Positions 1-64,000 of a DNA stretch of 64,000 nt are shown piece after piece (the stretch's first letter is position 1; each line of letters opens with the position of its first letter). A program made the translations under genes and the position numbers. The DNA comes from Egicoccus halophilus (GTDB taxonomy: Bacteria; Actinomycetota; Nitriliruptoria; Nitriliruptorales; Nitriliruptoraceae), in assembly GCF_004300825.1 (NCBI RefSeq), contig NZ_CP036250.1, forward strand, positions 2,108,001 to 2,172,000, given 5' to 3'. Under the pieces are notes generated by a model. The model was not told the DNA's origin. It worked only from the letters and a program-made list of their open reading frames with translations, and did not search any database.

Positions 1-1
1 C

Positions 2-466
<465 letters not shown>

Positions 467-491
467 GCCGCATCACCTCTCCGCACGATCT

Positions 492-526
492 CCGGCCCGC
501 GCTCCCGTCGAGGTGGCGCGGGCCGG
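492..526 (+). terminator. hairpin between gap and pgk
   Basis: A perfect 11-bp stem (492-502 with 516-526, arm CCGGCCCGCGC) encloses a 13-nt loop just ahead of the pgk ribosome-binding site. No T-tract follows, so it may be an mRNA processing or stability element or a weak attenuator rather than a true terminator. Confidence 0.45.
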
Positions 527-548
527 CCCGCTGAAGAAAGGCTCCGGC

Positions 549-1748
549 GTGACCTCCCTGCTCAACGGTGTCCCGACACTCGACGACCTCGACGCGGCCG
601 GTCAGCGCGTGTTCGTCCGCGCCGACCTCAACGTCCCGCTGCGTGACGGGCAGGTGACCGACGACCTGCGTATCCAGTCGTCGGTGCCGACCATCCGCCG
701 TCTGCTCGACCAGGGCGCGCGGGTCGTGGTGGCCTCGCACCTGGGACGACCGAAGGGCGCGCCGGACCCGGCCTACGCGATGGCGCCCGTCGGGGCCCGT
801 CTCCAGCAGCTGCTGGGGACCGAGGTGTTCGTGGCGACCGACGTGGTCGGCGACGACGCCAGGACGAAGGCGGCCGGGTTGCAGCCCGGGCAGGTGCTGC
901 TGCTCGAGAACCTGCGCTTCGACGCCGGCGAGACCGCCAACGACGACGACTTCGCGGCGGCGCTGGCCTCGTTCGCGGACGTCTACGTCGACGATGCCTT
1001 CGGCGCGGCGCACCGGGCCCACGCCTCGATCGCCGGCATCCCCGCCCGCCTGCCGGGCTATGCCGGCGGCCTGCTCGCGCGGGAACTCGAGGTACTCGGC
1101 GGGCTGCTCGAGGATCCGGCGCACCCGTACGTGGCCGTGCTCGGCGGCGCCAAGGTCAGCGACAAGCTGACGGTCCTGGAGAACCTGCTGACGCGCGTGG
1201 ACGCGATCGCCGTCGGTGGTGCGATGGCGTTCACCTTCCTCGTCGCCGAGGGTCACGACGTCGGGGCCTCGCGGGTCGAGACCGATCAGGTCGAGGTCGT
1301 GCGCGAGCTGGTCGGGGCCGCGCGCGAGCGCGGGGTCGACGTGCTGCTGCCGCAGGACCTGGTGGTCGCGGCCGGGTTCGACGAGCACGCCGCTGCGACC
1401 AACGTCCACGTCGACGACATGCCGTCGGACCAGATGGGGCTCGACATCGGCCCCGCCACCGCCAACGCGTACGCGACGGCCATCAACCGCGCGGGCAGCG
1501 TGTTCTGGAACGGTCCGATGGGCGTGTTCGAGTGGGAAGCCTTCGCCGCCGGCACGCGGACCGTCGCCCAGGCCATCGCCACCGCCTCGGGCTTCACCGT
1601 CGTCGGCGGCGGGGACTCGGCCGCGGCGATCCGACAGTTCGGTCTCGACGACCAGGTCGACCACGTCTCGACCGGCGGCGGCGCGTCCCTCGAACTGCTC
1701 GAGGGCAAGGACCTGCCGGGTGTCGCCGCGCTGCGGCGCGGCGAATAG
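549..1748 (+). CDS. pgk: phosphoglycerate kinase
   Basis: Phosphoglycerate kinase, 399 residues, the normal family length; it transfers phosphate from 1,3-bisphosphoglycerate to ADP. The N-terminal VFVRADLNVPL signature, the GGAKVSDKL segment and the C-terminal GPMGVFEWEAF and VGGGDSAAA nucleotide-binding segments are all present. The GTG start at 549 is preferred over an in-frame GTG at 513 because AAGAAAGG lies at 534-541, and the protein then begins just before the conserved N-terminal strand. It sits between gap and tpiA and is presumably co-transcribed with gap. Confidence 0.97.
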   Translation: MTSLLNGVPTLDDLDAAGQRVFVRADLNVPLRDGQVTDDLRIQSSVPTIRRLLDQGARVVVASHLGRPKGAPDPAYAMAPVGARLQQLLGTEVFVATDVVGDDARTKAAGLQPGQVLLLENLRFDAGETANDDDFAAALASFADVYVDDAFGAAHRAHASIAGIPARLPGYAGGLLARELEVLGGLLEDPAHPYVAVLGGAKVSDKLTVLENLLTRVDAIAVGGAMAFTFLVAEGHDVGASRVETDQVEVVRELVGAARERGVDVLLPQDLVVAAGFDEHAAATNVHVDDMPSDQMGLDIGPATANAYATAINRAGSVFWNGPMGVFEWEAFAAGTRTVAQAIATASGFTVVGGGDSAAAIRQFGLDDQVDHVSTGGGASLELLEGKDLPGVAALRRGE

Positions 1749-1750
1749 GG

Positions 1751-1769
1751 CGCGCTGCGGCGCAGCGCG
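1751..1769 (+). terminator. short hairpin after pgk
   Basis: An 8-bp stem (CGCGCTGC at 1751-1758 with 1762-1769) and a 3-nt loop lie 2 nt after the pgk stop. There is no T-run. A -10-like element for tpiA follows about 75 nt downstream, so this may partly uncouple pgk from tpiA. Confidence 0.35.
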
Positions 1770-1843
1770 TGCGGCACCGACGCCCGGTGCCCGGTCGCGG
1801 TGGGCCGACTGTCGGCGGTGGCCGGGCACGCCGGTCGAGCGTC

Positions 1844-1849
1844 TAGGGT
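1844..1849 (+). promoter_or_regulatory. candidate -10 element of tpiA
   Basis: TAGGGT lies 36 nt upstream of the tpiA start and fits the actinobacterial TAnnnT -10 pattern. No convincing -35 element is visible. Confidence 0.3.
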
Positions 1850-1885
1850 CGCGGGCCAGGTTCCGACGCACGAAGGAAACGAAGC

Positions 1886-2659
1886 GTGACCGAGCGGGTT
1901 CCCGTCATCGCCGGCAACTGGAAGATGCACCGCGACCACCTCGAGGCCATCCAGCTGGTCCAGAAGCTCGCCTACCACCTGCAGGAGGACGACTACGAGG
2001 GGCAGGAGGTCGTCGTCTGCCCGCCCTTCGTGGCGCTGCGGTCGGTCCAGACGCTGCTGCAGTCGGACAAGTTGCCGATCCACCTCGGCGCACAGAACTG
2101 CCACAGCGAGGACGAGGGCGCCTTCACCGGGGAGATCTCGGCGACGATGCTGGCGCGGTTGGACGTGCGCTACGTCGTGGTCGGCCACTCCGAGCGGCGG
2201 GAGCTGTTCGGGGAGACCGACGAGATCGTCAACGCCAAGGTGGCGGCAGTCCAGCGGCACAAGATGCGACCGATCCTGTGTGTGGGTGAGGTGCTCGACC
2301 AGCGGGAGGCCGGCCAGGCGGTCGACGTCGTGGTCTCCCAGCTGCAGGGGAGCCTCGCCGGCATCCGGGTCGCCGACCCCGAGGAGCTCGTGGTCGCCTA
2401 CGAGCCCGTGTGGGCCATCGGGACCGGGAAGACGGCGACGCCGCAGGACGCGCAGGACATGTGTGCGGCGATCCGGACCGAGCTCGCGTCGCTCTACGAC
2501 GAGCAGACGGCCGCCGGCATCCGGATCCAGTACGGCGGCAGCGTCAAGCCCGGCAACGTCCGCGAGCTGATGTCGCAGCCCGACATCGACGGCGCGCTGG
2601 TGGGTGGCGCGAGCCTGTCCAGCGAGGACTTCGCGTTGATCGTCGGCCACCGCCGCTGA
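1886..2659 (+). CDS. tpiA: triose-phosphate isomerase
   Basis: Triose-phosphate isomerase, 257 residues, interconverting dihydroxyacetone phosphate and glyceraldehyde 3-phosphate. The N-terminal GNWKMH holds the substrate lysine, H101 of GHSERR is the electrophile, and E173 in YEPVWAIGTG is the catalytic base next to phosphate loop 6. The GTG start follows AAGGAAACGAAGC. The last codons (the IVGHRR segment plus stop) form the first unit of a tandem DNA repeat that continues beyond the stop codon. Confidence 0.97.
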   Translation: MTERVPVIAGNWKMHRDHLEAIQLVQKLAYHLQEDDYEGQEVVVCPPFVALRSVQTLLQSDKLPIHLGAQNCHSEDEGAFTGEISATMLARLDVRYVVVGHSERRELFGETDEIVNAKVAAVQRHKMRPILCVGEVLDQREAGQAVDVVVSQLQGSLAGIRVADPEELVVAYEPVWAIGTGKTATPQDAQDMCAAIRTELASLYDEQTAAGIRIQYGGSVKPGNVRELMSQPDIDGALVGGASLSSEDFALIVGHRR

Positions 2660-2830
2660 TCGTCGGCCACCGCCGCTGATCGTCGGCCACCGCCGCTGAT
2701 CGGGGGGGCCACCGCCGCTGATCGGGGGGGCCACCGCCGCTGATCGGGGGGCCACCGCCGCTGATCGGGGGGGCCACCGCCGCTGATCGGGGGGGCCACC
2801 GCCGCTGATCGGGGGGGCCACCGCCGCTGA
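2637..2830. repeat. nine-copy 20-22-bp tandem repeat with G6-7 tracts at the 3' end of tpiA
   Basis: Nine copies of CCACCGCCGCTGATC-containing units start at 2647, 2667, 2687, 2709, 2731, 2752, 2774, 2796 and 2818. Copies 1-3 carry GTCGG as spacer (20-bp period). Later copies carry G7, or G6 in one case (21-22-bp period), with G-tracts at 2702-2708, 2724-2730, 2746-2751, 2767-2773, 2789-2795 and 2811-2817. The first copy is tpiA coding sequence including its stop, so the array seems to have grown by slippage from the gene end. The G-tracts on the tpiA mRNA strand could form a quadruplex. Confidence 0.95.
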
Positions 2831-2845
2831 GGACGGGCCGAGACG

Positions 2846-2877
2846 GCACGGGCCCCGCCTGCTGGCGGGGCCCGTGC
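2846..2877. terminator. bidirectional terminator between tpiA and oppF
   Basis: A perfect 14-bp stem (GCACGGGCCCCGCC at 2846-2859 with 2864-2877) with a TGCT loop separates the convergent tpiA and oppF genes. It lacks a clear T-tract, as is common in GC-rich actinobacteria. Confidence 0.75.
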
Positions 2878-2897
2878 GGTCGGTGGTGTCGGCGGGC

Positions 2898-3968
2898 TCA
2901 GCCGCGGATGGTCGCCTTGGGCTCGGCGAAGTGGCACGCACTGGGATGACCGTGTCCGAAGCGGTCGACGAGCGCGGGGACCTCGGTCGCGCAGATGTCC
3001 TCGGCCTTCCAGCAACGGGTCCGGAAGCGGCAGCCCGACGGGGGGTTGGACGGGCTCGGCACGTCCCCCTCCAGCACGATGCGCTCCCGCTTGCCCCGCA
3101 GCCGCGGGTCGGTCAGCGGCACGGCCGACAGCAGGGCCTGGGTGTAGGGGTGGGTCGGGCTCTGGAAGATCTCCTGCTTCGTGCCGAACTCGACCACGTG
3201 CCCGAGGTACATCACCGCGACCCGGTCGGAGAGGTGACGGATCACCGACAGGTCGTGCGCGATGAACAGGTATGCCAGCCCCAGTTCGTCCTGCAGCTCC
3301 TCGAGCAGGTTGATGACCTGGGCCTGGATGGACACGTCGAGCGCGGACACCGGCTCGTCGAGGATCAGCAGCTGTGGGTTCAGTGCGAGCGAGCGGGCGA
3401 TGCCGATGCGCTGTCGCTGACCACCGGAGAACTCGTGCGGGAACCGGTTGCCGTGTTCGGGGTTGAGCCCGACCAGCCGCATCAGTTCCTTCACGCGGTC
3501 CTTGCCGCCGTTGCGGTACCGCCCGTAGATGCGCAGCGGCTCGCCGATAATCTCGGCCACGTTGATGCGCGGGTTGAGCGAGGCGTAGGGATCCTGGAAG
3601 ACGATCTGGATCTCGCGGCGCATCTGGCGCAGCTGTCGCTTGGACATCTCGGCCAGGTCGTGTCCCTTGAAGTACACGTGTCCCGCCGTCGGGTCCAGCA
3701 GGCGGACGATGCAGCGTCCCGTGGTGGACTTCCCGCAGCCGGACTCGCCGACGAGGCTGACGGTCTCACCGGCCCTGATCGTGAGGCTGACCCCGTCGAC
3801 GGCCTGGACGGCGCCGTACTGGCGGTTGAAGACCCCGCCTCGGATGGGGAAGTGCTTGGTCAGCCCCTCGACGCGCAGGATCTCCTCACCGCGCTGTGCC
3901 CGCTCGTGCAGTTGGTCCTCGGGGACCGGCTCGGGACGCGTGGAGGGCATCGAAGCCGCGGTGCTCAT
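2898..3968 (-). CDS. oppF: oligopeptide/dipeptide ABC transporter ATP-binding protein (OppF type)
   Basis: Second ATPase of the peptide importer, 356 residues. It has Walker A GESGCGKST, the ABC signature LSGGQ-like FSGGQRQR, Walker B LLILDEPVSALD and the H-loop IAHD, plus the C-terminal oligopeptide-transporter extension (CRFRTRCWKAEDIC), whose cysteines may bind an Fe-S cluster as in related ATPases. ATG at 3968 overlaps the oppD stop as ATGA and is chosen over an upstream in-frame start inside oppD. It is the last gene of oppABCDF, and a strong hairpin follows it. Confidence 0.95.
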   Translation of the reverse strand: MSTAASMPSTRPEPVPEDQLHERAQRGEEILRVEGLTKHFPIRGGVFNRQYGAVQAVDGVSLTIRAGETVSLVGESGCGKSTTGRCIVRLLDPTAGHVYFKGHDLAEMSKRQLRQMRREIQIVFQDPYASLNPRINVAEIIGEPLRIYGRYRNGGKDRVKELMRLVGLNPEHGNRFPHEFSGGQRQRIGIARSLALNPQLLILDEPVSALDVSIQAQVINLLEELQDELGLAYLFIAHDLSVIRHLSDRVAVMYLGHVVEFGTKQEIFQSPTHPYTQALLSAVPLTDPRLRGKRERIVLEGDVPSPSNPPSGCRFRTRCWKAEDICATEVPALVDRFGHGHPSACHFAEPKATIRG

Positions 3969-5047
3969 GCCTCGCTCCCTTCGATGCGGGCGCCGGTGGC
4001 CTTCTCGACCTCGGCGACCTCGCGGGCCATCTCCTCGTGGAAGTGGCAGCGCGACCCACGCATGGGTCCGAGGTCGTACAGGGCCGGCTCCTCGGTGCGG
4101 CACCGGCTACGACCACGACCGAGGTGGCAGCGCGGATGGAAGGCGCAGCCGCTGGGGAGGTTGATCAGGCTCGGTGGTTGCCCGGGGATCGGGACGAGCC
4201 GTTCGAGGTCCTGGTCGGGGCGAGGCAGACTGGAGAGCAGCCCCAGCGTGTAGGGGTGCTTGGGGGAGTGGAAGATCTCGTCGACGGTGCCGGTCTCGAC
4301 CACCCGACCGCCGTACATGACCACCACGCGGTCCGCCATCTCGGCCACGACGCCCAGGTCGTGGGTGATCAGGATCACGCCGGCGTTGGTCTCCTCCTTG
4401 GCGGCCTGGAGCACCTCGAGGACCTGCGCCTGGATCGTGACGTCGAGCGCGGTGGTCGGCTCGTCGGCGATCAGCAGCTTGGGTCGGTTGGCCATCGCCA
4501 TGGCGATCATGGCGCGTTGCCGCATGCCGCCCGAGTACTCGTGCGGGTACTGGTCGAAGCGCTGGTCGGCGTTGGGGACCCCGACCAGCTCGAGCAGCTC
4601 GACCACCCGCTTGCGGGCGACGTCCTCGCTGACGTCCTCGTGCACGAGGATGGCCTCGGCCAACTGGTCACCGACGCTCAGGACCGGGTTGAGCGAGGTC
4701 ATCGGGTCCTGGAAGATCATCGCGACGTCCTTGCCGCGGACCTGACGCAACTCGCGGGAGGACAGCTGGAGCAGGTCCTGACCGTCGAGGATGATCTCGC
4801 CGTTGGCGATCCGGCCGGGCGGCTGGGGGATCAGCCCGAGGATGCTCATGACGGTCACCGACTTGCCGGAGCCGGACTCGCCGACCACGCCGAGCGTCTC
4901 GCCGGGGTAGACCTCGTAGCTGACGCCGTCCACGGCATGGACGACGCCGTCGCCGGTCTTGAACTCCGTGACCAGGTCACGGACCGAGAGCAGCGGCTGC
5001 ACGTCGCGTGCGGACGGGGCGTCGACGAACTGGGGCTCGGATCCCAT
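3965..5047 (-). CDS. oppD: oligopeptide/dipeptide ABC transporter ATP-binding protein (OppD type)
   Basis: First ATPase of the importer, about 360 residues. Walker A GESGSGKSV, signature YSGGMRQR, Walker B LLIADEPTTALD and switch histidine ITHD are all present. The C-terminal CAFHPRCHLGRGRSRC segment is the OppD/DppD extension. ATG at 5047 follows GGAG with good spacing; a GTG one codon upstream (5050) is an alternative. The reading frame overlaps oppC by about 1 nt, showing translational coupling. Confidence 0.95.
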   Translation of the reverse strand: MGSEPQFVDAPSARDVQPLLSVRDLVTEFKTGDGVVHAVDGVSYEVYPGETLGVVGESGSGKSVTVMSILGLIPQPPGRIANGEIILDGQDLLQLSSRELRQVRGKDVAMIFQDPMTSLNPVLSVGDQLAEAILVHEDVSEDVARKRVVELLELVGVPNADQRFDQYPHEYSGGMRQRAMIAMAMANRPKLLIADEPTTALDVTIQAQVLEVLQAAKEETNAGVILITHDLGVVAEMADRVVVMYGGRVVETGTVDEIFHSPKHPYTLGLLSSLPRPDQDLERLVPIPGQPPSLINLPSGCAFHPRCHLGRGRSRCRTEEPALYDLGPMRGSRCHFHEEMAREVAEVEKATGARIEGSEA

Positions 5048-6051
5048 CACTTCTCCTGCTGGGTCGGGTCGAGCGCGTCGCGCAGGCCGTCACCGATGAA
5101 GTTGATCGCGAGCGCGATGGCGACGATGGCGACACCGGGCATGACCACGAGCCACCACTGCGTCTGCATGGAGCTGCGGCCTTCGTTGATCAGCAGGCCG
5201 AGTGCGGGCGTGGGTGGGTTCACGCCGAAGCCGAGGAAGGCGAGTGTCGCCTCCAACAGGATCGCCGAGGCCAGCGTCAGGGTCATGTTGACCAGGATCG
5301 GCCCGATGGTGTTGGGCAGCATGTGCCGCGCGATGATGCGCAGGTCACCGGCGCCGCAGGCGCGGGCGGCCTGGACGTACTCCTTCTCGCGCAGACCGAG
5401 GAACACGCCGCGGACGATGCGAGCGAGCGACGGCCACACCAGCAGCGCGATGATGATCGCGATGCGGGTCGGCTGGCCCTGACCGAGGAACGCCGCCGCG
5501 ATCAGCAGGACGGCCAGCAGCGGGACGATCACGATCAGGTCGGTCAGGCGCATCAGGATCGCGTCGACCCATCCGCGGTAGTACCCCGCGACCGAGCCGA
5601 TGACCGTGCCGAGCACCGTCGTGACGATCGCGACGATGCTGGCCACCTGCAGCGAGACCCGGGTCCCGTAGATGACGCGGCTGAAGTAGTCGCGTCCGAG
5701 CTGGTCGGTGCCGAACAGGTGCCAACCCTCGAACGTCGGCGGGGTCGAGCGCGCGATGACGTTGATCTCGTCGTAGGCGTACGGGGCGATCTGCTCGGCG
5801 AAGACCGCGGCGATGACGACGACGAGCAGGAACACCAGGCTGCTCATGGCCAGCTTGTGCGACAGGAACTTGCGCCGGAACAGCTGCCACTGGCTGCGGA
5901 TGACGATCTGGCTGCCGTCGGAGTAGTCGTCGCCGAAGTCGTGGTCGGTCCGGTGCAGTCCCGCGTCGTCGGTGGCGATCTCGTTGCCGCCGGAACCCTG
6001 GTCGGGCGGCGTGTCCTGGGCTGCCGCGCGCTTGCGCGAGGATTCACTCAT
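5047..6051 (-). CDS. oppC: peptide ABC transporter permease (OppC type)
   Basis: Inner-membrane permease, 334 residues, with a long hydrophilic N-terminus (about 80 residues) before the first transmembrane segment, as is typical of OppC. The EAA loop region reads EKEYVQAARACGAGDLRIIARHM-like with the conserved glycine. About six membrane helices can be traced. ATG at 6051 lies inside the end of oppB (8-nt overlap). It pairs with OppB to form the pore energised by OppD and OppF. Confidence 0.95.
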   Translation of the reverse strand: MSESSRKRAAAQDTPPDQGSGGNEIATDDAGLHRTDHDFGDDYSDGSQIVIRSQWQLFRRKFLSHKLAMSSLVFLLVVVIAAVFAEQIAPYAYDEINVIARSTPPTFEGWHLFGTDQLGRDYFSRVIYGTRVSLQVASIVAIVTTVLGTVIGSVAGYYRGWVDAILMRLTDLIVIVPLLAVLLIAAAFLGQGQPTRIAIIIALLVWPSLARIVRGVFLGLREKEYVQAARACGAGDLRIIARHMLPNTIGPILVNMTLTLASAILLEATLAFLGFGVNPPTPALGLLINEGRSSMQTQWWLVVMPGVAIVAIALAINFIGDGLRDALDPTQQEK

Positions 6052-7018
6052 AGCGGATCCGCGGGTCGAGGTAGCCGTAGATGAGGTCGGCGGCGAGGTT
6101 GGCGATCATGAGGAAGGTGCCGGTGATGACCAGCCACGCCATGATCGGGTACGGGTCGCGTCGACCGAGGTAGTTGATGAAGTATCGGCCCATGCCGTCG
6201 AGTCCGAACACCGTCTCGATGACGATCGCGCCATTGATCAGGGTGCCGAACGACAGCGCCGCGACGGTCACCGTCGGGATGAGGGCGTTCCTCATCATGT
6301 GCCGTCGCGTGACGATGCGCTCGGGAAGGCCCTTGGCCCGCGCGGTGCGGATGAAGTCGGACGACATCACCTCGAGCATCGAGGCCCGCATGTACCGGCT
6401 GTAGCTGGCGATGGAGAAGATCGCGAGGCAGGTGATCGGCAACACGAGGTGGTGGGCCCGGTCGAGCCAGAACTCCAGCCCCGTGCCCGGATTGGCCGAC
6501 GACAGGTTGGCGATCGGGAAGATGCGCACGCCGGTCGCCTGGAAGATCATCACGACGATGACCTGGAGGATGAGCGCGAACCAGAACGCGGGGAACGAGA
6601 AGCCGATGAAGCTCAGCGTCGTCGTCGAGTAGTCGAAGACGCTGTACTGGCGTTTGGCGGAGACGGCGCCGAGCACGACGGCGATGACGAAGGCGATCAC
6701 CTCGGCGGCCACGACCAACTGCAGCGTGTTGCCGATCACGCGTTGCAGATCGGGCCAGATGGGCCGGGGCGAGAGCAGGTACTCGCCGAAGCCACCCTGC
6801 GGGATCTGCTCGATCCACCGCAGGTACTGCACCGGGAAGGGGTCGTCGAGGCCGCGCATCTCGCGGACGCGGTCGATCTGTTCCTGCGTGATGTTCGGTT
6901 GGGCTCGCAGGTCGGCGAGCGGGTCACCCGCGGAGGACACGAATCCGAAGACCAGGAAGGTCGACAGGATGAGGATCGGGACCGTGATCAGCAGGCGGCG
7001 CAGCGCATAGTTCAGCAC
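6044..7018 (-). CDS. oppB: peptide ABC transporter permease (OppB type)
   Basis: Inner-membrane permease, 324 residues. The N-terminal LNYALRRLLITVPIL helix is characteristic of OppB/DppB, and the EAA loop (DFIRTARAKGLPERIV) is intact. About six transmembrane segments are visible. It starts 118 nt after the end of oppA, with a strong hairpin between them, and overlaps oppC. Confidence 0.95.
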   Translation of the reverse strand: MLNYALRRLLITVPILILSTFLVFGFVSSAGDPLADLRAQPNITQEQIDRVREMRGLDDPFPVQYLRWIEQIPQGGFGEYLLSPRPIWPDLQRVIGNTLQLVVAAEVIAFVIAVVLGAVSAKRQYSVFDYSTTTLSFIGFSFPAFWFALILQVIVVMIFQATGVRIFPIANLSSANPGTGLEFWLDRAHHLVLPITCLAIFSIASYSRYMRASMLEVMSSDFIRTARAKGLPERIVTRRHMMRNALIPTVTVAALSFGTLINGAIVIETVFGLDGMGRYFINYLGRRDPYPIMAWLVITGTFLMIANLAADLIYGYLDPRIRYE

Positions 7019-7062
7019 GCGTCGAGTCCTTCCCGGATGATGGAGGAGTGGTCACCGGGCGG

Positions 7063-7096
7063 GGCCGGCGCCCGTTCGTGTGAACGGACGCCGGCC
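7063..7096 (-). terminator. attenuating hairpin between oppA and oppB
   Basis: A 15-bp stem with one mismatch (7063-7077 with 7082-7096, outer arm GGCCGGCG) and a 4-nt loop lies in the 118-nt gap after oppA. It probably reduces read-through so that binding protein is made in excess over the membrane parts, a known pattern in Opp and maltose operons. Confidence 0.6.
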
Positions 7097-7136
7097 GGGA
7101 AGCTACCGAAGGCTCCCGATTCCCGTCATGCGGGGG

Positions 7137-8879
7137 TCACTCGGTGCGCGCCCAGCTCGCCGAGTTCCAGAACTGGGTCTGGTTCGTGGCGTTGAGCTCG
7201 GGGCCGGTGATGGTGTTCTCCCAGGCGAGCAGCTGCGGCTGCTGGAAGAGCGGGACCACCGGGACCTCGTCGGCGAACACCTGCGCCGCCTCGTTCCACA
7301 GCGCGGCGTTGTCCTCGGGCTCGACGGTCGCGTTCGCGTCGTCCATCAGGTCCGTGATCTCCTGGTTGCACCAAGCGGTCCAGTTCTGCGGACGCAGGGT
7401 GTCACCGTCACAGCCGTAGATGTTGGCGTTGCCCGACGGGTCCGGCGAGCCGACCCAGGCGAACAGACCGATGTCGTAATCGCAGACGCCACCACAATTC
7501 TCGGGGGTGTTGAGGCGCTCGAAGAACGTCGCACCCTCGTCGTTCTCGATGTTGATCGAGATCCCGACCTGCTGCAGGTCGGCCTGGATGAGCTGCTGGG
7601 TGAGCTCGCGCCGCTCGTTGCCGCCGGTGGTGCTGATGCGGAACTCGAGACGCGTGCCGTCGCACTCGTAGATGCCGTCGTCACCCTCGGTGCAGCCGTT
7701 GTCCTCCGGCAGGCTGCGGGCGGCGTCGGGGTCGTAGTCGTTCTGCTCGAATACCGGCTCGTAGAACTCGGAGTTGGCCATCCAGAACGGGTTGTTCAGG
7801 ACGACGGCCTCCGGGTCCACCGGACGGACCAGCGTGTCGACGATCTGCTCGCGGTTGATGCCGAGCGAGATGGCCTGCCGGACGTACTCCTGGTCGAGCC
7901 CGTCGACGAGCGTGTTGAAGTCGATGTGCTCCCACACCGGGCCGAGACCGACCTCGTAGTTGACGCGGTCCGTGGCGCCGTCGAGCTGCTGGACGAGCTC
8001 GATCTGCGGCTGCGGGTCGTACATGTCGAGCTCACCGCCGACCATCTGCTGGGTCAGGGTGGTGGTGTCGGGGACGTAGCGCATGATGATCTCGTCGAGC
8101 ATCACGTCCTCGTCCCAGTACTCGTCGTTGCGGACCAGGCGCAGTTGGGTGCCGCGGTCCCACGAGTCGAACAGGTACGGGCCACCCGAGATCGCGGGGA
8201 TCTCGTCGTTCATGAAGGTCTCCCAGTCCTCGCCCTCGAACTCGTGGGCCGGGAAGACGTTCGCGAACAGCAGCTGCCAGGCGGCGTAGGGCTCCGAGAA
8301 GTCGAAGGTGACGGTCTTGTCGTCCTCGACCTCGGAGTCGGTGATCAGCTCGTAGCCGGCGCGCGAGGTGATCTGGTCGGCCCAGGCGGCGTCCTCGTCG
8401 TACACGCTGAGCGTGAAGACGAAGTCCTCGGCCGTGATCGGGGTCCCGTCGGACCAGTTCGCGTCGTCACGGATGGTGTAGGTGACGCTGAACGGGTCCT
8501 CGGTGAACTCGGCCTCGCCGTCGATCAGCCACGGCGCGTACGAGAAGTCGGGCTGGATCGTGTAGGCACCGGGGAAGATGTTGTTGAACACCTTGGAGGT
8601 GACCAGCGAGTTGCCGTCGATCAGGGTGCCGTTGAGGATCGTCGGCTCCTGCTCGTCGCCGAACAGCACCGTGCCGCCCTCGACCGGGTCGCCCGCGGCC
8701 TCTTCGTCGGTGTCCCCGGTGTCCTCGTCGGTGTCCTCGTCGGTCGTCTCGGGCTCGACCGTCTCGGGCTCCTCGGTGGCGGGCGGCTCGTCCCCGCCGT
8801 TGCCGCAGGCGGTGGCAACCAGGGCCGCGGCCATGATCAGCCCCATCCCTCGCCATCGCCGCATGCTTGGTGACCGCAT
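7137..8879 (-). CDS. oppA: peptide ABC transporter substrate-binding lipoprotein (OppA type)
   Basis: Family 5 extracellular solute-binding protein, 580 residues. ATG at 8879 follows AAGGAGCG. The N-terminus is a lipoprotein signal with basic residues, a hydrophobic core and the lipobox-like LVATAC, so the mature protein would be lipid-anchored. A strongly acidic linker rich in E, D and T (about residues 35-60) separates the anchor from the binding domain. The SBP_bac_5 core contains the usual GTPITAEDFVF segment. It is the first gene of oppABCDF; its high acidity fits a halophile. Confidence 0.93.
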   Translation of the reverse strand: MRSPSMRRWRGMGLIMAAALVATACGNGGDEPPATEEPETVEPETTDEDTDEDTGDTDEEAAGDPVEGGTVLFGDEQEPTILNGTLIDGNSLVTSKVFNNIFPGAYTIQPDFSYAPWLIDGEAEFTEDPFSVTYTIRDDANWSDGTPITAEDFVFTLSVYDEDAAWADQITSRAGYELITDSEVEDDKTVTFDFSEPYAAWQLLFANVFPAHEFEGEDWETFMNDEIPAISGGPYLFDSWDRGTQLRLVRNDEYWDEDVMLDEIIMRYVPDTTTLTQQMVGGELDMYDPQPQIELVQQLDGATDRVNYEVGLGPVWEHIDFNTLVDGLDQEYVRQAISLGINREQIVDTLVRPVDPEAVVLNNPFWMANSEFYEPVFEQNDYDPDAARSLPEDNGCTEGDDGIYECDGTRLEFRISTTGGNERRELTQQLIQADLQQVGISINIENDEGATFFERLNTPENCGGVCDYDIGLFAWVGSPDPSGNANIYGCDGDTLRPQNWTAWCNQEITDLMDDANATVEPEDNAALWNEAAQVFADEVPVVPLFQQPQLLAWENTITGPELNATNQTQFWNSASWARTE

Positions 8880-9185
8880 GTATCGCTCCTTGGGTTGGTG
8901 GAGTGCGAGTGCCGGGCGCGCGCGGCGGATTCCCCCCACGCGAGAACCCTCCCGTCCGGCTCTCGGTCCCTTCTGCGCCGCGGAAGACCGACCAGCGGCC
9001 TACTACGGTGGCCGTAGGAACGTAGCACCGCCTGATCCACGGGCCAGGGCAGGTGTTCGCTTGCCGGACGTTCGGACGCTGTCCTGCGCCGATCCGGCCA
9101 TCGGGTCGCGCAGGCGTCTGCTCCGTCGGGAGTGGTCCGCCTCGTGGGAGCGCGTCGCTCCTCCCGGTTCCGGCGACGGGGTCGC
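8880..9185 (-). promoter_or_regulatory. oppA upstream region with a CTACGG/CCGTAG inverted repeat
   Basis: No gene is supported in this 306-nt stretch. The only notable element is CTACGG-TGG-CCGTAG at 9003-9017, about 125 nt upstream of oppA. On the minus strand it is preceded by GCTACGTT, which contains a TAnnnT -10-like hexamer. It could be an operator for the peptide transporter, but it is short. Confidence 0.3.
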
Positions 9186-9722
9186 TCAGCCGGTCCGGCG
9201 GCGGTAGAGCGAGGTCGGCGGGGCGCCGTCGTGGGGTCGCACCGCGCGGAGGCGGGGACTGCCCGGTGCGTGGGTCACGATCTCCCGCAGGTGGTCGTAC
9301 TCGTCCGGGCTCTCGACCTGGTCGGTCAACATCCAGGTGCGGCGCCCGCCGCCGCGGACCAGCAGGCCGCCCGTGACGCGCTGCGGTCCTCCTGGCGCGC
9401 GATCGCCCCCGCGCATCATGCTCACGGTGCTCGGACGGGTGCGTTCGATGCCCCGGACCCGGTCCCAGGGCACCCGCCGCCGTCGGAGCAGGCTGACGAT
9501 CTCGAGGCCGTCGCGGGAGACGACGACGTGCCGCGGATAGGTGGTCGCGCCCAGCAGCGCGGTCACGGCGCCGACGACGACGAAACCCAGGGCGACAAGG
9601 CCGCCGCTCTCGCGGCCCAGCTCCCACGAACCCAGGACCATGAGGAGCACCGGGGTGCCGTAGACGGCGAACAACCCTCGCAGCGAGGGGTAGAGGACCA
9701 GCGGTTCGTCGGCACGGCTCAC
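9186..9722 (-). CDS. PH-domain membrane protein, function unknown
   Basis: 178 residues. Two hydrophobic segments near the N-terminus (about residues 18-60) are followed by a bacterial PH-like region starting RHVVVSRDGLEIVSLLRRRRVPW, with the R-V-PW-x-V-x-I pattern common in bPH domains. The protein is probably anchored with its PH domain in the cytoplasm. It starts 9 nt after the MFS gene, so the two are likely co-transcribed. The GTG start lacks a strong ribosome-binding site. No specific role can be assigned. Confidence 0.75.
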   Translation of the reverse strand: MSRADEPLVLYPSLRGLFAVYGTPVLLMVLGSWELGRESGGLVALGFVVVGAVTALLGATTYPRHVVVSRDGLEIVSLLRRRRVPWDRVRGIERTRPSTVSMMRGGDRAPGGPQRVTGGLLVRGGGRRTWMLTDQVESPDEYDHLREIVTHAPGSPRLRAVRPHDGAPPTSLYRRRTG

Positions 9723-9731
9723 GCCGTCAGG

Positions 9732-11135
9732 CTACCGCTCGTCGGAACGGGCCTCGTCGTCGGCCGCGGCGACCGCGGCCGGGGTGAGCACCGGCAGCGC
9801 CAGCAGGACGGCGACCGTCATCACCCCGGCGGCCGTCAGCCACGGTGCCCGCAACCCGAACGCCGCGGCGGTCGCGCCCCCGACCAGTGCACCGACGGGC
9901 ATCGCCCCCCAGCCGAGGAAACGGAACACGCTGTTGACGCGGCCGAGCAGTTCGTCGGGCACGAGCCGCTGCCGCAGCGAGATCGTGATGACGTTCCACA
10001 TCACGGCGGCGAAGCCGTACAGCGCCTGCGCCACCAGGTAGACGGCCACGTCACCCGTGAGGCCGATGGCCAACGGCACGACCCCGATGGCGACCAGCGA
10101 GATCCGCAGCGCCACGCCGCGACCCAGCACCCCGGCGATGCGTTCGGCACCGAAGCTGCCGAGCAACGAGCCGGTGGCCCCGGCGACGAAGAGGAGTCCG
10201 AAGGAGGCCTGACCGAGCTGGAGCACCGATTCCTCGCCGACCGCGAACAGGCCGAGGATCGCGTAGCCCATCATGGTCGCGCCGTTCATGGCGGCGGTCA
10301 GCAGGGCGAAGGTCCACAGCAGGCGGTGCCGGCGCAGCCAGGCCAGACCCTCACCGATCTCCGCCACGGCACCGCGACGGCCCGGGACGGTCGGTGTGGC
10401 GGCCGGGACCGCGGCCGACGGCTCGGTCGGGGCCAGGTCGCCGGCGTCGGGTTCGAGCGCCTCGGCCGCGGCCGACAGCTTCCTGCTGCGTCGGTGGTCG
10501 CGCGAGTAGGTGCCCGTCATGGCGAAGATCAACGCCGCCGAGATGGCGAAGGTGCCGGCGTCGAGCAGGATCGGCAGCGCCGCGGCGATCCCGAACAGCC
10601 ACGCGCCGAGGGCGGGACCGACGAACTGGTTCGTGACGATCTCGCCGGCGAACAGGCGACCGTTGGCCTTCTCGAGCTGGTCGCTGCGCACCACCGCCGG
10701 CATCAACGCGCTCGCGGCGTTGTCGAACAGCACCTCGAAGGTTCCCAGTCCGATCGAGACCGCGTACAGCAACCAGATGGTGGCCACGTCGAACACGACC
10801 GCCGCGCCGAAGGCCGCCATGAGGGCGAAACGGGCGGCGTTGCAGCCGTACATCAGCCGCCGGCGATCGACGCGATCGGCGATCACGCCGGCGTACAGGG
10901 AGAACAGCAACCACGGCAGTCGGCCGGCGATGGCGACCCCGGCGAACAGCATCGGATCACGGGTCAGGGCCTCGGCGAGCAGCGGCAGCGCCGCCGAGTC
11001 CATGCCGTCACCGAGGTTCGACGTCGTCGACGCGACCCACAGCCGGCGGTAGTTCGCGCCCAGGCGATCGCGCGCGCCGGACGACGACGTCCGGCGCTGG
11101 TCGCTCGACGTTCCCCGTTGATCCACGTCCGACAC
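9732..11135 (-). CDS. MFS transporter (drug/siderophore exporter-like)
   Basis: 467 residues with about twelve transmembrane segments and a long central cytoplasmic loop (about residues 215-260). The loop between helices 2 and 3 reads AGVIADRVDRRRL, matching the major facilitator motif G-x-x-x-D-R-x-x-R-R. It resembles the MFS_3 group of enterobactin-type and macrolide exporters. The GTG at 11135 abuts the AGGAC motif, so a GTG three codons later (11126) may be the true start. The substrate is unknown. It is divergent from the BlaI/M56 pair. Confidence 0.88.
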   Translation of the reverse strand: MSDVDQRGTSSDQRRTSSSGARDRLGANYRRLWVASTTSNLGDGMDSAALPLLAEALTRDPMLFAGVAIAGRLPWLLFSLYAGVIADRVDRRRLMYGCNAARFALMAAFGAAVVFDVATIWLLYAVSIGLGTFEVLFDNAASALMPAVVRSDQLEKANGRLFAGEIVTNQFVGPALGAWLFGIAAALPILLDAGTFAISAALIFAMTGTYSRDHRRSRKLSAAAEALEPDAGDLAPTEPSAAVPAATPTVPGRRGAVAEIGEGLAWLRRHRLLWTFALLTAAMNGATMMGYAILGLFAVGEESVLQLGQASFGLLFVAGATGSLLGSFGAERIAGVLGRGVALRISLVAIGVVPLAIGLTGDVAVYLVAQALYGFAAVMWNVITISLRQRLVPDELLGRVNSVFRFLGWGAMPVGALVGGATAAAFGLRAPWLTAAGVMTVAVLLALPVLTPAAVAAADDEARSDER

Positions 11136-11331
11136 GTCCTGGGTCCCCCCTCGTCACACTGGTTCGACGCACGGACGGACGGCGCCAACACCGAGCGCCG
11201 AACGGTAGGGAATGCCTAGTCCGCTCGCGGCGAGCCGCTCGCTTGGCGCACGAGCGACGAGGGTGCCGCGCAGCGAGCCGGCGGGACGCGCGGACGTGGA
11301 CGTGGCCCTGGGCGCGCGGCTCCCGGCGGGC

Positions 11332-11337
11332 TAGGGT
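11332..11337 (+). promoter_or_regulatory. candidate -10 element of the blaI-like gene
   Basis: TAGGGT lies 49 nt upstream of the GTG start in the divergent region 11136-11386. No -35 or clear operator palindrome was found. Confidence 0.3.
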
Positions 11338-11386
11338 GCGGCGTGGGAACGCGGGCTGCGGGGCCCGCCGACGGCGAGGTGCGCGG

Positions 11387-11788
11387 GTGACGAGACGCAA
11401 CGAACCATTGGAAACGCTGCTCGGGCCGCTGGAACAGGAGGTCATGGACGTCTCGTGGCGCCTGGGTGAGGCGACCGTGAGGGACGTCCACGACCAGCTC
11501 GCGCGCGTCCGCGACATCGCCTACACGACCGTGATGACCACCATGGCCCGTCTGGCGGGCAAGGGTCTGCTGGAGCGTGACACGGCGGGTCTGGCACACC
11601 GGTACCGGCCGGCCGTCAGTCGCGAGGACTACGCGCAGTCCGCCGTTGGCGACGTGCTGTCCTGGCTGCTGGAGCGGTATCCCGAGCCGGCGGCGGCCTA
11701 CCTCGCGGACATGGTGGACGACGTCGACGGGGTCACCCTCGACGAGTTGCGGGCGGCCGTGCACCGCCGACGCGGCGCAGAACGCTGA
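11387..11788 (+). CDS. BlaI/MecI/CopY family transcriptional repressor
   Basis: 133 residues, the usual length for the family. The winged-helix region starts LGPLEQEVMDVSW and continues through TVRDVHDQL and AYTTVMTTMARLAGKGLL, the hallmark recognition-helix region. The C-terminal half would dimerise. GTG at 11387 places translation just before the conserved domain; an in-frame start at 11243 would add a basic, low-complexity extension. The membrane metallopeptidase starts 5 nt downstream, as in BlaI-BlaR1 pairs. No beta-lactamase is adjacent, so the regulon is unknown. Confidence 0.92.
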   Translation: MTRRNEPLETLLGPLEQEVMDVSWRLGEATVRDVHDQLARVRDIAYTTVMTTMARLAGKGLLERDTAGLAHRYRPAVSREDYAQSAVGDVLSWLLERYPEPAAAYLADMVDDVDGVTLDELRAAVHRRRGAER

Positions 11789-11793
11789 CCTCC

Positions 11794-13161
11794 ATGGACC
11801 TCGGCGTCCTGTTCACGCTGCCGCTGGAGTCGGTGGCGGTCCGCGCGGTCCTGGCGACCGTCGGTTGCATGTTGTTGGTGCGCGCGTTGCTGCGCACCGG
11901 CCTTCGGGCACCGTCGGTCCGGGTCGCCACCGCCCTGGCGCCCGCTGCGGCGGTGGGCGCCGTGGTCCTGCTCAGCTGGGGGCGCCTGCACCTGCCCTCG
12001 TTGATGCTGCCGGTGGAGGCGGCCGACGCCCTGCCGATCCCGGTCCGTGACGGCTACCTGCACTTCGCCCCCATCGCCGCGCCCCTGTTGGTCGGCGTGT
12101 GGGCCTCGGTGGCCGGGGTCCGGTTGTGGCGGCGTGGTCGGCGGTTCCGTCGCGCGCGGCGGACCGCACTGCTGGCGTTGCGCCAGGGCGCGCCGGCGCC
12201 GTCCGTGCAGGCGGTGGCGGAGCGCCTGGCCGCGCAGCTGCGGGTGCCGGCACCGGCCGTGAGCGTGCTGCCCAGCTGTCCCGGCGGCGCCGTGGTCGTC
12301 GGAACCCGCCGTCCGGTCATCCTGCTGGGGCAGGACCTGCTCGACCGGCTCGACGCCGCCGAGCTCGAAGGGGTGCTGGCCCACGAGATCGCGCACGTCC
12401 GACGACGCGACAACCTCGTCGCGGCCGTCCTCGGCGTGGTGCGCGACCTCACCTTCTTCGTCCCGGGTGGTGGCTGGGCGGTGGGTCAGCTCCACCGGGA
12501 ACGCGAGCTCGCCGCAGACCAGGTCGCCGTCGCCGCCACCGAGCGGCCAGGAGCCCTGGCCAGCGGGCTGCTGAAGGTGCTCGAGGCCGGGCCGCGCCTG
12601 TCGTCGGCGTGCTCCGCCCTGGCCCCCGGCGGCTCCCTGGTCGACCGGGTCCGGGTCCTGGTGGACGACCAGCCGTCGGTGACCGACCGGCGGCGCGTGA
12701 CCGAAGGCGTCGCGCTCGGCGGCACGGTGGTGGTCGCGGTGACCGCCGCGCTGGTCGTGCCCACGGCGCTCACCGGCGACGAACACCAGCGTGACGCCGT
12801 GGCGGTGGTGTGGTCGGCGAGCGTGCCGTCCGTGGCGGGGGAGGGGCTGCCGTCGACGCCGACCCGGGTGTTCGACGTCTACCGGCGCACCAACCTCGAC
12901 GTCGGTCAGCCGAGCGTGACCTCCTACGCCCAGCTCGACGAGCGCAGCTACGAGAACCGACGCAGCACCCTGCACGCCTGTGGGGACGACGGCTCGGGGT
13001 GCCCGGAGGCCGAACGGCAGGTCGGGCTCGGGCTGCGACCGCGCCCCGACATCCGGGTCGACGACGCCCTGACCAGCCGGTGGCAGGCGGCGACGCCGGT
13101 CGTCTCGCGGGGCCAGTCCGGGGACGGCTTCGGGGTCTACTGGCTCCAGCGCGCGCAGTGA
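11794..13161 (+). CDS. M56 family membrane metallopeptidase (BlaR1-like, without sensor domain)
   Basis: 455 residues. Three N-terminal transmembrane segments are followed by a cytoplasmic loop carrying the zinc protease motif H197-E198-I-A-H201 in AHEIAHVRRRDN, and the downstream glutamate region ERELAADQVA. A fourth membrane segment lies near residue 310, followed by an outer domain of about 130 residues with no penicillin-binding motif. By analogy with BlaR1 it would cleave the adjacent repressor after sensing an outside signal. The ATG is 5 nt after the repressor stop. Confidence 0.9.
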   Translation: MDLGVLFTLPLESVAVRAVLATVGCMLLVRALLRTGLRAPSVRVATALAPAAAVGAVVLLSWGRLHLPSLMLPVEAADALPIPVRDGYLHFAPIAAPLLVGVWASVAGVRLWRRGRRFRRARRTALLALRQGAPAPSVQAVAERLAAQLRVPAPAVSVLPSCPGGAVVVGTRRPVILLGQDLLDRLDAAELEGVLAHEIAHVRRRDNLVAAVLGVVRDLTFFVPGGGWAVGQLHRERELAADQVAVAATERPGALASGLLKVLEAGPRLSSACSALAPGGSLVDRVRVLVDDQPSVTDRRRVTEGVALGGTVVVAVTAALVVPTALTGDEHQRDAVAVVWSASVPSVAGEGLPSTPTRVFDVYRRTNLDVGQPSVTSYAQLDERSYENRRSTLHACGDDGSGCPEAERQVGLGLRPRPDIRVDDALTSRWQAATPVVSRGQSGDGFGVYWLQRAQ

Positions 13162-13194
13162 TCAAGGGCACGAACTGGCGGGCGGGACCGCTGC

Positions 13195-13200
13195 TACCCT
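13195..13200 (+). promoter_or_regulatory. candidate -10 element of secG
   Basis: TACCCT in GCTACCCTTTC lies 40 nt upstream of the secG GTG. No -35 is evident. Confidence 0.3.
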
Positions 13201-13240
13201 TTCGGACACCTTGACGTCCTGACCACCCGAGGGATTCTCC

Positions 13241-13468
13241 GTGCTCGTCGGCCTCCTCGTCACCCTGCACGTGCTGCTCTCGCTCGTGCTGATCCTGTTC
13301 ATCCTGCTGCACCGCGGTCAGGGCGGCGGTCTGTCCGACATGTTCGGCGGCGGTGCCGGGGGCGGGTTGCAGGGGTCGGCCGTCGTCGAGCGCAACCTCG
13401 ACCGCCTGACGATCATCACGGCCCTGCTGTTCGGTGCGACCAACTGCGCCCTCGTCGTCCTGCTCTGA
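13241..13468 (+). CDS. secG: preprotein translocase subunit SecG
   Basis: 75 residues, the normal SecG size. Two transmembrane helices flank the conserved glycine-rich cytoplasmic loop HRGQGGGLSDMFGGG. It is an accessory subunit of the SecYEG protein export channel. The GTG start is preceded by GAGGGATTCTCC. In many bacteria secG directly follows tpiA; here about 10.6 kb separates them. Confidence 0.95.
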   Translation: MLVGLLVTLHVLLSLVLILFILLHRGQGGGLSDMFGGGAGGGLQGSAVVERNLDRLTIITALLFGATNCALVVLL

Positions 13469-13497
13469 GCCGCCCCCCGACGGTCGCCGCGGCGACC

Positions 13498-15324
13498 GTG
13501 TGGTTGGCGCTGCTCGCGCTGCTGGTGGGTGCGTGCACGCCCGGGGCGACGCCGGCGGGATCGCCGGACACGGCGCCCACTGCGGCGCCGTCGACGCGTG
13601 CGACGGCGCCCGGTGTCGGCGGTGGTGGGACACTGCGGATCGCACTGTCGGTCGATCCGGCCAGTGTCGATCCGCGCTTCGTCGCCGACGACGAGGGGGA
13701 ACTGGTCGTCGGGGCGCTGTTCGAACCACTCGTCGCGCTCGACGAGGGCCTCCGAGTGCGGCCGGCGGCGGCGACGTCGTGGGAGGTCGAGGACGACGGA
13801 CGTCGCTTCGTCTTCCGGCTGCGTGAGGCGCGGTTCCACGACGGCACACCGGTCACCGCCGACGACTTCGTCCGCAGCTTCACCCGCCTGCTCGACGCCA
13901 GCGCGCAGCCGCCGTCCTACCTCGGCCACCTGCTCGAGACGGTCCTGGGCGCCGAGGCGGTCGCGGGCGGCGAGGTGCCCGAGGGCCTGCGGGCTCCGGA
14001 CGCACGCACCCTGGAGATCGAGCTCGCCGAGCCGCGGCCCGGCTTCCTGCAGACGCTGGCCGACCCCTCGCTGGTGCCGCTCCCGGCGAGCGCCGACGAC
14101 GACCTCGAGGACTTCGGTGCCCGGCCTGTCGGCAACGGACCGTTCACGATGGTCGAGCGCCGTGAACCCGGTCAGTACCTGCGCCTGACCCGCAACCCGG
14201 ACCACCACCGTCCACCACGGCTCGACGAGGTGGTGCTGTCGGTGTACCCGGACGACACCGCGCGGGACCAGCAGTGGCACGACCTGCTCGACGGGCAACT
14301 GCACGTCGCCGAGGTCCCGGTGGACCGGCTCGAGGAGGCCCGCGAACGGTTCGGGACCGCGCCGGACGGGTATCGCGGGCCGGGCGTGCTCGACGGCATC
14401 ACCTCGACGGTCTACCTGTACGGCTTCGACACCACCCGGCCGCCGTTCGACGACGTCCGTCTGCGTCGCGCCCTGTCGCTGGCGATCGACCGGGAGCGGT
14501 TGGCCGCCGAGGTGCTGGCCGGCTCGCGCGCTCCCGCCTACGGGGTCGTCCCGCCGCCGGTGCCCGGAGCGCAGGCCCGGGCGTGTGGCCACTGTCGCCA
14601 CGATCCCGACGAGGCGCTGGCGCTGTGGCAGGAGGTCGCCGCGGAGCGAGCGGCATCGGAGCCGGGCCCCGACGAGGTCGTCGAGGGAGCGTCCGGGCCG
14701 GACGACGCCGCCGATGGTGCGGCCGACCCGACGCCGGGCGCGGTCCAGGACCTGCTGGTGCCGCCGGTGACCCCGCCGGCAGGAGCGGTGACGGCTGACG
14801 AGGAAGCCGAGCCGCGCGCCGCGTGGCCCGCGGAGCTGGCCACCGTCACCCTGACGCACTCCCGGGGACGGACACACGCGGCCATCGCCGAACGGATGGC
14901 GCGGGACATCGAGGAGGCGCTCGGTGTCGACGTGGAGCTCGAACCGCTCGAGTTCGGTCCCTTCGTGCAGCAGGTGCGTTCGCACGAGGCGTCGGTGTTC
15001 CGGATCGGGTGGGAGACCAACGACCCTGATCCGGGCGCCTACCTCGCGCCGCTGTTCTCCTCGCAGGAACTCGGCCGGGACAACCTGACCGGCTTCGCCG
15101 ACGACGAGGTGGACGCGCTGCTGGACGAGGCCAGCCGGTTGCCCGAGCCCGCCGCCGCGCGGGCCCGCTATCGCGAGGCCGAGCGCCGGATCCTCGACGA
15201 GCAGCCGGTGCTGCCGCTGCTGTGGTACCGCCAGTCGCGGGTGGTGACCCCGGAGGTGTCGGGCCTGCGCTGGTCGCCGTTCGGACGCATCGACCTGTCC
15301 TCGGTGCGCCTGGCCAGTGGTTGA
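13498..15324 (+). CDS. family 5 ABC transporter substrate-binding lipoprotein, orphan
   Basis: 608 residues. The N-terminus WLALLALLVGAC has a lipobox-like cysteine, but there is no basic n-region with the GTG start at 13498, so an upstream non-canonical start adding SRPPT residues is possible. The SBP_bac_5 fold is shown by VTADDFVRSFTRLL, LRLTRNPDHH and RALSLAIDRERL. A low-complexity acidic/proline insert lies at about residues 385-440. No permease or ATPase gene is adjacent, so it must share a transporter encoded elsewhere. Peptides are the likeliest ligand. Confidence 0.85.
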   Translation: MWLALLALLVGACTPGATPAGSPDTAPTAAPSTRATAPGVGGGGTLRIALSVDPASVDPRFVADDEGELVVGALFEPLVALDEGLRVRPAAATSWEVEDDGRRFVFRLREARFHDGTPVTADDFVRSFTRLLDASAQPPSYLGHLLETVLGAEAVAGGEVPEGLRAPDARTLEIELAEPRPGFLQTLADPSLVPLPASADDDLEDFGARPVGNGPFTMVERREPGQYLRLTRNPDHHRPPRLDEVVLSVYPDDTARDQQWHDLLDGQLHVAEVPVDRLEEARERFGTAPDGYRGPGVLDGITSTVYLYGFDTTRPPFDDVRLRRALSLAIDRERLAAEVLAGSRAPAYGVVPPPVPGAQARACGHCRHDPDEALALWQEVAAERAASEPGPDEVVEGASGPDDAADGAADPTPGAVQDLLVPPVTPPAGAVTADEEAEPRAAWPAELATVTLTHSRGRTHAAIAERMARDIEEALGVDVELEPLEFGPFVQQVRSHEASVFRIGWETNDPDPGAYLAPLFSSQELGRDNLTGFADDEVDALLDEASRLPEPAAARARYREAERRILDEQPVLPLLWYRQSRVVTPEVSGLRWSPFGRIDLSSVRLASG

Positions 15325-15369
15325 CGCGCGGCAGCGAGTGCCGCTTTGGCGGGGGTCGCCTCGAACGGC

Positions 15370-15375
15370 TACCCT
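15370..15375 (+). promoter_or_regulatory. candidate -10 element of tRNA-Leu
   Basis: TACCCT lies 32 nt before the mature tRNA 5' end. A weak TTTGGC at 15345-15350 is 19 nt further upstream. Confidence 0.3.
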
Positions 15376-15407
15376 TCGCGACTCCGCGGGCGATTCGGCC
15401 CGCACGC

Positions 15408-15494
15408 GCGCGAGTGGCGGAATAGGCAGACGCGCACGGTTGAGGGCCGTGTCCCGGAGACGGGGTGGAGGTTCAAGTCCTCTCTCGCGCACCA
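15408..15494 (+). tRNA. tRNA-Leu (anticodon GAG)
   Basis: An 87-nt class II tRNA. The acceptor stem GCGCGAG (15408-15414) pairs with CTCGCGC (15484-15490), followed by A73 and an encoded CCA. The anticodon stem CACGG/CCGTG encloses the loop TTGAGGG, giving anticodon GAG, which reads CUC/CUU leucine codons. The long variable arm and the GGTTCAAGTCC T-arm are typical of tRNA-Leu. Confidence 0.97.
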
Positions 15495-15538
15495 CGCTGT
15501 CCGGTCGGTGAACCGCCGACGACAGCCGCAGTCGATGC

Positions 15539-15565
15539 AGCGCCCCCGACAGTGTCGGGGGCGCT
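15539..15565 (+). terminator. terminator after tRNA-Leu
   Basis: A perfect 12-bp stem (AGCGCCCCCGAC at 15539-15550 with 15554-15565) and a 3-nt loop lie 45 nt downstream of the tRNA. Confidence 0.75.
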
Positions 15566-15721
15566 CGCATGGGTGGGGTGCGCAGGACCTCGCCGGTGCA
15601 CCGACGAGGGACTGGAGAACTTCCGCGCGCGGTCACCACCACCGGGCCGGAGTACAGCCGGTCTTCAGACTCGCCGGCGCGGCATCGTCGCAGCTCCTGA
15701 CGACCGCAAGGAGCGACGACG

Positions 15722-16078
15722 ATGCACCTGGCCAGCGCACTGGGACTCACCAGCCGACGCTCGATCCTCGGCGTGCCGGTGGGTCGGACGCGTCTCGACC
15801 TCGGCCGGGCGATCGGCACCCACGCCGTGGGTCGTGCCGCCGGCGTCGGCGTCGCGGGCATGTCCGTGGCGACTGCCGGCTACGTCAGCTGGTCGCTCGT
15901 CCGCGCGGCGACCTCGGTCCGCGACGCCGTGGGTTCCGCGGCCGACATGGTGCAGCACGGGGCGCAGACGGTGGACCGCAGCGTCGCCAAGGTGGCCGGG
16001 GAGAACGACGGCTCCTCGAAGCCCTCGCACGCGGGTGGCCGCGCGAAGGCGGTACGCGAGCGGCGCCACGCGCGCTGA
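15722..16078 (+). CDS. small basic hypothetical protein
   Basis: 118 residues, not recognised. ATG at 15722 follows a good AAGGAGCG ribosome-binding site. The middle holds a weakly hydrophobic glycine/alanine-rich stretch (about residues 35-65) that could associate with the membrane. The C-terminus is charged and basic (KAVRERRHAR). It lies between the tRNA terminator and a convergent BCCT gene, with only 12 nt between the two stops. The ribosome-binding site and codon pattern support a real gene. Confidence 0.6.
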   Translation: MHLASALGLTSRRSILGVPVGRTRLDLGRAIGTHAVGRAAGVGVAGMSVATAGYVSWSLVRAATSVRDAVGSAADMVQHGAQTVDRSVAKVAGENDGSSKPSHAGGRAKAVRERRHAR

Positions 16079-16090
16079 CGCCGGATCCGG

Positions 16091-17641
16091 TCAGGCGTCG
16101 GTGCGTGGCCGGCGGCGGGGGCCGACCGGTTCGAGCGACTCCTCCCGCAGGCCGCGCAGCAGGCTCCAGATGATCACCAACCCCAACGCGAAGAACGGGA
16201 AGCCCAACACCGTGATCACGTCCTGCAACGCCTCGAGGCCGCCGATCGCGAGCAGGGTGGCGGCGATCGTGCCCTCCACGAGGGCCCAGAACACCCGCTG
16301 GCGGGTCGGGGGGTCGTCGGTCACGTCGCTCGAGCACTGCATGTCCACGACCAGCGACGCGGAGTCGGACGAGGTCGTGAAGAAGATCACCACGATCAGC
16401 ACGGCCAGTCCGGACACGAATCCGGCCAGGGGGAAGTTCTCCAGGAACACGAACAGCGACACGGGGACGTCTTCGAGGACGGCCTCGGCGATCGCGCCGT
16501 CCTGCTGCAGGTCGAGGTCGATGGCGGCCAGGCCGAAGGTCGAGAACCAGATGATCGTGAACGCCGTCGGGGTCAGCAGGACGCCGAGGACGAACTCCTT
16601 GATCGTGCGGCCCTTGGAGATCCGGGCGATGAAGATCCCCACGAACGGGGCCCAGGTGATCGTCCAGGCCCAGTAGAAGACGGTCCAGTTGCGCTGCCAA
16701 CCGGTGTCCTCGAGCGCGTCGGTCCAGAAGGCGAGGAACGGCAGGCTGGTCAGGTAGTTGCCGGTCGACTGGACGATCCCGCGCAACAGCAGCAGGGTGG
16801 GGCCGACCACGATCACGAACAGCAGCAGCCCGACGGCCAGGCCGATGTTGACGTTCGACAGCCGGCGGATGCCCCGGTCGAGACCGAGTGCCACCGAGAT
16901 CACCGCGATCACGGTGATGATCCCGATCAGCCCGAACTGGACGATCGGCGCTTCCTCGAGCGGCGTGAGATAGGCCAGTCCACTGTTGATCTGCAGCGTC
17001 CCGAGCCCGAGCGAGACCGCCACCCCGAACAGCGTGCCGATCACCGCCAGGATGTCGATGGCCCAGCCGGCCGGTCCCTGGATCCGGTCGCCGAGCAGCG
17101 GGTGCAGCACGCTGCTGACGCGCATGGGCAGCCCACGACGGTGCGCGAAGAAGGCGAACCCGAGCGCCGGCAGGCCGAAGATGGACCACGTGTGCAGGCC
17201 GAAGTGGTACAGCGCGAAACTCATGGCCTCGGTCGCCGCTTCGACCGAACGGGGCTCGACGTCGCCCATGGGTGGCTCGGCGAAGTGGGACATCGGCTCG
17301 GCGACGCCCCAGAACATCAGGATGGTGCCGATCCCTGCGGCGAACAGCATCCCGAACCAGACCGGGTTGCTGTACTCGGGCCGGTCGTCGTCCTGTCCCA
17401 GGCGCAGGTGTCCGTAGCGGCTGAACGCCACCCACGACAGGAACACGAGGAAGGTCGTGACGCCCAGGATGTAGAACCAGCCGGTGGCGTCGAGCAGCGC
17501 GACCGAGGCGGTCGCGAAGGTCTCGCCGACGGTCTCGGTGAAGGCGATGGTGACCGCGACGAACACCAGTGTCAGCAGGGCGGAGACTCCGAACACCACC
17601 GGGTTCGTCCGCAGCCCGAGCCGTTGCAGGAGATGCTGCAC
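16091..17641 (-). CDS. BCCT family betaine/carnitine/choline transporter
   Basis: 516 residues with about twelve transmembrane segments. The family signature around NWTVFYWAWTITWAPFVG and the following IARISKGRTIKEF are clear, and the glycine-rich LFAAGIGTILMFWG segment in an early helix is typical. Members import compatible solutes such as glycine betaine, usually with sodium, for osmoprotection. The GTG start at 17641 places the protein just before its first helix. It is a single gene, convergent with the small hypothetical gene. Confidence 0.95.
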   Translation of the reverse strand: MQHLLQRLGLRTNPVVFGVSALLTLVFVAVTIAFTETVGETFATASVALLDATGWFYILGVTTFLVFLSWVAFSRYGHLRLGQDDDRPEYSNPVWFGMLFAAGIGTILMFWGVAEPMSHFAEPPMGDVEPRSVEAATEAMSFALYHFGLHTWSIFGLPALGFAFFAHRRGLPMRVSSVLHPLLGDRIQGPAGWAIDILAVIGTLFGVAVSLGLGTLQINSGLAYLTPLEEAPIVQFGLIGIITVIAVISVALGLDRGIRRLSNVNIGLAVGLLLFVIVVGPTLLLLRGIVQSTGNYLTSLPFLAFWTDALEDTGWQRNWTVFYWAWTITWAPFVGIFIARISKGRTIKEFVLGVLLTPTAFTIIWFSTFGLAAIDLDLQQDGAIAEAVLEDVPVSLFVFLENFPLAGFVSGLAVLIVVIFFTTSSDSASLVVDMQCSSDVTDDPPTRQRVFWALVEGTIAATLLAIGGLEALQDVITVLGFPFFALGLVIIWSLLRGLREESLEPVGPRRRPRTDA

Positions 17642-17782
17642 GTGTGTGACCGCTCGCCAGGGCGGGCGCCGGCGGCCCGCGCTCCTCGAACCACCCTAGG
17701 GACACGCGGTCGGCTCGACCGGGTGGGCACCTTGGCCGGCGGGCCGCCGCCCGCCGGGTGCCGGCGACCCACGAGCCGCCGC

Positions 17783-17788
17783 TAACGT
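17783..17788 (+). promoter_or_regulatory. candidate -10 element of the signalling operon
   Basis: TAACGT lies 52 nt upstream of the kinase GTG start. No clear -35 is visible. Confidence 0.3.
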
Positions 17789-17840
17789 CTCGGCCCGTGT
17801 GCGACCGGCATCCGGGTCGCGAACGGTCGAGGAGCGAAGC

Positions 17841-22838
<4,998 letters not shown>

Positions 22839-22851
22839 GCGGTCATGGCCG

Positions 22852-23733
22852 ATGAGCGGACCCGCCGGTCCCGTCGATCCCGCCGACGGCGCCGGTCCGC
22901 CGCCGGTGGCGACGGCCGACGTCGAGGACGTCGAGCTCGACGTGCTGCTCGAGGCCATCCAGCGCGTGTACGGCTACGACTTCCGCAACTACGCCCGCGC
23001 CTCGTTGCGTCGGCGGTTGTGGCGGCGGGTGACGGCCGAGGGCCGCTCGAGCCTGTCGGGCCTGCTCGAGGAAGTGCTCCACGACCCGGGCGCGATGGAA
23101 CGACTGCGCGTCGACCTCTCGGTGACCGTGACCAGCATGTTCCGTGACCCGCCGTTCTTCCTCGCCCTGCGTGAGCAGGTGGTGCCGCTCCTGGCGACCT
23201 ACCCGTTCGTGCGCATCTGGGTGGCGGGATGCGCCTCGGGGGAGGAGGTCTACTCCCTGGCGATCCTGCTGCGCGAGGAGGGCCTCGGCGACCGGGTGCG
23301 CATCTACGCCACCGACGTCAGCGACGAGATCCTCGAGCGGGCCCGTGCGGGCCGGGTACCGCTCGACAAGATGCGGACCTATTCGTCCAACTATCTCGCC
23401 GGCGGCGGACGCGACGGCCTGTCTCGGTACTACGAGGTCGAGGGACGCTGGGCGCGAATGGACCCGTCCCTGCGCGACGGTGTGGTGTTCGCCCGCCACA
23501 ACCTCGCCACCGACGGGACGTTCAACGAGTTCCACCTGATCCTGTGTCGCAACGTGCTGATCTACTTCGACCGGATCCTCCAGCAGCGGGTCCACCAGCT
23601 GTTCGACGACAGCCTGGTGCCGCTGGGGTTGCTCGCCCTGGGGGCGCGCGAGTCCCTCGTGGGCTCACACCTGCAGGCCACCTACGAGACCGTCGATGCC
23701 GAGGTCCGTATCTACCGGCGGTCCGGAACGTGA
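22852..23733 (+). CDS. cheR: CheR-type protein glutamate methyltransferase
   Basis: 293 residues. The N-terminal helical CheR_N region (GYDFRNYARASLRRRL) precedes an SAM-binding domain with AGCASGEEVYSLAILL and the downstream ILCRNVLIYF motif, all typical of CheR. The family methylates glutamates in signalling proteins. It starts 13 nt after the kinase stop and overlaps cheB as GTGA. No methyl-accepting receptor, CheA or CheW is nearby, so its substrate may be the HAMP kinase itself (inference). Confidence 0.93.
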   Translation: MSGPAGPVDPADGAGPPPVATADVEDVELDVLLEAIQRVYGYDFRNYARASLRRRLWRRVTAEGRSSLSGLLEEVLHDPGAMERLRVDLSVTVTSMFRDPPFFLALREQVVPLLATYPFVRIWVAGCASGEEVYSLAILLREEGLGDRVRIYATDVSDEILERARAGRVPLDKMRTYSSNYLAGGGRDGLSRYYEVEGRWARMDPSLRDGVVFARHNLATDGTFNEFHLILCRNVLIYFDRILQQRVHQLFDDSLVPLGLLALGARESLVGSHLQATYETVDAEVRIYRRSGT

Positions 23734-24311
23734 GCGCGGTCCGGCGGCTGCTGGTGGTCGGCGGCTCGTGGGGCGGGATCACCGCGAGCCAGAGCGTGCT
23801 GCGCGCGCTCGAGCTGCCCGCCGACGCGGCCACGGCACTCGTGTTGCACCGGCAGCCGATCCGCAGTGCCCTGGCCGAGGTCCTCGGCCGGGGGATCGGC
23901 TGTCCGGTCGAGGAGGCCGAGGACAAGATGCCGCTGGCGCCGGGTAGGGTCTACGTCGCGCCGCCCGACTACCACCTGCTCGTCGAGTCCGGTTGGCTGT
24001 CGCTGTCCACCGAGGAACCGGTGAAGTACAGCCGGCCGGCGATCGACGTGCTGCTGGAGTCCGCGGCCGATGCGTTCGGACCCCGGCTCGTCGCGGTGAT
24101 CCTCACCGGCGCGAGTACGGACGGGACGGACGGTGCCAGGGCGGTGCGTCGTCGCGGAGGGACGGTGATCGTGCAGGACCCCAGAACGGCAGAGCAGCCG
24201 GTCATGCCCCAGTCGGTCGTCACGGCGGGGTTGGCCGACGTGGTCGCGCCCCTGCGCGACCTGCCGGCGGTGATCGCCCGGGCCGTCGACCGGGCAGGAG
24301 CGTCCGCGTGA
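23730..24311 (+). CDS. cheB: CheB-type methylesterase catalytic domain, without receiver
   Basis: 193 residues comprising only the CheB esterase domain. The catalytic triad is visible: S13 in GGSWGG, H40 in VLHRQP and D131 in LTGASTDGTDG. The N-terminal receiver domain of classical CheB is absent. The GTG overlaps the cheR stop and the gene's own stop overlaps the next start, showing tight coupling. It would remove methyl groups added by the neighbouring CheR. Lacking a receiver, its regulation must come from elsewhere, perhaps the REC protein that follows. Confidence 0.9.
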   Translation: MSAVRRLLVVGGSWGGITASQSVLRALELPADAATALVLHRQPIRSALAEVLGRGIGCPVEEAEDKMPLAPGRVYVAPPDYHLLVESGWLSLSTEEPVKYSRPAIDVLLESAADAFGPRLVAVILTGASTDGTDGARAVRRRGGTVIVQDPRTAEQPVMPQSVVTAGLADVVAPLRDLPAVIARAVDRAGASA

Positions 24312-24685
24312 GTGACAAGATCCGCATCCTGATCGTGGACGACGATCCCCAGTTCCGCCACCTGGTGCGCCTGGTGCTCCGCAGCGCCGACGACTTCGAG
24401 TTCGTCGGCGAGGCCTCCGACGGACAGGACGGGGTGGCGCAGGCCGAGTCGCTCGCGCCCGACGTGGTGTTGCTCGACCTGATGATGCCCGAGATGGACG
24501 GTTTCCAGGCCCTGCCGCTGATCCGGGCCGCGCAACCGCGGACCGCCGTCATCGTGCTGACGGCGCTGGACGCCGAGGAGGCGGCGGAGGGCATGCTGCT
24601 CGGCGCCACCGGCTTCGTCGAGAAGCGGCACATCACCGACCGGCTCGAGCCACTCATCCGCCGCTGCGCCGACGCCTCCGCCTGA
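24308..24685 (+). CDS. single-domain response regulator
   Basis: 125 residues consisting of one receiver domain. The acidic pocket ILIVDDDP, phospho-acceptor D57 in LLDLMMPEMDG, the threonine of IVLTALD and the lysine of FVEKRHI are all present. No output domain follows. The GTG start overlaps the cheB stop. It probably accepts phosphate from the hybrid kinase and signals to CheR/CheB or to another partner, in the manner of CheY-like proteins. Confidence 0.93.
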   Translation: MSDKIRILIVDDDPQFRHLVRLVLRSADDFEFVGEASDGQDGVAQAESLAPDVVLLDLMMPEMDGFQALPLIRAAQPRTAVIVLTALDAEEAAEGMLLGATGFVEKRHITDRLEPLIRRCADASA

Positions 24686-24690
24686 GTCGG

Positions 24691-24760
24691 CGACCCGTCG
24701 AGCGAGGGGACGGACCCCGCCCGTGGCGCGCTCTCGGGGACCGGCGCGCCCGACGGGTCG
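24691..24760 (+). other. inverted repeat after the signalling operon
   Basis: CGACCCGTCG at 24691-24700 is the reverse complement of 24751-24760. The 50-nt intervening loop is GC-rich and can fold further. It could end the signalling operon but has no T-tract. Confidence 0.3.
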
Positions 24761-24798
24761 GACAGCGCACGCCGAGGCCCGGCGCTGCATCGGTTCAG

Positions 24799-24804
24799 TA
24801 GGCT
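24799..24804 (+). promoter_or_regulatory. candidate -10 element of the GH9 gene
   Basis: TAGGCT ends 1 nt before the 24-bp palindrome, so a repressor bound there would cover the transcription start. Confidence 0.35.
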
Positions 24805-24805
24805 C

Positions 24806-24829
24806 CGGCGTGGGAGCGCTCCCACGCCG
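24806..24829. promoter_or_regulatory. CebR-like operator palindrome
   Basis: A perfect 24-bp palindrome whose core, TGGGAGCGCTCCCA (24811-24824), is identical to the consensus operator of CebR, the LacI-family cellobiose/cellotriose-responsive repressor of Streptomyces. Flanking CGGCG/CGCCG extends the symmetry. It lies 115 nt upstream of the GH9 gene and beside a -10-like element, so cello-oligosaccharide-controlled repression is likely. No cebR gene is in the window. Confidence 0.8.
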
Positions 24830-24943
24830 GTCGATCTGGTCGCTTGCCGCGATGCGCCACGCATCGTGCTCGACCGCATCGAAGGCCGGGAGCCGAGGCG
24901 GACGAGACGGCCGGGGATCCGGCCGGCAGGGAGGGCGACGCAC

Positions 24944-27900
24944 ATGGCGTGGACACGGACGCGATCGGGGCCGATCGCGGCACTGGTGGCACTGCTCGGG
25001 CTGCTGGCGACGACACTGGTGGCGGTGCCCGACGCCGCGGCCCAGGAGACACCGACCAACCTGGTGCCCAACGGCGACTTCGCCGAGGGCACGGCGAACT
25101 GGTGGGGACTCGACGACGCCGCCTTCGCCGACGGCGAGGCGTGCTTCACCGCGCCGCGCGGGGACATCGGCAACTGGGCGACCAACGAGCTCACCCCGGG
25201 ACAGAGCTACGAGTTCGCCTTCACGGCGCGCGTGACCGAGGAGACCCGCGAGCTCGCCGCACGGGTGCAGCCCGACGGGGCGCAGGCACCGGACCACGAC
25301 GTCTCCGAGACCGTGACCCTGACCGACGAGGCGAACCGCTTCTCCTGGCGCTTCACGGCCGGTCCCTACAGCGGCGACGTCGGTACGGCCAGCAACCGCG
25401 TCATCTTCGACACCTCGGGCCCGGCGGGCACGGTGTGCCTCTCTCAGGTCGAACTGCGGCCGATCAGCGAGCTGCTGAGCAACCCCACCTTCGACGGGCA
25501 GGACCCGTGGTGGACCAGCGACGGGGTCGCGCTCGCCGACGACGGCACCGGACGGTTGTGCCGCACCGTCCCGGCCGGCGGCGAGGCCTGGGACGTGCTG
25601 CTCGGTCAGGGTGGGGTGGAACTCGAGGAGGGCCGCACCTACACGGTCTCGGTCGCGGCCTCGGCCTCGCCGCAGTCCACGGCACGGGTCGTGATCCCGA
25701 TGCCGGGACGGGACTGGCCGCCGTTGTACGTCGCCGATCTGACCCTGCGTCCTGACGGGCAGGCCTTCACCGCCTCGTTCGAGGCGGAGGCCGACGCGTC
25801 GACCCAGTTCCAGTTCGAGCTCGGGGGCAACCCGGAGCCGTTCGAGCTCTGCCTGACGCTGGCCTCGCTGACGACCGGAGGCGACGTGGCCGGGTACGAG
25901 CCGGACACCGGCCCGCGCGTGCGGGTCAACCAGGTCGGCTACCTCCCGCACGGGCCCAAGCGCGCCACGCTGGTGACCGACGCCGACAGCCCGTTGGCCT
26001 GGCAGCTGCAGGACGCCGACGGGACCATGGTGGCGACCGGTCGCTCCGAGCCGCGCGGGTTCGACCCCTCGGCCGGGCTGAGCGTGCACCACCTCGACTT
26101 CTCCGCCTTCACCGGCAGTGGCCGGGACTTCACCCTGGTCGCCGACGACGACACGAGCTACCCGTTCGACATCTCGGCCGAGCTCTACGCCGACCTGCGT
26201 CGCGACGCGCTGGGCATCTACTACACCCAGCGGTCCGGCTTCGAGATCGTCCCCGTCGAGGTCGACGGGGAGCTGCGCAAGACCGAGTACGTCCGCCCGG
26301 CCGGGCACGTGAGCGAGTTCGGCGGCGACGACGTCAACCAGGGTGACTTCGGTCTGCCGTGCCTGCCCAACGAACGGTTCCAGGCCGCGGGTGGGACCCA
26401 GTACGGCGGCTTCGACCACTACGGCCGCGAGGGCTGGCACTGCCCGCAGGGCTACACCGTCGACGCGCACGGCGGCTGGTACGACGCCGGTGACCACGGC
26501 AAGTACGTGGTCAACTCCGGCATGACCGTCTACCAGCTGCTGTCCACCTACGAGCGCAACCAGTTGGCGCGGGTCGCCGACCGCGGGGCACTCGGCGACG
26601 CGACGCTGGTCATCCCCGAGCGCGGCAACGGGGTGCCCGACGTGCTCGACGAGGTGCGTTGGAACCTCGACTGGATGCTGCGCATGCAGGTCCCGGCCGG
26701 CACGTCGATGGCGATCGAGGGCGAGGAGTTCGACGCGGGCGGCCTCGTGCACCACAAGCTGCACGACATCGCCTGGACGGGACTGAACACCCTGCCGCAC
26801 GAGGACCCGATGCCCCGCTTCGTGCACCGGCCCTCGACGGCGGCGACGCTCAACCTCGCCGCCGCGGCGGCGCACGGTGCCCGTGTCTGGGCGGACGTCG
26901 ACCCGGCCTACGCCGACGAGCTGCTCGCCGCGGCCCGCCGGGCATGGGCCGCGGCCAACGCCCATCCCGACATCCTGGCGCCCAACACCAACGACCTCGA
27001 CCCGGCGCCGGGCGGCGGGCCGTACGACGACGACGAGCTCGGTGACGAGTTCTACTGGGCGGCCGCCCAGCTGTACCTCACGACCGGTGAGGCCGGATTC
27101 GCCCAGGCCGTGACCAGCTCGCCCTACCACGTCGGCGGGGAGCGGGGAGACCTGTGGTCGCCCACCGGCTTCGACTGGGGCGCGACCGCGGCCGCCGGCC
27201 GGCTGGACCTGGCGACGGTGCCGAACGGCCTGGAGGACCGGGCGGCCGTGATCGCGTCGGTGCGCGAGGGGGCGGACCGCTACCTCGCCACCCAGCGTGC
27301 CGAGCCGTTCGGGCACCCCTACGGGCCGCAGCGCTACGACTGGGGCTCGACGCACCAAGTGGTCAACAACGCGGTGGTCATCGCCACCGCCTACGACCTC
27401 ACCGGTGAGCGGCGCTACCTCGAGGGCGCGGTCGAGGCCGCGGACTACGTGCTCGGCCGCAACGCCCTGAACAACTCCTACGTCAAGGGGTACGGCTCGC
27501 ACTACTCGCAGCGGATGCACAGCCGCTGGTACGCGTCCGCCGACCGGTTGCCGCCGTTCCCCGACGGCAAGCTCGCCGGCGGTCCCAACAGTGGCATCCA
27601 GGACCCGGTGGCGCAGGCCAACCTGCAGGGTTGTGCCCCGCAGGCCTGCTACATCGATCACGTCGACTCGTGGTCGACCAACGAGACCACGATCAACTGG
27701 AACGCCGCCCTGTCGTGGTTCGCGTCCTGGCTCGACGACATGGGTGACGGTCGTCCCGACCACCCGGGTCTGCCGCCGGGTGTCGAGCCGCCGCTGGCCG
27801 AGCAGTACGAGCCGTGGTCACGCGGGGTCGAACGGGTCTGCGACGGCACGGCGACCCTGCCGTTCACCGACGTCGGCGCGTCCGTCCACGCCGAGCTGAT

Positions 27901-28435
27901 CGCCTGCCTGGCCGACCTCGGGCTCACCGAGGGCGTCGGTGACGGCCGGTACGGCCCGGCCGGCATGGTGTCGCGCGGCCAGCTGGCGACCTTCCTCGAC
28001 CGGATGCTGCGACACGCCGGGGCGCCGCTGCCCGACGCGCCGCGGGCGTTCCCCGACACGGCCGGCAACGTGCACGCCGGGGCGATCGACCGGCTCGCGG
28101 CCGCGGGCATCGTGCAGGGCATCCGTGGCGGCACCTACGCGCCGCGGGCGGCGGTCACCCGCGCCCAGGCGGCCACGATGGTGGTCAACACGCTCGACCT
28201 GCTCGACGACGGCGAGCACAACCGTTCGCTGGCGCTGGGGGAGGACCTGCACGCCTTCGCGGACGTGACCGAGGCCACCCACCACCGCGCCGCGATCGAG
28301 GTGCTCGCCTGGCACGGCGTGGTGCAGGGCTTCCGCGACGGCTCGTACGGGCCCGGTCGCTCCCTGCGCCGGGACCAGATGGCCGCGCTGCTGCTGCGGT
28401 CGTTGGACCTGGCGACGGAGTCGGACGAGGACTGA
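24944..28435 (+). CDS. secreted GH9 cellulase-like glycoside hydrolase with SLH anchor
   Basis: 1163 residues. ATG at 24944 follows GGGAGGG and begins a signal peptide (cleavage near residue 34, after AAA). Two CBM4/9-like modules (~38-170, ~180-315) precede a CelD-type Ig-like domain (~323-410, VRVNQVGYLP). The GH9 catalytic domain (~412-945) has aspartates D514 and D517 in DAGDH and acid E914 in NETTINWNAAL. Three S-layer homology repeats (~972-1026, ~1033-1085, ~1102-1155) end the protein and would tether it to cell-wall polymer. The family cleaves beta-1,4-glucans; cellulose or mixed-linkage glucan is likely. Confidence 0.93.
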   Translation: MAWTRTRSGPIAALVALLGLLATTLVAVPDAAAQETPTNLVPNGDFAEGTANWWGLDDAAFADGEACFTAPRGDIGNWATNELTPGQSYEFAFTARVTEETRELAARVQPDGAQAPDHDVSETVTLTDEANRFSWRFTAGPYSGDVGTASNRVIFDTSGPAGTVCLSQVELRPISELLSNPTFDGQDPWWTSDGVALADDGTGRLCRTVPAGGEAWDVLLGQGGVELEEGRTYTVSVAASASPQSTARVVIPMPGRDWPPLYVADLTLRPDGQAFTASFEAEADASTQFQFELGGNPEPFELCLTLASLTTGGDVAGYEPDTGPRVRVNQVGYLPHGPKRATLVTDADSPLAWQLQDADGTMVATGRSEPRGFDPSAGLSVHHLDFSAFTGSGRDFTLVADDDTSYPFDISAELYADLRRDALGIYYTQRSGFEIVPVEVDGELRKTEYVRPAGHVSEFGGDDVNQGDFGLPCLPNERFQAAGGTQYGGFDHYGREGWHCPQGYTVDAHGGWYDAGDHGKYVVNSGMTVYQLLSTYERNQLARVADRGALGDATLVIPERGNGVPDVLDEVRWNLDWMLRMQVPAGTSMAIEGEEFDAGGLVHHKLHDIAWTGLNTLPHEDPMPRFVHRPSTAATLNLAAAAAHGARVWADVDPAYADELLAAARRAWAAANAHPDILAPNTNDLDPAPGGGPYDDDELGDEFYWAAAQLYLTTGEAGFAQAVTSSPYHVGGERGDLWSPTGFDWGATAAAGRLDLATVPNGLEDRAAVIASVREGADRYLATQRAEPFGHPYGPQRYDWGSTHQVVNNAVVIATAYDLTGERRYLEGAVEAADYVLGRNALNNSYVKGYGSHYSQRMHSRWYASADRLPPFPDGKLAGGPNSGIQDPVAQANLQGCAPQACYIDHVDSWSTNETTINWNAALSWFASWLDDMGDGRPDHPGLPPGVEPPLAEQYEPWSRGVERVCDGTATLPFTDVGASVHAELIACLADLGLTEGVGDGRYGPAGMVSRGQLATFLDRMLRHAGAPLPDAPRAFPDTAGNVHAGAIDRLAAAGIVQGIRGGTYAPRAAVTRAQAATMVVNTLDLLDDGEHNRSLALGEDLHAFADVTEATHHRAAIEVLAWHGVVQGFRDGSYGPGRSLRRDQMAALLLRSLDLATESDED

Positions 28436-28449
28436 GCGCCGCGCCGACG

Positions 28450-28488
28450 CGGCCGCGCCCGGACCCGACGCGGGTCCGGGCGCGGCCG
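28450..28488. terminator. bidirectional terminator between the GH9 and monooxygenase-like genes
   Basis: A perfect 18-bp stem (28450-28467 with 28471-28488) with an ACG loop lies between the convergent genes, 14 nt after the GH9 stop. Confidence 0.8.
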
Positions 28489-28500
28489 TTGCCGGTGCAC

Positions 28501-28842
28501 TCAGCCGAGCTCGTCGTGCCCGTCGTGCCCGGCAGCCGGTAGCCCCTTGGTCCGGGTCGGCCGGGAGAACCACACCTCGGGTTCCCTGGCGAGCAGGCCG
28601 TCGAGCCGGGACCCGAAGCGGGCGGCGGCCTCGGTCGCGCCGTGGACGTCGAGGGCGTCGTCGTCGGCGTACAGCTCGTACATCACCACCGCGTCGGGTT
28701 CGTCGCGGTCCCGGTGGGCGGCGTAGACCAGCGTGCCGGCCTCCTGCTCGGCCGCGTCCGACATCTCGTCGACGGCGGCCGCGAGTTCGTCGCCGGACCC
28801 GGGGTGGGCGGTGAAGCGGGCGTGGACGGCCAGCGGTGGCAT
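28501..28842 (-). CDS. antibiotic biosynthesis monooxygenase (ABM) domain protein
   Basis: 113 residues. The fold pattern of an ABM ferredoxin-like domain is visible: an initial strand LAVHARFTAHPG, the helix DELAAAVDEMSDAA, the pair GTLVYAAHRDRDEPDAVVMYELYADDDALDVH and a terminal strand. Homologues include quinol monooxygenases, but many have no known substrate. ATG at 28842 follows GAGGAGC. It lies downstream of a small gene on the same strand. The C-terminal tail (GHDGHDELG) looks disordered. Confidence 0.85.
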   Translation of the reverse strand: MPPLAVHARFTAHPGSGDELAAAVDEMSDAAEQEAGTLVYAAHRDRDEPDAVVMYELYADDDALDVHGATEAAARFGSRLDGLLAREPEVWFSRPTRTKGLPAAGHDGHDELG

Positions 28843-28905
28843 GCGTGCTCCTCGAAGTTCGACGCCGGCCGCGGGTGCGACCGGCGTCCGTCGGGTGATC
28901 CGATG

Positions 28906-29190
28906 TCAGTCGCGGGAGACCAGCTTGAAGAACGTGCTCGTCTCGCCGTCGGCCTTCTGCTCCTGGTAGAGGAAGGCCAGCTTCTCGGCCTCGAACTTGT
29001 CGAACCACACGTCCCAGTCGACGTGCTCGAGTTCCGATTCGTCGGCGCCGTGTCCCTGCACGTCGAGCGTGAGCACGCCCGGGCCGCCGTCGGCCTCCTC
29101 GGTGCCCCGCGGGGTCGCCGGGACCGCGTCGCGGGCCTCGGCCCAGGAGCGGATCTCGTCGTGGTCGGTGGTGGTCGTGCTCTCGCTCAT
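28906..29190 (-). CDS. small acidic conserved protein
   Basis: 94 residues, very acidic, with the pattern DHDEIRSWAEAR near the start, GVLTLDVQG in the middle and WDVWFDKFEAEKLAFLYQE near the end. Similar small proteins occur in many bacteria and are sometimes labelled 1,4-alpha-glucan branching enzyme, although they are far too short for that activity and no catalytic motif is present. ATG at 29190 follows GAGGAGGCC, which overlaps the end of the GT2 gene 12 nt upstream, so the two are probably one transcript. Function unknown. Confidence 0.75.
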   Translation of the reverse strand: MSESTTTTDHDEIRSWAEARDAVPATPRGTEEADGGPGVLTLDVQGHGADESELEHVDWDVWFDKFEAEKLAFLYQEQKADGETSTFFKLVSRD

Positions 29191-29202
29191 CGCTCGGCCT
29201 CC

Positions 29203-30096
29203 TCAGGGCGTCGAGGAGGATCGTTCCGCCCGCGCCACGCGTCGGAGGTCGGCTTCCACGTCCGGGAGGACGGGGCTGCGCTCGCCCAGGACCCGTGGCA
29301 GGTCCCGGACGGCCTCCACCACGCCGGCGCGGGCGGCGGGGTCACGCGCCGCGTGCACCAGGGTCTCGCCGGTGACACGCAGGGCCGATCCCGCCGGACG
29401 GCGCAGCCAGGCGGTCCACAACCGGTTGCGGGTCGTGCGTCGGCGGCGGCCCGGCCGCTCGCCGGTGGCGTCGGGCGCGTGGCGGGCACGTACGCCGGCG
29501 ACGTGGACACTTCGCCAGCCGGCGCTGCGCAGGTCGAGGGCCAGCAGCTCCTCCTCGCCACCGATGTGCATCCGTTCGGCGAACCCGCCGACGGCGAGGA
29601 ACGCCTCGCGCCGCACGACCGCGCCGCAGGCGACGAAGCCGAGGACCTCGGGTCCGGGCAGGTCCGTGCGGACGAGCGGGCTCGCCGCCAGCAGCGCGTT
29701 GGTCGGGTCCTCGCGTCCGCCGTCGACCCCGACGTCGATCGCGGCGGCGAGCAGACCGACGTTCGGATGGGCGTCCAGGACGTCGGCGGCCCGGCGCAGG
29801 GCACCCGGCTCCCACCACGAGTCGTCGTCCGCGAAGGCGACGTAGGGCGCGTCGACGGCCGCGACCCCGAGGTTGCGGGCGGCACTGCCGAGGTTGCGGG
29901 GAGCGCGTACGAGGCGGACCTGCGGGAAGTGGCGCGCGACCTGTTGGGCGGTCGCGTCGGGGGAGGCGTCGTCGACCACCACGACCTCGGGCCGCTCCGG
30001 CAGGGCGAGCAGGCGGGGCAGGGTGGCGAGCACCCCGGCGCAGCGGTCGAAGGTCGTCATCACGACGGCGATGCGCCGGTCGGCCGGGTCGGGCAC
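29203..30096 (-). CDS. family 2 glycosyltransferase
   Basis: 297 residues with a GT-A fold. The nucleotide-sugar site is seen as VVVVDDASPD and the metal-binding motif as FADDDSWWEPG, followed by ERMHIGGEEELLALDL. GTG at 30096 follows CGGAG with 8-nt spacing; the upstream open frame is antisense to the carbamoyltransferase gene. It is divergently transcribed from the heptose/carbamoyl cluster across a 216-nt gap and probably serves the same glycan. No membrane helices are visible. Confidence 0.88.
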   Translation of the reverse strand: MPDPADRRIAVVMTTFDRCAGVLATLPRLLALPERPEVVVVDDASPDATAQQVARHFPQVRLVRAPRNLGSAARNLGVAAVDAPYVAFADDDSWWEPGALRRAADVLDAHPNVGLLAAAIDVGVDGGREDPTNALLAASPLVRTDLPGPEVLGFVACGAVVRREAFLAVGGFAERMHIGGEEELLALDLRSAGWRSVHVAGVRARHAPDATGERPGRRRRTTRNRLWTAWLRRPAGSALRVTGETLVHAARDPAARAGVVEAVRDLPRVLGERSPVLPDVEADLRRVARAERSSSTP

Positions 30097-30140
30097 GCGA
30101 ACGTCTCCGGGAGGGGGGTCGGACTCTGAGGATTCGAGCG

Positions 30141-30157
30141 CTTCTCCGGGGGAGAAG
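30141..30157. promoter_or_regulatory. CTTCTCC/GGAGAAG inverted repeat in the divergent promoter region
   Basis: A 7-bp perfect inverted repeat with a 3-nt centre lies in the 216-nt region between the divergent GT2 and carbamoyltransferase genes. It could be a shared operator. The same region holds a short GCGGGG/CCCCGC hairpin at 30235-30250. Confidence 0.3.
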
Positions 30158-30312
30158 TGGCCCCGTCCACCGTCCCCCGTCCTGATCCAGTCCACTGCGG
30201 CAGCGGTGACCGTCCGGCCACCCGCGACGAGCGGGCGGGGTGCGCCCCGCATGGTGCGGTGCGGCACATCGACCCGTCGGGTCGAACCGACCCGCGGGAA
30301 GCGAAAGGCGCC

Positions 30313-31964
30313 GTGTTGGCGAACGTGCTGGGGATCAACGCCGTCTTCCACGATCCGGCGGCCGCGATCGTCGTGGACGGCCGCATCGTCGCGGCGGCGG
30401 AGGAGGAGCGGTTCTCGCGCCGCAAGCACGGCAAGCAGGCGGTGCCCTTCTCGACGTGGGAGCTGCCCGAGCGGGCGATCCGGTTCTGCCTCGAGCGTGC
30501 CGGGTTGCGTCCCGAGGACCTCGACGCGGTCGCCTACTCCTACGACCCCGCCCTCGCGCCACCGTCGACGGGGGACCTCACCGGGGACGCCTGGGAAGGG
30601 CTGCGCACGCTCTACGCCGAGCGCGCCGACCGCTTCCTGACCACCGCCCTGCCGGGCCTGTCGGCGGACGTCGTGCGGCACGTCCCCCACCACGTCGCCC
30701 ACGCCGCCTCGGCGTATCTCGCCGCCCCCTACGACGGCACCTGCAGCGTGATGACGCTCGACGGGCGGGGTGAACGGCAGACCTTCCTCGCCGGACGGGT
30801 CCGCGACGGCGACCTCGAGGTGCTCGCGAGCCAGGAACTGCCCCACTCGCTCGGGCTGCTGTACGAGGCGCTCACCGAGCACCTCGGCTTCCTCCGCTCG
30901 AGCGACGAGTACAAGGTCATGGCGATGGCCTCGTACGGCGAGCCGCGCTGGATCGAGCAGCTGCGCGAGGACGTGCGCGTCACCGACGACGGCGGTTTCA
31001 CGGCGCCCGAGGACTACGACTTCTCCCGGTTCGTGCCCCGCTGGACGCCCGGTGACGAGATCAGCCGCCCCCACGCCGATCTCGCCGCGACCGTGCAGAC
31101 CCGCCTCGAGGAGGTGCTGCTCGACCTCGCGAACCGGCTGCACGAGCGCACCGGCGACCGGCGCCTCGTGATGGCCGGCGGCATCGCCCTCAACTGCGTC
31201 GCCAACTCGCGTCTGTGGCGGGAGGGCCCGTTCGAGGAGATCTGGGTACAGCCCGCCGCCGGCGACGCCGGTACGGCGCTCGGCGGCGCGCTCCACCTCG
31301 CCCACCAGCTCGGGGACCGGGTGCAGCCGATGACGACGGCCGCGCTCGGCAGCGACTTCGACGACGCGAGCATCGAAGCCGCCCTGCGCCACGCACGCGT
31401 GGCCTACGAGCGGCCCGACGACCTCGCCGAGGTGGTCGCCGAGACGCTGGCCGCCAACGGCATCGTGGCGTGGTTCCAGGGCGCCGCGGAGTTCGGACCG
31501 CGTGCGCTGGGCCACCGCTCGCTGCTGTGCAGCCCGATCGACCCGGAGAACACCGAGCGGCTCAACGTGGTCAAGGGCCGCGAGCAGTTCCGCCCGGTCG
31601 CGCCGATGGTCCACCTCGACCGCGCCGCCGAGGTCTTCACCGACGGTCCGCTGCCGAGCCCCTACATGCTGTTCACCCACACGGTCCACAACGGCTGGGC
31701 CGAGCGCATCCCGGCGGCCGTCCACGTCGACAAGAGCGCCCGCGCGCAGACGGTCGACCCGGTCACCGAGCCGCTCGTGGCGCGGATGCTGGCGGCCTTC
31801 GAGGCACGGACCGGCGTCCCGGTCGTGATCAACACCAGCCTGAACACCGCCGGGCGGCCGATCGTCGACAGTCCGCAGGACGTGCTCGAGTGCTTCGGGT
31901 CGGCGCCGATCGACCTGCTGGCCATCGGCCCGTTCGTCGTGCGTCGCCCCGACGTGGTCGTCGC

Positions 31965-31968
<4 letters not shown>
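30313..31968 (+). CDS. carbamoyltransferase (NodU/TobZ family)
   Basis: 551 residues. The N-terminal Kae1-like domain (INAVFHDPAAAIVVDG; HHVAHAASAYL with H126, H127 and H130) should form carbamoyl-adenylate from carbamoyl phosphate and ATP. The C-terminal part with FGPRALGHRSLL and VVINTSLNTAGRPI transfers the carbamoyl group to an acceptor hydroxyl, here probably a sugar of the cluster's product. GTG at 30313 follows AAAGG. It is the first gene of the cluster, and its stop overlaps the start of the GT2-GmhB fusion. Confidence 0.93.
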
Positions 31969-33577
<1,609 letters not shown>

Positions 33578-33581
<4 letters not shown>

Positions 33582-34624
33582 CGCGGGTCCTGGTGGTCCG
33601 TCCCGACAACAACGGTGACGTCCTGCTCGCCGGTCCGGCGCTGCGGGCGCTGGCCGCGGACGCCGAGCACGTCACCCTGTGGGTCGGGCCGCGGGGCCGG
33701 CTGGGTGCCTCGTCGCTGCCCGGGGTCGACGAGGTCGTCGTGCGCACCCTGCCGTGGATCGACCCGGCGCCGGCGGCCGTCGACGGGGACTGGCTCGAGG
33801 AGACGGTGGCGTTCGCGTCCGGGCTGCGGGCCGACCGGGCGTTCGTGCTCAGTTCCTTCCACCAGTCGCCGCTGCCGACCGCGCTGTGCCTGCGTGCGGC
33901 TGGCGTGCCGTGGATCGGGGCCACCAGCGAGTACTACCCGGGGTCCCTGCTCGACCTGCGTCACCGCATCGACGACGACGTGCACGAGGTCGAGCGATCG
34001 CTGGATCTCGTGGCCGCCGCCGGCCACCGACTGCCCGACGGGGACGACGGGCGCCTGCGGGTGCGCCCGACCACGCGGCCGAACCCGGTCCCGGCGGGAG
34101 CGCCGTACGTGGTCGTGCACCCCGGCGCCTCGGTCCCGGCCCGGGCCTGGTCGCCGGAGCGCAACCGCGCCGCGGTCGGCGCCCTCGAGGCCGCCGGGTG
34201 GCGCGTGGTGGTCACCGGTGCGCCCGACGAGACCGACCTGACGCGGACGGTCGCCGCGGGAGCTCGGACCACGCTCGACCTCGGCGGTCGCTGCGACTGG
34301 GAGGAACTCACGGTCGTCCTGCGTGACGCGGCCGCCGTGGTCGTCGGCAACACCGGTCCGGCCCATCTCGCGGCCGCGGTGGGGACGCCGGTGGTCTCGC
34401 TCTACGCCCCCACCGTTCCGGCCGTGCGCTGGCGGCCGTGGCAGGTCCCGCACGAACTGCTCGGCCAGCAGGACATCGGCTGCGCCGGCTGCCGGGCGCA
34501 GGTCTGTCCGGTCGCCGGCCACCCCTGCATCGGTCGCGTCGTCCCGGACGACGTGCTGGCGGCCGTCACCCGACTCACCGGCGGTGTCGCGGACCCGGTC
34601 GCGCCCGCGGAGGTACCCGCATGA
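33578..34624 (+). CDS. family 9 glycosyltransferase (heptosyltransferase-like)
   Basis: 348 residues with a GT-B fold. The N-terminal RPDNNGDVLLAGPALRAL and C-terminal GNTGPAHLAAAVGTPVVSLY motifs define ADP-heptose heptosyltransferases of the WaaC/WaaF type. A cysteine-rich segment (CAGCRAQVCPVAGHPC) near the C-terminus is frequent in the family. The ATG overlaps the previous stop. Together with GmhA, HldE and GmhB nearby it probably uses ADP-heptose made by the same operon. Confidence 0.92.
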
Positions 34625-35559
34625 GGATCCTGCTCTGGCACGTGCACGGTTCGTGGACCACGTCCTTCGTCTCGGGCGAGCACACGTACCTGCTCCCCGT
34701 GCTGCCCGACCGCGGGCCCTACGGACGCGGCCGGGCCCAGACGTGGGACTGGCCGGCGAACGCGGTCGAGGTGAGCCCGGCCGAGGCGGCCGAGGCCGAC
34801 GTCGACCTCGTGGTCCTGCAGCGGCCGGAGGAGCTGACCGGCCTGGCCGAGACCTGGCTGGGTGGGCGCGTCCCGGGGCGTGACCTGCCGGCCGTCTACG
34901 TCGAGCACAACGCGCCGCAGGGACGGATCAACGACCTGCGCCACCCGGCGTGCGACCGCGACGACCTCGTGGTCGCCCACGTCACCCACTTCAACGCCCT
35001 GCTGTGGGACACCGGCCGCACCCGCAGCACGGTCGTCGAGCACGGCATCGTCGACCCGGGGGAGCGCTACACCGGCGAGCTCGACCGGGCCGCGGCCATG
35101 GCCAACGAACCCGGCCGTCGTGCCCGGGTGACCGGGACCGACCTGTTGCCCCGCTTCGAGGCCATGGTCCCCGTCGACCTCTACGGCCTGGGCACCGAGG
35201 AGGTCGGCGGACACGGCAACCTCACCCACGAGGAGCTGCACGACGTGATCGGCCGCCGGCGGCTGTACCTGCACCCGTACCGGTGGACCTCGCTCGGCCT
35301 GGCGTTGCTCGAGGCGATGCACGTCGGCATGCCCGTCGTCACGCTCGACACCACCGAGGCCTCGGAGGCGATCCCGTCGGGGGCCGGCATCGTGTCCAAC
35401 CGCTTCGACGTCCTCGAAGCGGGCATCCGGGAGCTGCGCAACGACCCGGAACATGCCCGCGCCATGGGCAAGGCCGCCCGTGCCGCCGCGCTCGAGCGTT
35501 TCGGTCTCGCCCGGTTCCTCGCGGACTGGGACCAACTGCTGCAGGAGGTGGTTCGATGA
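34621..35559 (+). CDS. GT-B glycosyltransferase
   Basis: 312 residues. The N-terminus (MRILLWHVHGSWTTSFV) and the nucleotide-sugar region (HPYRWTSLGLALLEAMHVGMPVVTLDTTEASEAI) are those of a GT4-like transferase. EHNAPQGRIND in the middle may contribute to acceptor binding. The ATG overlaps the preceding GT9 stop as ATGA, and its stop overlaps the next ATG. Donor and acceptor are unknown; a role in assembling the heptose-containing glycan is inferred from the operon. Confidence 0.88.
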   Translation: MRILLWHVHGSWTTSFVSGEHTYLLPVLPDRGPYGRGRAQTWDWPANAVEVSPAEAAEADVDLVVLQRPEELTGLAETWLGGRVPGRDLPAVYVEHNAPQGRINDLRHPACDRDDLVVAHVTHFNALLWDTGRTRSTVVEHGIVDPGERYTGELDRAAAMANEPGRRARVTGTDLLPRFEAMVPVDLYGLGTEEVGGHGNLTHEELHDVIGRRRLYLHPYRWTSLGLALLEAMHVGMPVVTLDTTEASEAIPSGAGIVSNRFDVLEAGIRELRNDPEHARAMGKAARAAALERFGLARFLADWDQLLQEVVR

Positions 35560-36788
35560 GGATCGCCCTCGTCTCCGAGCACGCGAGCCCGCTCGCGCTG
35601 CTCGGCGGTGCGGACGCCGGCGGACAGAACGTCTACGTCGCCGCCCTCGCCCAGGAACTCGGACGTCGTGGCCACCGGGTGGTCGTCCACACGCGGCGGC
35701 AGGACGAGCACACGCCGCGACGGGTGCGCTTCGCCGACAACGTCGTCGTCGACCACGTCGATGCGGGGCCGCACGCGCCGATCCCGAAGGACGACATCTG
35801 GCCGCACATCGACGCGTTCGCCGCCGATCTCCGACGGGCGTGGCGCCAGGACCGGCCCGAGGTGGTGCACAGCCACTTCTGGATGTCGGGCATCGCGGCG
35901 CTCGAGGCGGCGGCCCCGCTCGGGCTCCCCGTGCTGCACACCTACCACGCCCTGGGCAACGTCAAGCGCCGTCACCAGGGCGCCGCCGACACCTCCCCGC
36001 CCGATCGTGAGCCCGCCGAGCAGCGCATCGTCGCCGAGGCGGACCGGATCGTGGCCACCTGCTCCGACGAGGCGTTCGAGTTGCGCCAGCTCGGGGCGCA
36101 GATGTCACGCGTGTCGATCGTCCCCTGTGGGGTGAACCTCGACAACTTCGGCCCCGAGGGACCGGCGCGGTCACGTGACCCGGCGTTCGCGCACCGGATC
36201 GTGTGCGTGAGCCGGCTGGTGCCGCGCAAGGGCATCGACGACGTGGTCCGCGCCCTGGCCGAGGTCCCCGACACCGAGCTGGTGGTCGCGGGCGGTCCGA
36301 AGGTGGCCGCCCTCGACACCGACCCGGAGGTGGGTCGCCTGCGCCAGATCGCCGAGGAGCTCGGAGTCGGCGAGCGCGTCCGGTTCGTCGGCGCCCTCGA
36401 GCGCCACCAGGTCCCGCCGCTGCTGCGCAGCGCCGATGTCGCGGTCACGGTGCCCTGGTACGAGCCGTTCGGGATCGTGCCCCTGGAGATCATGGCGTGC
36501 GGGGTCCCGGTCGTCGCCTCGGCCGTCGGCGGCATGATCGACACCGTCGTGGACGGCGTGACCGGACTGCACGTCCCGCCCCGGGAGCCGGACGCGGTCG
36601 CGGCGGCCCTGCGGCACCTGCTCGACGACGGCGGGCTGCGCGATCGGCTCGGGGCCGCTGGTGCCCGGCGCGTCCGTCGGCGCTACACCTGGGCGCGGGT
36701 CACCGACGGCGTCGTCGACGCCTATCAGCAGGCGATCACCGGCGCGGCCGGTCGTCGTCGCAACGGCATCCGGTTGGTGAACTCATGA
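35556..36788 (+). CDS. family 4 glycosyltransferase
   Basis: 410 residues with a GT-B fold. The N-terminal GGADAGGQNVYVAALAQELGRRGH loop is like that of MshA and sucrose-phosphate synthase relatives. The C-terminal E-x7-E motif EPFGIVPLEIMACGVPVVAS is complete, and RLVPRKGIDDVV supplies the donor phosphate contacts. It overlaps both neighbours by 4 nt. The donor sugar cannot be told from sequence; the operon suggests glycan assembly. Confidence 0.9.
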   Translation: MRIALVSEHASPLALLGGADAGGQNVYVAALAQELGRRGHRVVVHTRRQDEHTPRRVRFADNVVVDHVDAGPHAPIPKDDIWPHIDAFAADLRRAWRQDRPEVVHSHFWMSGIAALEAAAPLGLPVLHTYHALGNVKRRHQGAADTSPPDREPAEQRIVAEADRIVATCSDEAFELRQLGAQMSRVSIVPCGVNLDNFGPEGPARSRDPAFAHRIVCVSRLVPRKGIDDVVRALAEVPDTELVVAGGPKVAALDTDPEVGRLRQIAEELGVGERVRFVGALERHQVPPLLRSADVAVTVPWYEPFGIVPLEIMACGVPVVASAVGGMIDTVVDGVTGLHVPPREPDAVAAALRHLLDDGGLRDRLGAAGARRVRRRYTWARVTDGVVDAYQQAITGAAGRRRNGIRLVNS

Positions 36789-37486
36789 ATGACGCGACGC
36801 GACTGCCGACGGCACGCGAGCACACGGCCCGGCTGATCGAGGCCCTCCGGGCGGTCGAGCCCGAGCTGACGACCGTGGAGCACTGGGGGCGCCACCTCGC
36901 CCGGGTCCTCGGCGACGGTGGTCGGGTGCTGGCCTGCGGCAACGGTGGCAGCGCCGCCGACGCCCAGCACTTCACCGCCGAGCTCGTCGGCCGCTACCGC
37001 GACGACCGGGCCCCCTTCAGCGCGATCTGCCTGTCCTCCGAGACCTCGAGCCTGACCGCGATCGGCAACGACTACGGCTACGACGAGGTGTTCGCGCGGC
37101 AGGTCCGGGGCCACGGTCGCCCGGGCGACGTCCTGCTGGCGATCTCGACGTCGGGGACGAGCGCGAACGTGCTGCGGGCCGCGGAGGCGGCCCGGGAGGT
37201 GGGCGTGGAGGTCTGGTCGCTGACCGGCCCGGGACCGAACGCGCTGAGCGAGCGCAGCGACGCGTCGGTGTGCGTCGATGCCCCGGCCACCGCGACCGTC
37301 CAGGAGGTGCACGGGGTGCTCGTCCACGCCGTCTGTGCGGCGTTCGACCGGGTGGTCCTCGGCCTTGACGACGTCGAGGGCAACCCGACCGACCTGCTCG
37401 CGGCGACGGAGGACCCGCCCGGGAACGGCGCCGTGGTGATCGACGTGCGTGACAAGGTGCGGACGGCGCGGGGAGGTGCCCGATGA
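36785..37486 (+). CDS. gmhA: D-sedoheptulose 7-phosphate isomerase
   Basis: 233 residues with a SIS fold. CGNGGSAADAQHFTAELVGRY and STSGTSANVLRAAEAA are signature GmhA segments, and HGVLVHAVC carries the conserved C-terminal histidine. It converts sedoheptulose 7-phosphate to D-glycero-D-manno-heptose 7-phosphate, the first committed step to nucleotide-activated heptose. The tail of about 30 residues (~205-233) is longer than usual. ATG at 36785 overlaps the GT4 stop, and the gene's stop overlaps hldE. Confidence 0.93.
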   Translation: MNDATRLPTAREHTARLIEALRAVEPELTTVEHWGRHLARVLGDGGRVLACGNGGSAADAQHFTAELVGRYRDDRAPFSAICLSSETSSLTAIGNDYGYDEVFARQVRGHGRPGDVLLAISTSGTSANVLRAAEAAREVGVEVWSLTGPGPNALSERSDASVCVDAPATATVQEVHGVLVHAVCAAFDRVVLGLDDVEGNPTDLLAATEDPPGNGAVVIDVRDKVRTARGGAR

Positions 37487-38859
37487 GCCGTCTGACCGTG
37501 ATCGGCGACGTCCTGCTCGACCGCGACGTCGAGGGGGAGGCGTCGCGGTTCACGCCCGACGCGCCGGCCCCCGTGCTCGACGAGCGCGAGGTCCACGCCC
37601 GTCCGGGCGGCGCCGGGTTGGCGGCCGTGCTGGCGGCCGCCGACGGCCACGAGGTCACCCTCGTCACGGCGCTCGCCGACGACGCCGGTGGGGCGGAGCT
37701 GCGCGAGCTGCTGGAGCGTGCCGGCGTCCAGGTCGTCGACCTCGGGCTCGCCGGGCCGACCAGCGAGAAGATCCGTCTGCGCGCCGGCGGTACCTCGCTG
37801 GCCCGCTGGGACCGGGGTCGGCGCACGGACGCCGCCGACGTCGGTGCCTGGACGTCGGCCGCGACCGCGGCGCTCGACACGGCGGACGGCGTCCTGATGG
37901 CCTGCTACGGCCGCGGGGTGAGCGCCTCGCCCGGCGTACGTGCGGCGTTGACGGCGGTCCGCGCCCCGGTGGTGTGGGACCCCCATCCCCGCGGCGCCGC
38001 CCCGACCTCGAACACGACCGTGGCCACGCCCAACGACGCCGAGGTGCGCGCGCTCGTCCCCGAGCCGGCCGGGGACCGGCTCGACGCCGTCACCGCCCGC
38101 GCCGAGGGGCTCCTGGCCGCCTGGGGCATCGGCGGACTGGCGGTCACCCGTGGCGCCGACGGGGCGTTGTTCACGCGCGGTGCCGGGATGCCGCTCGTCG
38201 TACCGGCTCCCACCGTGGGCACCGGTGATCCGTGCGGCGCGGGGGACCGGTTCGCGTCCCGCCTGGCGGGGGAGCTGGCCGCAGGTCAGCTGGCGCCCCA
38301 TGCCGTCGCCGCCGCCGTCGCGGCCGCCTCCCGGTTCGTCGCCGCCGGTGGCGCCGGCGCGGTGCGCATCGGCGAGCCGCCCACGCCGACGGACGAACCG
38401 CACGGGGACGCACGCGCACTGGTCGAGCAGGTCCGTGCCGTCGGCGGCACCGTGGTCGCCACCGGTGGCTGCTTCGACCTCGTCCACGTCGGTCACGTGC
38501 AGGTCCTCGAGGCGGCCCGCGCCCTGGGCGACTGCCTGGTGGTCTGCCTCAACTCCGACGACTCGGTCCGGCGGCTCAAGGGGCCCAACCGCCCCATCGT
38601 GCCGCAGGACGACCGCGCCGAGCTGCTGCGTGCGCTCGGTTGCGTGGACGAGGTGGTGGTGTTCGACGAGGACACCCCCGTGGAGGCGCTGCGGCGGCTC
38701 CGACCCGACGTGTTCGCCAAGGGCGGCGACTACGGCGGTTCCCGCATCCCCGAGGCCGACGTGCTCGCCCAGTGGGGTGGGCAGGTCGTGACCCTGCCCT
38801 ATCTCGAAGGCCGTTCCACCACCCGCATCCTGCAGGAGGTCACCCGACGTGACAGCTGA
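37483..38859 (+). CDS. hldE: bifunctional heptose-7-phosphate kinase / heptose-1-phosphate adenylyltransferase
   Basis: 458 residues, matching two-domain HldE. The N-terminal PfkB kinase (~1-300) has the catalytic D255 in GTGDPCGAGDRF. The C-terminal nucleotidyltransferase (~320-458) has GGCFDLVHVGH with H335-x-G-H338 and the LKGPNRP segment. It phosphorylates heptose 7-phosphate at C1 and, after GmhB dephosphorylation, makes ADP-heptose. Both halves look catalytically intact. It overlaps gmhA and the following SDR gene. Confidence 0.94.
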   Translation: MSRLTVIGDVLLDRDVEGEASRFTPDAPAPVLDEREVHARPGGAGLAAVLAAADGHEVTLVTALADDAGGAELRELLERAGVQVVDLGLAGPTSEKIRLRAGGTSLARWDRGRRTDAADVGAWTSAATAALDTADGVLMACYGRGVSASPGVRAALTAVRAPVVWDPHPRGAAPTSNTTVATPNDAEVRALVPEPAGDRLDAVTARAEGLLAAWGIGGLAVTRGADGALFTRGAGMPLVVPAPTVGTGDPCGAGDRFASRLAGELAAGQLAPHAVAAAVAAASRFVAAGGAGAVRIGEPPTPTDEPHGDARALVEQVRAVGGTVVATGGCFDLVHVGHVQVLEAARALGDCLVVCLNSDDSVRRLKGPNRPIVPQDDRAELLRALGCVDEVVVFDEDTPVEALRRLRPDVFAKGGDYGGSRIPEADVLAQWGGQVVTLPYLEGRSTTRILQEVTRRDS

Positions 38860-39565
38860 CAACCCCACCCCCGGCACCCCGCGCACCCTCGGCAACGTGA
38901 TCGTCACCGGCGGGGCATCCGGCCTCGGTCGTGCCGTGGCTCGCAAGGTCGCCGACGGCGGTGGTACGCCGTGGATCCTCGACGTCAACCCGGGCGAGGA
39001 CGGCTTCGAGCAGGAGACGGTCGACCTCGCCGACACCCGCGCCGCCGAGGAGTCGGTCCGCAAGATCGTCGAGCGTGCCGGTGGTCTCGACGCGGTCGTC
39101 ACGGCCGCCGCCATGGACACCCCGGCGGACTTCGCCGAGACCGACCGCGAGACCTGGGAGCGCATCGTCACCGTCAACCTGTTCGGGACGGCCGCCGTGG
39201 TGCGTGCGGCCCTGCCGGCGCTGAGCGAGGCACAGGGGACCGTCGTCACGGTCGCCTCCACCCTGGGGTTGCGGGCGCTGCCGGCCGCGACCGCCTACGC
39301 CGCCTCCAAGCACGGCGTCGTCGGCTTCACCCGGGCGCTGGCGATGGAAGTCGGCGGCAAGGTCGGCGTGACCATGCTGGTGCCCGGCGGCATGGCCACG
39401 CACTTCTTCGACGACCGGGACGAGCAGTTCAAGCCGGCTCCCGACCAACTGCTCAACGACCCGGCCCACGTCGCCGAGGCGGTGCTGTTCGCCCTGCGTC
39501 AGCCGGCCGGCTGCGAGGTCCGCGAACTGCTCATCACCCCGTCGGTCGAGCCGTCGTGGCCCTGA
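38849..39565 (+). CDS. short-chain dehydrogenase/reductase in the heptose cluster
   Basis: 238 residues, classical SDR. The cofactor loop TGGASGLGRAVA and the catalytic YAASK motif (preceded by the serine of VASTLGL) are present. It is not an HldD-type extended epimerase. It may oxidise, reduce or epimerise a heptose intermediate or the finished glycan; the substrate is unknown. The GTG start overlaps hldE by 11 nt, and the next GT9 gene starts 4 nt after its stop. Confidence 0.88.
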   Translation: MTADNPTPGTPRTLGNVIVTGGASGLGRAVARKVADGGGTPWILDVNPGEDGFEQETVDLADTRAAEESVRKIVERAGGLDAVVTAAAMDTPADFAETDRETWERIVTVNLFGTAAVVRAALPALSEAQGTVVTVASTLGLRALPAATAYAASKHGVVGFTRALAMEVGGKVGVTMLVPGGMATHFFDDRDEQFKPAPDQLLNDPAHVAEAVLFALRQPAGCEVRELLITPSVEPSWP

Positions 39566-39569
39566 GCCG

Positions 39570-40553
39570 GTGACCGACGTGCCGACCCGGCCGGTACTGC
39601 TGGTCCTGCGGGCGCTCGGACTGGGCGACCTGCTCACCGCGGTGCCGGCCCTGCGTGGCCTGCGTCGCGCCTTCGTGGGGCACGAACTGGTCCTGGCCAC
39701 CCCTCGGTGGCTGGGACCGCTCGTCGGGCTCGTCGACGTCGTCGACCGGCACCTGCCGGTCGGCGAGCTCGAACCGCTGCCCGCGACGCTGACCGACCGC
39801 GTCGACGTGGCCGTGAACCTGCACGGCAGCGGGCCGCAGAGCGCGCGTCTGCTGCTGGCGCGACGACCCGGTCGCCTGGTCACGTTCGCGCACCCGCAGG
39901 TGCCCGACGCTGCCGGCGGGCCGGTGTGGCGCGACGACGAGCACGAGGTCGTGCGCTGGTGCCGGCTCGTCGAAGCTGCCGGCGCCGACGCCGATCCCAC
40001 CGAGCTCGACCTGCGCGCCCCCACCCCGACCGGACCGGTGGCCGCGGCGGCGCGGGGGGCGACGGTCGTCCACCCGGGCGCGAAGTCGGGGGCCCGTCGC
40101 TGGCCCGCCGGACGCTTCGCGGCGATCGCCGCCCGTGAACGTCGGCGGGGCCGGCGCGTGGTGGTCACCGGCTCCGCGGGGGAGCGTGCGCTCGCGCTCG
40201 AGGTCGCCGGTGCGGCCGGTCTGCCGGAGACCGACGTGCTCGCCGGGCGACTCGACCTCGCAGAACTCGCCGGGGTGGTCGCGGCGGCCGGACGCGTCGT
40301 GTGCGGCGACACCGGGGTGGCCCACCTCGCCACGGCGATGGGGACGGCGTCGGTGGTGCTGTTCGGCCCCACCCCGCCCACGACCTGGGGGCCACCCGTC
40401 GAGCGCGCCGACCGTCACCGGGTGCTGTGGGCGGGCCGGCGTGGCGATCCGCTCGCCGACGAGCCCTTCGCGGGGCTGCTCGCCCTGTCGGTCGACGACG
40501 TGGCGCGCGAACTCGACGCCCTCGACGCCGAGACCGTGGCGGGCACCCGCTGA
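39570..40553 (+). CDS. family 9 glycosyltransferase (second heptosyltransferase-like)
   Basis: 327 residues with a GT-B fold. LRALGLGDLLTAVPALRGL and VVCGDTGVAHLATAMGTASVVLFGP are the typical N- and C-terminal motifs, and HPGAKSGARRWPAGRFA supplies the donor-site region. It lacks the cysteine cluster seen in the other GT9 of the operon. It is the last gene of the cluster and converges on the GH3 gene, sharing a hairpin that spans both stop codons. Confidence 0.9.
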   Translation: MTDVPTRPVLLVLRALGLGDLLTAVPALRGLRRAFVGHELVLATPRWLGPLVGLVDVVDRHLPVGELEPLPATLTDRVDVAVNLHGSGPQSARLLLARRPGRLVTFAHPQVPDAAGGPVWRDDEHEVVRWCRLVEAAGADADPTELDLRAPTPTGPVAAAARGATVVHPGAKSGARRWPAGRFAAIAARERRRGRRVVVTGSAGERALALEVAGAAGLPETDVLAGRLDLAELAGVVAAAGRVVCGDTGVAHLATAMGTASVVLFGPTPPTTWGPPVERADRHRVLWAGRRGDPLADEPFAGLLALSVDDVARELDALDAETVAGTR

Positions 40554-40572
40554 CGGCCGGCGACCGTCAGCG
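40548..40572. terminator. hairpin spanning the stop codons of the convergent GT9 and GH3 genes
   Basis: CGCTGACGG (40548-40556) pairs with 40564-40572 over a 7-nt loop. Each arm contains one of the two stop codons, so the short 13-nt gap is used as a two-way terminator. Confidence 0.55.
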
Positions 40573-42909
40573 TCGCCGCCGGGAAGGCTGCAGGTCGAGC
40601 ACCCGCAGGACCCGGTCGAGGGCAGCCAGTGACGGGCGTCCCTGCCCGAACAGCACCAGCGAGCGCAGCGGCGACTCGCGCAGGATCGTCGCGAACATGC
40701 GGCGGGTCGCCGCGTCGGGTTCGTGCAGCGATCCGAGCATCGCCCGGCTCGCCGCCCGCGCCAGCAGCGGCTGCACCGCACGCCCGAGCGGCGTCGCCGC
40801 GAGGTCGTCGAGCGTCGAGTTGCGGTGCAGCGGGAGCACCGGGTCCGCATCGGGGACCTCCCGCCCGAACATGGCCGCGAACGTCGCCTCGTCGGCGAGC
40901 GGCTCGGGCCGGTGTGGCGAGGCCGGCACCTCGGACTCGCCGTCGACCTCGATGCGCACCCGCTCGCGCACGTCCACCGACGAGGCGGCGACCCGCACCT
41001 CGAACGTGCCGGCCGCGACCAGCCAGTCCCGGCGCTCGACGTCCCAGTGCGCGAAGGCGCGCGGGCCGAGGTCGACGTGCACCCGCTCGGCCTCCCCGGG
41101 CGCCAGGTGGACCTTGGCGAAGCCGCGCAGCTCCTGGGCCGGGCGGTGCACCGTCGCGTCGACGTCGGCGACGTAGACCTGCACGGCCTCGCTGCCGGCA
41201 CGCTCGCCGGTGTTGGTCACGGTCACCGACACGGTGAAGCGCTGGCCGGCGCCGTTCACCTCGACCTCGGACCACGCGAAGGTGGTGTAGGAGCCGCCGT
41301 GGCCGAAGGGGAAGCGGGCCGGCACCGCGAACGTGTCGTGGAACCGGTACCCCACGTGCAGGCCCTCCAGGTAGCGGACCTGACGCGGCTCCCCGGGGAA
41401 CGCGGCGGAGGCCGGCAGGTCCTCGGCCGCCACGGGGAAGCTCTCGGCCAGTCGCCCGCCGGGTTCGGCGTGGCCGAGCAGCACGTCGACGATCGCGCTG
41501 CCGCCGGCCTGTCCGGCCAGGTAACCCTCCACCAGTGCTGCGGGCCGGTCGGCCCACGGCAGTTCGACCGGCGCGCCGTTGGCGAGGACGACCACGGTCC
41601 GGGGGTTGACCGCCACGACGGCCTCGACCAGACGGGTGTGCCCGTCGGGCAGCCGCAGGTGGTCGCGGTCGAAGCCCTCCGACTCGTAGGCGCCGGGGAG
41701 CCCGGCGAACACCACGGCCACGTCCGCGTCGCGGGCGGCCGCAACGGCGGCCTCGACCAGCGTGTCGGTGGTCGAACCGTCCAGCGCGTAGCCGGGGGCG
41801 AACGCGACGCGGGTGTCGTCGCCGAGTCGGTCGCGGAAGGCGTCGAGTGCCGTGTCGAGCCGGGTGGGCGTGACCTGGGAGCTGCCCGCCCCCTGGTAGC
41901 GGGGTCGCGTCGCGAAGCCGCCGATCACGGCCAGGCGGCCCGGGGACGCCAGCGGCAGGATCCCGTCGTTGGTCAACAGCACCGTGCCGGCCGCGGCGGC
42001 GCGGCCGGCCAGGACGTGATGGGCCTCGGCGTCGTCGGCGCCCGCGAGCCCGTCGGCCACGGCCGACTCGGCCCGCTCGGCCAAGCGCGCGAGCCGTGCC
42101 ACGCTGCGCTCCACCGCGGCGGCGTCGAGCTTCCCGCGCTCGACCGCGGCGACCACCTCGCGGTCGAACGCCTTGCCACTGGTGGGCATCTCGAGGTCGA
42201 GCCCGGCGGCGACCGCGGCGGCCCGGTCGTTGACGGCACCCCAGTCGCTCATCACGACCCCGTCGAAGCCCCACTCGTCGCGCAGGACGTCGGTCAACAG
42301 CCAGCGGTGGTCCGAGCAGTAGGTGCCGCCGACCCGGTTGTAGGCGCACATCACCGTCCACGGTGCCGACTCGCGCACGGCGATCTCGAACCCGGTCAGG
42401 TACAGCTCGCGCAGCGTGCGGTCGTCGACGAGCACGTCGACGACCATGCGTCCGGCCTCCTGGTTGTTGACGGCGAAGTGCTTGAGACAGCCTCCGACCC
42501 CCTGGGACTGCAGCCCGCGCACCATCGCGGCCGCCATCCGGCCCGACAGCAGCGGATCCTCCGAGAAGTACTCGAAGTTGCGTCCGCCGGCCGGGTGCCG
42601 CTTGAGGTTGAGCCCCGGTCCGAGCAGCACGTCGACGTCGCGGGCGCGCGACTCACGACCGAGCGCGGCGCCCACCTGCTCGATCAGGTCGAGGTCCCAG
42701 CTGGCCGCCAACGACGACGCGGTCGGGAAGCAGGTGGCCGGCAGGGCGCTACCGATCCCGAGCTGGTCGGCGTCGGGCCGGCGGACCCCGTGCGGGCCGT
42801 CGGCCACCACGACCGGTCGGTGCCCCTCGACGGCCTCGGTGCTCCAGTTGTCGCGGCCGGAGAGGAGCCGGACCTGCGTGGCCAGGTCCTCGGACGTGGG
42901 GGAGGTCAT
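40567..42909 (-). CDS. glycoside hydrolase family 3 beta-glucosidase-like protein
   Basis: 780 residues. The N-terminal TIM-barrel-like domain carries the nucleophile D222 in VVMSDWGAV and substrate residues in GLNLKRHPAGGRNFEYFSEDP. A second alpha/beta domain and a C-terminal fibronectin-like domain (near residue 640 on) complete the long GH3 form. There is no signal peptide, so it is probably cytoplasmic and acts on imported oligosaccharides such as cellobiose. ATG at 42909 overlaps the upstream oxidoreductase stop. No CebR-like box lies upstream of this pair. Confidence 0.93.
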   Translation of the reverse strand: MTSPTSEDLATQVRLLSGRDNWSTEAVEGHRPVVVADGPHGVRRPDADQLGIGSALPATCFPTASSLAASWDLDLIEQVGAALGRESRARDVDVLLGPGLNLKRHPAGGRNFEYFSEDPLLSGRMAAAMVRGLQSQGVGGCLKHFAVNNQEAGRMVVDVLVDDRTLRELYLTGFEIAVRESAPWTVMCAYNRVGGTYCSDHRWLLTDVLRDEWGFDGVVMSDWGAVNDRAAAVAAGLDLEMPTSGKAFDREVVAAVERGKLDAAAVERSVARLARLAERAESAVADGLAGADDAEAHHVLAGRAAAAGTVLLTNDGILPLASPGRLAVIGGFATRPRYQGAGSSQVTPTRLDTALDAFRDRLGDDTRVAFAPGYALDGSTTDTLVEAAVAAARDADVAVVFAGLPGAYESEGFDRDHLRLPDGHTRLVEAVVAVNPRTVVVLANGAPVELPWADRPAALVEGYLAGQAGGSAIVDVLLGHAEPGGRLAESFPVAAEDLPASAAFPGEPRQVRYLEGLHVGYRFHDTFAVPARFPFGHGGSYTTFAWSEVEVNGAGQRFTVSVTVTNTGERAGSEAVQVYVADVDATVHRPAQELRGFAKVHLAPGEAERVHVDLGPRAFAHWDVERRDWLVAAGTFEVRVAASSVDVRERVRIEVDGESEVPASPHRPEPLADEATFAAMFGREVPDADPVLPLHRNSTLDDLAATPLGRAVQPLLARAASRAMLGSLHEPDAATRRMFATILRESPLRSLVLFGQGRPSLAALDRVLRVLDLQPSRRRR

Positions 42910-44315
42910 CGTCGGCCTTCCGTTCGATGCTGTTCGAGGAGGCGCAACCACACCTCCGAGATGGACGGGAACGGCGGCACCGCATGCTCCAGGCGCGACA
43001 GCGGCACCTCGCCGACGATCGCGACCGTGGCGGCGTGCAGCAACTCGCCCGCACCGGGGCCGACGAAGGTGGCACCCACCACGACGTCCCTCCCGGTGTC
43101 GATCACCAGGTGGGCGAGCCCGCGCAGGCCCTGACCGAGCAGGGACGCGGCGGCGACGCTGTCGAGACCGACCTGCCGTTCGACGACGTCGAGCCCGGCC
43201 TCGCGGGCCTGCCGTGAGGTCAGCCCGACGGAGGCGACCTGCGGGTCGGTGAAGACCACCCGGGTGAGCGCCCGCCGGTCGGCCCACGGCGGGTCCACCT
43301 CGAGGTCGGCGAGCGCGTCGCCCACCAGGCGGGCCTGGTACTTGCCGTGGTGGGTCAGCAGCGCCCGACCGTTGGCGTCGCCGACGACGAAGAGCCAGGC
43401 GTGTCCGGGCACGCGCAGGTGGTCGTCGACCGCGACGACGCCCCGGGGGCCCGGCTCGACGCCGACGGTGTCGAGGCCGAGGTCGTCACTGGGGACGCGA
43501 CGACCGACGGCGACGAGCAGTTCGTCGGCGACGAGCGTGCGATCGTCGGCGAGTCGGAGCTCGACCGGGGCGTCGTCGCTCGCGCGCTGCACCTCGACGG
43601 CCTCCGCGCCGAGCTCGACGCGGATCCCGTCCACGCGCAGGGCGTCACCGAGCAGTTCGCCGGCGGCCGGTTCCTCGGTGGACAGCAGTCGCGGTCCGCG
43701 CTCGACCAGCGTGACCTCCTCGGACCCGAGCCGCCGCCAGGCCTGTGCCAGCTCCACCCCCACGGCGCCACCGCCGAGGACCAGCAACCGGCGGGGGACC
43801 GCGGACGCCTCGGTGGCGGCACGGTTGTCCCATACCCGGGTCCGATCGAGACCTTCGATCGGCGGAGCGGCACTGCGGGTGCCGACGGCGACGACGACCC
43901 CCCGGCGTGCGGTCAGGTGACGGGTCGTGTCGTCCGCGGTGGTGACCTCGACCGTCCGGGGGCCGGCCAGACGCGCCTGTCCCCGGACCAGCGTGATGTC
44001 GGCCTCCCGGAGCCACGACACCTGCCCCTGGTCGTCGAACCCGGACGCGGCACGGTCGCGGGCCCGGAGCGCGGCCTCGGCGTCGATGCTCCCGGTCACC
44101 GCGGTCGCGGCACCCGGGACGGCGCGCGCGGCCGCCAGCACCTCCCCGGGACGCAGCAGCGCCTTGGACGGCATGCACGCCCAGTAGCTGCACTCCCCGC
44201 CGACGAGCTCCCGTTCGACGACCACCACCGACAACCCGTGTCGGCGCGCACGGTCGGCCACGTTCTCGCCGGCGGGGCCGGCGCCGATCACCACGACGTC
44301 GTACTCGTCGACCAT
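42906..44315 (-). CDS. FAD-dependent pyridine nucleotide-disulfide oxidoreductase
   Basis: 469 residues. The FAD-binding VVIGAGPAGENVA is followed by the redox-active pair C42-x4-C47 in GGECSYWACMPSK. The NAD(P) site is VLGGGAVGVELAQAW, and a C-terminal dimerisation domain ends in a histidine-bearing HAVPPFPSISE. It belongs with mercuric reductase- and dihydrolipoamide dehydrogenase-like enzymes of unknown substrate. ATG at 44315 follows GGGAG; a GTG at 44336 is less likely. It is coupled to GH3 by an ATGA overlap, an odd partnership. Confidence 0.9.
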   Translation of the reverse strand: MVDEYDVVVIGAGPAGENVADRARRHGLSVVVVERELVGGECSYWACMPSKALLRPGEVLAAARAVPGAATAVTGSIDAEAALRARDRAASGFDDQGQVSWLREADITLVRGQARLAGPRTVEVTTADDTTRHLTARRGVVVAVGTRSAAPPIEGLDRTRVWDNRAATEASAVPRRLLVLGGGAVGVELAQAWRRLGSEEVTLVERGPRLLSTEEPAAGELLGDALRVDGIRVELGAEAVEVQRASDDAPVELRLADDRTLVADELLVAVGRRVPSDDLGLDTVGVEPGPRGVVAVDDHLRVPGHAWLFVVGDANGRALLTHHGKYQARLVGDALADLEVDPPWADRRALTRVVFTDPQVASVGLTSRQAREAGLDVVERQVGLDSVAAASLLGQGLRGLAHLVIDTGRDVVVGATFVGPGAGELLHAATVAIVGEVPLSRLEHAVPPFPSISEVWLRLLEQHRTEGRR

Positions 44316-44513
44316 GCTCCGCTCCCTGTCGGCCACGTGTCTAGCGGGTCGGGGCCTCGGGCGCGAGCCGCCGACGCGGTCGCGTACCGTGAACCACCCT
44401 CCCAGTCCAGCTGAGTCGAGGCACGGTTACCGCCGTCCGTTGGGCCCACCGCGGAACCACCGTCCGGCCTTGCGGCAGGCTGCCTCGGTCCACCACCGGA
44501 GGGAGGACGCGGT

Positions 44514-44921
44514 ATGGGCTCCGAACGACCCCGCGCTCGCCGTCTGGTCGTCGACGGTGCGGACGACCTGGCCGTGGTCGGCACGGACGTTTTCCAGCAC
44601 GACCTGTGGGAGCTCGCCGCCACGAGGGACGGGTCCGGTGAGCCGTTCCAGCTCCGCGTGGAGCTGCATCCGGTGCTCCCGCGCTCCCTGCGCCAGGCAC
44701 GTCGCGTGGCGGTCGTCGGTCCGCACGGCCACGAGTTGGGGGAGCTGCCGGTCGAGACCGCCGAGGAGTGGCACACCGGCCTGCAGCTGCTGGCCTCGCT
44801 GGTACCGCCCTACGTGCTGGCGTGCAACGCCGAGGCCTGGCACACCGACGGCGCGCCGGGGGGTCCCCTGCAGCTCACCCTGCACCTCGACCTCGAGGAG
44901 CTGGCCCGGCTCACCGGCTGA
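44514..44921 (+). CDS. hypothetical protein
   Basis: 135 residues, soluble and mildly acidic, not recognised. ATG at 44514 follows a very good GGAGGGAGGA ribosome-binding site. Features include LVVDGADDLAVVGTDVFQHDLW near the start and a C-terminal AEEWHTGLQLLASLVPPYVLACNAEAWHT stretch. There are no membrane segments or known catalytic motif. It lies between the divergent oxidoreductase and the YwlC gene. Confidence 0.7.
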   Translation: MGSERPRARRLVVDGADDLAVVGTDVFQHDLWELAATRDGSGEPFQLRVELHPVLPRSLRQARRVAVVGPHGHELGELPVETAEEWHTGLQLLASLVPPYVLACNAEAWHTDGAPGGPLQLTLHLDLEELARLTG

Positions 44922-44945
44922 CACCTCGTCCTCGCGGGGCTGGCC

Positions 44946-44951
44946 TATCCT
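44946..44951 (+). promoter_or_regulatory. candidate -10 element of the YwlC gene
   Basis: TATCCT in GGCCTATCCTGACC lies 49 nt upstream of the GTG start. Confidence 0.35.
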
Positions 44952-45000
44952 GACCTGCTCGCAGCGACCCCGAGTCGAGCCCGGCAGGGAGGAGTCGACC

Positions 45001-45948
45001 GTGACGGTCCCCGTCGACCCCGCGGCGCTGGCCCGCGCCGCGGCGGCCCTGCGGGCCGGCGGGCTGGTGGCCTTCCCGACCGAGACGGTCTACGGACTGG
45101 GCGCCGACGCCCTGCGCGCCCCCGCCGTCCGGAGGATCTTCGCGGCCAAGGGGCGGCCCGCCGACAATCCGCTGATCGTGCACCTCGCCGACGACGAACA
45201 GGTGCCGACGGTGGCGGTCTGGACGCCGCTCGCACGTGGCTTGGCGCGCGAGTACTGGCCCGGGCCGTTGACCCTGGTGCTCGACGCGCACCCGCGGGTG
45301 CCGGCGGTCACGACGGGTGGTCTGGCCAGCGTGGCGGTCCGCATTCCCGATCACCCGGTCGCGCAGGCGCTGCTGCACGCGAGCGGTCTGCCGGTCGCGG
45401 CCCCGTCGGCCAACCGTTCCGGCCGACCCTCGCCGACGCTGGCCGACCACGTCACCGCCGACCTGGGAACCGCCGTCGACGTGGTCCTCGACGGCGGACC
45501 GACGACGGTCGGGGTCGAGTCCACGGTCGTCGACGCCCGCGGGGAGCGTCCGGTGGTCCTGCGTGAGGGCTCGGTGACCCGGGAGTCGCTCGGTCTGCTG
45601 GGGGCGGCGACCCCCGACGCCCGGCGGGCCTCGCCCGGTACCCGCTACCGGCACTACGCCCCGCGGTGTCGGGTCGAGCTCGCCGCTCCGGCCCGGGCCG
45701 CCGCCGCCGCCCGGCATCTGGCGGCCAGTGGTGCCCGGGTGGGCCTGGTGGCCCGCGCGCCGGCGCCCGACGACGTCCTCGAGATCGGCCGCTTCACGGA
45801 TGCCGCTGACCTGGCACGCCGGCTCTACGGCCTGTTGCGGGACGCCGAGGACGCGGGCGTCGACGTGCTGGTCGTCGAGACCGTCCCCGAGGCCGGCGTC
45901 GGGCGGGCGGTCCAGGACCGCCTGCGCCGGGCCGCCGGCCTCGCGTGA
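45001..45948 (+). CDS. ywlC: L-threonylcarbamoyladenylate synthase (YwlC/Sua5 type)
   Basis: 315 residues. The YrdC domain (~1-195) has AFPTETVYGLGADA, KGRPADNPLIVHL, PSANRSGRPSPT and GVESTVVDARG. The linker ASPGTRYRHYAPRC leads to a C-terminal Sua5 domain, as in the two-domain Sua5/YwlC group. It makes threonylcarbamoyl-AMP for the t6A37 modification of tRNAs. GTG at 45001 follows GGGAGGAG. The gene is convergent with the phosphorylase gene downstream. Confidence 0.94.
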   Translation: MTVPVDPAALARAAAALRAGGLVAFPTETVYGLGADALRAPAVRRIFAAKGRPADNPLIVHLADDEQVPTVAVWTPLARGLAREYWPGPLTLVLDAHPRVPAVTTGGLASVAVRIPDHPVAQALLHASGLPVAAPSANRSGRPSPTLADHVTADLGTAVDVVLDGGPTTVGVESTVVDARGERPVVLREGSVTRESLGLLGAATPDARRASPGTRYRHYAPRCRVELAAPARAAAAARHLAASGARVGLVARAPAPDDVLEIGRFTDAADLARRLYGLLRDAEDAGVDVLVVETVPEAGVGRAVQDRLRRAAGLA

Positions 45949-45979
45949 GACGTCCGCGCTCGTGCGGTCGGCACGTCGG

Positions 45980-48094
45980 TCAGACCGCCTCGGAGCGGGC
46001 AGGCACCAGGCGGTACGCCCCGGTGACGTAGTCGCCGACCATGCGGTGGGTCGAGAAGGTCGGGGCGAGCAGCCCGATCGCGTCACGCATCATCGTGACC
46101 CAGCGGTGCGGCACGCCGTCGTGGTCGCGGTCGTAGAAGGTGGGGACCAACTGCTCGGCCAGCAGGCGGTAGAGCGCGTCGGCGTCGGCGGCGGCACGGG
46201 CGTGCTCGTCGCCCCCCTCCTCGCGGTCACCGATGGCCCACCCGAAGCCCACCTCGGCGTGCGGGGCGAGGTCGGCGACGGCCTCGTCCCACCAGCCGTC
46301 GAGGATCGACAGGTTCAGCACCCCGTTCATCGCGGCCTTCATGCCCGAGGTCCCCGACGCCTCCAGTGGGCGCAGCGGGTTGTTGAGCCACACGTCCACC
46401 CCCGCGACCAGGGAGCGGGCCAGGTCGAGGTCGTAGCCCTCGAGGAAGACCAGCCGGCCCTTGAGCCGCGGGTCGCGTGACAACCCGACCAGGTGCTGGA
46501 TGAGGTGCTTGCCGGCGTCGTCGCGCGGGTGCGCCTTCCCGGCCACGAGCACCTGTACGGGACGCTCGTCGTCACCGAGGATGGCCGCGAGCCGGTCGAG
46601 GTCGTGCGCGAGCAGGGTCGCGCGCTTGTAGGTCGCGAACCGGCGGGCGAAACCGATCGTCAGCGCGTCGGGGTCCAGCCCTCGGCCGTCGGTGCCGACG
46701 CCCAGCCGACGACGCTGCGTTGCCAGCCGGTCGCGCGCCTCGCCGACGAGGCGGCGCCGCGCACGCACGTGGGTGCCCCACAACATGGCCGGCTCGATCT
46801 TGGCGACGTCCTGCCACACGGCAGGTCCCTCCCCGGCCCGCCAGTCGTCACCGAGCCGGGCGTCGAAGAGTGCCGCCAGCTCCGGGCCGACCCACAGTCC
46901 GGGGTGCACGCCGTTGGTCACGTGCCCGATCGGGACGTCGTCCACCGCGCGGTCGGGCCACAACCGGGCCCACATCCGGCGCGACACCTCACCGTGGAGG
47001 CGGGCGACGCCGTTGGCGCGGCCGGCCAGGGCGAGCGCCAGCACCGTCTGGGACCACCGTTCCTCACCGGGTGCCGTGGCCAGCTGCCACAGCGCCGGGA
47101 AGTCGACCTGCAGCTCGCCGGCCAACGGACCGAGGTGGTACGCGGCGAGGTCCCAGCCGAACTCGTCGTGGCCGGCCGGCACCGGGGTGTGCGTGGTGAA
47201 CACCAGCTCGCGGCGCACCTGCTCGATGGCCGCGGGCAGGTCCGCACCGGCGCGTAGGTGCGTACGCAGCCGCTCGAGACCGGCGAAGGCCGCGTGGCCC
47301 TCGTTGAGGTGGTGGACCGCGACCTCGACCCCGAGCGCCTCCAGCAGGCGCGCGCCGCCGACCCCGAGCACGAGTTCCTGGCGGAGGCGCAGGTCGTCGT
47401 CGCCGCCGTAGAGCTGCCCCGTGATGTCCCGGTGGTGCGGCAGGTTGGCCTCGACGTCGGTGTCGAGCAGGTAGAGCGAGATCCGGCCGACGGCGACGTG
47501 CCAGGCCTGGGCGACCACGCGGCCGTCACCGATGGGCACCTCGACGGTCAGCCGCTGGCCGTCGGCGCCGACGACCGGGCTGACCGGGGCGCGGTGGAAG
47601 TCGTTGCGTGCCGGTTCGGCGTGCTGCCATCCGGACGCGTCGAGCCGCTGCAGGAAGTAGCCGTCGCGGTAGGCCAGACCGATCCCCACCAACGGGATGC
47701 CGAGGTCCGACGCGGACCGCAGGTGGTCACCGGCGAGCACGCCGAGCCCACCCGAGTAGGTGTGCAGGCAGTCGGCGAGGGCGAACTCCGCCGAGTAGTA
47801 GGCGACCACGCGGCTCGCGTCGCCCCCACTGCGGGCGTACCACGTGTCGTCGGCGTCGAGGTAGGTGGCGAGTTCCTCGGCGGCGTCCTGGACCCGGGCG
47901 GCGTAGCCCGGCCGCCGGGCAGCCGCGTCGAGTTGGTCCCCGCACTGCTCGAGCAGGCGGACCGGATCGTGCCCGGTGCGCTCCCAGGCGACCGGGTCGA
48001 GCTCCTCGAAGACGGCGCGGGTCGGGCCGTACCAGGCGAAGCGCAGGTTCAGCGCGAGCCGGCCGAGGTCGGTCGCGAGGCGGGAGCGGAGCAT
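45980..48094 (-). CDS. glgP: alpha-glucan phosphorylase (GT35)
   Basis: 704 residues, the short bacterial/archaeal form of the family. The pyridoxal phosphate lysine is K586 in EASGTSGMKAAMNG. VLAGDHLRSASDLGIPLVGIGL, HLNEGHAAF and FARRFATYKRATL are conserved glucan and phosphate site segments. It releases glucose 1-phosphate from glycogen-like alpha-1,4-glucans. ATG at 48094 follows AGGACC; an extended frame to 48364 is low-complexity and runs through a structured intergenic region. Confidence 0.94.
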   Translation of the reverse strand: MLRSRLATDLGRLALNLRFAWYGPTRAVFEELDPVAWERTGHDPVRLLEQCGDQLDAAARRPGYAARVQDAAEELATYLDADDTWYARSGGDASRVVAYYSAEFALADCLHTYSGGLGVLAGDHLRSASDLGIPLVGIGLAYRDGYFLQRLDASGWQHAEPARNDFHRAPVSPVVGADGQRLTVEVPIGDGRVVAQAWHVAVGRISLYLLDTDVEANLPHHRDITGQLYGGDDDLRLRQELVLGVGGARLLEALGVEVAVHHLNEGHAAFAGLERLRTHLRAGADLPAAIEQVRRELVFTTHTPVPAGHDEFGWDLAAYHLGPLAGELQVDFPALWQLATAPGEERWSQTVLALALAGRANGVARLHGEVSRRMWARLWPDRAVDDVPIGHVTNGVHPGLWVGPELAALFDARLGDDWRAGEGPAVWQDVAKIEPAMLWGTHVRARRRLVGEARDRLATQRRRLGVGTDGRGLDPDALTIGFARRFATYKRATLLAHDLDRLAAILGDDERPVQVLVAGKAHPRDDAGKHLIQHLVGLSRDPRLKGRLVFLEGYDLDLARSLVAGVDVWLNNPLRPLEASGTSGMKAAMNGVLNLSILDGWWDEAVADLAPHAEVGFGWAIGDREEGGDEHARAAADADALYRLLAEQLVPTFYDRDHDGVPHRWVTMMRDAIGLLAPTFSTHRMVGDYVTGAYRLVPARSEAV

Positions 48095-48400
48095 CGAGGG
48101 TCCTGACAGACGGAGCGGAGCGCGGCGGCGCGCGCGGTAGGAAACCGGTCGGCCGGGTGGTGCGCGACTGCAGGGGGCGGACGGCCCGCTTCCCGGGGCC
48201 GTCCGACTGCTGCACGCGCAGTCGCGCACGCCGTGCGCACCACCTGGTGTCGTCGAGTCGGACGTGGTCCGGCGCGCGGAGCGAGCCGGCGGGGTGGCAC
48301 GGCGAGCGCGCCGGTCGTCCCGTCGTTGGTCGGTGCCGCCCGCTGTCGTCCGCTGCGCGGACACCTACCGTCGAGGTCGTCGATCCAGGAGCCCCTGCCC
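48095..48400. other. divergent region with nested hairpins between glgP and the AI-2E permease gene
   Basis: No gene is supported in these 306 nt. A 12-bp outer stem (GTGCGCGACTGC at 48160-48171 with 48218-48229) encloses a 9-bp stem (GGACGGCCC at 48179-48187 with 48196-48204). On the minus strand it would lie about 65 nt upstream of the glgP start, possibly in its leader; on the plus strand it would be far upstream of the permease gene. Confidence 0.5.
48366..48371 (+). promoter_or_regulatory. candidate -10 element of the AI-2E permease gene
   Basis: TACCGT lies 29 nt upstream of the GTG start. Confidence 0.3.
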
Positions 48401-49585
48401 GTGAGCGCACCGCCGTCACCCTCTCCAGGAACCGAACGCCTGTGGCGAACGGGGCGCACCAGCTGGGCGATGCTGGGCATCCTGGCGATCGTCGCGGTCG
48501 TGCTCTATCTGATGTCGATGGTCACCGTGCTGGTGATCCCGGTCGTCCTGGCGCTGTTCCCGGCGACCCTGCTGCGGCCGATCACCAACGCCCTGCGCAA
48601 GGTCAAGGTGCCCGACGCGCTGTCGTCGCTGCTCGCCATCCTGATCGCCGTCGGTGCGATCGCCGGGGTGATCGGCGCGATGGTGCCCCTGGTGGTCAAC
48701 CAGATCCCGGAACTCACGGAGTCCGCCACCGAAGGCATCGACGAGATCGAGGCGTGGCTCGACGACGAGCCGTTCGGGCTCCAGGTCGGCGGGCTGTCGG
48801 ACCTGGTCGAGATGGCCCAGGACCAACTCGGTGACCTCGGCGAGTACGCCGGCCAGGCCGCCGGCGCGGCGTTCGCCGCGTTCGAGGCGCTGATCGGGTT
48901 CCTGCTGCTGTTCGTCGTGCTGTTCTTCTACCTCAAGGACGGCAAGCGGTTGCGTGACGGGTTCGTCGCCACGATGCCTCGTCGTGGACGTGCGCGGGCT
49001 CGTCAGTCACTCGACCAGGCCTGGGAGACGCTCGGCAAGTACTTCCGCGGCCAGCTGCTCGTCGCGTTCGTCGACGCCGTCTTCATCGGCGTCGGCCTGC
49101 TGATCCTGGACGTGCCACTGGCACTGCCGTTGGCCGTGCTGATCTTCTTCGGTGGACTGTTCCCCATCGTCGGTGCGGTCACGACCGGTGCGCTGGCCGT
49201 GCTGGTCGCCCTCGCCGACGGCGGACTGACGACCGGGCTCATCGTCCTGGGCCTGGTGCTCGCGGTGCAGCAGCTCGAGAGCAACGTCCTGGAGCCCATC
49301 ATCCTCGGCCGGGCGATCCACCTGCATCCGCTGGTGGTACTGCTGTCGATCACGGCCGGCTCGTTGCTGTTGGGGATCCTCGGTGCGTTCCTGGCGGTGC
49401 CGGTGGCCGCCATCACGGCGCGCATCGTCGACGACGTGCGCACCGGCCCGCCGCCGCCGGAGATCGAGGAGGCCGTCGCCGAGGACAGCCCGCCCGATCC
49501 CGAGCAGCAGGCGGAGCAGGAGGCGGCGATCAGCGCCGCCGGCGCCGACAGCCCCTCGGACGCGGGGTCGTCGTCGCGCGACTGA
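48401..49585 (+). CDS. AI-2E family transporter (TqsA/PerM-like)
   Basis: 394 residues with about eight transmembrane segments, including LYLMSMVTVLVIPVVLALFPATLLRPI and the conserved VQQLESNVLEPIILGRAIHLHPLVVLLSI block that defines the family. Members export AI-2-like signals or act as sodium(lithium)/proton antiporters; the role here is open. The C-terminal tail of about 45 residues is strongly acidic. GTG at 48401 follows AGGAG; the upstream in-frame extension is arginine-rich and not conserved-looking. Confidence 0.92.
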   Translation: MSAPPSPSPGTERLWRTGRTSWAMLGILAIVAVVLYLMSMVTVLVIPVVLALFPATLLRPITNALRKVKVPDALSSLLAILIAVGAIAGVIGAMVPLVVNQIPELTESATEGIDEIEAWLDDEPFGLQVGGLSDLVEMAQDQLGDLGEYAGQAAGAAFAAFEALIGFLLLFVVLFFYLKDGKRLRDGFVATMPRRGRARARQSLDQAWETLGKYFRGQLLVAFVDAVFIGVGLLILDVPLALPLAVLIFFGGLFPIVGAVTTGALAVLVALADGGLTTGLIVLGLVLAVQQLESNVLEPIILGRAIHLHPLVVLLSITAGSLLLGILGAFLAVPVAAITARIVDDVRTGPPPPEIEEAVAEDSPPDPEQQAEQEAAISAAGADSPSDAGSSSRD

Positions 49586-49610
49586 CACCGTCCGCGGGCG
49601 GCCCCGTCGT

Positions 49611-49643
49611 GTCGTGCCCCCGGTCCCCGGTCGGGGGCACGAC
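49611..49643. terminator. bidirectional terminator after the AI-2E permease gene
   Basis: A perfect 12-bp stem (GTCGTGCCCCCG at 49611-49622 with 49632-49643) and a 9-nt loop lie between the convergent permease and DUF885 genes. Confidence 0.75.
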
Positions 49644-49661
49644 GATGCCCCGCGAGGGCCG

Positions 49662-51275
49662 TCACGGCCCGGTGGTCGAGGCCTCGTCGTCCGCGGCGTC
49701 GAGGGCGGCCGGCAACAGCCCGAGTGGGGGCGCACCGAGCGCCAGCACGGCCTCGTGGAATCGCCGCGCCGTGAACCCGGCACCCCAGCGGGCGCGTGCC
49801 TGGTCGCGCAGCCGCAGGATCTCGAGCTTGCCCCACGTGTAGCGGCCGTAGGTCGGGTCGAAGGTGCCCCGGGCGGCCTCCGCCTCGGCCGGGGCGTCGC
49901 GGAGCAGGGCGTCGTCACGGAAGCGCTGCACGGCCTCGTCGTAGCCCATGGTCCGTCGGTGCAGGCCGATGGCGACGGCGAGCCGGGTCACCCGCAGCAG
50001 CGCCTTGAGCGCGACGCCCGCCTGGAAACGTGGGTCGTGTGCGCGGTACCCCTCCTCGACCAGCAGTTCCTCGGCGTAGTGGGCCCAACCCTCGACGAAC
50101 GACGCCGAGTGCAGGTGCCGACGCACGTCGCTGTCGAGCCGGCGAAGGGCCCGGCCGTGGGAGAAGTGGCCGGGTGCGACCTCGTGCACCGTGGTCGACG
50201 GCAGGGTGCTGTGCGAGAACGCCGACAGCCAGGAACGTTGGCGCTGCGGGTCCCAGGTGAGGTCCGGGGGCGTGATGTAGTAGAACGACGGTCCATCGGG
50301 CTCGTAGGTGGCCGACCACGACATCATGGCCGTCGCCCAGCGCCGGGACGGTGGGCTCGGGGCGACCTCGCAGGTGCCACCGAGCTCGGGCAGCAGGCCG
50401 GCTCCGTCGACCCACGCGAGCACCTCGTCGGTGAGCTCACGTGCGGTCGTCAGCACCCCTGCGGCGTCGGGATGGTCGTCGAGCAGGTCGGCGACGACGG
50501 CACGGGTCGGGCGGTCGGGATCGATCGCGCGACAGGCCTCGGTCAACAGCTCCGTCAGCCGGTCGCGCTCGCGGTCGGACGTCGCCTCGAGTGCCCCGAG
50601 GTCGACCTCCATGGCCTCGCCGGCACCGAGCCAGCGGGCCAACAGCTCCCCGCCGAGGGCGGCGTCGGGGTCCCCGTCGGTCGCGAGTCGCTCGAGGTGC
50701 CCGACGAGGCGGGCATGGGCCGCGATCGCCTCGGTGGCGTGCTCCTCGTCCGGGTCGACCCCGGTCGCGACCCCGTGCACCGACCGCAGCAGACCAGCGG
50801 CCAACGGGGCAGGAACGTCGTCGAGGGTGTCGACGGCGGTCTCGATCGTCGCGGGCCAGGCCGCCAGGTGCCGACGCCGCGCCGCGGCGCGTTCGGTCTC
50901 GGGCGCATACGGACGGGCGTAGCCGGACACGTCGAGTGCCTGCAGCCACGGGCGGGCGCTGCGTCGGTGCATCCGGGCCTCGCCGTACTCGACCCGGGCG
51001 AGCGCCTCGAAGGCGCGCAGGTGTGCGTCGTCGTGGGCACCGGGTCCCGAGCGCTGCGTCTGCTCGACGCCCGCACCGGTGCCGTCGCGCAGCTCGCCAG
51101 CGCCCAGACCGTCGAGGGTTCGTCGGACCGCGTCGACCCCGAGGTCGGGCACCTGCCCGTCGAGGTCGTGGCGGCCCGCGCTGTCACGCAGCGCCGGCAG
51201 GAACAACGGGGTCAGGGCGTCGAGCCGATCCGCCACGGCGGGGTCCAGGTCGGGACGACGGTCGGAGAGGCTCAC
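49662..51275 (-). CDS. DUF885 family protein, putative zinc hydrolase
   Basis: 537 residues, soluble. The H364-E365-x4-H370 element (HEVAPGHF) and the later EGWAHYAEEL are the conserved metal-site motifs of DUF885, a carboxypeptidase-like M32-related fold. GTG at 51275 begins shortly before the conserved region; the longer open frame to 51494 is antisense to the SDR gene. No signal peptide is visible, so it is probably cytoplasmic. Peptidase activity is inferred from the fold, not proven for the family. Confidence 0.88.
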   Translation of the reverse strand: MSLSDRRPDLDPAVADRLDALTPLFLPALRDSAGRHDLDGQVPDLGVDAVRRTLDGLGAGELRDGTGAGVEQTQRSGPGAHDDAHLRAFEALARVEYGEARMHRRSARPWLQALDVSGYARPYAPETERAAARRRHLAAWPATIETAVDTLDDVPAPLAAGLLRSVHGVATGVDPDEEHATEAIAAHARLVGHLERLATDGDPDAALGGELLARWLGAGEAMEVDLGALEATSDRERDRLTELLTEACRAIDPDRPTRAVVADLLDDHPDAAGVLTTARELTDEVLAWVDGAGLLPELGGTCEVAPSPPSRRWATAMMSWSATYEPDGPSFYYITPPDLTWDPQRQRSWLSAFSHSTLPSTTVHEVAPGHFSHGRALRRLDSDVRRHLHSASFVEGWAHYAEELLVEEGYRAHDPRFQAGVALKALLRVTRLAVAIGLHRRTMGYDEAVQRFRDDALLRDAPAEAEAARGTFDPTYGRYTWGKLEILRLRDQARARWGAGFTARRFHEAVLALGAPPLGLLPAALDAADDEASTTGP

Positions 51276-51441
51276 GGACGTTTCGCTCCAGGTCGCGGGC
51301 GTAGCGATGCTGGCAGCCGACCGGCCGGGCGGCCAGGCGCGGTCCCCGGCCGTTGGTGCTGCCACCGCGGGGCCGTGGCGGTCCCGGCCACGCAGGCTGT
51401 GGTCCTCGCTCCACCTGCTCCGACGACCGAAGGATCCGCCC

Positions 51442-52212
51442 GTGTCCCGCACCGCGATCGTCACCGGGGCCAGCTCCGGCATCGGCAAGGCCACCGCCGT
51501 CGTCCTCGCCCGCGCCGGCTACGACGTCGGACTCACCTACGCGGGCAACGAGGACGGAGCCCGGGGCACCGCCGGGGAGATCGAGACGATCGGACAGCGC
51601 GCCGTGGTGCGTCGCCTCGACCTGACCGATCCGCTGGCGAGTCCGAAGGTGGTCGAGGAGCTGATCGAGGAGCTCGGTCACCTCGACGTGCTGGTCAACA
51701 ACGCCGGGGAAGGATCCGAGACGCCGTTCCTCGACCAGGGACTCGACGAGTGGCGACAGGTGCTCGACGTCGACCTGACGGGGGCCTTCCTGGTGATGCA
51801 GACCGCCGCGCGCTCGATGGTCCGACGCGGCGAGGGGGGGCGCATCGTGGCCGTGACCTCGGTGCACGAACACGTGCCGCTGCGGGGCTCGTCGGCGTAC
51901 TGCGCGGCGAAGGGCGGGCTCGGCCTGCTGCTGAAGGTGATGGCGCTCGAACTGGGGGAGCACGGCGTCACGGTGAACGCCGTCGCGCCGGGCGAGATCG
52001 CCACGAAGATGACCGACCAGCACGACGACGACCCTCGGACGACCTCCCGCCCGGGCCTGGCGGTCCGACGTCCGGGCGACGCGTTCGAGATCGCGCACGC
52101 CGTGGCCTACCTGGCCTCGCCGCAGGCCGCCTACACCACCGGCACGTCGCTCAACGTCGACGGCGGACTGCTGCTCATGGGCGCCGAGGCCAACCGCCGC
52201 CTCGCCGAGTGA
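51442..52212 (+). CDS. short-chain dehydrogenase/reductase (glucose dehydrogenase-like)
   Basis: 256 residues, classical SDR. TGASSGIGKATA is the cofactor loop, NNAG the structural motif, and the catalytic serine in AVTSVHEHVP is followed by YCAAKGG with the Tyr-x3-Lys pair. The C-terminal TTGTSLNVDGG is typical of the family. Similarity of pattern to glucose/ribitol dehydrogenases is a guess at substrate only. GTG at 51442 follows AAGGA. It is divergent from the DUF885 gene. Confidence 0.9.
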   Translation: MSRTAIVTGASSGIGKATAVVLARAGYDVGLTYAGNEDGARGTAGEIETIGQRAVVRRLDLTDPLASPKVVEELIEELGHLDVLVNNAGEGSETPFLDQGLDEWRQVLDVDLTGAFLVMQTAARSMVRRGEGGRIVAVTSVHEHVPLRGSSAYCAAKGGLGLLLKVMALELGEHGVTVNAVAPGEIATKMTDQHDDDPRTTSRPGLAVRRPGDAFEIAHAVAYLASPQAAYTTGTSLNVDGGLLLMGAEANRRLAE

Positions 52213-52233
52213 TCCGACCTCGTCGTCCGGCGT

Positions 52234-52671
52234 TCAGTCCCGGACCACGAGGACGGAACCGGACGCCTTGCGGACGGTGCCGGTCCCGGTCGGGGTCAAC
52301 AGCCGCTCGACGACCGAGCCGCTGCGGCTGGCACCGATCACCAGCAGTCCCGCCTGGAGCTCCTCCTGGACCTTGGCGATGACGCGGTCGGTGCGCTCAC
52401 CGTGCCGCAGGTGCGTGCCGGCGACCTCCCAGCCGGCCTCCGCGGCTGCGGCGGCCTCGCGCGCGAGCAGTTGCTCGCCCTCCTCCTCGGTGGCGGTGCG
52501 CTGCTGGGGCGTCATCGGTCGCCCCCGCAGCACCGTCGAGGTGACCTTGGCGTGCACCACGTGCAGCGGTGACGAGGTCGCGCGGCACAGTTCGACGGCA
52601 GTCAGCAGCGCGCGGCGGCTGAGTCCCGTCCCGTCGGTGGCGACCAGCACGGTCGTCGGGAACATCACCAT
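52234..52671 (-). CDS. universal stress protein (UspA family)
   Basis: 145 residues. VLVATDGTGLSRRAL at the N-terminus and GASRSGSVVERLLTPTGTGTV near the C-terminus form a nucleotide-binding UspA pattern in slightly altered form. ATG at 52671 follows AAGGAACC; the longer open frame is arginine/proline-rich and unlikely. It lies 59 nt downstream of the SSS symporter gene and may be co-transcribed with it; USP genes are often linked to transporters. Confidence 0.9.
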   Translation of the reverse strand: MVMFPTTVLVATDGTGLSRRALLTAVELCRATSSPLHVVHAKVTSTVLRGRPMTPQQRTATEEEGEQLLAREAAAAAEAGWEVAGTHLRHGERTDRVIAKVQEELQAGLLVIGASRSGSVVERLLTPTGTGTVRKASGSVLVVRD

Positions 52672-52730
52672 GGCCGGTTCCTTGTCTCGGGCCTGCCGTC
52701 GACATGACGGGGACGGTCGGGGGACACGTG

Positions 52731-54317
52731 TCAGATGAAGGGGACGACGACCACGACGGTCAGGATGAACAGTGCCAGCGACAGCCATCGGTAGTTCTTG
52801 TAGACCGGCTTGCCCTGCAGCTCCTCGGACTCCTGCGCCCAGGTGCCACGGTCGAAGACGACTTCCTTGATGGCCTCACGATCGGGTGCGGTGGTCATCA
52901 GCGAGATCGCGACCAGGCTGACCACGCTGAGCACGACCATGATGCCGGTGCCGTAGAGGAACTGGATGTCGTGCCACCCGAAGATCTCGCCCGAGAAGAA
53001 CCCGGCCAGACCGAGCGGGGTCACCACGACGAGGGTCCAGAAGGCGCCCGCCGCGGAGGCGCGCTTCCAGAAGATCCCGCTGAGCAGGACGATCACCACC
53101 GGCATCGTCACGTAACCGAGGAAGGACTGGAAGTACTCGACCAGGGTGTCGAACTGCAGGATGACCGGGGCCCAGGCCGCGGCGATCACCATGAAGACAC
53201 CGACGAGGATGCGGCCCATGCGCAGCAGCTGCTGCTCGCTGTACTCCTTGTCGCGGACCTTGACGAAGTCGTTGATGACCAGCGCCGACGCGCCGTTGAG
53301 GACCGAGTCCAGCGTCGACATCAGCGCGGCGATCAGGGCAGCGACGATCAGGCCCCGGAGGCCGACCGGGATGAACTCGAAGATCAGCGCCGGCCAGGCG
53401 AGGTCGGGGTCCTCGAGGTCCTCGAACACCGCACGGGCGAGGATCCCGGGGAAGATCAACAGCACCAGCAGGGGCAGCTGCATCAGGCCGGCGAACAGCG
53501 CGCCCCAGCGGCCGTGGTCGAGGTTCTTCGCCGCCAGCACCCGCTGCACCACGACGTGGTTGGTGACCCAGACGTAGAACCCGAGCCAGATGGCACCGGT
53601 GAAGATGCCGGGCCAGGGCAGGAAGTCGTCGTCCGGTGGCGGGGCGACGGTGAACCCGCCCTCGGGGGCGAGCTCGGGGATCGCGCCCCAGTCGAAGTCG
53701 AACTCGCGGAAGACCAGCACGAAGATGATGCCGCTGGCCACGAACAGCAGCACGCCCTGGATGGTGTCGGTGATCATGACGGCCTTGAGGCCGCCGAGGA
53801 TGACGTAGATGCCGCCGAGCAGGGCGATGCCCACGATGTGGACCATCAGGGGGACTTCGGGGAACAGCAGTTGCAGCACCAGCGCGCCGGCGAACATCGC
53901 ACCGGCGGAGTCGATCAGCATGCCGGAGACGACCGTGAAGCCGGAGAAGGCCCACCGGGAGCGACGGTCGTAGCGCAACTCGAGGAACTCGGGGACGGTC
54001 TGGATCTTCGACTGCAGGTAGATCGGCAGGATCAGGACGGCGAACACGAGCAGGACGAGGGTCGCCATCCACTCGAAGTTCCAGACCGCGATCCCGGTGT
54101 CGTAGCCGGCGCCGGCCAGCCCGAGGAACTGGGTCCCGGAGAAGTTGGTGACGATCAGCGAGAAGCCGACCAGCGGCCATGCCATGCCGCGCCCGGCCAG
54201 GAAGTAGCCCTCGGAGTCCTCGGTCCCACGGGCGACCCAGAACCCGATGGCGAGGATGCCGACGATGTAGAAGCCGATGATGACGAGGTCGATCGTCTCG
54301 AGGTCGAACTCAGGCAT
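52731..54317 (-). CDS. sodium:solute symporter (SSS family)
   Basis: 528 residues with about thirteen transmembrane segments. FLAGRGMAWPLVGFSLIVTNFSGTQFLG is the typical helix 1-2 region, and GGLKAVMITDTIQGVLL and LIAALMSTLDSVLNGASALVINDF are family hallmarks, the last contributing to the sodium site. The substrate (sugar, proline, solute) is not determinable here. ATG at 54317 is the only start placed just before helix 1. A universal stress protein gene follows. Confidence 0.94.
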   Translation of the reverse strand: MPEFDLETIDLVIIGFYIVGILAIGFWVARGTEDSEGYFLAGRGMAWPLVGFSLIVTNFSGTQFLGLAGAGYDTGIAVWNFEWMATLVLLVFAVLILPIYLQSKIQTVPEFLELRYDRRSRWAFSGFTVVSGMLIDSAGAMFAGALVLQLLFPEVPLMVHIVGIALLGGIYVILGGLKAVMITDTIQGVLLFVASGIIFVLVFREFDFDWGAIPELAPEGGFTVAPPPDDDFLPWPGIFTGAIWLGFYVWVTNHVVVQRVLAAKNLDHGRWGALFAGLMQLPLLVLLIFPGILARAVFEDLEDPDLAWPALIFEFIPVGLRGLIVAALIAALMSTLDSVLNGASALVINDFVKVRDKEYSEQQLLRMGRILVGVFMVIAAAWAPVILQFDTLVEYFQSFLGYVTMPVVIVLLSGIFWKRASAAGAFWTLVVVTPLGLAGFFSGEIFGWHDIQFLYGTGIMVVLSVVSLVAISLMTTAPDREAIKEVVFDRGTWAQESEELQGKPVYKNYRWLSLALFILTVVVVVPFI

Positions 54318-54524
54318 CCGCCATCCCCTCGGTCGTTGGTCGCACACCTCCCTGTGCGTGCGGCGGATCATGGTCGAAGCCGGATGCGGATGTGGACGCG
54401 TGCACGGTGTTCGGCCACCGACTTCGTCCGGACCCGCTGGACGGTGTGGCCGAACGGCCGCCGTCCTGCGCCCTGCCGCGACCGTTCGGCAGGGCCGTCC
54501 CCTGCGTCGGACGCCGACCGCGCT

Positions 54525-54530
54525 TAGCGT
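54525..54530 (+). promoter_or_regulatory. candidate -10 element of the epimerase-like gene
   Basis: TAGCGT in GCTTAGCGTCACC lies 68 nt upstream of the ATG. Confidence 0.3.
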
Positions 54531-54598
54531 CACCGCCCCCCGCACGAGGTCCGCGCACGAGGGAGACCACGTGCGAAGCGAGAACGGGAGTGCCGCCG

Positions 54599-55684
54599 AT
54601 GCGCGTCGTCGTCCTGGGTGCCACCGGCAACGTGGGGACCAGCGTGGTCCGTGCGCTGGCCCGTGACGACGCCGTCACGCAGATCGTCGGTGTGGCCCGC
54701 CACGTACCGCGCCAGAGCATGGACCCCAAGCTCGTCTGGGAGTCGGGGGACGTCGAGGACGTCGACGGCCTGCGACGCGTGGTGCGCGGGGCGGATGCGG
54801 TGGTGCACCTCGTGTGGTTGATCCAGCCCAGCCGCGACCTGTCGCGACTCTGGCGGGTGAACGCCGAGGGCAGTGCGAACGTGCTGGCCGCCGTCGAGGC
54901 CGAGGACGTGCCCGTGCTCGTCTACGCCTCGTCGGTCGGGGCCTACTCGCCCGGTCCGGCGGACGGGCGCGCCGTCGACGAGTCCTGGCCCACCCACGGC
55001 ATCCCCACCTCGCCCTACTCGCGTGAGAAGGCCTACGTCGAGCGACTGCTCGACGCGGCCGAGGCCCGGGAGCCGTCCCGTCGGATCGTGCGCCTGCGAC
55101 CGGCGCTGCTGTTCAAGGCCGAGGCGGCGTCGCGGTTGCGCCGACTGTTCCTCGGCTCGTTGTTCCCCAACGCCCTGGCGCGTCCCGGGGCGGTGCCCGT
55201 CCTGCCCAACGTGCCGGGGCTGCAGTTCCAGGCCCTGCACACCGGTGACGTCGCCGACGCGTTCCACGCCGGTGTCGTCCGCGACGTGCGCGGGGCCTTC
55301 AACCTGGCCGCCGACCCGGTGCTCGGCCTCGAGGAGATCGCCGACCTGCTCGGGGCGCGCACCGTCGACGTCCCGGTGCGGCTGGCCCGCACCGCGGTGC
55401 GGGCCACGTGGGCGGCCCGGCTCCACCCGGTCGACGTCGGCTGGTTCGACCTGGCGTTGCGGACACCGCTGCTGGACGCGGGTCGGGCGCGCCGTGAACT
55501 CGGCTGGGCCCCGCGGATCTCGGCGACCGAGGCCCTGCTGGAGATCCTCGGAGGTGTGCGCCGGGGGACCGGTGGCGCGACACCGGCACTGCAGCCCGAC
55601 ACCTGGTCCGCCCGCCCGGCGGAGTTGGCGACCGCGCAGGGCGCCCGGGAGATCGACCCGCCCACCGACACGCCGACCGGCTGA
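54599..55684 (+). CDS. NAD-dependent epimerase/dehydratase family protein
   Basis: 361 residues, extended SDR. The N-terminal GATGNVGTSVVRAL binds NAD(P), and the YSREK catalytic motif follows the serine pair in VYASSVGAYSPG. The C-terminal region (FQALHTGDVADAFHAGVV) is typical of sugar-nucleotide-epimerase-like proteins, though the substrate is unknown. ATG at 54599 follows GGGAG. The last ~45 residues are proline/threonine-rich and probably disordered. It lies just upstream of the Mrp operon with a 9-nt gap. Confidence 0.9.
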   Translation: MRVVVLGATGNVGTSVVRALARDDAVTQIVGVARHVPRQSMDPKLVWESGDVEDVDGLRRVVRGADAVVHLVWLIQPSRDLSRLWRVNAEGSANVLAAVEAEDVPVLVYASSVGAYSPGPADGRAVDESWPTHGIPTSPYSREKAYVERLLDAAEAREPSRRIVRLRPALLFKAEAASRLRRLFLGSLFPNALARPGAVPVLPNVPGLQFQALHTGDVADAFHAGVVRDVRGAFNLAADPVLGLEEIADLLGARTVDVPVRLARTAVRATWAARLHPVDVGWFDLALRTPLLDAGRARRELGWAPRISATEALLEILGGVRRGTGGATPALQPDTWSARPAELATAQGAREIDPPTDTPTG

Positions 55685-55693
55685 GGGCCAATC

Positions 55694-56275
55694 GTGGACG
55701 ACGACGTCTCCCGCCAGGGACACCAGGGGACCGGCGGCCGACTGCTGCTCGAGGGCGGGTTGGTGGCCGGCGTCTGGCTGCTGTTCGCCGGCAGCCTGCA
55801 CTGGCACGACCTCCTGGCCGCCGCAGCGCTGGGGATCGCAGCCAGCGTGGGCGGGGCTGCTCTGCGGCGGCGCCTCGGTCACCGGCCGGCCACGGTCGCC
55901 GTGTGGCTCCCGCTGCTGCCGTCCATCGTCGTCGGGGTCCTGCGGGACAGCTGGCTCGTGACGCGCTCGTTGCTCGACCTGCTCGGTCGGCGCGAGGTCG
56001 GTGGCAGCATCGAGGAGGTGCCCTTCCGGGCCAGTTCGCCGCAGGGGCGTGCGGACGAGGGCGGTGACGACGACCGCGCCGGCGCGGAGGAGGACCGTCG
56101 GCCGTCGGGGGCCCGGGACACCACCCGCCACGTGGTGGCGATCATCGCCACAACGCTGCAGCCCAACACGATCCTGCTGGGCTTCGACCGGCGGGAGCAG
56201 ACGGCGATCGTGCACGTGCTGCGTCCCACGCCCGGGCCCCGGATCGACCCACGCCTGTCGGAGCCGGCGCCGTGA
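55694..56275 (+). CDS. mrpE: Na+/H+ antiporter subunit E (MrpE/MnhE)
   Basis: 193 residues. One or two N-terminal helices (LVAGVWLLFAGSLHWHDLLAAAALG) and the segment LLPSIVVGVLRDSWLVTRSLL are followed by IIATTLQPNTILLGFDR, the conserved MnhE pattern. The acidic insert (about residues 110-145) is unusual and may be a halophile feature. The GTG start sits 9 nt after the epimerase stop. It is the first gene of the Mrp operon. Confidence 0.9.
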   Translation: MDDDVSRQGHQGTGGRLLLEGGLVAGVWLLFAGSLHWHDLLAAAALGIAASVGGAALRRRLGHRPATVAVWLPLLPSIVVGVLRDSWLVTRSLLDLLGRREVGGSIEEVPFRASSPQGRADEGGDDDRAGAEEDRRPSGARDTTRHVVAIIATTLQPNTILLGFDRREQTAIVHVLRPTPGPRIDPRLSEPAP

Positions 56276-56523
56276 CGCCCTGGGTCGTCACCGCGGTCAC
56301 GCTCGTGGTCCTGCTGTGCGTCGGGGCTGCCGCCGTCCTTCGCGGGGACACGCTCTCGCGGGTCGTCGGACTGCAGCTGGCCAGCGTGCTCGCCCCGATC
56401 ACCGCCGTGGTCGTGGCCGTGGCCGCGCAACGCACCCTGTTCCTCGAGGTGGCGCTGGCACTGGCGGTGCTCTCGCTGGCGGGCTCGTTGGTGTACGCCC
56501 GGTCCCTGGAGCGCTGGTTGTGA
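56272..56523 (+). CDS. mrpF: Na+/H+ antiporter subunit F (MrpF)
   Basis: 83 residues with three transmembrane helices. The gene order E-F-G and the pattern RVVGLQLASVLAPITAVVVAVAA match MrpF/MbhB. The ATG-like start at 56272 overlaps the mrpE stop, and its stop overlaps the mrpG start. It is a small membrane subunit of the antiporter. Confidence 0.9.
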   Translation: MTPWVVTAVTLVVLLCVGAAAVLRGDTLSRVVGLQLASVLAPITAVVVAVAAQRTLFLEVALALAVLSLAGSLVYARSLERWL

Positions 56524-56834
56524 CCGTGCTGACGGTGCTCGCGCTGGTGGTGCTCGTGGCGACGGCCGTGGTCGCGGTGGCGGGCGTGCTGCTCGGCGCC
56601 GACGCCCTCGACCGGTTGCACTTCCTCGGTCCGGTGGCCCACGTCGGCTCGGCGGCGCTGCTGCTGGCCGCCCTGGCCACCTTCGGAGCCGACCGGACGA
56701 CGGCCAGGATCGCGATCGTGGTCGGTGTGCTCCAGGTGGCGGCGCCGGTCGCCACGCACGCGACGGCCCGTGCCGGTCTGGCGCGTGGCGACGTGCACCG
56801 TCTGCGGAACAACGCCCCGGACGTGGTCGAATGA
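56520..56834 (+). CDS. mrpG: Na+/H+ antiporter subunit G (MrpG)
   Basis: 104 residues with three transmembrane helices. ADALDRLHFLGPVAHVGSAALLLA corresponds to the conserved MrpG/MbhC segment following helix 1. GTG at 56520 overlaps the mrpF stop, and the gene overlaps the next ATG. The C-terminus is hydrophilic and faces the cytoplasm. Confidence 0.9.
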   Translation: MTVLTVLALVVLVATAVVAVAGVLLGADALDRLHFLGPVAHVGSAALLLAALATFGADRTTARIAIVVGVLQVAAPVATHATARAGLARGDVHRLRNNAPDVVE

Positions 56835-57070
56835 CCGTCGCCCGCATCCTGGCCGTCCTGCTCGTCGGGGTCCTGGGAACCGCCGTGGTGCTGACCCGGG
56901 ACACCGTGCACCAGGCGCTGGTGTTCGGCCTGTTCGGGCTCGTGCTCGCGCTCGTGTTCCTGCTCTACATGGCACCCGACGCCGCGTTGGCACAGGTGGT
57001 CGTCAGTGGCCTGGTCGTCCCGCTGCTGATCTTCGTGACGCTCGCCGAACTGCGGGGGCGGGCCGAATGA
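56831..57070 (+). CDS. Mrp/Mbh antiporter subunit, MrpA C-terminal-like (DUF4040)
   Basis: 79 residues with three helices. LYMAPDAALAQVVVSGLVVPLLIF matches the APDxALTQ segment found in the C-terminal part of MrpA and in the stand-alone MbhD of archaeal hydrogenase/antiporter complexes. It overlaps both neighbours by 4 nt. Its presence as a separate gene shows that MrpA is split in this operon. Confidence 0.85.
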   Translation: MTVARILAVLLVGVLGTAVVLTRDTVHQALVFGLFGLVLALVFLLYMAPDAALAQVVVSGLVVPLLIFVTLAELRGRAE

Positions 57071-57837
57071 GCAGCCGCCGGACGCGCGGCCGTCGCCGAC
57101 TGCTGGTCTTCGCCGCCGGTGGCGGGATGCTGGCGCTGGCCTTCGTGGTCGGCCTGGTGGACCTGGCGCCGGCGACCTCGGCCGACAGCGACCTCGCGGC
57201 GGCCCTGGTCGAGCTCGCCGTCGAGCAGCGCTCGCCCAACACGGTGTCGGGGGTGCTGTTCGACCTGCGCGCCACGGACACGCTGGGCGAGGCGTTGGCA
57301 CTGTTCGCGGCGTCCGCAGGCCTGCAACTGGTGCTGCGCGAGCTGCCTGGTGAGCAGCGTCGGTCCGAACCGCGTTCGGGCGCACCCGGTCGCGAGGCCC
57401 CACCCACCTCCGACGCGGTACGGGCGGCCGCGTTGGCCCTGGTGGTGCCCACGGCCGTGTTCGCCGTCTACGTCACGTTCCGAGGGCATCTCGGCCTCGG
57501 CGGCGGTCTCCAGGCCGGTGCCCTGGCCGTGACCGCCCTCGCGTTGGTCTTCCTCGCGGGCCGCTACCGGGCCCAACGCCACTTCGCGCCGGACCGGCAG
57601 CTCGACATCCTCGAAGCGGTCAGCCTCGGTGGCTACGTCGTCGTCGGCCTCGCGGGGCTGGTCGTCGCCGGAGCGTTCCTGGCCAACGTGCTGCCGTTGG
57701 GGGTCCTCGGCGAGCTGGTGTCGTCGGGGACGATCCTCGCCCTGAGTCTGCTGGTGGCCATCGAGGCCGGTGCGGCCGTGCTGCTCATCGTGGCCGAGGT
57801 CCAGGAGGAACCGCTCGAACGCGAGGAGCCGGGATGA
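57067..57837 (+). CDS. MrpA C-terminal/MrpB fusion subunit (MbhE/MbhF-like)
   Basis: 256 residues. The N-terminal half carries NTVSGVLFDLRATDTLGEALALF, the end of the MrpA C-terminal region (MbhE-like). The C-terminal half (~120-256) has FAVYVTFRGHLGLGGGLQAGALAV, the MnhB signature. The two parts together have about six helices. ATG at 57067 overlaps the preceding stop. The fusion and the small upstream gene supply what MrpA's C-terminus and MrpB supply elsewhere. Confidence 0.87.
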   Translation: MSSRRTRGRRRLLVFAAGGGMLALAFVVGLVDLAPATSADSDLAAALVELAVEQRSPNTVSGVLFDLRATDTLGEALALFAASAGLQLVLRELPGEQRRSEPRSGAPGREAPPTSDAVRAAALALVVPTAVFAVYVTFRGHLGLGGGLQAGALAVTALALVFLAGRYRAQRHFAPDRQLDILEAVSLGGYVVVGLAGLVVAGAFLANVLPLGVLGELVSSGTILALSLLVAIEAGAAVLLIVAEVQEEPLEREEPG

Positions 57838-58193
57838 GCGCCGTCGCCGACACCCTGCCGCTGGTGGTGGCCGCCTGGCTGGTCGGCGCCGGCCTGTACG
57901 GCATCGTGACCACCCGCAACCTGCTGCACACCGTCCTGTGCACCTCCCTGGTCCACTCGGGAGCCTGGCTGCTGCTGATCGGCGTCGGCCACCGCGAAGG
58001 GGTCACGGCGCCCGTCGTCGACGACGAGGTCCCCGCGACCGCGGCGCTGGCCGACCCGCTCGTGCAGGCGCTCACGGTGACCGACATCGTGGTCGGCGTC
58101 GCGGTCAGTGCGCTGCTGCTGGCCTGTGTCGTACGGGTGCAGCGCCGTTACCAGACGCTGGATCCCGAGGATCTGGACGTGCTCCGTGGCTGA
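57834..58193 (+). CDS. mrpC: Na+/H+ antiporter subunit C (MrpC, NuoK-like)
   Basis: 119 residues with three helices. LYGIVTTRNLLHTVLCTSLVHSGAWLLLI and the later DPLVQALTVTDIVVGVAVSALLLA are the conserved NuoK/MrpC blocks, including the family's PLPQALVLTAIVI-like loop. It starts inside the previous gene by 4 nt and overlaps the mrpD start by 8 nt. Confidence 0.92.
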   Translation: MSAVADTLPLVVAAWLVGAGLYGIVTTRNLLHTVLCTSLVHSGAWLLLIGVGHREGVTAPVVDDEVPATAALADPLVQALTVTDIVVGVAVSALLLACVVRVQRRYQTLDPEDLDVLRG

Positions 58194-59988
58194 CGCGGGC
58201 CAGCTCCTGCCGCTGCTGGTCGCCCTGCCGCTGCTGGGGGCCGCGCTGACCCGCGTCCCGGTGGTCGATGGGACCCGGTACGCCCCGGACGTGGTCGCGA
58301 TCCTCACGGCGGCGGGTACGACCGTGGTGGGGGTGCTGGCCACGCGCCACGCCATGGACGGTCCACTGGTGCACCACCTGGGGGAGTGGCGTCCGATCGA
58401 CGGGCTACCGGTCGGCGTGCCGTTCGTCGCCGACCCGGTCGCGGCCGGCTTCGTCACGCTGATCAGTGCGCTGATCACCGCCGCCTTCGTCCACTTCGCC
58501 GTCGCCGGGGCGCGCGGCGGCGGGCTGACGCACGTGTTGACCGCGCTGCTGCTGGCCGCCGCCAACGGCTTCGTCCTGGCCGGCGACCTGTTCACGATGT
58601 TCGTGTTCCTGGAGCTGATGGGCATCACCGTCTACGCGATCACCGCGGGCAAGACCGACGATCCGGCGGCCCTGCCGGCGGCGATGAACATGGCCGTGAC
58701 CAGCACGGTGGGTGCCGTGCTGCTGCTGTCGGGGGTCGGCCTGCTGCACGGCCAGCTCGGGACGCCGAACCTCGGCGCGGTGGCCGAGACGCTCACCCCC
58801 GGGGCCTGGGGCGCCGGGGCGGCGCTGGCGATCGGGCTGGTGGTCGCCGGGTTGTCGGTCAAGGCCGGTCTGGTGCCGTTCCACTTCGCCCATGCCGACC
58901 TGCACACCGCGACCACGGTCCAGCACGCCGGGCTCTTCGGCGCGATCCTGCTGCCGCTCGGCCTGTACGGCATCGCGCGGATCGACCGACTGGCGCTGGG
59001 CGGGGACGTGCACGGTCCCGTCGCCCAGGTGCTGCTGGTCGGCGGGGCGTCGACCGCCGTCCTCGCGGGGGTGATGTCGCTGTGCCAGAACCAGCTCAAG
59101 CGCCTGCTCGCGTTCTCGAGCGTGTCCCACCTCGGCATCGCCGCCGCCGGCGTCGGCCTGTCCGCTCCCGAGGCCACGGCGGCCGTGGCCACCTACGTGC
59201 TCGGCCACGCCCCGATGAAGCTGGGTCTGCTGCTGGTCGCCGGCCTGGCGCTGCACCACTACGGGGAGCTGCAGTTGGCCGACCTCAGCGGCCGGTGGCA
59301 GGAGCTGCCGGTGATGACGGTGCTGCTCGCCGTGGGCGGGCTCGCCCTCGCCGGCCTGCCGCCGTCGGGTCTCTATGCGGGCAAGGCGGCGCTGTCGAAG
59401 GCCGCCGAGGATGCCGGGGCGTCCGCCCTGGTGCCGGTGCTCTACCTGGCCGCGGTGCTGACCGGCGCCGCGGTACTGCGCTTCGTCACGCACCTGGTCA
59501 CCGGTTGGCCCGTTCCGGACGACCCGCTGGGGAAGGTCGCCGAGGACCATCCCGAGCCGGCAGCGCACCTGCCACGCACGTTCGTCGTGGTGCCCGCCGT
59601 GCTGCTCGCCACCGGACTGCTGGTGCCGCTGGTCCCGGGCACGGGCGCGGCCCTGGCGACGGCCGCCGGGTGGTTCCACGACCAGCCGGCGCACGTGGCG
59701 GTGCTGCTCGGTCGCGAGGGGGTCTGGCCGCGGCCGGTGGTCGAGCCGCTGTTGTTCTGGGAGGCGTCCTCGCTGGCGACCGGGGCCCTCGCCGCGGTCG
59801 CGGCCGGACTGGGGGGTGTCGCGGCGGCACGCTGGCGTGGTCGGCGCGAGCCGGGCCGTCTCGGCGCGCCGGTCCGGGCGCTGCGTGCGGTGCACACCGC
59901 CCACGTGGGCGAGTACACCGCCTGGTTGACCGCCGGTGTCGGCGTCGTCGTCGGCTGGATCGTGCTGACCGGCCGCGGTAGCGGGTAG
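58186..59988 (+). CDS. mrpD: Na+/H+ antiporter subunit D (MrpD, NuoN/M-like proton channel)
   Basis: 600 residues with about fifteen helices, roughly 100 longer than usual MrpD. The proton-conducting core reads VAGLSVKAGLVPFHFAHADLHTATTVQHAG with a key lysine and histidines, and LKRLLAFSSVSHLGIAAAGV is the broken-helix region. The last ~150 residues add further hydrophobic segments. GTG at 58186 lies within the end of mrpC. No second large NuoL-like subunit (MrpA N-terminus) is encoded in the operon. Confidence 0.92.
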   Translation: MADAGQLLPLLVALPLLGAALTRVPVVDGTRYAPDVVAILTAAGTTVVGVLATRHAMDGPLVHHLGEWRPIDGLPVGVPFVADPVAAGFVTLISALITAAFVHFAVAGARGGGLTHVLTALLLAAANGFVLAGDLFTMFVFLELMGITVYAITAGKTDDPAALPAAMNMAVTSTVGAVLLLSGVGLLHGQLGTPNLGAVAETLTPGAWGAGAALAIGLVVAGLSVKAGLVPFHFAHADLHTATTVQHAGLFGAILLPLGLYGIARIDRLALGGDVHGPVAQVLLVGGASTAVLAGVMSLCQNQLKRLLAFSSVSHLGIAAAGVGLSAPEATAAVATYVLGHAPMKLGLLLVAGLALHHYGELQLADLSGRWQELPVMTVLLAVGGLALAGLPPSGLYAGKAALSKAAEDAGASALVPVLYLAAVLTGAAVLRFVTHLVTGWPVPDDPLGKVAEDHPEPAAHLPRTFVVVPAVLLATGLLVPLVPGTGAALATAAGWFHDQPAHVAVLLGREGVWPRPVVEPLLFWEASSLATGALAAVAAGLGGVAAARWRGRREPGRLGAPVRALRAVHTAHVGEYTAWLTAGVGVVVGWIVLTGRGSG

Positions 59989-60047
59989 CCGGAGACGACG
60001 TCGACGTGGTACGAGTCCGCACCCGACCTGCTCGAAGGAGCGCCCTG

Positions 60048-61046
60048 ATGTCCGACGCACCCCGCCCGCTCGGTGACACCGGCCGGTCCGTCCCGCCCAT
60101 CGGTCTGGGCTGTTGGCAGCTGGGCGGTGACTGGGGCCAGGTGACCGAGCAGGACGCACTCGCCACGCTGCACGCCGCGGTCGAGTCCGGCGTCCGCCTG
60201 CTCGACACCGCCGACGTCTACGGCGACGGCCGCAGCGAGCAGCTCATCGCCCGCTTCCGTCGCGACCTCGGGACCGACGCCGACGAGCTGTTCGTCGCGA
60301 CCAAGGTCGGGCGGCGCGCGGACCCCCACGTGGCCGCGGAGTACACGCCCGACGCGATCCGCCGGTGGGTCGAGCGCTGCCGCCGCAACCTCGAGATGGA
60401 CGCGCTCGACCTCGTGCAGCTGCACTGCCCGCCGTCGGACGTCCTCGACGCCGACGACGTGTTCGCGACCCTGGACGACCTGCGCGACGAGGGCGCGCTC
60501 AAGGCCTACGGCGTCAGCGTCGAGACGGTCGACGAGGCGCTGCGCTCGATCGCCCACCCGGACATCGCCAGTCTGCAGATCATCGTCAACGCCTTCAGGC
60601 AGAGGCCCGTCGAGGAGGTGCTCCCGCAGGCGGTCGCCCACGACGTCGGCGTCCTGGCCCGCGTGCCGCTCGCCAGCGGACTGCTGTCGGGCAAGTACGC
60701 CGAGGACACGCAGTTCGCCGAGGACGACCACCGCAACTTCAACCGCCACGGCGAGGCCTTCGACGTCGGCGAGACCTTCGCCGGCGTGCCCTACGAGGTC
60801 GGCGTCGCCGCCGCCCGCGAGTTCGCCGCCCTCGCGCCCGAGGGGGTCACGCCGGCCCAGCTCGCCCTGCGGTGGCTGCTGGACCGCGACGGGGTCACGC
60901 TCGCCATCCCCGGCGCGCGCAACCCGGAGCAGGCCCGCGCCAACGCGGCCGTCATGGAGCTCCCCCCGCTCGACGAGGACACCACCGACGCCATCGCCGA
61001 CCTCTACGACCGCTCGGTGCGCGAGCACGTCCACGACCGCTGGTGA
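60048..61046 (+). CDS. aldo/keto reductase
   Basis: 332 residues, AKR barrel. The catalytic tetrad is visible: aspartate and tyrosine in LLDTADVYGDGRSE, lysine in VATKVG and histidine in VQLHCPP. Cofactor contacts lie in LAIPGARNPEQARAN near the C-terminus. ATG at 60048 follows GAAGGAG. The pattern resembles general-stress YhdN/IolS-type reductases acting on aldehydes; the real substrate is unknown. A HAD phosphatase gene follows. Confidence 0.93.
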   Translation: MSDAPRPLGDTGRSVPPIGLGCWQLGGDWGQVTEQDALATLHAAVESGVRLLDTADVYGDGRSEQLIARFRRDLGTDADELFVATKVGRRADPHVAAEYTPDAIRRWVERCRRNLEMDALDLVQLHCPPSDVLDADDVFATLDDLRDEGALKAYGVSVETVDEALRSIAHPDIASLQIIVNAFRQRPVEEVLPQAVAHDVGVLARVPLASGLLSGKYAEDTQFAEDDHRNFNRHGEAFDVGETFAGVPYEVGVAAAREFAALAPEGVTPAQLALRWLLDRDGVTLAIPGARNPEQARANAAVMELPPLDEDTTDAIADLYDRSVREHVHDRW

Positions 61047-61081
61047 CCGGCACGCCGACCGTGGTCCTCGGTGTCGCCGGG

Positions 61082-61087
61082 TAGCGT
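61082..61087 (+). promoter_or_regulatory. candidate -10 element of the HAD gene
   Basis: TAGCGT lies 75 nt upstream of the GTG start. Confidence 0.25.
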
Positions 61088-61162
61088 GCGCGACGACCGC
61101 CGCGGCCGTCGCGTGCGCCGCGACGCCGTCCACCGCCGCTCGCACCGCCGCTAGGAGCCACC

Positions 61163-61819
61163 GTGTCCGAGCCCCTGCGCGCCGTCGTCTTCGACCTCGA
61201 CGGCGTGATCACCGACACCGCCGAACAGCACTATCTCGGCTGGCAGCGCCTCGCCGACGAGGAGGGCCTGCCGTTCGACCGCGAGGCCAACGAGTCCCTG
61301 CGGGGCCTGTCGCGGCGCGAGTCGCTGCTCGCTCTGCTCGGCGACCGTGAGGTCGACGAGGCCACGCTCGAGGAGTGGATGACCCGCAAGAACGACTACT
61401 ACGTCGCCTCGCTGGCCGACATGTCGCCGGCCGACGCGCTGCCGGGTGCGGTGGAGCTCGTGGACGACGCCAAGGCCCGCAGCCTGCGCGTGGCGATCGG
61501 CTCGTCGAGCAGGAACGCCCGGCTGGTGCTCGACAAGCTGCAGCTGACCGAGGCGTTCGACGCGATCGCCGACGGCAACAGCGTCGAGCGGGCCAAGCCG
61601 GCCCCCGACCTGTTCCTCGAGGCCGCCCGACTGCTCGACGTCGCGCCGCAGGCGTGTGTCGTCGTCGAGGACGCGACCTCGGGCGTCGACGCGGCCCTGG
61701 CCGCGGGCATGGTGGCGGTCGGCGTCGGCCCGCAGGACCGGGTCGGGCACGCGACCTTCCGGTTCGACACGCCCGCCGACGTCGACCTCGACGTGGTGCT
61801 CGCCGGCGGTACGGCATGA
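61163..61819 (+). CDS. HAD family phosphatase, beta-phosphoglucomutase-like
   Basis: 218 residues. Motif I is FDLDGVITDTAEQHYLGWQ, followed by a helical cap, motif II GSSSRNA, the lysine of ERAKPAPDLF and motif IV VVEDATSGVDAA. The DGVITDTxxxH form is typical of beta-phosphoglucomutase and close relatives that handle phosphorylated sugars. The GTG follows AGGAGCC. It overlaps the small membrane protein gene downstream. Confidence 0.9.
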   Translation: MSEPLRAVVFDLDGVITDTAEQHYLGWQRLADEEGLPFDREANESLRGLSRRESLLALLGDREVDEATLEEWMTRKNDYYVASLADMSPADALPGAVELVDDAKARSLRVAIGSSSRNARLVLDKLQLTEAFDAIADGNSVERAKPAPDLFLEAARLLDVAPQACVVVEDATSGVDAALAAGMVAVGVGPQDRVGHATFRFDTPADVDLDVVLAGGTA

Positions 61820-62214
61820 CCGCGACGGCGACGTCCACCCCCGGCGGGCTCGACACCGCCCTGCGGGTGGCCAGCTGGCTCGTGCCGCTCGGGATCCTGC
61901 TGCAGGCGGCGTTGGCCGGACAGGCCCTGTTCGTCGACGGCGGCCTGTTCGGCCTCCACGGCGGCGTCGGGCACGGGGTGCTCGGGCTCGCCGTGGTGCA
62001 GGCCGGCCTGGTGCTCGTCCGCCGCGCCGGTGCGCTCCCGCTCGGGCTCGCCGTCGTGCTGGTGATCGGGCTCGTCGGGCAGACCGGACTCGGCTACGTC
62101 GGACACCGCACCGGCAACGCCGTCGCCTCGTCGCTGCACGTCCCGCTCGGGGTCACGCTGCTCGGGCTGTCGGTCGCGCTGGCGGTCCTGCTCGGTCTGC
62201 GACGCCAGCCGTGA
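61816..62214 (+). CDS. four-helix membrane protein, unknown function
   Basis: 132 residues with four predicted transmembrane helices. Several histidines sit in or near the helices (LFGLHGGVGHGVLG and GYVGHRTGNAVASSLHVPLG), a spacing that could suit heme or metal binding as in cytochrome b561-like bundles; this is speculative. The ATG at 61816 overlaps the HAD stop, and its own stop overlaps the yaaA start, so the three genes are coupled. Confidence 0.75.
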   Translation: MTATATSTPGGLDTALRVASWLVPLGILLQAALAGQALFVDGGLFGLHGGVGHGVLGLAVVQAGLVLVRRAGALPLGLAVVLVIGLVGQTGLGYVGHRTGNAVASSLHVPLGVTLLGLSVALAVLLGLRRQP

Positions 62215-62978
62215 GCCGACCGCTGGTGCTGTTGCCGCCCTCGAAGGGCAAGGCGCCCGGCGGTGACGGTCCGCCCCACGGTGCCGTGGTGGCGGCCGAC
62301 ACCGGACCGCTCGGTCCCGCCCGGCGCGAGCTGCTCGCCGCGGTGACCGGCGACCTCGACGGCCTCGACGACGCGGCACTCGCCCGCCTGGCGGGCGTCG
62401 GCGCGGCGAAGGTCGCCGACGCCCGCAAGCTCCTGCAAGCCCTGCCCGACGCCCCGACGCGACCGGGACACCGCCGCTACACCGGGGTGGTGCACGGCAA
62501 CGCGGGGCTCGCCGAGCTCGACCCGGACACCGCGGGCGCCGACGTACGCATCGTTTCGGCGCTGCTGGGGCTGGTCGCCCTGGCCGACCCCGTGCCCGAC
62601 TACCGCCTCGAGGTGGCCGCACGGCTGCCGTCGCTCGGCGGGATCGGTCCGTGGTGGCGCGACCGGCTCGCCGGTCCGATCGCGCGTCTCGCCGCCGGCC
62701 GGCGGGTGTGGGACCTGCTGCCGGCCGAGCACGCCCGCGTGTGGGACCTCGCCGTGCGGGAGCGTCTCGCCGTCGTGACCGTCCGTTTCGTGCGGCCCGA
62801 CGGCCGCGCCGCCAACGCGGCCCGGACGAAGGTCTGCAAGGGGCGGCTCACGGCCGCGCTGCTGCGCGCCCCCGACCTCGATGCCGCGGGGCTCGCCCGC
62901 GAGGCGGACCCGGGTCCGGGGTGGCAACTGCGCGCCGACCCGGACGGCACCGGCGTGACGGCCACGTTCTCCGGCTGA
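62211..62978 (+). CDS. yaaA: YaaA family (DUF328) peroxide stress protein
   Basis: 255 residues, the usual length. The N-terminal [10 protein letters not shown] corresponds to the LLSPSK motif, and [11 protein letters not shown] and the basic C-terminal CKGRL region are characteristic. In Escherichia coli YaaA limits free iron during peroxide stress. The GTG start overlaps the previous stop. The family assignment is clear; the role here is by homology only. Confidence 0.88.
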
Positions 62979-63115
62979 CCCGCCGGCGCGTCGCCGCGCC
63001 TAGCAAGCACCGATCTGCCACGGCCATGGCCGCTCGGCCAGGGCGAGTTGTCCGGCGGAAGGCCCCGGACGCGGTGTCCTTCGCAGGTCCTGGCGGAGCG
63101 GAGAACGAGGCGGTC

Positions 63116-64000
63116 ATGGCCGAAGAGCGTGAACAGTGGGGGACCCGGGCCGGCTTCCTGCTGGCGGCCATCGGATCCGCGGTCGGTCTCGGCAACATCT
63201 GGCGGTTCCCCTACGTCGCCTACGACAACGGCGGCGGCGCGTTCCTGGTGCCCTACCTCGTCGCGCTGCTGACCGCCGGCATCCCGCTGCTGGTGCTCGA
63301 GTACGCGCTCGGGCACCGCTTCCGTGGCAGCGCACCGCTGACGTTCCGGCGGCTGCACCCACGCGCGGAGTTCCTCGGCTGGTGGCAGGTCGGCGTGTGC
63401 TTCCTCATCGCCAGCTACTACGCCGTGGTCATCGCCTGGGCCGCCGCCTACACGTGGTTCTCGTTCGACCTGTCGTGGGGGGACGACCCCGAGGCGTTCC
63501 TGTTCGAGGACTACCTCGGGGCCACCGGGCCGTGGGACCTCGGCGGGATCCGCCCGGGGGTGATGATCCCGCTGGTGCTCGTCTGGGTCGTCACGCTGGG
63601 TGTGCTGCTCGGCGGCGTGCGACGTGGTGTCGAGCGCGCGAACCGGGTCCTGATCCCGCTGCTGACGCTCACCTTCGCCGTGCTGGTGGTGCGGGCGCTG
63701 ACGCTCGAGGGCGCGACCGCCGGTCTCGACGCGCTGTTCAGCCCCGACTGGAGCGCGTTGAGCGACGGCAGCGTGTGGGTCGCCGCGTACGGGCAGATCT
63801 TCTTCTCGCTCTCGGTCGGGTTCGCGATCATGATCACCTACGCGAGCTACCTGCCACGCAAGGGCGCGGACCTGACCACCAACGGGTTCATCGCCGGGTT
63901 CGCGAACTCGTCGTTCGAACTGCTGGCCGGCATCGGCGTGTTCGCCGCCCTCGGCTTCCTCGCCGCGTCGCAGGGGGCGGCCGTGGAGGACGTCGCCGCC
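63116..64000 (+). CDS. NSS (SNF) family sodium-dependent transporter, N-terminal part
   Basis: 295 residues are present and the frame is open to the window end. [26 protein letters not shown] is the defining first helix with its unwound sodium/substrate site, followed by [11 protein letters not shown]. Seven or eight helices can be traced. Members import amino acids or related amines with sodium. ATG at 63116 follows GAGGCGG. The 137-nt gap before it contains a short palindrome (CGGCCATGGCCG at 63021-63032) of doubtful meaning. Confidence 0.93.

Follow-up and report, generated by a model that had tools for sequence, protein, structure and literature searches.

A probable CebR-type operator before a GH9 cellulase gene and at the cebR locus of Egicoccus halophilus

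The 64,000-nucleotide stretch of Egicoccus halophilus DNA analyzed here, referred to below as the window, carries a GH9 cellulase gene on the + strand at 24944..28435. Its inferred start codon, the ATG at 24944, follows a likely ribosome-binding site (GGAGGG, 24930..24935, + strand), and the encoded product of 1163 amino acids begins with a signal-like N-terminus. Pfam matches place two CBM4_9 modules, a CelD_N domain (PF02927, 9.4e-25), the GH9 catalytic domain (PF00759, 1.8e-90), and SLH repeats in the remainder of the protein. Judged by these features the product is a secreted cellulase, and its SLH repeats indicate that it is probably bound to the cell envelope or surface. A search with its own catalytic part as query identified it as the only GH9 protein in the genome, and the composition of the gene is ordinary for that genome. 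We found no match in a GH6 search of the genome, a search that does find GH6 in other actinobacteria, or in a GH48 search of the genome, which was run without a positive control. Directly 5′ of the GH9 gene, the segment 17799-24685 comprises a gene for a large hybrid histidine kinase, rich in HAMP repeats, and then cheR, cheB, and a response-regulator gene. On the 3′ side, a 495-residue frame at 28642-30129 has no Pfam match.

The sequence CGGCGTGGGAGCGCTCCCACGCCG at 24806..24829, in front of the GH9 gene, is a perfect 24-bp palindrome, assigned to neither strand. An earlier note made from the letters of this DNA had described it as a 24-bp palindrome with a CebR-type core, and both the sequence and a palindrome scan bear this out. 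The 14-bp core, TGGGAGCGCTCCCA, occupies 24811..24824 (likewise without strand). The −10-like element that the note had placed beside the palindrome is also there, as the hexamer TAGGCT at 24799..24804 (+ strand, picked by eye), 6 bp 5′ of the core; a sigma-70 scan found neither a full promoter nor a −35 element upstream of the GH9 gene. GH9 relatives in two other genomes of the class (G047 and G038) have TAGGGT and TACGGT 11 bp before their respective boxes. Since the core begins 6 bp after the hexamer, a dimer bound to it would cover the transcription start. Elsewhere in the window there is a single further perfect 24-bp palindrome, TGGCCCGCACCGCGGTGCGGGCCA at 55383-55406, which is unrelated to the CebR box.

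Within the window, the core is the sole match at two or fewer mismatches. Shuffled windows average 0.75 such matches, so near-matches alone carry no weight. The GH3 gene that the note had described as lacking the box (ORF at 40567..43287, − strand, with the true start inside the ORF) does lack it and thus falls outside the regulon. Its start shares 4 bp with the end of an oxidoreductase gene located upstream, a coupling that probably leaves the GH3 gene without a separate promoter. When we scanned the whole genome (3,980,161 bases in one contig) for the 14-mer, a check proposed in the note, we found two exact copies, both before cellulose or cellobiose genes, and no copy with one mismatch. A first-order Markov model predicts 0.04 exact copies per genome and gives a probability of about 8e-4 for two or more, a value computed before counting the placement of both copies at such genes. 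Sites with two or three mismatches number 295 per strand in the genome, fewer than the 504 for a reversed control pattern; as they are no commoner than the control, we claim only the two perfect sites and no weaker regulon members. These counts also bear on whether the palindrome could be a chance match or an RNA hairpin without a regulatory role, for example a terminator of the upstream chemotaxis genes. The window is 73% G+C and contains a second palindrome of the same length, and the upstream response-regulator gene ends about 125 bp before the palindrome, but the palindrome has no T run and drew no terminator call, the chance expectation is far below the two copies found, and the box is kept before GH9 genes across the phylum although its flanks differ. 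We consider this explanation extremely unlikely.

The second exact copy of the core is at G000:C1:1331470-1331483. A GH1 beta-glucosidase gene follows 141 bp further on (L003:10126-11508; the product scores above the TIGR03356 cut-off), and its end is overlapped by 4 bp by a LacI-family gene (L003:11505-12560). The LacI-family protein matches PF00356, PF13377, and PF00532 over cut-off, that is, a LacI helix-turn-helix and a periplasmic-binding-protein-like sensor. Its best match among PDB structures is 5ysz (E 1.8e-96), which we take to be the LacI-family regulator CelR of Thermobifida fusca; the next-best structure scores 5.8e-43. In our tree the protein groups with actinobacterial CebR, apart from the LacI paralogues of the class, with a support of 99. 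By sequence, the gene is a clear CebR/CelR relative. The note had assigned the operator to CebR and made that reading hinge on an orthologue in the genome; the orthologue is present, and the box at its locus is identical to that before the GH9 gene, so that TGGGAGCGCTCCCA stands both at the repressor locus and at the cellulase gene. In this genome and four relatives the cebR-locus box lies directly behind a promoter made up of TTGACA, a 17-bp spacer, and a hexamer, a geometry that would suit a repressor blocking the transcription start. The palindrome is very probably an operator at which the CebR/CelR-type LacI repressor from this bglC-cebR locus shuts off the GH9 gene.

Divergent from the GH1/LacI-family pair are the genes of a sugar ABC transporter, one for a solute-binding protein and two for permeases. 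Unlike at the Streptomyces-type ceb locus, we found no orthologous CebEFG transporter here. The transporter belongs to another sugar ABC family; a counterpart in Herbidospora and Nonomuraea shares 34-48% identity with it. Compared with the transporters at most other cebR loci, its permeases show about 24-33% identity and its binding protein has no detectable similarity. This unusual cebR-linked transporter (L003:6153-9744) occurs in the genus and in the genomes G046 and G003, and Herbidospora and Nonomuraea dietziae have a relative of it at their own cebR loci. The comparison suggests that transporters were exchanged around a repressor/beta-glucosidase core that stayed conserved. The solute-binding-protein gene is preceded, at a distance of about 100 bp, by an inverted repeat, CCTACGGTGGC-NNN-CGTAGG (L003:9842-9861; G000:C1:1331341-1331360). 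Exact copies of it occur at the cebR locus of this genome, three relatives in the genus, and G046, and a search of 66 class genomes revealed no other exact copy. The repeat may hold a −10 element (TACGGT) or may itself be a second operator. Close to the ceb locus, at L003:40-3275, there are frames that by eye resemble flagellar flhB and flhA.

The genome encodes three further LacI-family proteins, and one of these could in principle read the box in response to a different sugar, in which case the palindrome would be merely CebR-like. One of the three (G000:C1:1154399) does begin its recognition helix with SRS, as CebR does, but continues with AVSF rather than TVSR; the corresponding stretches of the three are SVATVSR, SQATVSR, and SRSAVSF, and SRSTVSR is found only in CebR. 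Elsewhere in the class, LacI paralogues sit amid the same 14-mer. They form a second LacI group, which has a helix Ser and shares 40-44% identity with CebR; its genes (L110, L111, L112, and L113, from G063, G050, G058, and G047, respectively) lie amid several exact or one-mismatch TGGGAGCGCTCCCA boxes. The 14-mer is therefore not diagnostic of CebR alone. We found no member of this group in the present genome, however, and here the identical box stands at the cebR locus itself; moreover, in four genomes of the class the GH9 box equals the cebR box letter for letter. Control by another LacI protein is very unlikely on this evidence, and we conclude that the palindrome before the surface cellulase gene is almost certainly a site for the organism's own cellobiose-sensing repressor.

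The distant actinobacterial lineage perceived in the note is the class Nitriliruptoria, from which we sampled 66 genomes. Eleven of them, G000 included, encode a CebR protein with at least about 50% identity, and the pattern TGRGAGCGCTCYCA has 23 sites in the 66 genomes, all but one of which adjoin a CebR-like, sugar-binding-protein, or GH9 gene. In G019 an exact box coincides in part with the end of a glycosyltransferase gene; this one was set aside as a chance occurrence. Four genomes (G000, G047, G038, and G025) contain near-complete GH9 homologs, G038 with an additional GH9 fragment at a contig end; in all four near-complete genes a box precedes the first aligned residue by 52-154 bp. Within each genome, the letters of this box are those of the box at the repressor locus: TGGGAGCGCTCCCA (G/C) in G000, TGAGAGCGCTCCCA (A/C) in G038, and TGAGAGCGCTCTCA (A/T) in G047 and G025, where the repressor of G025 is a more distant LacI protein of about 40% identity. 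Beyond the class, an exact box lies upstream of each of seven GH9 homologs from other actinobacteria (47-53% identity), and more distant GH9 genes, including one of 45% identity, lack it. Within the genus, the bglC-cebR locus and its box are present in four of four members, one box having one changed base. The GH9 gene was not found in the three other members, one of which is a 77% complete genome. This distribution implies either that the repressor arm is older in the genus or that GH9 has been lost elsewhere.

The letters of the box follow the repressor. In the CebR family, the half-site toggles between TGGGAGC and TGAGAGC, with G or A as the third base, in step with a single recognition-helix residue. 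This residue, residue 26 of CebR, is the second of the recognition helix and corresponds to AA-16 in the numbering of a LacI-family study that paired AA-15 and AA-16 with operator positions 5 and 4 (PMC2978694). We compared residue and letter at 102 loci and obtained a box at 62. Where residue 26 is Ala, the box has the A form at 33 loci, the G form at two, and a mixed form at four, and a further 31 Ala26 loci have no box in the stretch searched. Where it is Ser or Gly, 22 boxes have the G form, one is mixed, and none has the A form. The named loci were fetched in part with a peptide pattern that already allowed Ala or Ser at residue 26, and the Fisher value for residue against letter (p 8e-14) ignores relatedness, so we set it aside; on supported branches there are three tree-independent residue/letter pairs, none of them opposed, a number too small for significance. 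From sequence comparison, the link is a specific case of the known LacI-family rule. A broader reading would be that Ala versus Ser/Gly sets A-T versus G-C in each half-site, that the residue has switched several times, and that dispersed targets such as GH9 were re-lettered along with the local repressor, in which case distant actinobacteria could have arrived at identical boxes independently; we give this reading an even chance. The variant TGAGAGCGCTCTCA had previously been described in Catenulispora and Thermobispora (PMC3377646), and what is added here is its connection to residue 26 within the CebR family.

This connection matters for the history of the circuit. The note had taken the identical box to suggest that the circuit is old or moved together with cellulose use, a proposition that is not established, given that the letters toggle with residue 26, the transporter differs, and the tree permits both histories. 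The operator letters change along with residue 26, so the circuit cannot be dated by its perfect agreement with Streptomyces, and exact identity with the Streptomyces box is weak evidence of age. A single transfer from a Streptomyces-like donor might have carried repressor, operator, and cellulase together, a history that would be compatible with the CebR switch proposed here. It would fit with the presence of GH9 in one of four genus members, with a box exactly of the Streptomyces type, and with a union of this CebR clade and the Streptomyces/Thermobifida clade, which is not rejected (p-AU 0.46). Conversely, the class CebR proteins may form a single clade (p-AU 0.53), the repressor locus is found throughout the genus, and the closest GH9 to this one comes from a relative within the class (71% over the catalytic region versus at most 64% elsewhere). 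The gene's ordinary composition, the different transporter family, and the helix Ser in place of Gly also speak against such a transfer, which we regard as unlikely.

In the switch that we propose, the CebR/CelR-type repressor, encoded 0.8 Mb away, would bind the palindrome and keep the GH9 gene off, its dimer seated on the transcription start. Cellobiose or another cello-oligosaccharide would bind the repressor and cause it to leave the DNA, and its release would turn on the surface cellulase and the uptake/beta-glucosidase locus together. Repressor binding and the start site are inferred, as is the inducer, by analogy with T. fusca CelR and Streptomyces cebR. The findings would bring a distant actinobacterial class into the range of the cellobiose-repressor circuit, here in a minimal, two-operator version, and would link the circuit to a cellulase whose SLH repeats probably anchor it to the cell surface. 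The letter-by-letter match of repressor and operator across relatives also offers a natural series for the joint change of a regulator and its scattered sites.

The closest known counterparts are the CebR regulon of Streptomyces and the CelR regulon of T. fusca. The Streptomyces regulon is built on the 14-bp box TGGGAGCGCTCCCA (PMC4898821; for S. scabies, PMC4890002), and deletion of cebR in Streptomyces renders cellulases constitutive (PMC4898821). The system described here has in common with it an identical box, placed before cellulase genes in both, and a LacI-family repressor whose gene neighbors those of a GH1 beta-glucosidase and a sugar ABC transporter. It differs in the family of the transporter, in the SLH repeats of the cellulase, in a recognition-helix Ser where the Streptomyces/Thermobifida clade has Gly, and in having just two boxes, compared with up to 30 predicted targets in Streptomyces. 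With T. fusca CelR (taken as 5ysz), the repressor shares relatedness over its full length (E 1.8e-96) and the same palindrome, although the helix reads GRGT in CelR and SRST here. T. fusca CelR regulates cellulases and a putative cellobiose transporter and is released by cellobiose in vitro (PMC3377646), whereas here a single cellulase gene lies under the box. The TGAGAGCGCTCTCA variant of Catenulispora and Thermobispora also occurs in class relatives, and this genus has the G form. Overall, the comparison well supports the view that this is a known kind of switch in a new example with a two-site regulon.
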